Position numbers and translations under genes: made by a program. A stretch of DNA of 64,000 bases from Crambe crambe (lineage: Eukaryota; Porifera; Demospongiae; Poecilosclerida; Crambeidae). Positions 1-64,000 of the stretch are shown here, piece by piece; within the stretch, counting starts at the first letter, position 1; each line of letters starts with the position of its first letter. The notes beneath the pieces were generated by a model. That model was not told where the DNA came from. It saw only the letters and a list, made by a program, of their open reading frames with translations, and ran no database searches. Location: assembly GCA_963924555.1 (NCBI GenBank), contig OZ004584.1:4463001-4527000 (forward strand), read 5' to 3'.

Positions 1-1340
1 CGTTATTATGCCGTTACCATGGCAACGGGCTGTTATAGTATACATAAGATTTCCCAGAAATGACAGTTGTATCACATGTTATTCAAAAAGTCCTGCTAGC
101 TACACAGGATTTCTCTTTCAACAAAGTTTATATTACATACATACATACATATATGAACTTCTATTCAGCTAAATGTACTATTCTTCTTCTACCAGATGTG
201 GGTTAATTTTTAGTGGTTTTTTTTGACTGACTCTACAGTGTGGAATTATATTTGTGGGTTGAATTTTTGTGGTTTAATAAGTGTGGAATTCTACTGTTAT
301 ATTTTTGGTGATAATTGTGTTATAAGTAACTCAGTGATCTCACTGACGATCAATATGTAGGAGGAAATAGCATTGATCTTTGTGCTTCCTTTAATGATGT
401 TTGCGTGTTTGTGTTCCTTTTAATATAGTAGTGATCATACATGTAATGTTAGCTGCTTACCTACTCCATGTACATACACAGTCATGTACAGTATATTTAT
501 AAATGGTTGGGCTTTGGCAGAGTTATGTCAGCTTGTATTGTCTTAATTGATTAAGTTATGCATAATAGAGATCAATCGTACAGTGTGTTGGGCCACATAG
601 TTTTTCTTTAGGCATAGATTTGAGTAACAACGCAACCATGTACGTAGGGCCCTCATGTACTTAAGACCAAGTTTGAGCGTAACTATTATGCTAGAGTGAG
701 CTGCGAGTGAGCTGTGTACATAAAAAATGTAGACCAGGTACAATATTCGTCACGCAATAACCAATGGTGAGACATTTCAATAAAGCGTTGATAGCTTGTA
801 CTGAAATCTTGTTCAATTTCATCTAACTCTTCTTTCTTAATTTAAATTTTTGTTTGTGTTTCATTTATTACGTACACCCCCCCCCCCCCCCCCCCCCCCC
901 GGCCTTCACAATAATTGCTCTCTGGGGGTGACAATTATGGACAATTCACAAAGATTACTCTTTACTCTTCGGGGGATGTACGTAGTTATCATGACATTGT
1001 TAATGTTCATTAGTAAGGATTGAAACAGAGGTGTGCAGTCCCAAAGTGACTCTGGTGTCCCTTATGGGGACGAGGAGAAGTGGTATATATGGTGTTACAA
1101 TTTTCTGCCCTAAGAGGGATAATGGTGAATTCTCATGGAACCTATCTCTGAAAGAGGAGACAAACCTCACAAGAAAAAATAGTATCTTTTTTTACCTCTC
1201 TACAACCTCTCTACAATGGACAACACCCAAACGGTCCATTATTCAGAGGTTGTAAACATGTAGAAGGCAGGCAGTTTATGAACAGGAGTGCTGTGTGGAT
1301 ACATTATGTATGTATGAATTTTCTCTTGTCTGTGGTGCAG
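1..1340. other. Region upstream of the first recognised myosin X exon
   Basis: No convincing coding exon was found here. It presumably holds the 5' end, promoter and first short coding exon of the myosin gene, because the exon at 1341 begins inside the conserved N-terminal SH3-like segment. One weak candidate is the ATG at 764-766, which is followed directly by a GTGAGA donor-like sequence and would be in phase with the exon at 1341. The piece at about 1190-1255 resembles one end of the small TA-flanked elements seen at 19279 and 29923. A 24-base C run lies at 877-900. Confidence 0.5.
877..900. repeat. Poly-C homopolymer (24 C)
   Basis: An uninterrupted run of 24 C, followed by GGCC. Homopolymers this long are prone to assembly length error. 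Confidence 0.9.
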
Positions 1341-22293
<20,953 letters not shown>

Positions 22294-23035
22294 CTTATTT
22301 TTCAGTACAATGTCATGTAGATTTTAGCTATGATAATAATTATGTACATGCAGGACAATCAATAATTATTTTTTTAGCTAGATTTGTAGGATTATTGGCA
22401 TAATAATAATAATGTTAACTACTTTGTCTAATAATTGCTGTGCTGCATGTTCAAGTTATTTTGTGAACATTACTGTATGTCTACTTGTGGTTAAGATCTA
22501 CTTGGCAACCACAGATGCAACCAAGGAAGTAGTCGAGGTATCACCCTGTTTTATGATAACAATGCCCTAAAGGTTGTACCACAACCATCTCTAGGCTGTA
22601 TGATTTACATTGCTCTCGCCCTCAGGCTCTAGTAATAGCACAGGCTTCATAGTTGTGGCATAAAATTAATAAGCCTAGCTATACTTAATCTTTAGCTAGT
22701 TACATACTAATGAAAAAAAAATTTTATGTGAATAAAAGCCTGGGCATGTCATGTATGTAGTTTTTTTTTGAGTGCAGAATGATGTAAGCTAAACTTTTGG
22801 TTGGTACATGGTCCACATAATTGTACCATCATGTTCACTGCCATAGTTTTCAAGTGGCTAGGTTTTTTTTATAGTTTGTGTATGATAGATCGCTATACAG
22901 CTAATAGCTACCACATGCTTTAGTTATTATATAGTGAAAATAAAATTTCCTTTCTGTTTCTGGGAGAAACTGAAAGAAACACCAGTGTATTCTTTGTAGG
23001 ATAAAGCTAAGTACAAGGTGATAGCTAATTATTAA
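22294..23035. other. 3' region between convergent genes
   Basis: Holds the presumed 3' UTRs of myosin X (from the left) and the membrane protein (from the right). AATAAA occurs at 22731-22736 and 22939-22944 on the + strand as possible polyadenylation signals for the myosin. No open frame of interest seen. Confidence 0.5.
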
Positions 23036-24220
23036 TCACATGACAAATAACTCTAAAAGCTTGATGGGTGTATCTTCATGAAAATGGCTACGGCAGATCC
23101 TGACCTCAATGTCATTGGTAGTGGGTCCAGGGAGAGTCCTATTGAACCATGGAGGAGTGTTGAATCGACAACAGGAGCTGCGGGAAGAACAACCCTTACC
23201 ATCCCAGAGTGGGTCATCACTGAAGAAAGTATTCAATCCTGACAATCGATCAACATGGTTGCCAGAATCACAGAAATAGTCATCCCTGACGAATAACGTG
23301 GGGTGTGATCTGTTACTGTTGCATTCACAAAATGATTGGTTTTGGCCTCTGGCAGGCAAACCATCTCCATTGGAACTAGCAAATGACCAGATATGTGTTC
23401 GAGCTCCAGAAGGGCCATGAGTCAGAGAGACACCATCAAGATATTCCCTATCAATATCATAACCTTGAGAAGAAAGTAATCGAGCAAAATCATTTGTCGA
23501 GGATTGTTGATATCCTATTATACGTCCACACACATGGAAATAGGTCAGTTCCAATGCAGGATAAGATACTCCATTACAAAATAGGCCATGCTTAGATCCA
23601 CATGCTCTCACAGGGAAAGAAATTGTGCTCCAGTTGCTGGGGCAGGTTTGAGTGGGATCTGACATATCGAGGAAGGCGACACGGGTCCAAACATCTGTTC
23701 CACTACCACCACATAATCTGTGTAGGTCACTTAAACCACAGTATGTACGCACAGCAGAGGTGTTAACGTCAGAAGACTTGATCCAGTAGTAACCTGATTT
23801 GGCAGAGGGATCTAAAACAAGGGCTTGAGAGCAATTATTGATTGTGTGATTTCTACTCTGACCATTTGAAAATTTATACAAGTCATCGATTCTCGACGCC
23901 AAATATCTCGCATTTGAGTCCTGAATATTTTGATGATGGGTTAGTTGTGAATTAAAAAATACTGCAACATTTGATATTTCATCAATTATTCTCAGGAAAC
24001 TTGTAAGCTGCATTAAGACATGTGTGTAGTTGGCCCTCTCCTTGTTCTTCAGTAGTGTGACGAATTGGACGAAATTATTGTTGATAGTTAAAAGTTGGCA
24101 GTTGACTTGTACTATAGTCCACGAGGTGATAGCCAAATTTATAAATGACACACTTCCTACAAGTAGGAATCCTACTATTATCCAGACAGCTACAGAACTG
24201 TAGCAACAACCAGACGCCAT
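23036..24220 (-). CDS. Type II membrane protein with a large cysteine-rich, fibrinogen-like ectodomain
   Basis: Single exon, 394 aa from the ATG at 24218-24220. An upstream in-frame ATG at 24343 exists, but the chosen start places one hydrophobic signal anchor at residues about 10-31 behind a short cytosolic tail. A stalk of about 120 residues follows, then a Cys-rich C-terminal domain with GYYWIKSS, YCGL, CGGSG and, near the end, LWDGKGC...CCRF..PPWF and TTNDIEVRIC. Many N-glycosylation sequons (NYT, NHT, NCS, NWS, NQS, NRS, NRT) support an extracellular position. The opening of the domain resembles fibrinogen-C-like folds. I recall similar uncharacterised proteins in sponges and cnidarians but cannot name a family. 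It is tail-to-tail with myosin X. Function unknown; surface recognition or adhesion is a guess. Confidence 0.75.
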   Translation of the reverse strand: MASGCCYSSVAVWIIVGFLLVGSVSFINLAITSWTIVQVNCQLLTINNNFVQFVTLLKNKERANYTHVLMQLTSFLRIIDEISNVAVFFNSQLTHHQNIQDSNARYLASRIDDLYKFSNGQSRNHTINNCSQALVLDPSAKSGYYWIKSSDVNTSAVRTYCGLSDLHRLCGGSGTDVWTRVAFLDMSDPTQTCPSNWSTISFPVRACGSKHGLFCNGVSYPALELTYFHVCGRIIGYQQSSTNDFARLLSSQGYDIDREYLDGVSLTHGPSGARTHIWSFASSNGDGLPARGQNQSFCECNSNRSHPTLFVRDDYFCDSGNHVDRLSGLNTFFSDDPLWDGKGCSSRSSCCRFNTPPWFNRTLPGPTTNDIEVRICRSHFHEDTPIKLLELFVM

Positions 24221-24675
24221 AGCATGTTGCACGCATGCGCAATCAAATCGAGAATCACATACACACGTACACGGCATGGCATTTGGAATTATAATGAGTA
24301 TGCGCGTGGCGCTTCCCATAATCAATAAGGTGCAAGAACCCAAGCAAACCTCTGTATGGTCTCGAGCTCCTCGAAAATACCCACATCAAGCAAGAATCAC
24401 ACAAGAGTTGGGAGTAGTGAGGTAACTACCGTAGTCAAGCAATTTAGACCTATTGATTGAGGTGTGGTTCCCATCGCGCGGGGCTGCGCGCAAGACTAAG
24501 CCAGCCTATGGAAATAGTAGCTTTATAACTACCATACAATGTAAAGCAAGTAGCTAATTAGCTTCAAATTTTGGGAGCTTTGAGCTGAGCCTATAGTTAT
24601 TCTACTCAAGTCCCAAAAGGCAAGTGGTCTATTAAATTCAACCATGTGCAAATATCAAGTTTTAGATTTCAGTCA

Positions 24676-24707
<32 letters not shown>

Positions 24708-24850
24708 CATAATTAGCTACAAGATTGCATGGTGTGTCAGCAGCAATCTCTCTAACTTGTTAGTAAAGTTGTTAGCTACATATTTTGACTTTGTGCTGCA
24801 TCAACCTGCATGAAAATCAATTTACTAACTTCCATCAGCTGCATAACTAG
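24221..24850. other. Intergenic region with divergent upstream sequence and poly-A tract
   Basis: The part near 24221-24310 is CpG-containing and is the likely promoter of the membrane-protein gene. A 29-base A run lies at 24675-24703. The stretch 24780-24850 is the conserved 3' flank of the ankyrin-ZU5-death gene, repeated at 32110-32181. No gene seen. Confidence 0.6.
24231..24242. promoter_or_regulatory. NRF1-like palindrome upstream of the membrane-protein gene
   Basis: ACGCATGCGCAA, 11 bases upstream of the chosen ATG, matches the NRF1-type palindrome also found upstream of the nested kinase gene. Its closeness to the ATG favours a short 5' UTR or the upstream ATG. Inferred. Confidence 0.35.
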
Positions 24851-27800
24851 CTATTTCTCACCTGGATGATCTCTTACAATCTTTTCAAGCACCTGTTGAT
24901 CTAAACTCTTCACACTCTTAGCTAATGTCTTCCAGCTTGGCCTTCCATATCTTTCATAATCATAGTTCAATTTCAGCCAGTGTCCCAATGCTTTGTTGAG
25001 GCAGACATCAACATCCCTTGGGTTATTTTTCTGGATGGCCTCAATGGTGTGTTGCTTTATGCGTAGTTTAGTGGCAAGCAGTTCCCACTTGGCAGACAAA
25101 GTTTCCACTGCATCCAATACATCCCCCAAATCATCAATTCCTATACAAAATGAATCATTGGTTACATACATAGATCTAGTTCAGCACAACAACATTGTCG
25201 TTCACCTAATATTCTGTCTTCAATAGATGCTAGTGTTCCTTCAGCTGTAATAAATATATAGCTATGTTAACCAGGATGAGGCAAATGCCAAATGTGGCTA
25301 TCAGTCTGACTCTATCTGTGTACTTACCACCATCATCAGACTGAAGATTCTGCATTTTGAGTTGATCAATTTCTGCTGCTTCTAGTAGTTCCTTAGTGGA
25401 GCTCATAAGTTCTGCAGCATTAGTCACAAGCATATCCACTGCTTCAGACCAATCATCACCTATATATATAATAATAAGCATTCAACTGCTATATATAGTC
25501 AACAATTCTGAATTCTCATCAAAATTAATATATATTGCTCTACCATCTTGGAAATTGAGATCTGCACAACAACCACCCAGCTTGGAAAAAAATTGAGATG
25601 CTATAGCTACATATCTATTAATGAGTGTCCATGAATGACCATGCTACGATAGCTGGGAGTATGAATATTAAATATTGCAGCATTGCCACTTACCAGCACA
25701 GTGTTTTAGTTTGACAACAGCACCTATTTTCAGCTGCTGAGAAATACTGAGAATCTTTGGTACTAGCACATCTTCAATTTCATTCTTTGTATCCTACAAA
25801 AGAAAACATAATATAGTTTGATCAGAAATGTATGTAGCTAGCTACGTAATTATTATTGACAAATCTACGTACCATCGTTCTCTTGGTGAATTTGATTATA
25901 TTATCAGTTTGGTCCTGAATCTGTTGCACTTCATTTATGAGTGAGTGGATGGAATCTGGATCACTAAAAACGATCATGCATCATTATGTAATTAAAAGCT
26001 ATTTTTACAGACGTACTGAACAAGTGCTTCAATATTGTTCATGATATCAATCATCCTCTTGATACTGATTAGTACAGGAGTGTCCTTCATTCTAATCAAC
26101 TGGTTCTCCAATGAAGCTTTAGCCACCTAAAAAAAGCCACACTATATAATTATTTCATTATAATAATTATAGCTAGCTGTTTTAACTACCTTGAGGTATT
26201 GAGTATCCACTTTTAGACCTAGACGAGCTGCCTCTGGTGGCAAAACTGTACAGTGATATAACTACAGTCAAAAAGCCACTTTTAGCAACCCCTCCATTCC
26301 TAAGAAGATGTTGCTAAGTACGTAGCTAGAGCCTGGGTACAATGTTGTCATGCACTTGCTGAGTACTGTGTATACGTTGCAACTAGCTACATTCCAGCTA
26401 TTTTGACCTCATCTTGTTCTTGATCACAGTATACAGGTATCATAATACATGTAGTGCTCAAAGTATTGTAGCCATACATACTTGGATGAATTGGTATCTC
26501 AAATGTGCACTCTTCATCCACTCCTGTTACTCTCAGTGTCAGAGGCTCTGGTCCAGTACAAGTATGGGTGATTACAATTCTAGGAGGGTAGTCTGGTATC
26601 CTTGAAACTTTTTCACTCTCTGTTTCTGGAAGGTCAATTTCTGCCTTTGAAATCTAGACCATGCATGAGTGCATGAAGAACAGAATAAAGAAATATGTAC
26701 CATGATTTGCCTTACAATAACAAGCAAATTAAAGTATTATCTGATCATTATGTACTATATTATAGGGTCTAGGAAAATGGACCTAGTACCCAAGCTCACT
26801 TGGGTACAAAGCCAATAAGGTAATAGCCACATAATTAATGCTCACTCTTGATTTATCCATTGAGCATTTGGTTCCTTCTCCTGGAATAAGAGTTACTGTG
26901 TCAGAAACAATTGTTACTCGGTTGTATACAATGCAGTCTTCAGCTTTTTGTGTCACTCCAGAATAATTTTTTGCAATGTATTTGTCACAATACTGAAGTA
27001 AATAACAATAATACATATTCCATAAAGAGTAAAAAAGACTGTATGACCCTTTCTTCAAGTAGAAATTAGAATACCTTTGTATAATATTTTAGATGAGGGC
27101 ACATACAAAACACAGCTGTGATATTAGCGGTACTCGATGCTTTGTAGAGTCTTGCTGAATATAATAATGGACCTATAATATTATATGAATATAATTTTAA
27201 CAAACCACAAGAGAACTGATTTCAAATTACCAGATATTGATTTTGATCGTTTTCCTATTCTCCACCAACTGAAGTGTGTGAGCTCAATCTCTCCAACTTG
27301 GCTTTCACCTGCAGTGAATTTTCCTTCAACTTCCTTGAAAATGTACACTGGCTTGGACCCCCTGTATTCTGCATCTGAATTGGCTCGTAGGAACACCATA
27401 TCTTTGCAGTCTTCTTCTGTCTGAAGGTTAGCATAGTGCTGTATTCTCACTAAAAGAGACTTCTTCAATTCCACTTTCTTGTCAGTTTCAATGAGGTAAG
27501 CTGGACTAGCTGGTTCTATACCTTCAGGCATTTGAAATGACCCACTAAAACATGGCTGAATCACCAGGTCCACCAACTCATCTGGTGGAAGTGAGTCTTC
27601 AGGGACAACTATCGATATACCGATATCATCTTTCAAGTCAATTTCTTTTGCTGAACATGAGAGGTGCTCAATAACTTTTTGATTCTTAGTGATCATAATT
27701 CCAGGATAAATTTCATGTGTACAGAGGACTGTATGATACAAATGAACAAGCAATAGCACAAAGTACCATGCATGTATTACTAATTCTGACTTACTTTTAT

Positions 27801-29571
27801 TTTCCTTTTGGTATGAGCCACTTTGACGTAATAAGGTAACTATTTCATAGCGTCTACATTGTTCTGCTATCAAAAGAGAAGATTTCCCAATGTTATTCTT
27901 CATGTTACTTTCAGCACCATTTTGAAGCAGTAGAGCAACTGTTTCAATGTATCCATTTTGGCTTGCAATCATCAAAGACGACAACCTTTTTTTATTTTTC
28001 ATGTTAACCTGTGCACTATTTTGAAGCAGTAGAGCAACTGTTTCAGTGTGTCCATTTTGACTTGCAATTATCAGAGATGACGAACCATTATTTTTTTGCA
28101 TATTGACTTGTGCACCATTTCGAAGTAGTAGAGCAACCGTTTCAGTGCGTCCATTTTCACTTGCAATCATCAGTGAAGACCACCCACCATTACTTTGCAT
28201 GTTAACTCGTGCACCATTTTGAAGCAGTAGAGCAACTGTCTTAGTGTGACCATTTCGACTTGCAATCATCAGAGAAGACCACCCACCATTACTTTGCATG
28301 TTAACTCGTGCACCACTTTGAAGCAGTAGAGCAACTGTTTCAGTGCATCCATATTGACTTGCAATCATCAGAGAAGACCACCCATCCTTAGCTTGCATGT
28401 TAACTTGTGCACCACTTTGTAGCAGCAGAGCAACTTTTTTGGTGTGTCCATTAAGACTTGAAGTCATCAAAGAAGACCACCCATAGTTATTTTGCATGTT
28501 AACATGTGCACCATTTTGAAGCAGTAGAGCAACTGTTTGAGTCTGACCATATATACTTGCAATAATCAGAGAAGAACACTCATCGTTACTTTGCATGTTA
28601 ACTTGTGCACCATTTTGAAGCAGTAGAGCAACTGTTTCAGTATGTCCATTTTGACTTGCAATCATCAGAGAAGACCACCCATTGTTATTTTGCATGTTAA
28701 CTTGTGCAGCATTTCGAAGCAGTAGAGCAACTGTTTCAGTGTGTCCATTATGACTTGCAATCATCAGAGAAGACCACCCTTTGTTATTTTGCATGTTAAC
28801 TTGTGCACCATTTAGAAGCAGTAGAGCAACTGTTTCAGTGTGTCCATTTTGACTTGCAATAATCAGAGAAGACCACCCATTGTTATTTGTCATGTTAACT
28901 TGTGCACCATTTTGAAGCAGTAGAGCAACTGTTTCAGTACATCTATTATGACACGCAATCATCAGAGAAGAACAACCATCATTTTGCATGTTAACTTCTG
29001 CACCATTTTGAAGTAGTAGAGCAACTGTTTCAGTGTGTCCATTTTGACTTGCAAGCATCAGAGAAGCCCACCCTTCATTTAGCATGTTAACGTGTGCACC
29101 ATTTTTAAGTAGTAGAGCAACTATTTCAGTGTGTCCATTTTCACTTGCCAGCATCAGAGAAGACCACCCATTGTTATCTCGCATATTAACTTGTGCACCA
29201 TTTTTAAGCAGTAGAGCAACTATTTCAGTGTGTCCATTTAGACTTGCAATCATCAGAGGAGACCATCCTTTGCAATCCCCTAGATTTACCAAGTGCTGTA
29301 GATTATCGACAGTATTGAGTATCAGCTGTACTATTTCAGTGTGTCCTTGTCTACAGGCACACATGAGGGCATGATCACCTTTATCATTCTGTTCATAAAT
29401 ATCAATTCCTGGGACTTGAAGTAGCTCTTTAACATACTCCACATTTCCATGAAGACAAGCCACCATTAACTGAGAACACTGCTTTCCATTAATCATCACT
29501 AAACTGTTAATATTGATACTTTTCTTTTTAACTAGTGTCAGGAGAGACTCGTCTGACCAACTGGAATCCAT
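24851..29571 (-). CDS. Ankyrin-repeat/ZU5/UPA-like/death-domain protein, paralog A (17 ankyrin repeats)
   Basis: Twelve exons on the complement: 27795-29571, 27231-27728, 27075-27172, 26846-26992, 26482-26653, 26190-26245, 26017-26126, 25873-25963, 25694-25793, 25328-25459, 25206-25244, 24851-25140. They total 3510 nt in frame, 1169 aa. Exon 1 codes MDSSWSDESLL and 17 ankyrin repeats of 33 residues (SSLMIASQNGHTETVALLL type). Exon 2 is a ZU5 domain (GISIVVPEDSLP ... ELTHFSWWRIG). Exons 3-5 code a UPA-like region, exons 6-10 a mostly helical linker, and exon 12 a death domain (IEAIQKNNPRDVDVCL ... GRPSWKTLA). ZU5-UPA-death modules are known from UNC5, PIDD and ankyrins, where they give autoinhibition and homotypic assembly. 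No signal peptide or membrane span, so a cytosolic scaffold or sensor is likely. The stop lies inside ATCCAG|GTGAGAAATAG, a good splice donor, so an alternative C-terminus is possible. Confidence 0.9.
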
Positions 29572-29790
29572 TGCAACAATAGTTTGAACTGTGCTAGCTG
29601 ATTAGCAATAACTTTAAAAGGGGATGCATGAAAAGACACCCCAATCACAGCAGCCTGGCACCAGACATTCACAGCTAGCTTAACACATCTTTAACACATG
29701 TATGGTCACGATGATTAAAGGATATCACAGTTAGTAGTTGGAGTGCTACATAAAGTGTGATTTTGAAATTACAAGCCAAGGGCAAGTTAC
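29572..29790 (-). promoter_or_regulatory. Conserved upstream region of paralog A
   Basis: Shares ordered blocks with the region upstream of paralog B (38728-39005): GACACC.CAATCACAG, CATG.AGGGTCA-type and, strongest, GAAATTACAAGCCAAG preceded by ATAAAGTGTGA at 29750-29786. Presumed promoter/5' UTR; no single factor site can be named. Confidence 0.45.
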
Positions 29791-29922
29791 TGGTGGATTT
29801 CTTTTCACTTTGACCATAGGGATTTCATGGCCTTAGATAACTATACCAGTCCGACTCTGCAAATAGTCCAGCTAACATTAGTGTAGTAACTACATTGGCT
29901 CCAAGCATTCAATAATGCACTA

Positions 29923-30068
29923 CAGTGGAACCTCCAATAAAAAAGAGGACAAACCTCTCAACAAGGACAATCTAAAAGTACCTTTACTATACTAGCCTCT
30001 ATACTAAATAACCTCCAAAAGAGGACAACCTCTCTACAAAAGACAAAAGGCTGGGTCTCATTACACTG
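29923..30068. mobile_element. Small TIR element with TA target duplication
   Basis: Begins CAGTGGAACCTCC after TA and ends ...ACACTG before TA. Internal AACCTCC/GAGGACAA strings match the element at 19279. Non-autonomous Tc1/mariner-like by structure. Confidence 0.65.
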
Positions 30069-30334
30069 TATATTAATTATAGCTACGTAGCTATAATAAT
30101 ATCAGCAGGAAATTCTGGTTGTGAGTGCTCCTTATATCTGAGCGTGTGCAGATGTTAAGTACCTAATTATTATCGCAAAAACAACAACAACAAAGCAAAA
30201 CAATAACAAAATATAAAACAAAAATAACAATAGAAAAACCAACAACATGTCATGAAAATTAATGAAGAATTAGGTTGTGTGTGGCTATAATGTGTCACTA
30301 AGCAGCTAACTAAGGAAGGATGGGTGTTCAGACT

Positions 30335-30760
30335 TTGACTGCTGATCAACCTGCATAAAAATCAACTAGCTAACTTCCACTTTGCAGCTGCTAGTTCTTT
30401 CACCTTGATGATCTCTTGCAATCTTTTCAAACACCCGTTGATCTAACCTCTGTGCACTCTGAGCTAATCTCTTCCAACTTGGCCGTCCATGTCTCTGATA
30501 GGCATTTCAGCCACTCCCCTAACATTTCACTGAGGCAAATGTTAACATCATTTGTGTCATTTTTCTGGATGGCCTCAACTTAGCAGGTTTTTTTTTATGC
30601 ACAGTCTAACAGCAAGGTGTTCCCACTTGGCAAACAAAGTTTCCACAGCCTCCAACACATCCCCCTAACTATTAAATCTTTGGCTATAGATCTAGTTCAG
30701 CATGATAACATAATATTCTCTCATCGATAGATGCTAGTATTCCTAATAATACATCTATAT
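30335..30760 (-). pseudogene. Relic of an ankyrin-ZU5-death gene (death-domain exon and preceding small exon only)
   Basis: On the complement, the 3' flank, death-domain exon and a trace of the 39-nt exon 11 of the paralog family can be aligned by eye. The exon has small deletions, a lost stretch around the LNYDYERYG segment and frame breaks. No other exon of the family is found between here and 32182. Fossil of an extra tandem copy. Confidence 0.75.
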
Positions 30761-32181
30761 GGATGAGGCAAAGTGCAGTTCATTGTTGGTGGCTGAACCT
30801 TTGCTGAATTATCAAAGTATAATGAGGCAATAGTTTTAAATCATTGACTGCCTATCAAGCTGAACTTGAATGTGTGGTTAAAACCATGATTACTAGCAGG
30901 TACACTGTAAAAACGATATTGTTATTTTAACAACTTGCTTAATTAAGCCGGTGAAATTAATCATTTGAAATCTATCCAAATGACACTATTTTTGGTGAAT
31001 ATAACTAAACTGTTGAGTTATTTCAACAATGATTAGGTGTTTATGTTCATCAAGTGTACGTAAATCTACGTAGGATCACCAAATTCACTAAGACAGAAAA
31101 AAAAGGAATGATAAACAGCTAGCTAGCTATAGCTACATAGGAAGAGTTTGATAATGCTATGTTCATCATGATCGACAGTTTGCAAATATGGATGCATGCA
31201 GGTTACGAGTTATGAATACAATGATTGATTTAAGACCCCCTCCTCCTCCACAGCCCCTTGGTTTATTTGTTGTAGTTGTTGTTGTTTTGGTTGATGGGAG
31301 TAACCAATCCGTAACTTAGCGGTTACCTGAGGTGCTATAAGGTAGATGGTATGACATGTGATATAAATGCTTCTGCATAGATCAAATGTGATCCAGTCAA
31401 GTTAAAATAAGGGAAAAAAACATTTCCGTGAAATGAAAAAAAAAATGAAAAAATGTAGGGATGACCATTGCTCAAAACAAGGGTACAGATTAAGGATGGA
31501 AGGATGGAAATGGGATCAATCATCAATCTTTGTTCTGTATATCCAGCTACATATACGTACGTACGTCGGGTAGGCAATTAGATTTGAGCATGTACAAGAG
31601 AGTCAATATGTAACCTTTTACCCATCACTAATAGCTAGCTATTACCAAACTACGAGCTAACTTCACTCCCATGACAGGCCAAGATGAGAGTGAAGTGGGA
31701 ATAGTTAGCTCGTAGTTTGGTAATATTGGTAATGGGTAAGGGGTTACTTGACTCTCTGGTTGCTGAACTTTTTTGAACCATACACAGCCATCCCCTACTT
31801 TTATTTTTTCCTTTAGCTACTTGTTTATCACCTTTAAGCTTTTTTTGATGTAATCCTCTATTATTAACCCTCTGCACATGCACAAGGGTTATAGTAGTCA
31901 GTTTGTCCTTGCTATTCCGGAGCCATTGGCACTTACCACACTTCAACTTCAGTCTCAACAACGATACTCTTGAATTTGTTGTTGTTGTTGTTTTTTTTTT
32001 CGATAAAGGCTTAGTCATAATTATACATTCTAGCTAAAATATAGTTAACTGATGGTTGCATGGTGTGTTAGCTGAAATGAGTGAAATCTCACAAACTTGT
32101 TACATGCTTTGACTTTGTGCTGCATCAACCTGCATGAAAATCAATTTACTAACTTCCACCTTCAGCTGCATAACTACGTAG
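30761..32181. other. Gene-free spacer between tandem paralogs
   Basis: AT-rich, with one foldback repeat (31600-31762) and the conserved 3' flank of paralog B (32100-32181). No supported coding exon. Confidence 0.6.
31600..31762. repeat. Foldback element with long inverted arms
   Basis: Left arm AGAGAGTCAA...TTTACCCATCACTA... and ACCAAACTACGAGCTAAC...TTCACTC is mirrored by GAGTGAAG...GTTAGCTCGTAGTTTGGT...ATGGGTAAGG...TTGACTCTCT. Each arm is about 70 bases with a small loop carrying ATGACAGGCCAAGATG. Confidence 0.75.
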
Positions 32182-35100
32182 CTATTTCTCACCTGGATGA
32201 TCTCTTGCAATCTTTTCAAACACCCGTTGATCTAAACTCTTCACACTCTTAGCTAATGCCTTCCAGCTTGGCCTTCCATATCTTTCATAATCATAGTTCA
32301 ATTTAAGCCATTGTCCCAATGCTTTATTGAGGCAAATGTCAACGTCCCTTGGGTTATTTTTCTGGATGGCCTCGATGGTGTGCTGCTTTATGCGCAGTTT
32401 AGTGGCAAGCAGTTCCCACTTGGCAGACAACGTTTCCACTGCATCCAACACATCCCCCAAATCATCAATTCCTATAATCATTGTCTACGTAGATCTAGTT
32501 CAACAATCAACATAACAACATTATCACTCACCTAATATTCTGTCTTCAATAGATGCTAGAGTTCCTTCAGCTGTAATAAATACGTATGCTAAGTTAACTG
32601 GTTCAGGCATGTTGAATGTGGTTATCAATCCACGACTCTATCTGTACTTACCACAATCATCAGACTGAAGATTCTGCATTTTGATTTGATCGATTTCTGC
32701 TGCTTCTAGTAGTTCCTTAATGGAGCTCATAAGTTCTGCAGCATTAGTCACAAGCATATCCACTGCTACACACCAATCATCATTGCACCCTGTGTAAGTT
32801 ATAATAATAATAATTGTGATATAGCTATAAGCATTCAGCTGCATTTGTGTCAGATCGAGAGCCAGAATAATCACACTTCATGCACCTTGGAAATTAATTA
32901 TGCACCAATTATTAATAAGTGACTGAACCCATGAATATCACTTTGTTATACGTACATGTAGCTCTAGCATAGCCACTTACCACAATGTTTTAGTTTGACC
33001 AGAGCACCTATTTTCAGCTGCTGAGAAATAATGTGAATCTTTGGTACTAGCACATCTTTAATTTCATTCTTTGTATCCTACAAAGGAAAACATAATTATC
33101 AGAATGTCGATTATGATTGACAAGTCTACTATTGTTCTCTTGATTATTTCATCAGTTTGGTCCTGAATCTGTTGCACTTCATTTATGAGTGAGTGAATGG
33201 AATCTGGATCACTAAAAAAAGTTACAATGATTGTATATAATTGACACCAATATCTTTACAGACGTACTGAACAAATGTTTCAATATTGTTCATTATATCA
33301 ATCATCCTCTTGACACTGATTAGTACAGGAGTATCCTTCATTCCAATTAACTGACTCTCCAATAAAGCTTTGGCCACCTAAAAACAGACACACTATAATC
33401 CACTGTTGGGAAAGTTTCGTTCAAGAATTTTTGTACCATGGCAATAACGATGAAAATAATTTATAATGACGAAAATTTTCCCATTCATAGCTACAGTATT
33501 TTAATCACCTTGAGGTGTTGGGTATCCACTTCAAGATATGCATGTTTGGTGGCATCCATTGGTGAATCTATATTATTATATCAAAAAAAGCTTTGCATTG
33601 ACTATCAACCAACACACACACACACACACACACACACAAGCATAAGTATTTAGCTAGAGAGCTACCATAAACCACAAGTGCATGTGCAGTACATAGAGCA
33701 TGCTCAGTTAGTGTAAAGGAAGCAGGATTAAATAAACCCATAGAATTACCTATACATACTTTGAACGATAATCTTTGGGGAGGGAGTGGAGTATAGGGTA
33801 ACATAGTAGCTAACCAAACCACAAGCTAGTCATGTGTCATTTGCACTCTACATTCAAATCACCACAGCAAAATACATAAAGGTTATGTCATGTCCTGGCT
33901 TCCCATGGGAAGTGGTCCCGCCCCTTCCATATAGCCACAGTTCAGGAAATTAATGGGACTGAAACCTGAAGATCGGATTGTGAACTGCACTGTCTGCAGA
34001 TATGAATAACTGGAACTCTATTATCTTAGCTTTCATTTATTATAACCATCATTCATTATTCCAATTAAATAGCTACTTAAAGGAGATGACATCAACCTTA
34101 ATTTTCTTTTGTACACAGTGACACAGTGTGATACATACCAGGGATGGGGTTGAGGCCCCCCTTTTTTGTTCTCAAGGTGCAATTTGACCATGCCTACTTG
34201 CTTGGCCGTGTCTATTTTTCTTACACAACTTGTGTTTCTGCTCTAAAGTAGTATAATTAGAGAGAACGTGTATATGCAAGTATTCCTATAGCCTATGCTT
34301 TTATTTGTGCTTCAACTCCTTGCTGGTGAGTAATTGGCAGGCGAAGTGAACCCACTCCCCTCTATATGCAAATTGATTGTACGTCACATTCAATATGCAC
34401 ATGCACATACTTTCATTTTGACCTTTGACTCCATGAATTAAACATGCCCACAACACTTAGCAACAAGCAGCTTGAGCTTGAAAGATTGCTTTCTACAGCA
34501 TATAGGTGCTAGGCTTATCTAAGTGGATTGTAGGAAGCTGGCTGGTTTTATATAGAATGTGCAATGAGCTGAAAAATCAAAAAAAATCTTGGTTGTATTT
34601 TCAAATAGAATCATGAAATTTTGGGTAGGTAGGGCCTGAGAAACACTAATCTAGCTATTTGGTATGGCCTAACTGTGACACGTGTTGTTTCGAAGTTTGA
34701 GTGTAATAGCTGTAGTTACAACACAAATTTTGTTCACTCTTTTGCCCACACTCGATCATGCTATCATTATCAAAGTGAAGGAGAATGAATTTTAGACTTC
34801 TTTATAAAAATTATGCAATAATTAATAAAGTGCTCAAAAGTTGTAGCCTGTCAGTAAAACCAATGGGTCCTCCAAATAACTATGTGAAGGAGGACAAAGA
34901 AACAAATTCTTATGCATGCTAGCTATGTCTTTATTCATATAGATTCATCCCAAATCTATAGTGCAGGGGTGCAGGGGGCAACATTATTCATGGTCCTGGG
35001 AATCCTCAAGTAGTTTATTGTAAAAAAAAATCATTTAAAATTTAGCTGAGCAAACAAATGCCTCTGCATGTAGTGGATGAGAAACGTGTGTGTGCATGCA

Positions 35101-38100
35101 TGATGTGCATGTGTGTGTGCATGTGTGTGCATGTGTATGCTTTAGGTATAGGTGGAGTTGCGAGCATGAACACTGGGCCATGGAGAAAGGTGCATGAGGA
35201 GCCATGGATAGACTGCCAGCCTAGAGATAGCAGCAAAAAGGAAGGAAAGTGTCTGAGCTGTCCACACAGCTAATTAGCTATAGCTACAAGTCCTTATTGA
35301 ACAGAAAATTATGTTTTGCAAGGTACGTATAGGACTATTAAGGTGCAGGTATTAGCTAGCTAATAGTAGCCAGTCACCATTATTTTCTGTCATTATGAGA
35401 GATAGCTTTACATACGTACTTGGAAGAGCTGGTATCACAAATGTGCACTCCTCATCCAGTCCTGTTACACTCAGTGTTAGAGGCTCTGGTCTGGCACAAG
35501 TACAGGTGATTGTGATTTTTGGAGGGTAGTCTGATATCTCTGAAACTGATTCACCCTTTGCCTCTGGAAGGTCAATCTCTGCCTTTGAAATCTATAGACA
35601 ATGCACACACATATTATTGGTAGGATCCAATTCAAAGGTAGCTAATAGGCTGCATGAATTCATAATGATGGCTTTTGAATAGAGAAGCTACAGGGGCTGA
35701 TCCAGATAGGGGCCTAAGGGACCTGGCCCCCCCCCCCCCCCCCCCCCCCCCTTTTCCATTACAGTATACTCACTGCATGGTGCAATATAGCTTATTGTGT
35801 TTTAAATGAAAGAGCCACATGGTAAATTAAAGACATATTTTGAGCCAGAGAAAAACTACATGTAGCTAGACAAGAACAGAATTATGAAGCTAAGCTACAG
35901 TTGATCTAGTTGTTATTTGGGTGTGGTTTGGTCAAAAGTGAGCCAAAAGTTTCCATGTGTACAGGGCCAGAGCTAGCTACGTATTTTATAGTGGTACGGC
36001 TTATGACCACATACTGTGCAAAGTGCACAATCTAGGCCTAGAAAATATTTTAGATTTTAGGGTGTCTCAGATTCAAACTGGTGCAATCTGGAGCACCAAA
36101 TTTGTCAAAAATGATCTAAGTCTACCATCTCGATATGCATCTGGTGGATTTTTACAATGTGTTGCTTATGAGTAATTATCATTTGAGAGGGACCCATTTC
36201 ATCCATGGAGTCTCCACTACAGTTTTCAGGGTTTTGAAATAATTAATATTCACTGAAATCCAACTATACTAATATCTTAATTAAGATCAATTTAATACTT
36301 CAGAATTGACCATACATAATCAGGGGCTGATCCAGGGGCCATGGTGCAAGCACATGGCCCCCTCTTTCCAAAAATTCTGGATCAGCCCCTGAGCTAGTGC
36401 ACACATTTCAGTTGATAATGAATTAGAGTTTTAACTAGATTAACTCTTGATAATCAAGATTATCAAAATTTATTTCAGGATCAAAGGCACCTGGCATACT
36501 AAAATATTTGTTAACATTTAGGCTTAAGCCTACAGAATCATGCTTTAATGCTCACTTTTGATTTATCCATTAAGCATTTAGTCCTTTCTCCTGGAACAAG
36601 AGTAATTTTGTCAGATACAATTGTCTGTCTGTTGTATACAATGCGACCTTCGGCTCTTCGTATCATTCCAGAATAATTTTCAGCAATATAGTCATCACAA
36701 TACTGAATCAATTACAGATAAAAGTAATAGTTATAAGACAGCAAATGCATGGTAGTATGACTATGACCCCATAACAAGCTAATAGCTACCTTTGTATAAT
36801 ATTTTAGATCAGGGCACATACAAAACACAGCTGTGACATTAGCCGAACTCAATGCTCTGTAGAGTCTTGCTGAATATAATGATGGATCTATAAAAATAAA
36901 ACTCATTGATACAAACCACAATAGAAAATGATCATCAGATACCTGTCATTAAACTCTTTATCATTCTTACTCCTATCCTCCACCAACTGAAGCGTGTGAG
37001 CTCAATCTCTCCAACTTGACTTTCGCCTGGAGTGAACTTTCCTTCAACTCCGTCAACTTCCTTGAAGATGTACACTGGCTTGGACCCCCTGTATTCTGGA
37101 TCTGAATTGGCTCGCAGGAACACCATGCGATTGCAGTCTTCTTCTGTCTGAAGGTTAGCATGGTGCTGTATTCTCACTAAAAGAGACTTCTTCAATTCCA
37201 CTTTCTTGTCAGTTTCAATGAGGTAAGCTGGACTAGCTTGTTTTATATCTTCAGGCATTTCAAAAGACCCACTAAAGCATGGCTGAATCACCAGGTCCAC
37301 CGACTCTTCTGGTGGAAGTGAGTCTTCAGGGACAACTATTGATATACCAATATCATCTTCAAGGTCAATTACGTTTGATGAACATGAGAGATGTTCAATA
37401 ACTTTTTGATTATTAGTGAACACAATTCCAGGATAACTTTTGTCTGCATATAGGAAATGTGTAATAACTACGTAGTACACCATGCACATAGCTACAAGTA
37501 GCTAACTATCAGAACATTTCTTGACTTACTTTTAACTTTTTCGATTTGCATTTCATATGAAAACATTTGAAGTAATAAAGTTACTATTTCATCATGTCCA
37601 TTTTGCTTTGCAATATCTATAGGAGATTTCCCACTATTATTCTTCATACAACTATCCGCACCATTTTGAAGCAGTAGAGTAACTGCTTCAGAGTGTCCAT
37701 TTTGACTTGCAATCATCAGAGAAGACCACCCATCAATTTCTTGCATGTTAACTTGAGCACCATTTTGAAGCAGTAGAACAACTGTTTCAGTGTGTCCATT
37801 TTGACTTGCAATCATCAGAGAAGACCTCATGTTATTATTTTGCATGTTAACTTGTGCACCATTTTCAATCAGTAGAGCAACCGTTTCAGTGTGCCCATTT
37901 TGACTTGCAAACATCAAAGAAGACCACCCATTCTTATATTGCATGTTAATCTGTGCATCATTTTGAAGCAGTAGAGCAACTGTTTCAGTGTGTCCATTTT
38001 GACTTGCAATCATCAGAGAAGACCTCCCGTTATTATTTTGCATGTTAACTTGTGCACCATTTTGAATCAGTAGAGCAACTGTTTCAGTGTGCCCATTTTG

Positions 38101-38727
38101 ACTTGCAAACATCAAAGAAGACCACCCGTTCTTATATTGCATGTTAATCTGTGCATCATTTTGAAGCAGTAGAGCAACTGTTTCAGTGTGTCCATTTTGA
38201 CTTGCAATCATCAGAGAAGACCTCCCATTATTATTTTGCATGTCAACTTGTGCACCATTTTGAAGAAGTAGAGCAACTGTTTCAGTGTGTCCATTTTGAC
38301 TTGCAATCATCAGAGAAGACCTCCCATTATTATTTTGCATGTCAACTTGTGCACCATTTTGAAGAAGTAGAGCAACTGTTTCAGTGTGTCCATTTTGACT
38401 TGCAATCATCAGAGAAGACCATCCATTGTGATCTCTTAGATTTATTAAGTGCTCTGGATTTTTGACAGCATTGAGTATCAGCTGTACTATTTCAGAGTGT
38501 CCTTGTCTACAGGCACACATGAGAGCATGATCACCATCGTCATTCTGTTTATAAATATCAATTCCCAGGACTTGAAGTAGTTCTTTAACATAGTCCACAT
38601 TTCCATGAAGACAAGCCACCATTAGTTGAGAACACTGCTTTCCATTGATCACCACTAAACTGTTAATGTAGGTACTTTTCTCTTTAACTAGTGTCAAGAG
38701 AGACTCATCTGACCAACTGGAATCCAT
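32182..38727 (-). CDS. Ankyrin-repeat/ZU5/UPA-like/death-domain protein, paralog B (11 ankyrin repeats)
   Basis: Twelve exons on the complement, in the same structure as paralog A: 37530-38727, 36943-37443, 36790-36887, 36556-36702, 35420-35591, 33509-33567, 33268-33377, 33130-33211, 32981-33077, 32652-32789, 32532-32570, 32182-32471. They total 2931 nt in frame, 976 aa. Exons 3, 4, 5, 7, 11 and 12 have exactly the same lengths as in paralog A. Exon 8 is 9 nt shorter (an in-frame deletion). The N-terminus MDSSWSDESLLTLVKEKS matches A. The ankyrin array has 11 repeats, including a nearly identical 66-residue dimer (ending QINMQYKN then QVNMQNNN) present twice. ZU5 and death domain are intact. 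Intron 33568-35419 (1.85 kb) holds an (AC)n tract near 33612 and no recognised gene; intron 35592-36555 holds a mobile repeat. Cytosolic death-domain scaffold by inference. Confidence 0.9.
35691..36396. mobile_element. TIR repeat with CAGGGGCTGATCCAG ends and internal poly-C
   Basis: Starts CAGGGGCTGATCCAGATAGG and ends CTGGATCAGCCCCTGA. A 25-base C run lies at 35727-35751. The interior shares long strings (TAGACAAGAACAGAATTAT, GTGTGGTTTGGTCAAAAGTG, CAGGGCCAGAGCTAGCT) with 44725-45500. A shorter palindromic copy of the ends alone sits at 36322-36396. Non-coding; lies in an intron of paralog B. Confidence 0.7.
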
Positions 38728-39005
38728 TGCAACAATAGTATTGGCTTTTAAGAACTATGCAAGCTGATTATTAACTATACAGGCTACTTAGCTATAAGGG
38801 GGTGGAGGATTGAGAAGACACCACAATCACAGCCTGACACTTGATTTCACAGCTTAGCTAACAATCGATCATTTTGAAAGTTTTCACGTCTTTAGCTAAA
38901 TTAAATTAACACATGCAGGGTCATGATGATTTAAGGAAACACAGTTATTAGTTGCCTGTGTTATATAAAGTGTGACTTTGAAATTACAAGCCAAGAGCAA
39001 GACTG
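38728..39005 (-). promoter_or_regulatory. Conserved upstream region of paralog B with TATA-like string
   Basis: Aligned blocks with the region upstream of paralog A. The best-kept block (38961-39001) on the complement reads CTTTATATAA just downstream of a GGCTTGTAATTTC motif. It is about 235 bases above the ATG. Promoter role inferred from conservation between paralogs. Confidence 0.45.
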
Positions 39006-40396
39006 TGGCCACTTTGAATATTTAATGGTCATGCACAAAAATTGAAATTTAATTGATACAGACCAATTACTAACTAGTACATAACTACCATGATCGAGAA
39101 ATGAACAATCTTTTACTGGTAGCTACATGTATAACTTAGAATTTGTAATCAGAACAATAGCAGCTTAAGCTCATTAGCTAATTTTCTTTATTTTTATTGT
39201 TGTTGTTGCTGTTATTAATTTGTCATGTTTTTTTTGTTGTTGTTGAGATATTCAGATATAGGGAGCACATAAACTCAACCAATCGTGCAGTATAGCTAGC
39301 TAATGGGGCTTAGCAACTTTTAATTCACTGCTGTAGGTTGTGGCACTAACATATCAACTGAGTAATAAGGATCGGTGTGTCAAGTTGTCAACTGAAGTCT
39401 CAGATCTCTTTACAGTGTTCAGTTTCTAACATATCACATGACTTTGACTCTGAACTGCTGATCAGTTTGGGGTTGAGGGAGTTGCAACCCCTGGCCTCTT
39501 GTTCCTAAGCTAAGTGTAATGTAGCGAGTAATAACTGTAATAGTTTATTTAACTGAGACAAAACAAGAGACTAAAATGAGTCAAAAGACAGACTAAAATG
39601 ACGAGACTCAATCAACCAGGAGTAAATGCACAAATAAATACACTTAAGAAAAACCACAAGCAGATGATTTAACCACAGAATCAACCACACAGTACAGAAT
39701 TAACCACAAAATACAGAGTTATAATGATTGTTAACAGTGTTTCACATTTGGGGGAGACTCTGTCTTGATCCTCCACCATCTCCTCGTCCATCTGCATTTC
39801 CATTGGCAACAGTATTAGTGGGACGAAATGTCTTGAGACCGCAGAAAGAACGCTTTTCCAGTCGAGCCATTTTTGTAACCACGCCCACTTTAATCTACTT
39901 CCGGTCGCCTCAAAACGTACACGTGCACGTGCGGTTTGACTGAACTAGGGTACGGGTGTGTTCGGGTAACAATACTAACATATTCAATCGGCGAGCGAAG
40001 CAGTTGGTGAAATCATTTGTACTAAGATTTTGCAGTGGTTGTGGCAGCTGCATACTCAGGAGGCTGTATAATGCTACTTAGGAAGCCTTAGTACTATATT
40101 ATCTATGGTTGCACATTGCCTTAGTTATTGCTCTTTCTTCATTACCTGTCTTTTGCTGGCCCACAGATTAAGTTGATGCCTGGTATTTCAATTATTTCCT
40201 ACTAAAATTTCATGGATGGTCGCAAGAGAGTTGACCACTTAACATTCCAGGTAACAGCTTCAGCTGCCCGCGCCATTGCTAATTTTAATCTCGCGGTGAT
40301 TAATCTCGCGGTGATGTAAATAAAAATTACAGATATAGCAATTCCGGTACGATGGAATAAAGGCTAGCTACTGGCCATACAAACACTTTATACAGT
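39006..40396. other. Gene-poor spacer with a possible small promoter/ORF
   Basis: Mostly AT-rich with no supported gene. One patch stands out: on the complement, a 42-codon ORF (39742-39870, starting MARLEKRSFCGLKTFRP) lies just below a CpG-containing stretch with CTTCCGG-like and tandem CACGTG motifs (39895-39935). It is not recognised and may be a short first exon or chance. TAATCTCGCGGTGAT is repeated in tandem at about 40285-40315. Confidence 0.35.
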
Positions 40397-42322
40397 TTAC
40401 AGGTTGGAGACACTGAGTTTGTCAGCCAGATGCATGGCCAAGGCACTCATGGTAGGCCAAGAAGCACCAGTAGGCCAGAGAGCACCACCAGTGAGATACA
40501 CATTTTCAACACCACGAAATCAATAATCCAGATCCACAGGTGAAGACTCGTCATCCACATGGTGGATGCTTCATGAACTAGACCTGGTACACGAATTTGC
40601 TTGGTAGGAGGACTACCTTTTCTCCAATTGCTTGTATCATCATGCCAATACTCCAGATTGCCACTAGGATCTAGGAACTTCTCCAAGACCTCAAAAGTAG
40701 AATCATCCATGGTCTGCCAAAGTGCATTATCTTTTTCATTAGCTATGACCTGGAGAGTGGTGTTGCTGGTGATATCATCACGACCATCCTCACTGATGCG
40801 AAACAATTGTCTTTGTTGTTGTGATCAAGCTGACCAAGGCATGCACAGACAAAGAGGACATGTGGTGTCTCTTTAGATGATATTAGTTGTTGTAGCGTGG
40901 GTGCAGCTACCATATCGGGAAGATGGCGCATGGTGTCATAGATGTTCTCTAGTGGTGTTTGATCAATGATAGCTGTAAGTTGAATATGGAACTGATGTTC
41001 TGATTCCTTATTTTTACCGGCAATGTACACAGCAGCCATTTCAAGTCTTCCTCGAGTTTTTTGTTCAAAAGCAGAGAACATGTTGATATTAGAGCTAGAA
41101 AGGGGAGTACGTGCAATGATGGAACTAATGAAGTGAGATGTAAATTGAGTTCCTATACCACGGAGCATTGGAAAGGAAGATGATGGGAAAGAATTCAGCA
41201 TGAGTGTGGTGGGTGGAAGTGTACCCATTGCTAGAATCAGTTTAGCATCTCCAAGTTTGAACTCACCCTTGCTAGTCGTGAGGGTCATTGCTTTACCATT
41301 TTCCTAATTTATGTTTCGAACCAAACAGTTCATAATAATCTTCAGTGGCTGCTCACTTGTGTTGAGGCTGTTGTGTTTAGATATTAGCAGAAGATTTAGA
41401 AGAGGTCCTGGAACTGAAAACTTTTGATAATCTTCGAACCTGCGACAATAAAATTAATAATAATTATGTTTATGACATTGTCACTAATAGTTACACAGGA
41501 TAAACAGCTTACTTTAGGTGTAGGCAAGTTTGAAACTCAGAAATTTCATGCTAGCTGATTTGAATGAACTAGCTATAGCTAGGTCCTATACTCCAGAAGG
41601 TTATGCTGTTGTGAAGTACTGTACTCTATACAAGCACACATGTAGATATACCTGTACATATCAGCTTTAACAGCAAGTGGAGCATGCTCAATTCTTGTGA
41701 TTGCTTCTATTTCAGATGGGGTTGGTTCCAAAGCCTCAAACACAAATTCTTGAAGTGCCCCAAAAATGGGCTTTCTCTCATCTGCTTTCGAAGAGATTTT
41801 ATTTGCAGCTACGACATTCAGCAACTTCTCTGCATGGGGGAAGTAGTCATGCACTGCTTTGATAACTTCTTCTGGCCACTCTTCCATCTCATCTCGGGTG
41901 GGTTTTGGGCACCAACCACTCCAGAAAGATGACCTTCCACCGAAGAAGTTGTTCATGCCATGTTGAAATTTAATGTACTCACCATCATGGGTTTTTTGAG
42001 TTATGTTCCAAGGAAAGGTCTCTGCTTTACCTTCAACAGTAAAAGAGTATGCAGGTGGGAGATTTTGGAAATGTTCTGGATGAAAATAGGATCCACGTTC
42101 AATAATGAGAATCTTGGTTTTAGGGTTCTTTTGCAACATTTGATTAACAAAGGATAAGGCACAAAATGAAGAACCAATAATAACATAGTTAAATTGGCCC
42201 TCAGTGCGATCCTTGTTCCATTCTTCATCAGACATGAAGTAGAGATCAGTCATTATTTCATCCACGGTAAATTTCTGCCGCCCAGGTACTGGGTAACCAT
42301 ACTGGGGATCTTCTTTACTCAT
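40397..42322 (-). pseudogene. GMC-type FAD oxidoreductase, disabled
   Basis: Two exons on the complement, 41652-42322 and 40397-41439, joined by a good GT-AG intron. The N-terminus has a Rossmann-like YVIIGSSFCALSF...KILIIERG, then FFGGRSSFWSGWCPKP. The C-terminus keeps the GMC signature ENVYLTGGALWPTGASWPT. Damage: an in-frame TAG at 41304-41306, a frameshift near 40800, another near 40560 and a TGA at 40520-40522 (probably from CGA) within the DLDY/FRGVENVY motif. Such enzymes oxidise alcohols or sugars using FAD. With four independent lesions it cannot make a full enzyme unless the assembly is wrong. The first exon is still fully open (the start MSKEDPQYGYPVPG looks native), so decay may be recent. 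Confidence 0.75.
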
Positions 42323-42955
42323 TATGGATTGACGCTCTTTTATTACTGTGAAATTTGACTCGGATGCACCGATTCTGATGTTATATAGCTAAAGCCTAAT
42401 TGGCGAGCGAAGCTAATCTTTTGGATTCTGGTATCTGGTATCTAGGTTATCTGCGCACTCTCTGATATGATGCAATGGGGCCCTGATGCAATGAGTCCGT
42501 GACCTGAGAGGATATTTAATAATGTATAAGGTTCCAGCAAGTAGTACTTCCCTGATTGCAGCGTTTGGGTTTGTGGTAAGCATTATACAGAATTATATAA
42601 GTTGTAACATACATCAAATTCAACAATATGAAGCCCAGACATGAAAATACTAGAAGTGGCTAATATTTGTTATGGATTAAAAATTAGACTAAGCTATTTG
42701 AAGAAAGAAGGTGAGGTGTTCGAAATGAGAGCTTTGATTCATACTGCTGGATTCACACTTGCAACTAGCTAGTTGCTTGTCAAAATGGTGGATTGAGGAG
42801 TAAGCACCTTGAATGCACATGATCAAGGAGCATAACAGTGAGTAGGAGAGCCTGCAGCGAAGTCATCCCATCGTGGTACTGTATGGACCCTTGTTCACAA
42901 GTAGTGATGCTATAGTGTTGTATTCCAGTCAGAGAAAATTAATTTCCCATACTCA

Positions 42956-43085
42956 CTGTTCATAATTACATCTTTGTGTTGATAATAGATTGCCGTGAGG
43001 ACAGATCTACTCACTGAAGCTTGCTCTGGAGTGATAATTGAACCAACCTTACAGCCTGTCTCATCAAAGAGATTGAAAGGAGCCT
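42956..43085 (-). other. Orphan exon-like open segment
   Basis: On the complement, 130 nt bounded by a good acceptor (TGTTTCAG) and donor (ACA|GTGAGT) and open in one frame. It codes EAPFNLFDETGCKVGSIITP followed by 23 more residues ending with KDVIMN. The composition looks protein-like but I do not recognise a family and no partner exon was found. It may be a remnant or an exon of an unseen gene. Confidence 0.25.
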
Positions 43086-43774
43086 CTGAAACACAGTAGA
43101 CAGAGCCCATCTAGACATTAATTTTATTGCCAATGAATTCTGGGTGGAACATTTAAGAGAGCCGAGCCTTTTTTTCGACAATTCATTTATAAGGGTGTTC
43201 AACCCTGTAATTGACATGCCAGCACCACTTTGTTTATGTGTTATAGAGGGAAACCCCCCTTTAGGGGCATGGTAAAGGAATTACCACAGACACAGGAAGC
43301 TGTGGTGGAGACCAGCCATAGCTACCTCAGAGAGATGGCATCTCGAAATGCCCTTTTACATATGTAGTGTGAATCCATGCTCTTCCAGCAGCAGGATAGT
43401 TAGCCAACTGGAGGCACCATTTTCTCTGGAGGTCCTCCAAATTCGTGCCACTGCCACAGTGAGAAATATTCTGAGTGCAGTATCTGCTGTTGGGGGTCAC
43501 TATGCAAAATATATACAGTACAAAACCATTCACTATGGTGATGATAATTATTTTGCTGCAATATAATAGGTACATTATACTGGTACCAATGGGGGGAAAG
43601 GCTCTGGCTAAGCAAAAAATATATGGCAATAAGGCTTTTCATGTATATAAGGAATGCAGTGAGATTTCTGACATGACGGGGGGGGGGGGGGGGGGGGGGG
43701 AGATTAGCTGAGGTCTTGCTAAATATTGGTACTGTAAATGGAAGCTAACCCATAACTGTGTATAATACAACGCT

Positions 43775-44179
43775 GTGGCTATACGTCCGGCAGCCGGATA
43801 CTATTTTCAGACCTATAGGTCCGACAGTGCTGGCACTTAGAAAATTTTAAAATCTGAAAGAAGAACAATTCTGGGATTGAACCCACGACCGGATGTTCCA
43901 AAATGCACGGCATTAACCAATACGCTACGCTGCAAAAATCCGTTCGAAAGTGATATTTATACTTGTTACTCTCTGGTTGCCTTAGGGAGCCCTTTGGGCC
44001 TGCACTGCAAGCCGGGCAAGTGTTGCCTAGCCTTGGAGTCACAACAGTGCGTGAATAGTACGTCCCATGCACCTATAACGCTCGCTCCCTTGCAGGAGCA
44101 TAATATACATAGGCCAGCTTTGTAGACTGCCGGACCTATAGCCCTGCTAATAGCGTCCAGCTGCCGGACGTATAGCCAC
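43775..44179. mobile_element. 405-bp element with 19-bp perfect TIRs carrying a tRNA-like Pol III promoter
   Basis: Terminal inverted repeats are GTGGCTATACGTCCGGCAG at 43775-43793 and its exact complement at 44161-44179. Sub-terminal variants of CTATAGGTCCGGCAG occur at about 43811 and, inverted, at about 44124. Inside, on the complement, 43860-43935 resembles a tRNA: A box-like TAGCGTATTGGTTAATG and B box GGGTTCAATCCC (complement of 43873-43884). No ORF of note. A TIR element that has captured, or arose with, a tRNA-derived SINE. Confidence 0.7.
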
Positions 44180-44724
44180 TTTGATAATATAAATGGACCT
44201 CAATAGCTAATTATGCATATCAACTACGGGAGCAATCATGGGTTACTGTACAACTGAGTTGTACGTAAATGGCAGCCCAACATATGTAACCCATTAGCTA
44301 GTGGGTTGTTATATTTTTGCACAGTCTATAGCTAGTTACACTGGCATGTGGTTATAGTTTTCTCCAGCAGTGGTGGTGGAGAACTAGGGGGTGGGGGGGG
44401 GGGGGCTCAAGCCCCCCCACTTTATGTGATATGCATGATATTATTATTAACGTCACTAACAGACTTTGTGTTTTACAATAATCATTCTTTTGGTTCCCAA
44501 ACACTCCTAGCTACTCAACACTTGAAATTTCTGGTCTTAGAATTTTAACATAAAACCTCCTCAGATTGCTTCTAATGTGACCCCAAAATCCAAAAATTTC
44601 CTGGGGGGGCATGCCCCACTAGATGGCGCGCTATATGGTACAAAAAATCTCTGCCCCCCCCCCCCCCCCCCCCACTTTTCAGTAGTGTCTCCACCCCTGT
44701 CCAGTGATAGTGTTTACATATAAT

Positions 44725-45500
44725 GGTCAGGGCTGATCCAGGTAGGGGCCTAAGGACCTGGGCCCCCCTTTTCCATTACCATTAGCCACAGTACTCATAT
44801 AGCTGTAGATGTTTAGACTAGCTAGACAAGAACAGAATTATTAAACTCAGTTGATCTAGTTGTCATTTTTGGTGTGGTTTGGTCAAAAGTGAGCAAAATT
44901 TTTTCCATGTGCACAGGGCCAGAGCTAGCTAGCTATTTTATAGTGGTAGCTATACAGCTTGTGATCACAGGCGCACCATCTAGGCCCAGAAATAAATTTA
45001 GGTGTCTCAGATTCAATCTGGTGCAATCTGGAGGGTGTTCTACCAACAAATTGATTTGCAACTGAACTTGGATTCAAATAACTATTAGTTTTATCTGTGT
45101 GAATGTGCAGCACCATAAAGCATTTGACTCATTGTAGTTCTCAGGTAATTAAGGACAATCCACACATTTGAGAATGGCATTGCTAGTCTCTGAGTAGCAG
45201 GCATCTTAGATAACAGCTTTATTATGTAATATTATTAGGAGCATAAACAGTGCTAATTATCATTTGAGAGGAACCCATTTCATCCCCCCCCCCCCCCCCC
45301 CCCCCCCCCTGGATCAGCCCCTGATTATGTATGGTTAACCCTTAAGTATTAAATTGTATAGCTAGTTGAGTTTCAGTGAACATAAACAATAATAATTTTC
45401 AGAACCCTGAAAAGTGGTACCAGCTATAGTGGAGACTCCATCCATGGTGCAAGCACGTGGGCCCCCTCTTTCCAAAATTCAGGATCAGCCCCTGATGGTA
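44725..45500. repeat. Second copy of the GGGCTGATCCAGG repeat
   Basis: Starts CAGGGCTGATCCAGGTAGGG. Inverted ends CTGGATCAGCCCCTGA occur at about 45309 and GGATCAGCCCCTGA at 45481. The interior is homologous to 35690-36396. Contains a 26-base C run at 45284-45309. Confidence 0.65.
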
Positions 45501-48500
45501 GCTAGCTACATGCAAAGAGTGAAACAAATAAACAAAAAATATATAAACAAGCACAAACAACGAGTCATTGCATGCACAGGAAATAATTGTCAATGATTTT
45601 TAGAGAACTAGAGTACCGTGGTATGTCAATTATCCATCAAGTCCTCTTTACTTAAATTGTTGAACCAGTCAGATATGTTTACATTGGTACAGTCATTTAT
45701 GGCATTATCAGAATGTTGTACTTGTGTAAATTAGGGTCAAAGGTCAATTTCTATGGAAAATAGATGCAGTTCTTTGTCCACAGACACAGGTAAATTTCTA
45801 GCCAGTGAATCATCCCTTCCAGAATGCAACAGTTTTGGCCAGAGAAAACTGTGTATTTGATACTGAGGGTGAGAGCATACAGACAATGAGCAATATTGCA
45901 TCAATTGCACAGTGATCACCTTATTACAGATGTCTGTTCTGATGTAAAGGACATATAAGTTAACTGACGCCCTGTAGGCCTTGGCAGATTATGCTCGAAA
46001 TTAATTTTTCTACTCCTAGCTATTATCATCCCGCCATTTTTCCTCCAAATTTTTTTTTCAATGTACATAGCTCTATAATTGAACCATATGAATATACACT
46101 TTATGTACTTCTGTTCAAAATGTGTGAGTTTTCTGGGTTGTAAGATGGTACCTCAATATACATGCATATCAACCATGTAAATATGCACTTTATGCATAGT
46201 TAGTTAGTATACTTTCAACTTTTATCCTTAATTAGGTGCTCAGTCTCATGAAGCCACCTGTTGTAGTAGACTAGTAAGACACCTACCCACAGTCTATTCA
46301 CCAGTAAGATGCCATGCTGACTGAGTTGTAAATGGCAGTTTAAAATGGAACTCTGATAACACATACGTAAATAGGATTTTGTGTGTCTATAGTATTGTAG
46401 TGCACAGTTCTAGTGCTAGTGCTTACTTATATGGTACACTGCTGTTGTACTTAGCTAGCTATATACCAATTTGGTGTCAAAATGTTCCTCTAGGAGCTCC
46501 CAGTACTGTACCTCACTGTGTCTCAGCACTGTGCCGAGACAAAATTACTGGGAATAGAAAGGAATGTCAAGGAAGGACCTAAAATACATAAGATCAGCCT
46601 CACTCTGTGCTGGAAAAGGCTCCAAAGCCACATGCAGTTAAGTCCTTTGAAAGGAGAACATGCTGAATTTCATGTTGCAAGATTACTGCAATCTAACCCC
46701 AAGCCAAAGTTACCATATTTGGGTCAAATAATGGTAAAGGCATTCATTTGTGTGGTCAAGACAGCTACAATAATGGAGGCAGTTGGTGTGTGTACATGGC
46801 AATGTAAGCTCTCTGTTAAAAATTCCAGGTGGAAATCAAAATTAATATCAGATGCACTTACGTACGTATTTTTAGTCACTTCTTCATACTGGGTATGTTT
46901 TTTGATTTAAGGCTGAAAAATACATGTATGAAGTTTCATTGAAGCATGTTTGAGATTTTATAATAATTTGTTGTCCACAACCACATGGAGATGACATGGG
47001 TTACTTATACTAAGCTCATGTCAGTAGCTAATTTCATTTCAACTATCACATGATGGGCCAGGATGAGATATAATGGGAGTGAAGTAGCTCATAGTTTGGT
47101 AATATTGGTGATGGGTAAGGGGTTACTTGACTGAAGTTCACTCTCTTGTTGCTGAACTTTTTATTGTATTACTTGCCTTTTTCATTTAGGTTCCTTTACT
47201 TGTCTTAATAAGCAAAAAATATTATAGCTTATCAAATGAAGTCATCTGCTGTGTCTCGAGCAACCAAATAATGAACATTTACAGAATTATTGACCGATCC
47301 AATAAGCTCTATCTTCTGCCTGAACCAAAATCTGCATGAGAGTTCATAAAATTCTTACCTCAGTCATTAGCTACATAACTTATGCTAGGAAAAGATCAAA
47401 GATGTAAAGTTTCAATACTAAACTCATGTTAGTATAAAGGGGTGGCTTCATTTCAGGAGTGGATTTATATTATGAAGTATACATTGGGACCTTTTAAAGT
47501 GTTCTGAATACAGGGGTGGCCTCATTTCAGGGGTCCTGATTAGAGGGAGTTCACTGTAATTGTCACCATTCCAGAATAGTTCAGCAAACACAACAGTAGA
47601 AGCAGCTGTCAGATTCAAACCTATGTATAGAAGCTATACTGTCCATGGTTACCATCTGAGTAGGCTCAAGAAAGACAGCTCTTATCTGCATGATGAAATG
47701 ATAAATGGGCATTACCTAGCTATGTATATTAATATTCATTTGATAATTAATTAGAGTAGCTGTTGTCATGGATACTGATGAAGAACTTGTGGTTCATTAA
47801 GGATACTGCAGTGACACATGTGACATGTACATATTAATCTTATTCATGGATCAATAATTACATTCTTTTAAAACCACCTGAAACCCAACAATACTGACTG
47901 GTTGACTTACCATAGTCTAAGCTAGTTAAATACCCACAGGTCTCCCACATAAAAGACCTGACCACTTCCTACACATCGTAGAAACAAGGCCTACAATCCT
48001 AATATGATGCAAGTCACTCATGGGCTTACCTCCTCACCCTATGGTGCAATTATATCTACACAAAGACAGATTAGAAGAACAATTGGCAATCAAAGTGAAC
48101 TACCTAGGGAGTTGAATGAGGGGCACTACTATATTCTTCCTGTTCTGTCCAGTGGGATACAGTGACAACATCGGCTAAAAAGCTTTGCTCACCACACTGC
48201 TTTGCATTTCCCTAGTTGCAAAATAATGGTTAGGTGTTTGATCTTATATGTGTGTATGTATGGACATGGAAGCACTTGTATCTTAGAAGTCAGAGATGGA
48301 GTCCAGCATGGATTTGTGATGTCCAAAGATAATCAGTTTATGGCTTCCCTCCAGTAAATCCAAAATGTAGTTGTTATCATTAATAGTAGGGACCAAATAC
48401 AGTGAACTCCCTCTAATCAGGAGCAAGACTTCTGTTAATAGTACATGCTAGAGACTGAATTTCAATTCAACTAACATACGTACACACACAATTCATGGCT

Positions 48501-49667
48501 GGTATTTTGATTCTCCCCGTTTTCTCACAGAGTGGAAGCAAAGCAGATTTCTCCGTACAAAAATTAATTAGTAGCTAATAATTATCATCAAACAATCATC
48601 ACCCTAAAGTACCTTTATTTTTTCAGCTCTGTTTAGCTCTTGTTTCCTTCAGGTTCTTATTCCTTGCCTTAGTCAGAGCAACACCTGTTGCAAGTGGTTG
48701 CCCATTGCCAATAGTAATTGATTGATTTATACAGCTACGTACTACACATGCTTTGTAGGGAGTTGGATTATACTTTTATTTTTCTATTCTCAAATTCTTT
48801 TTATTTTTCTTTTACATACTTTTTTTTTTACACCCTTTTCCAAAAATTAATTGTATGCGCAGTCTCAGCATCAGCATTGCATGGTGCTTATGATACAGCT
48901 ACTATTATCTTCACTATGTTCAGACTCTTGTTCGAGTCAGCTCCTTCTGCTGATATTAGATCACAGTTGACTCTGATTGATGCCCACTACCATTATTGTG
49001 TCATAGTAGAATCACACTATGCTCATATGTAATTAATAAAAACAAAACAAAATTCTATTTCTCAAAATTATGCTAGCATAATCCATCATGGCCTATACGT
49101 AGTTGATCCAGCACACCACTTTTCATTCTCCTAATCATACAAGGAACATTATTAGAAAGGAATCAAATGAAGTTACTGGACAACTAGCTACTCTACAAGC
49201 TACTATCAATGGCATGAGAGAGGAACAAAGACAAGTATAATAACTATAGCATTAAGACTCTATTATTAAGAGACTACCACTTGTAATTAGTAGCGTTAAG
49301 AGACTACCCCTTGTAATTAGCCTGCAATACGAGTAAATGCTATCCTACAAAACCAAAAGCTACATACATACAATAATTATTAGCTACAATATGCAGGAAA
49401 TTTGTGAGATAGCTACTAGCTATTGGAAGACTAAATGAAAGAATTGTCAGCTTCTGTTGCAAGCATTTCATAGAGTACTAGTATAGCATAGTGAGTAGTA
49501 GAAATCCTTTATGACTTGGTAAAGTGGTACGTAGCTAGAAATGGAAAGAGAAGAGAAGTACGTACTTGGGTTTGATCGGTTGGGTTGAGTGCTGGGTAAT
49601 AGGATGAATGACTACTTTTGTGGTTGAGTGGTATTGGATCAGGAGGATGATGAAATATTGAGCAGAT

Positions 49668-49861
<194 letters not shown>

Positions 49862-50087
49862 ATAAGGTAGCTATATACAAGATAGATGGAGAAGGTTGAA
49901 TTGATCAGCAAGAGCTGGTGAAGATATCATATCAGATCTTTTCGGAATGAATTCAATACCAAGCATGAAGTGATAGGTAAGGAGTCTGCTGTAAGGGAAT
50001 TGGAAATAGTTCAAGACATGGTAGCCATTGATTGCACCGTAGCTATAATATGCGTAGTAGCTAACATGCTGATGTGTTTAACTGCTT

Positions 50088-53000
50088 CTATTCCAGCTTG
50101 GCCTTCCATATCTTTGATAATCATAGCTCAATTTAAGCCAGTGTCTCAATGCTTTATAGAGGCAGACATCAACATCCCTTGGGTTATTTTTCTGGATGGC
50201 CTCAATGATGTGTTGCTTTATGCGTAGTTTAGTGGCAAGCAGTTCCAACTTGGCAGACAAAGTTTCCACTGCATCCAACACATATCTCCTAAATCTATTG
50301 ATCAAAATTAATGAATCTTCGGTTAGATCCAGTTCAGCACAACAACGTTGTTGCTCACCTAATATTCTGTCTTCAATAGATGCTAGTGTTTCTTCAGCTG
50401 TAATAAATATGTTATAAATAACATGAATGAGTTAATTGCTTGTTGAATGTAACAATCAGTCTGACTCTATCTGTATACTTACCACCATCATCTGACCAGA
50501 GAGTATACGTTTTGAGTTGATCAATTTCTACTGCTTCTAGTAGTTCCTTAATGGAGTTCATAAGTTCTTTAGCATTAGTCACAAGCATATCCACCGCTTC
50601 AGTCCAACCATCATTACTTCCTGTGTACATTATAATAAAATGCTGTATCTCTGTGTAAGGAGACCCACAATATTCACACTTCTGAATCAGAATGACAATC
50701 CACCACATTGGATATTGAGATACATACCATACGTACATGCTAAATAATGAATGCATGCATCCATGCATGACCATGCTATGAGTGATTACTTTGTTATAGC
50801 TGTGGCATAGCCACTTACCAACACAGTGTTTTAGTTTGACCAGAGCACCTATTTTCAGCTGTTGAGAAATGCTGAGAATCTTGGGTATGATAACATCCTT
50901 ACTTTCATTTGTATCCTACAAAGGAAAACAATATACGTAATTTTAATCAGTTAAGTCTACCATTGTTCTCTTGGTAGATTTGATTATTTCATCAGTTTGT
51001 TCCTGAATCAGTTGCACTTTGTTTATGAGTGAGTGAATGGAACTTAGATCACTAAAAAGACCATGCATCAATTACATATTAACAGAGATACGCTATCTTT
51101 AAAGACATACTGAACAATATTGTTCATGATATCAATCATCCTCTTAATACTGATCAGTACAGGGGTATCCTTCATTCCAATTAACTGATTCTCCAATGAA
51201 GCTTTGGCCACCTAAAAACAGCCACACTATAATAAGTATCTCATTATACATAACTGTTTTAATTACCTTGAGGTGTTGAGTATCCACTTCTAGATATGTA
51301 TGTTTGATTGCTTATCAAACAATCATTATCCATAGCACTAAATTCAGCTACCAGAATGAACATAATACGTATGTACATTAAAGTTGTGTATAACAAGTTA
51401 ATGTGTCAGCTCTTGACAGGCAACAAAATTCAATGAGGGCCATACATAGCTATAATTCAGCAAGCATGCAAGCTTTATCATAATTATAATCTTTATGTAA
51501 TGTAAACTTTACAACATTCTATGCTAATGACATTCGTCATTAGTGTAGAACCTTGTGTTTACATAATGCTCTGCTGACATGCATGTATTACAGCTTCCTA
51601 TACATATGCAGCTGCCTGTCTGGAATTGCCACTTGCAACTCAACAGCAATCTGCTAAGAAGTAGGTATCTTTATTTGCTTGCTCGCTGTCAAAATATTGC
51701 ATGTATGTACACATAGAAATTGATTGCTTAAAATACTCCAGCTGACCAGCTGGAGACATGGGAAACATAAACTATCCATGCACATTCTTATAGAGACTAT
51801 ACGGGTCTATTCACATTCAACTTGGAAGTAGCTGTGTAAGCTTTCATAGTAATGTGTCATTATTCAAATGACTTACGTATGCAGGTAACTCAGGTGGTCA
51901 TTTCAGATTCATGCATGCTTGTACTCTGTCTCTTTTTCCAGAAATAAAATTGTATCATAGCTACGTATAAAAAACAATGCACATCAAGTAACTAAGTTTG
52001 CAGCTGGCTATTTCTGTGAAAATTGCAAGGTATTATCATATCAGATTCAGTTCTTCTTCACTCCTTCATCAGTTTAGCCAGAGATATTCTATACTACGTA
52101 ACATAGAATATCTCTGGTTTAGCTATAAACTCTTATATTCTTCTGGCTGACCTACAGTACATGTTTGCTATAATATTGCCTGACTCATGTACACTTTATT
52201 AACAATTTTATGTGCTGTGAAGCATGCATGCAGCTGTATGTTAGCTATAGCTACTCAATTCTTGAACACCATGTATGTAGCTAGCTAGTTTACCAGTCAA
52301 GAAATTTCTAGCTATAACCAAAGTATGGAACTGCCACCTGACAGCTGTAACTTGGCACACTATGTGTGACGTCATCATCTCAAAGAGAATTAGCTATTAT
52401 CATGAACATACTTGGAAGAGCTGGTATCACAAATGTGCACTCTTCATCCAGTCCGGTTACACTCAGTGTCAGAGGTCTTGCACAAGCACAAGTGATAGTG
52501 ATCCTTGGAGGGTAGTCTGGTATCTCTGTTACTAATTCACCTTCTGTCTCTGGAAGGTCAATCTCTGCCTTTGAAATCTATAGGCCATGTCAAAATTTAA
52601 GATTAACACTTGGTACCTACGTACATATTCTAAACCAAGATCATGTCTGTTACAAGGTTTACTAATATGCTTATGACTTTGAAATACTAATAATTAGCTT
52701 TTGCAGCTATGTATAGTGCTCACTTTTGATTTATCCATTGAGCATTTAGATCTTTCTCCTGGAACAAAAGTTAGCTATTGTGTCAGATACAATTGTCAGT
52801 CTGTTGTATACAATGCAGCCTTCAGCTCTTCGTTTCATACCAGAGTAATTTTCAGCAATATAGTCATCACAATACTGAATCAAAAATGAGAATAAAACAT
52901 TTAATTTATAGTATTATGTAGATCAATAAGAGATTGTGCATGTATTGGTGGTATATTTTATACCTGTGTATAATATTTTTGATGAGGACACATACAAAAC

Positions 53001-54360
53001 ACAGCAGCTAGTGCTCTGTAGAGTCTTGCTAAATATAATAATGGACCTATAAAAATAAAACTCGTGCATTGAAGCATGAAATAATGATTATTAGATACCT
53101 GATAATAATCCTGTAATCATTCTTACTCCTATACTCCACAAACTGAATTGTTTGAGATTGATCTCTCCAACTTGACTTTCACCTATAGTGAACCTTCCTT
53201 CAACTCCGTCAACTTCCTTGAAGATGTATACTGGCTTGGACCCCCTGTATTCTGGATCTGAATTGGCTCGCAGGAACATCATGTCTTTGCAGTCTTCTTC
53301 TGTCTAAAGGTTAGTGCTGTATTCTCACTAAAAGAGACTTCTTCTAATCCACTTTCTTGTTAGTTTCAATGAGGTAGCTGGTTTTATATCTTCAGGCATT
53401 TCAAAAGACCCACTAAAGCATGGCTGAATCACCAGGTCAACTGACTCATCTGATGGAAGTGAGTCTTCAGGGACAACTATTGATATGCCGATATCATCTT
53501 CAAGGTTGATTTCTTTTGCAACACATGAGAGATGTTCAAGAACTTTTTGATTCTTAGAGACCACAATTCCAGGATATATTTCATCTGCACAGAGGACTAT
53601 AATATGATATAAATGAACAAAGTGAATAAGGTCATAAGTTCATTAAAGCACATACATGCATACATGCAGCTACTTACTTTTAATTTCTTCCGTCTGCTTT
53701 TTGTAGGAATAAGTTTGAAGTAATAAGGATTATGTCCATTTTGCTCTGCTATCTCTAAAGAAGATTTCCCTCGTTATTTTTCACATGACCATCAGCACCA
53801 TTTTGAAGCAGTAGAGCAACTGTTTCAGTGTGTCCATTTCGACTTGCAAACATCAGAGAAAACCAGCCATTGTTATCTTGCATGTCAATTTGTGCACCAT
53901 TTTGGAGCAGTAGAGCAACTGTTTCAGTGTGTCCATTTTGACTTGCAATCATCAGAGAAGACCACCCTTTGTTCTCTTACATGTCCATTTCTGCACCATT
54001 TTGAAGCAGTAGAGCAACTGTTTCAGTGTCCATTTTGACTTGCAGACATCAGAGAAGACTAGCCATTGTTCTGTTGCATGTCAATTTGTGCACCGTTTTG
54101 GTGTTCTCTTGCATGTCAATTTCTGCACCATTTTGAAGCAGTACAGCAACTGTTTCAGTGTGTCCATTTTCACTTGCAATCATCAGAGAAGACCACCCTT
54201 TGTTCTCTTGCATGTCGATTTCTGCACCATTTTTAAGCAGTAGAGCAACTGTTTCAGTGTGTCCATTTTGACTTGCAATCATCAGAGAAGACCAGCTATT
54301 GTTCTCTTGCATGTCGATTTCTGCACCATTTTGAAGCAGTAGAGCAACTGTTTCACTGCA
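50088..54360 (-). pseudogene. Ankyrin-ZU5-death paralog C, decayed
   Basis: All family exons can be traced on the complement in order: ankyrin (about 53680-54360), ZU5 (about 53100-53575), UPA-like exons (52966-53046, 52722-52874, 52413-52577), linker exons (about 51112-51211, 50960-51050, 50820-50916, 50484-50621), exon 11 (about 50360-50398) and the death domain (50088-50283). Damage: the 5' end with MDSSW is absent; the ankyrin and ZU5 exons are broken by stops and frameshifts; exon 4 has a 4-base insertion; exon 3 lacks about 15 bases; exon 6 is truncated; the death domain starts with a frameshift and is cut off after GRPSW at 50088. No coding product expected. Confidence 0.88.
52078..52117. 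repeat. Perfect 15-bp inverted repeat with 10-base loop
   Basis: CCAGAGATATTCTAT (52078-52092) and ATAGAATATCTCTGG (52103-52117) enclose ACTACGTAAC, itself partly palindromic (TACGTA). Lies in what was an intron of paralog C. Confidence 0.8.
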
Positions 54361-56150
54361 TTCCCAGACTTTTTTGATGACAATATTCATTAAGCAGGAA
54401 TCTGGAAATGCTAGAGTGGAAAAGGACACTCCAAAAGACTAAAATCTCTATACCATCAAAAGGGAGAGTTGTCATTCTCAAAAATACAAATCATAGAACA
54501 ATGTTTACATTATCCATCAAGTCTTGAACCAGTTAGACATGTTTCATTGGTAGAGTCATTATCACTGTCTGCTGGTTCTTTTTATTACATAGATGAGGTG
54601 TGTATCCTATACTTGCTCCGCACCTCTAGAGATGTGTCAATACCATGCTCAGGCTCTAGCAGCATGCAGAGTTCAATAACATGGAACAGTAACCTTTTTT
54701 GTTTGGTGTCCTCCTCCAACAGAACTGTGTGATACCCTTATGACCCATGTGTTCACCATGTGATTGGGTATAGTGCTTTGATCTTGACCACAGACAAAAT
54801 TATAGTTATTTAGACGTCCTCTCTCAATATGGCCAGGTGTATATAGTCCAGCACAACCAGCTCCAGGCTCACCTGTGAAAGGGTTTGGTTACGTATTTGG
54901 CAGGAATCAATGAATCTTATTAACACACGCTCAAAATGGTAACCGTCAAGTTTGACAACTGTTGTATTGACTGTCATTAACACTCAATGTCATTAACACT
55001 CAAAGCAAAGGCTGTATTCAAGCATTCTTCCACACAGCCTCGAGTGCCTTACAGCTCCAGTTGCACTTAAAAATTACAGAATCAGCGGGACTTGATGGAC
55101 ATTGTTTGGGAGGGACAACTCTCCCTTTAAAAAAAGGCTATCATCAAGTAACAGTTATTTATGACACAATTCTATAGTAGTCACATTACATTACTCGACC
55201 TCAAATGGCTACACTACAGGGCCAGTGGGTGTGATCATAAAATATTCAGGAATATGCAGTATTCATTTGTTATTGGAATGCACACAATGATATTTATTCT
55301 AATCATGATTAGCTAATTGCTTTTATACCAGTAGAAAAAATGGGGAACACTAGCACCCATAAACCTAAAGCATGTCTATGGCCCTGAATAGAAGCATATT
55401 GGTCTTGATAGTGGAGCCACATCCATCTAGTAACTCAAATCATTAGATGGCGGTTAGAGAATAGTGAGGATGGAGGGGGGGGGGGGGGCTGTTGTGCTTG
55501 ATAATAATCGAATTCCTATACTTTGGGCAAGTTACCTTCATTGGGTACCGAGTCTTCAACTGCTTCTGACACGAGCTAGATTCTTCTTGGTAGTAACTGT
55601 AGTACCCTGATAATTGAAAGAAGCTAAAACTCTCTATGCAAGGAAAATAGAGTGGATCATGCAAGGTCATTTTTGATAGCATGGATAGCAAACATGGAAT
55701 ATGCCATCAGCCCCCCCCCCCCCCCCCCCCCCCCCCCTTTAGTCTTTGCTGACTGTAGTGTTATCTACCTTGAGAAGTTTTCTTCAACATGACACAATAG
55801 TGGCCTGCATAATAAAATTAATGAGGTTAAACTATATTATTTCGTGGTCAAGATACCACGAAACAGAGATCACATGGGTAGACTCATGATACCAAATGAA
55901 GTCATCTGCTGAGAAAATTTACAGAATTATGTTGATCAATTCATAAAATCCTCATTAACTACATATGCTAGGCATGAAAGATGTACAGTTTAAATATTGA
56001 ACTCATTCTAGAATAGTTCAGCGAACATAACAGCTACAACACTAAGATGTCGATTTCATAGTAATGCAGTCACTGCAATAATGAAGAAGGAAAAAAAATA
56101 ACAACAACAAACCTTAGTGTAATAGCTAGTCAGCTAAATTAATGTATAAT

Positions 56151-56308
56151 GTGACAGTCAAGGGTAGAAATCAAACTTTATTCACGTTTTAGTCAAAGTT
56201 TACTTTTGTCATGACTGATGCTCTACAATAAAAATTTCTGCTTTTCGAACTTTTTTTTTCAAAAGTAGAAAGCATGAATAAAGTTTGATTTCTACCCTCG
56301 ACTGTCAC
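56151..56308. mobile_element. 158-bp TIR element with 34-bp inverted ends
   Basis: Left end GTGACAGTCAAGGGTAGAAA (continuing to 56184) is mirrored at 56275-56308 with a single mismatch. The short AT-rich interior has no ORF. MITE structure; the target duplication is not clear. Confidence 0.8.
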
Positions 56309-56756
56309 ATATGCATATTAATTTGAGAAATGGAGAAACCTAGTCCAGATTCTTTCATGTCCTATACATGTCCTGTGCAGAATAGACCTATGTGTGATAG
56401 GTTCCAGCATGATACATATGTCTAGTCGTTGTCTTGTCAATCACCACAGCTAACAATAGATCCCATTTTTAAAATTCAGCTACCTTATTTCATATGGTAT
56501 TCATAATGCATTGCTTTGAAGTTTTTGAAAGCAGAAAAAATACCACTAGCTAGTGCTGACCTTGCATGGAAGACAGAGAAAGACAGTATGAATTCATTTA
56601 GAAACTAACTAGAAAGACCACTGGCTGCTCTAAACTGTTGTCACAGATACTGATGACACACTTGTACTCATGGGCTTACCTCACTCACAATAACAGTGCC
56701 ATTACGTGCACACATGGACATAAACAGTTAAATACAATCACCCTAAACTATATATA

Positions 56757-56870
56757 ATTGGCAAGTGAGGCGAATCACCTAGGGGGTGATACTGTCCAGT
56801 GGGATATGGTGACGTCATCGGCTAAAAAGCTTCACTCGCCACTGTATTTCCCTAGTTGCAGAATGATATC
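56757..56870. repeat. Short MITE of the GGCAAGTGAGGCG family
   Basis: Begins GGCAAGTGAGGCGAATCACC and ends near GCTTCACTCGCC...TTTCCCTAGTTGC, so the ends are inverted relative to each other. Longer copies lie at 17174-17330 and 48080-48230. Confidence 0.65.
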
Positions 56871-57841
56871 AATACCCACCTTATTATGTCTGGCTACAGG
56901 TGTAACAATACTTTGATCTTAATAATAATTAGGGCTAGGGCTGTAATGTACACTGCCACAGAGTGTCAGCAAGCAACTAATGCCTCTAACTATATTAGCT
57001 AGAACCCAGTTTCCAATAGCTGCTGCTGCTGCATGGTTATGTCTTGATGGACTGTCTGGCAACTGCTAGATTAGTCAGAGCTCTTCTCCCTCCTGTTAAC
57101 AGGCACACCAATTTTTGGTTTGGGGTTGGCTTGAAAGGTTTATAAACATTGTGTATACCTTCACTATAAGTGAGCAGTTTTCACACATAGCTACATATAA
57201 TTGATTTGAGAAATGGCTTAATTAAAAATAATGAACAAATTTTTAATGGACAATGTACCTGCATTAGCTGGTGATTGACAAGACAGCAACTAGACATATC
57301 TCATCGTGCTGGAACCTATCACAGTAGGTCTGTCTCAATTCAGCTGCAGTCTTGCCATCTAACCTAATGTGTCCATAACTCTCCACATAATGAGGGGAGG
57401 GTGAGAGGTATACTGTAGCTACAATGTAAAGTAAGTCATTGAAATGCAGAGCACTGTGGGGATCAAGGGTGAGCCTGAGTCATGGAGGAGATGCATCATA
57501 CACTGCATGTCCATGGTTGCCGAAAGACAGCTCTTATCTGCATGATGAAATGATCAATGGGTGTTACCTATGAATTCATTTAACTAGAGTAGCTGTCGTC
57601 ATGGATACTGATGATGCACTTGCCAATGTGGTTCATTAAGGTTCCTATGATGGATACTGTAGTGATACATGCACATAATTATAATCTTATTCATGTATCA
57701 ATAATGACAATAATTACTTACTCACCACATCCAATGCTCCCTGATGATATCAATACCCACCTTAAGGTTGTGAGTTCACCAGGTGTAGCAATACTTTGAT
57801 CTTAGCCATACGTATAGGCAGGATATGCACTTTGCAGTGTA

Positions 57842-58192
57842 TGTATATATATGGACACAAGTGAGCGCAAAAAATTTCTTCTAAATAAAAAGTGAAGTAG
57901 GGATAGGCATATAAAATTTAGCTGCTACTATTACTATTCCTAGCCCTCCTAATTTCAATAACCATCACTATATCACCCAACTTAAATCCCTACTTCGCTC
58001 TGGGTATGGATAAGGGGTTACTTGACTCACTTGTTGCTGAAGGGGGAGTGAAGTAGGGATTGTTGGGTGATATAGTGATGGTTATAGAAATTAGGAGGGC
58101 TAGGAGTGATATGAATAGTAATAATGCAGCTAAATTTTATGCCTATCCCTACTTCACTTTTTATTTAGTTCTTGTGCTCACTTGTACATATA
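57842..58192. mobile_element. 351-bp foldback element with arms of about 145-155 bases
   Basis: The left arm (57842-57996: GGACACAAGTGAGCGC, AGTGAAGTAGGGATAGGCAT, CTAGCCCTCCTAATTTC, ATCACTATATCACCCAAC) is mirrored almost base for base by 58050-58192. The loop holds AAGGGGTTACTTGACTCACT, a string also found in the foldbacks at 18110, 31600 and 47040. Transcribed, it would form a long hairpin. Confidence 0.85.
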
Positions 58193-58700
58193 CGCATTCT
58201 CCTTATAGCCAAGGACATCCCAGATCAGTGATTTGTGTGCCCCTGACAAAAATTCAGCATCCTGACACAGTAAAGGGAATACACATTCCAAATCAGTTGA
58301 CATTTATGGTGCTTTAAATTTGACCCTTGGGAAAATCGATTATTATCCCTACTCAGTTATGATTATGTATGTGTTCCCCTGACATGATAATTACAGCAAA
58401 GGGAGTACACATTGCTGCATGTACGTATGCTCCACCTGACATATAATTATACGTAAGGATAAGGTTTACACTACCTCACCTGAAATTTTATTCAAAGTGG
58501 GGGAAACATGTCCCTGATCACTCAGCTTGCTTGCATATTAATTAAAACATGTGATATGTGTGTAGTTTGCTCACTCCTTATCTAGGGAGAACTTGTACCA
58601 TGCGCTGCACACTTTTCTGTAATGCAGAAAAATTTGGAGGCAGGAAATATAACAACAATAACAACGATAACAATAACAACAAGATTGTATTACTAACTAG

Positions 58701-61700
58701 CTAGTTAGTTACATTATATAGTCTTTCAATATCTAATGCTACATCTTCACGATTGACCAAAGGGTCCCTCAGAGCCTTGCAGAGATTAATCCAAGATGGT
58801 GCTTCATCTCCTTTCATCTTCAACCATTCATTAACCACCTCCTTCAAACACTGCTTCACATCTTTAGGATGATTAGTCCTTATTGCTTCAATGTCTGGAT
58901 GTGGCAACCCAAGAGCTTCTCCAAGTTCATCCCATTCCTTTGTTATATTCTGTAGTGCTAGTTTGACTTCACGATGGCCTTTTAATATGAAATTATACAG
59001 TACAGGAAGATGGCTATAGACTATACAGAACTCACCAAGTTCTGCCCTTTCACTATCAACACTGGCAAGTTTAGTATGGGTACCATCAGCTGAACCTGCA
59101 TGGACAAACAAACAACAAACAACAACAATAAATAAACACATGTAGTTAGTGGAATTACAATTAACTGACCTTTGGTGTACCAATATCTTCCTTGTGGTGG
59201 AATAGGACTAGTTTTACGATTTTTTTTGCACGTCATTTTTTTAGCCTTGTTTACTTGATGGAGTTCATTGCACAATTCACATCTGAGGCACATTATTGGT
59301 TTGACTCTCTCTTCATTGTAATGAAGATCCCTGAAAGATTTAATGATCAATTTCTCTAGAATCTCACGAATGGTGCTACAAACTTCTTCAATCGAAACTT
59401 CACGATCTTCAGCTGGTGAGAAAGGAAAGAAATTTATCTCTAAATGAGAAGGATTAACTTTAATAGACATTTCATCTCTTTCTGCTTCACAAGATATGAC
59501 ATCAAAAGATACTTGATCTTTGAATATCCTCTCTTCATTGAGTTGAAAATCAGTTTGATACTCCGCTTTGAGATCTGATTCTGGGGTCATAATGTGGGTT
59601 ACCAGGACACCAAACACACCTTTAGGACAATGTCGACGTTCAAAAGTGATAGCAAGAGGTGAAATATCTGTGTGAAAAGTTAATTCAGACTCTGAAACGT
59701 GATTAAGAACACAAGGCATAAAGTACTTCTTTTCCCGACCTTCTGGTGTGGGGAATGCAGTAATAATGCGGAGGTGAACCAAAAGCTGTAGGAACTCGCT
59801 CGAGGTAATTTTATCATCAGTTTTAACAACGCTTTCGAAGGAAGATGCCAAAAAAATGCCCCTCTTCTTGAAATCATCTCTTTCTGTGTCCCTGAGGAAT
59901 TTAGAAGAGAAGGTTTCGATGATGAGATCAGTAACTTTATTGAAGAGAACTTGAGGCTCTTTAACGATAATGTGTCTCAAACCTTTGACATTGAAGTATC
60001 GGATGACACCAATTCTGAGGTGAAGGAAGTGTAGGAGGTCAATTACTTGCTTTCCTGTGATACCATACACTGCTGCCATGGCCTTACATTCCTCGAGAGT
60101 CAATATACATTCTTTTCTAAATTGTAAGTCGAGGCAGAATAACAGATACTTGAGTGGGTATCGGATGGTGAACTCATCACGACCTTTGACTAAATTTTCA
60201 ACCCGTGTTCGAACTTTCTTGAAATCGTTGTCACTATCAGACATATTATTGACAGTAAGCATGACCTTACCTTCATCTGCATCATAATACTCAACTAGGT
60301 TGCGAAATCCATTATTGATGAGCAATGAATCCAAGTATCGATTCATCTTAGCAATTTCAGCATCCAGATCCTCATCTTTAATTCTGGCTTGAAGCTCATC
60401 AATATGAGTGCCAATGATGAATACGAGAGGCTTGTGTGTCTTCACGCGACTTTTACTTGATGTATCCATAGCATACACAGTAGACAAACACTGGAGAAGG
60501 GCTTCTTCTGTAGTGATGGAAGAGGTGTAGTGGTTAGTAGACTCGCTAGCACTAACCCTGTATTCGATGCTGAATTTTTCCTGAAATCCAAGAGTAATAT
60601 TGAAAATAAAGAAGATAATAGATGGGCCAAAAACAAGAAGACCTAAAATTTCTTGGAATTCCACTTGGCCTCCGGTGTCCCTGATATAAAGGGAAAAGGT
60701 TTTCTTGAGGTACTTCTTGAATTTCTTGAACCCATACTTCTTAATTACTGAACGGGTATTCAATGTGATAACTTTTGATTTGATGGTGGCTATCTCTTCA
60801 ATAGAGAGAGCTTTTTGTGCTGCCTGAACTGTCATGTTGGGTGTAACAGTTTCTTCAGGGCGTGTCTCCTGTTCAATAAATGATGATTCTGAATCAATAA
60901 CCTCAGAACCAATAAATGACTCGGTACCTTCTGCTTCATTCCTAACGTCCATTTGGCCCACAAACGATTCGTTACATTCAACTTCTTCCCAAACATCAGA
61001 CTCAAGTATGTTAACTGCCTGGAGAGGGCATGATTTTATGTCAACCACGATGATGGTACCACACACACCAGTGGAAGGGGAGAATTGCTTTCTCTGTCTA
61101 CCTAGTAGACGATCTATGAATGAACTCTTGCCTGAGCCTGGAGGACCAACAAAGGTGGAGTGAGCCATTTTCCTTTCGATCTCTTTATCATTAGCAGCAG
61201 CTTTCTCAACTTTTTCAATAAACTCGTCTGTGACTGCTTCTTCATCAGTATCTGTTTCTTTGACGGCATCACTAGGATCTGTTGCTTCTTTATCAGCATC
61301 AAATTTTGCTACTTCTTCAGCATCTTTAATGTTATCAGGATCTTCATCAATATTTGTCCCTTCTGTTTGATCTGAAGGATAAACATAGGTGTTAGGGAAT
61401 TGGACAGAAATATTAAGGCCACCCTGCCATGCACATTGTCACATTAAGCAGGTTTCACTGTATATATGATAATAATCTGTCCAATTCCCTAACACCTATG
61501 TTTAATTTATCTATCTGTACTTACCACCATCATCTGACCAGAGAAAATGAGTTTTGAGTTGATTGATTTCTACTGCTTCTAGTAGTTCCTTAATGGAATT
61601 CATAAGTTCTTTAGCATTAGTCACAAGCATATCCATTGCTTCAGACAAATCATCAATACTTCCTATGTACATTATAATAGAATGCATTTAGCTGTATCTG

Positions 61701-64000
61701 TGTAAGGAGACCCACAACATCCACACTTCTGAATCTGCACTACAATCCACCACATTGGATATTGAGATACCATACGTACATGCCAAATAATGAATGCATG
61801 CATGCATGACCATGTTACATGAGTTTGTTATAGCTGTGGCATAGCTACTTACCAGCATAGTGTTTTAGTCTGACCAGAGCACCTATTTTCAGCTGTTGAG
61901 AAATGCTGAGAATCTTGGGTATGATAAGATCCTTACTTTCATTTGTATCCTACAAAGGAAAACATTATACGTAATTTTAATCAGAATGGATTTGATAAGT
62001 ATATAGCTACCATTGTTCTCTTGGTAGATTTGATTATTTCATAAGTTTGTTGCTGAATCAGTTGCACTTCGTTTATAAGTGAGTGAATGGAACTTGGATC
62101 ACTAAAAAGATCATGTGCATCAATTTTAACAGAGATAGCCATCTTTAAAGACATACTGAACGAGTGTTTCAATATTGTTCATGATATCAATCATCTTCTT
62201 GACACTGATTAGTACAGGAGTATCCTTTATTCCAATTAACTGGTTCTCCAATGAAGCTTTGGCCACCTAAAACAGCCACACTATTAACTATTTCATTATA
62301 CATAGCTAACTGTTTTAATTACCTTCAGGTGTCGAGTATCCACTTCTAGATATGCATATTTGGTTGCTTCTGTTGGTGAATCTGCAATATCAAACAATTA
62401 TTACTGAATTCAAAGTAGTGTATACAAGTTGATGTGTCAGCTCTTGTCAGGCAACATGATGAAGTCCATCCTTAATATTCTTCCAACTGACCTGGAGTAC
62501 ATCTTGCTATTGCCTGATTTATTACTCTATTAATTTAATATGTACTGTAAAGCAGTCAATCCTTGACCAAATTTGAAAGTTTCAAACACCAGCAGTTCAT
62601 TCAATATGGAACTGCTACCTGACAGCTATAACTTGACTAGTGACATCATCATCTTAAAAAGTGTTATCGCTAATAATAATACATACTTGGAAGACCTGGT
62701 ATCACAAATGTGCACTCTTCATCCAGTCCTTTTACACTCAGCGTTAGAGGCTCTGGTCTGGCACAAACACAGGTGATGGTAATCCTTGGAGGGTAGTCTG
62801 GTATCTCTGAATCTAATACACCCTCTGTCTCTGGAAGGTCAATCTCTGCCTTTGAAATCTATGGACATGCATACATGATTTTTCATTATTGTATAGCTAC
62901 AGTAGATTGAGTTTGTGATAAATGTGATGATCAGCTTTGTGGCAACTATAGGATCAAAATCTCAGGCTATAATGACTACCATTGTGGTTCCAGAATGGCA
63001 TAGAAGTTAGTTATGACCCTAGTCCTAGCCTTAGCCCTACCCTAGCCTTAGCCCTAGCCCTAGCCTTAGCCCTAGCCCTTAACTACATAGCTTTTGTAGC
63101 TACTAAAACAACACATTGATGCTCACATTTGATTTATCCATTAAACATTTTATCCCTTCTCCTGGAACAAGAGTAATTGTGTCAGATACGATTGTCAGTT
63201 GGTTGTATACAATGCGGCCTTCAACTTTTCGTGTCATTCCAGAGTAATTTTCAGCAATATAGTCATCACAATACTGAATTAAAAATGAGAATAAAACATT
63301 TAATTTAAGAGATTATGCATGTATTGGTGGTATATTTTATACCTGTGTATAATATTCGTGCTGAGGGCACATACAAAACACAGCTGTGATATTAGCTGAA
63401 CTCAATGCTCTGTAGAGTCTTGCTGAATATAATAATGGACCTTTAGCTAAATATAAAATTCATTGAAGCAAAATCACAATAGAAGATAATTGTTAAATAC
63501 CTGAAAATAATCCTTTTATCATTCTTATACCTCTCCTCCACCAACTGGAGTGAGTGAGCTTTGTTTGCTTTTTGTAGGAATAAGTTTGAAGTAATAAGGA
63601 AACTATTTCATTATGTCCATTTTGCTCTGCTATCTCCAAAGAAGATTTCCCACTGTTATTTTTCATATGACTATCAGCACCATTTTGAATCAGTAGAGCA
63701 ACTGTTTCAGTGTGTCCATTTCGACTTGCAAATATCAGAGAAGACCAGCCATTGTTATCTTGCATGTCAATTTGTGCACCATTTTGAAGCAGTAGAGCAA
63801 CTGTTTCAGTGTGTCCATTTTTACTTGCAGACATCAGAGAAGATGACCCATCGTTACTTTGCATGTCAATTTGTGCACCATTTTGAAGCAGTAGAGCAAC
63901 AGTTTCAGTGTGTCCATTTTTACTTGCAGACATCAGAGAAGATGACCCATTGTTACTTTGTATGTCGACTTGTGCACCATTTTGAAGCAGTAGAGCAACT
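58701..64000 (-). CDS. Ankyrin/UPA-like/ROCO-like GTPase-COR/death-domain fusion protein, 5' end beyond window
   Basis: Exons on the complement: 63501-64000 (open at the edge), 63343-63440, 63127-63273, 62687-62858, 62323-62381, 62157-62266, 62011-62101, 61853-61949, 61525-61662, 59170-61371, 59036-59095, 58701-58978. Every exon is open and every junction keeps phase. The first ten follow the ankyrin-ZU5-death family. Ankyrin repeats run to YSYKKQTK and continue directly into LTHSSWWRRGIRMIKG, so ZU5 and its preceding intron are deleted in frame. After the family's DDG exon, the usual small exon and death exon are replaced by a 2202-nt exon: acidic lead-in, P-loop GPPGSGKSS, DTGGQ (G3), GTHID (G4-like), then a COR-like region (DLLHFLHLRIGVIRYF, IIVKEPQVLF) and a Cys-rich tail. 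Two last exons give a different death domain (LALQNITKEWDELGEALGL ... PSWINLCKAL). The COR-like part suggests GTP-dependent dimerisation; function in a death-fold signalling complex is inferred. Confidence 0.85.
63017..63082. repeat. Telomere-like hexamer array (CCCTAG/CCTTAG)
   Basis: About 11 degenerate hexamers mixing CCCTAG and CCTTAG, close to the animal telomere CCCTAA, inside an intron of the fusion gene. Ends CCCTTAAC. Confidence 0.8.

Follow-up and report, generated by a model that had tools for sequence, protein, structure and literature searches.

Results

The window, that is the whole stretch of 64,000 nucleotides of Crambe crambe DNA that was analysed, carries towards its end a minus-strand gene (hereafter the target gene) whose twelve exons form a single frame that opens with an ATG at 64944 and is closed by a stop at 58701; the predicted product has 1633 amino acids (Table 1). 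All 11 introns are of the GT-AG type, which bears out the continuous frame over twelve exons claimed in a preliminary description of this DNA. The gene had there been taken for the last member of a local family, but the family extends past position 64000. The ATG itself lies beyond this window end and was missed by the window-limited reading. Its context is GCCATGG, and the N-terminus MDSSWSDES is common to the paralogs at 38727 and 29571, to a near-identical and intact relative 247 kb away (copy 2, C6 at about 4768360-4774357) and to a C6 paralog at about 4763.4 kb.

Table 1. Coordinates of the target gene and its joins, all on the minus strand.
Feature	Position	Description
Exon 1	64944-63501 (in window 63501..64000)	481 codons, mostly ankyrin repeats; ends in phase 1
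Exon 2	63343..63446	UPA-like region begins; UPA label positional only
Exon 3	63127..63273	UPA-like
Exon 4	62687..62858	UPA-like, DYPPRITI...GLDEECTF; aligns with post-ZU5 stretch of C3/C12/C5 loci
Exon 5	62323..62381	
Exon 6	62157..62266	Helical region
Exon 7	62011..62101	Helical region
Exon 8	61853..61949	Helical region
Exon 9	61525..61662	Final exon common to ankyrin paralogs ahead of junction; ends in phase 1
Intron 9	61372..61524	Fusion junction
Exon 10	59170..61371	2202 nt, phase 1-1; acidic linker, Roc GTPase, COR-A, COR-B
G1/P-loop	61124..61147	GPPGSGKS; columns mostly invariant or near-invariant in 66-sequence alignment
G3	60665..60679	DTGGQ; invariant or near-invariant in 66-sequence alignment
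G4	60398..60412	GTHID; G, T, H, D invariant or near-invariant in 66-sequence alignment
COR-A match	59705..60148	Pfam COR-A E 5.5e-8, 33.3 bits, slightly under 35.3 cut-off
Exon 11	59036..59095	60 nt, phase 1-1; common to copy 2; related to post-Roc-COR exon of contig 17
Second join	59034..59039	Copy-2 similarity stops at 59034; 76-kb/99-kb paralog similarity begins at 59039
Intron 11	58979..59035	57 nt; open and in frame if retained
Exon 12	58701..58978	Death domain of 76-kb/99-kb paralog type, and stop; Pfam Death E 4.4e-7

The ankyrin repeats of exon 1 are matched by Pfam Ank in 11 stretches (E 1.7e-72). The 21 Pfam rows of the whole predicted protein at E up to 1 include neither a kinase domain nor NACHT or NB-ARC; the NTPase of the protein is, on its predicted fold, Roc-COR. 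The helical region gives a weak Vinculin match below the cut-off. The UPA-like exons have no sequence match in Pfam or PDB (their profile returned one irrelevant PDB match, E 4.2 at a limit of 5), and align with the stretches that follow ZU5 at the C3, C12 and C5 loci described below.

Exon 10 is, on its predicted fold, a full Roc–COR-A–COR-B module. The G1, G3 and G4 motifs are present (GPPGSGKSS, DTGGQ and GTHID, the last of which we take to be the Roco-type THxD motif), and COR directly follows Roc; the alignment in Table 1 comprises the query and 65 of the 120 matches listed in the protein search described below. The Pfam Roc match is weak (E 0.015), NCBIfam gives weak GTPase matches only, far below the cut-off, and phmmer against PDB sequences returned nothing significant (best E 0.42). 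The earlier assignment of a ROCO-like GTPase with a COR-like region is strengthened by the fold match, which includes the Roc part. No precomputed ankyrin domain was seen in the 120 listed of 488 matches from a protein search, which says little since candidates were at most 1.75 times the query length and genes were called exon by exon.

The local ankyrin paralogs at 25, 32, 50, 76, 90 and 99 kb have exons 2-9, whole or in part, in common with the target gene, and the same N-terminus where one was found. ZU5 is present in these paralogs, and none of them showed a Roc-COR exon, whereas the target gene has Roc-COR and is without ZU5: Pfam gave no ZU5 match in the target gene, and tblastn located ZU5 at seven paralog loci and neither in the target gene nor in copy 2. 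The same tblastn found none at three places with helical exons (C6 at about 4766.3-4767.3 kb, dup 12.3-13.3 kb; L017; L018). Many copies in the cluster, among them the 99-kb relative, have diverged and are partly broken.

At least 61 Roc-COR loci are present in the genome as a whole. Copy 2 aside, the clade of the target gene's Roc-COR exon consists of genes on contig 17, which are 82-84% identical to it and represent its closest relatives in the genome. In these polyubiquitin-Roc-COR-death genes ubiquitin-like repeats stand where the target gene has ankyrin, UPA-like and helical parts; the follower exon is related to exon 11, and the death domain is of the copy 2 type. An array of 15, 18 or 21 repeats precedes Roc-COR in three of the four members, in one of them within a single ORF. 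For the fourth, C17:1600783, the 5 kb read upstream showed no such array, and a Macro ORF lies nearby.

Ankyrin beside Roc-COR is not unique to the target gene, as an ankyrin array with ZU5 was found directly upstream of Roc-COR and on the same strand at all three loci inspected, one in each of the C3, C12 and C5 (1.2 Mb) clusters. These loci resemble the target gene in the order of ankyrin and Roc-COR but keep ZU5. The array was recognised by Pfam at C3 and C5 and by eye at C12. Roc-COR identity to the target gene is 54-56% at the three loci and 52-57% across their clusters, and at C3, the one locus read downstream, Roc-COR is followed by a different death-like stretch that scores weakly. Among the Roc-COR loci read, besides the target gene and copy 2, six showed a recognisable upstream array, namely these three and three on contig 17; none was recognised by eye in the 2 kb read at each of C14:5936945 and C5:6166233.

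Over 4 kb, the DNA of the target gene and that of copy 2 are 98.3% identical, with a dN/dS of about 2 at a dS of 0.006; copy 2 has an ankyrin exon shorter by about 66 codons and, in addition, two small in-frame deletions. They differ in the death domain, which in copy 2 is of the type found in the Roc-COR relatives on contig 17. That of the target gene had been described as unrelated, which proved mistaken: it has 89% amino acid identity to those of the 76-kb and 99-kb ankyrin paralogs, which sit just beyond the window. Arrival of this death domain together with the GTPase is rejected, the domain having been acquired in the second join at 59039–59034.

Discussion

The first junction lies in intron 9. 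The donor of exon 9 aligns with the paralog donors in phase 1, and paralog nucleotide homology ends at about 61510, inside the intron. A swap at a phase-1 intron, as claimed from the outset, is borne out by the phases of exons 9 and 10, and on the sequence the target gene is a real chimera that would have been made from a large local family exchanging such parts. The 39-nt exon said to occupy this site in the paralogs has a candidate in the 25-kb paralog (phase 1, 25244-25206), but in spliced alignments the exon measures 57 nt in the 32- and 90-kb paralogs and 75 nt in those at 76 and 99 kb. The intron carries an imperfect inverted repeat at about 61504-61380. A genome search in which very common words were skipped matched the target gene and copy 2 only, each also matching itself inverted, and a multicopy MITE is thereby rejected. 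As the two copies are nearly identical, the junction has been observed once, not twice.

Splicing across 61525/61371 is predicted from splice sites, phases and frame, and this reliance on DNA leaves some room for a pair of neighbouring genes, of which one, with the ankyrin, UPA and helical parts, would be truncated in intron 9 and the other, coding for Roc-COR and the death domain, would start at about 61168. Read-through past the donor at 61525 does meet a stop after four codons, and the database gene caller begins an ORF (P0001) at the methionine near 61168, the start that the preliminary description had named as refuting the fusion. This residue is leucine in the Roc-COR family consensus RKLAHS, so that a conserved start there is unlikely and was rejected, and the frame above it is open and encodes the acidic linker common to the contig 17 relatives. 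The flanking exons are only 153 nt apart, with much of the gap made up by the inverted repeat, and both splice sites and phases fit. Together with the single ORF on contig 17 and the arrays directly upstream at C3, C12 and C5, these observations make two genes unlikely.

We regard it as similarly improbable that the chimera arose neutrally, as a side effect of fast local duplication, and is turning into a pseudogene. The absence of ZU5 and the broken copies in the cluster are in keeping with such decay, as is the weak constraint on exons 2-9 (dN/dS 0.78 and 0.51 against paralogs) and on the death exon (0.89 and 1.64, from a small number of changes). Neither copy has a stop, however, and the Roc-COR dN/dS of the target copies against the contig 17 relatives (0.22-0.25) is not above that among the contig 17 genes themselves (0.24-0.28). 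An open frame in both copies over the 733 codons used, with this ratio, is more than chance. An ancestral local gene that had Roc-COR, later lost by the paralogs without any insertion, would have a distant sister type with related UPA-like stretches on C3, C12 and C5, but is more doubtful still given the far higher Roc-COR identity to the contig 17 genes than to those three loci and the end of paralog homology inside intron 9.

The best explanation, which we hold to be probable as a whole, is that the target gene was built by two recombinations and is one gene, whose single predicted intracellular protein unites, in this order, ankyrin, UPA-like, helical, Roc, COR and death-domain parts, with ankyrin as the sensor and the Roc-COR GTPase as the switch. 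In the first join a Roc-COR exon of the contig 17 clade, together with the small exon that follows it and its death domain, would have come to lie behind the helical exons of an ankyrin-ZU5-UPA-death gene from which ZU5 had been lost, a state that copy 2 would retain. In the second, a 99-kb-type paralog would have supplied a new death-domain end in place of the old one, and the target gene would be the result. Parsimony favours transfer from contig 17 to contig 6; the tree node nesting the target group inside the contig 17 genes has a support of 63 only.

If the gene is expressed and spliced as predicted, binding of a ligand to the ankyrin array may change which nucleotide Roc-COR carries or how it dimerises; the death domain could thereby be exposed or clustered and bring in partners with death domains, leading to defence or cell death. 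The product would most likely be an NLR-like, GTPase-switched death-fold receptor. The functional parallel to NLRs drawn earlier is a fair analogy, any likeness lying in the proposed working only: NLR/STAND receptors have a NACHT or NB-ARC NTPase, whereas that of the target gene is Roc-COR.

The Roc-COR family includes the Parkinson's protein LRRK2, and DAPK1 (death-associated protein kinase 1), like the target gene, has ankyrin repeats. DAPK1 and the target gene have ankyrin, Roc-COR and a C-terminal death domain in the same order; DAPK1 has an N-terminal calmodulin-regulated kinase, whereas Pfam found none in the target gene, whose start methionine is conserved in paralogs and which adds the UPA-like and helical exons. 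The earlier statement that no described protein joins such parts is therefore too strong, given the ankyrin-ZU5/Roc-COR loci of this same genome and the description of DAPK1 as a kinase that also has Roc-COR and a death domain (PMC6337361). Excerpts on placozoan ROCO genes (Roc-COR with CARD, death, TPR and LRR; PMC4104024) and on brown-algal LRR-ROCO genes with exon-shuffled sensor repeats (PMC11378527) describe varied Roc-COR partners as seen here but different sensor arrays, and the ankyrin-UPA-helical-Roc-COR-death combination was not found in these excerpts. Among the titles and abstract openings listed there was no paper on an ankyrin-UPA-Roc-COR-death or polyubiquitin-Roc-COR protein, which is no proof of absence.

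If transcribed, the target gene and copy 2 would constitute a natural experiment with the same sensor type and GTPase and a different death domain, so that sensor, switch and output could be tested separately. Transcription would also suggest that an animal has an enlarged, receptor-like set of Roc-COR proteins, which may diversify when exon cassettes are exchanged at phase-1 introns. More tentatively, the animal may run a large NLR-like repertoire with Roc-COR rather than NACHT as the switch, in which ankyrin-ZU5, polyubiquitin and ankyrin-UPA-helical arrays and death domains are traded as exon cassettes, here at phase-1 introns, among the Roc-COR loci, the target gene having been caught near its making beside a sister copy with another death domain.

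Results

The preliminary description had read this minus-strand ankyrin-UPA-like-helical-Roc-COR-death gene in one continuous frame, and this is borne out by a twelve-exon model with GT-AG borders at 11/11 introns and a predicted product of 1633 aa (1652 aa with the 57-nt last intron retained). The window covers 4463001-4527000 of contig 6; exon 1 runs past its end, and the model draws on flanking sequence beyond 64000. The ATG stands in the context GCCATGG and the N-terminus is kept in paralogs of the local ankyrin-ZU5-UPA-like-death family, which are named here by their position in kb. A purpose-written spliced aligner returned identical exons when run on the gene itself as a control, and in copy 2, a near-identical copy 247 kb away, it recovered exons 1-10 and the 60-nt exon 11 as in the target. 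Both copies begin with MDSSWSDES and are 97.7% identical in exon 10, the Roc-COR exon. The ankyrin exon of copy 2 is about 66 codons shorter and the copy has two small in-frame deletions; no internal stop was found in it, and it ends in a death domain and stop of its own.

Positions of the features discussed (window coordinates unless a contig is given)
Feature	Contig	Position	Strand	Details
Target exons 1-6		64944-63501, 63446-63343, 63273-63127, 62858-62687, 62381-62323, 62266-62157	minus	
Target exons 7-12		62101-62011, 61949-61853, 61662-61525, 61371-59170, 59095-59036, 58978-58701	minus	
ZU5 domains in window		27684-27232, 37411-36965, 53552-53121		more in paralogs beyond 64000
Copy 2	6	~4768.4-4774.4 kb		98.3% nucleotide identity across 4 kb, 96.5% across another 1.4 kb
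Ubiquitin-repeat/Roc-COR/death-domain genes	17	1296379-1333658	same	three genes (fetched stretches L029, L028, L019, L020)
Roc-COR loci, 44-57%	3	7.49-7.83 Mb		22
Roc-COR loci, 44-57%	12			3
Roc-COR loci, 44-57%	5	1.2 Mb		3
Roc-COR loci, 44-57%	1, 5, 14, 15, 19, 21			27 more

A protein search of the genome (143 Mb in 119 contigs), which its death and ZU5 domains mark as probably that of an animal, gave 71 matches, none with an internal stop. Once 10 second pieces had been merged these made up at least 61 Roc-COR loci; the count covers the target and copy 2 and is a lower bound, since 61 of 465 candidates were scored. Nearest after copy 2 among these loci are the three contig-17 genes (82-84% identity), while C17:1600783 reaches 78% over residues 204-732 and 64% over a second piece, and the remaining loci are 44-57% identical to the target. 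In an LG+G4 tree of 28 sequences the target grouped with copy 2 and P0003 (support 98), a database protein that by identity is not one of the 61 loci. This group, the contig-17 genes and the database protein P0004 were separate from all other sequences (support 100); nesting of the group within the contig-17 genes had a support of just 63. The dS of 0.37-0.40 from the target to contig 17 indicates that the separation is not recent.

The contig-17 genes carry 15, 18 and 21 ubiquitin-like repeats, the 15 possibly cut by the edge of the fetched sequence. In one, repeats and Roc-COR share an ORF of 2093 aa; a second has a possible spliced product of 2534 aa if its first ORF is counted from its open start, and in it a further death domain (Pfam 7.3e-9) separates the array from Roc-COR. 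A Macro-domain ORF (L034 739-1227; contig 17, ~1603.5-1604.0 kb) lies a few hundred bases upstream of C17:1600783 on the same strand and is a candidate part of the same gene. A database ORF from ENA, P0037, has a B-box zinc finger ahead of Roc-COR.

At the first join, in intron 9, homology to the ankyrin paralogs stops at about 61510, 15 nt beyond the donor. An imperfect inverted repeat (61504-61380), found only in the target and copy 2, may have been left behind by the rearrangement. The exon-10 acceptor is in phase 1, as in the spliced contig-17 gene. Directly ahead of it is a short match, ATGTTTATCC, to one contig-17 copy, which is weak evidence because the other two copies lack it.

The preliminary description called the death domain unrelated, a word accounted for by the death exons of the in-window paralogs (25, 32 and 50 kb), which are just 32-34% identical to that of the target. 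The target's last exon is, however, 89% identical (aa) to the death exons of the 76-kb and 99-kb paralogs, the latter with a 19-nt deletion; a Roc-COR exon was looked for in both paralogs and not found. Similarity to copy 2 ends at 59034 and similarity to the 99-kb paralog begins at 59039, so that on the left of a 6-nt overlap the target resembles copy 2, and on the right of it the 99-kb paralog. The similarity to the 99-kb paralog extends at 88% to 57528, about 1.2 kb beyond the stop codon, and a further 2-kb block (94%) spans 56933 to the query edge at 55000. Past the equivalent of 59034, copy 2 has another death domain, which aligns with that of a contig-17 Roc-COR gene. Phase-1 splice sites on both sides preserve the frame over this second join.

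Discussion

At the DNA level the target is a chimera that has recombined twice and is still intact, and it is very likely a single gene. The GTPase is clearly constrained and the other parts weakly so: Roc-COR dN/dS is 0.22-0.25 for the target or copy 2 versus contig 17 and 0.24-0.28 within the contig-17 genes, while exons 2-9 give 0.78 (versus 76 kb) and 0.51 (versus 25 kb), and the death exon 0.89 (versus 76 kb) and 1.64 (versus 99 kb) on few changes. The comparison of target and copy 2 gives a dN/dS of about 2 at dS 0.006. This pattern is compatible with fast-evolving receptors or with early decay.

The preliminary description knew of no described protein joining these parts in this way, yet the pairing of ankyrin and Roc-COR is not unique to the target. 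An ankyrin array followed by ZU5 lies upstream, on the same strand, of one Roc-COR locus each on contigs 3, 12 and 5 (1.2 Mb), a putative linkage based on order, strand and spacing; ZU5 scored above the cut-off at 3/3, and ankyrin was called by Pfam on contigs 3 and 5 and by eye on contig 12. Helical exons of the ankyrin family also occur on contig 8 (7081001-7091000, stretch L018, at 2320-2679 and 5333-6156). A search of this stretch for death or Roc-COR exons like those of the target found none, but a death-like ORF, called by eye, lies upstream of the helical exons on their strand.

PIDD and FIIND cleave themselves at an HFS motif. ZU5, present at seven paralog loci, ends in FS at 7/7 and in HFS at 3/7 (25, 76 and 99 kb), reading HFSWW or HFSCW, like the self-cleaving ZU5/FIIND of PIDD and NLRP1. 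ZU5 was looked for in the target and copy 2 and not found, and the target has HSS where three paralogs have HFS; judged from these sequences, self-cleavage may have been lost in the target.

Roco proteins have been described as switches whose dimerisation depends on the nucleotide (PMC4104024, PMC6337361), and DAP-kinase-like GTPases have been placed in conflict systems (PMC8195603). By analogy with both, the ankyrin repeats would bind a ligand, Roc-COR would then change state, and death-domain clustering would follow. Taken by itself the gene carries moderate weight; it has greater weight as an entry to a possible shuffling repertoire of Roc-COR receptors.
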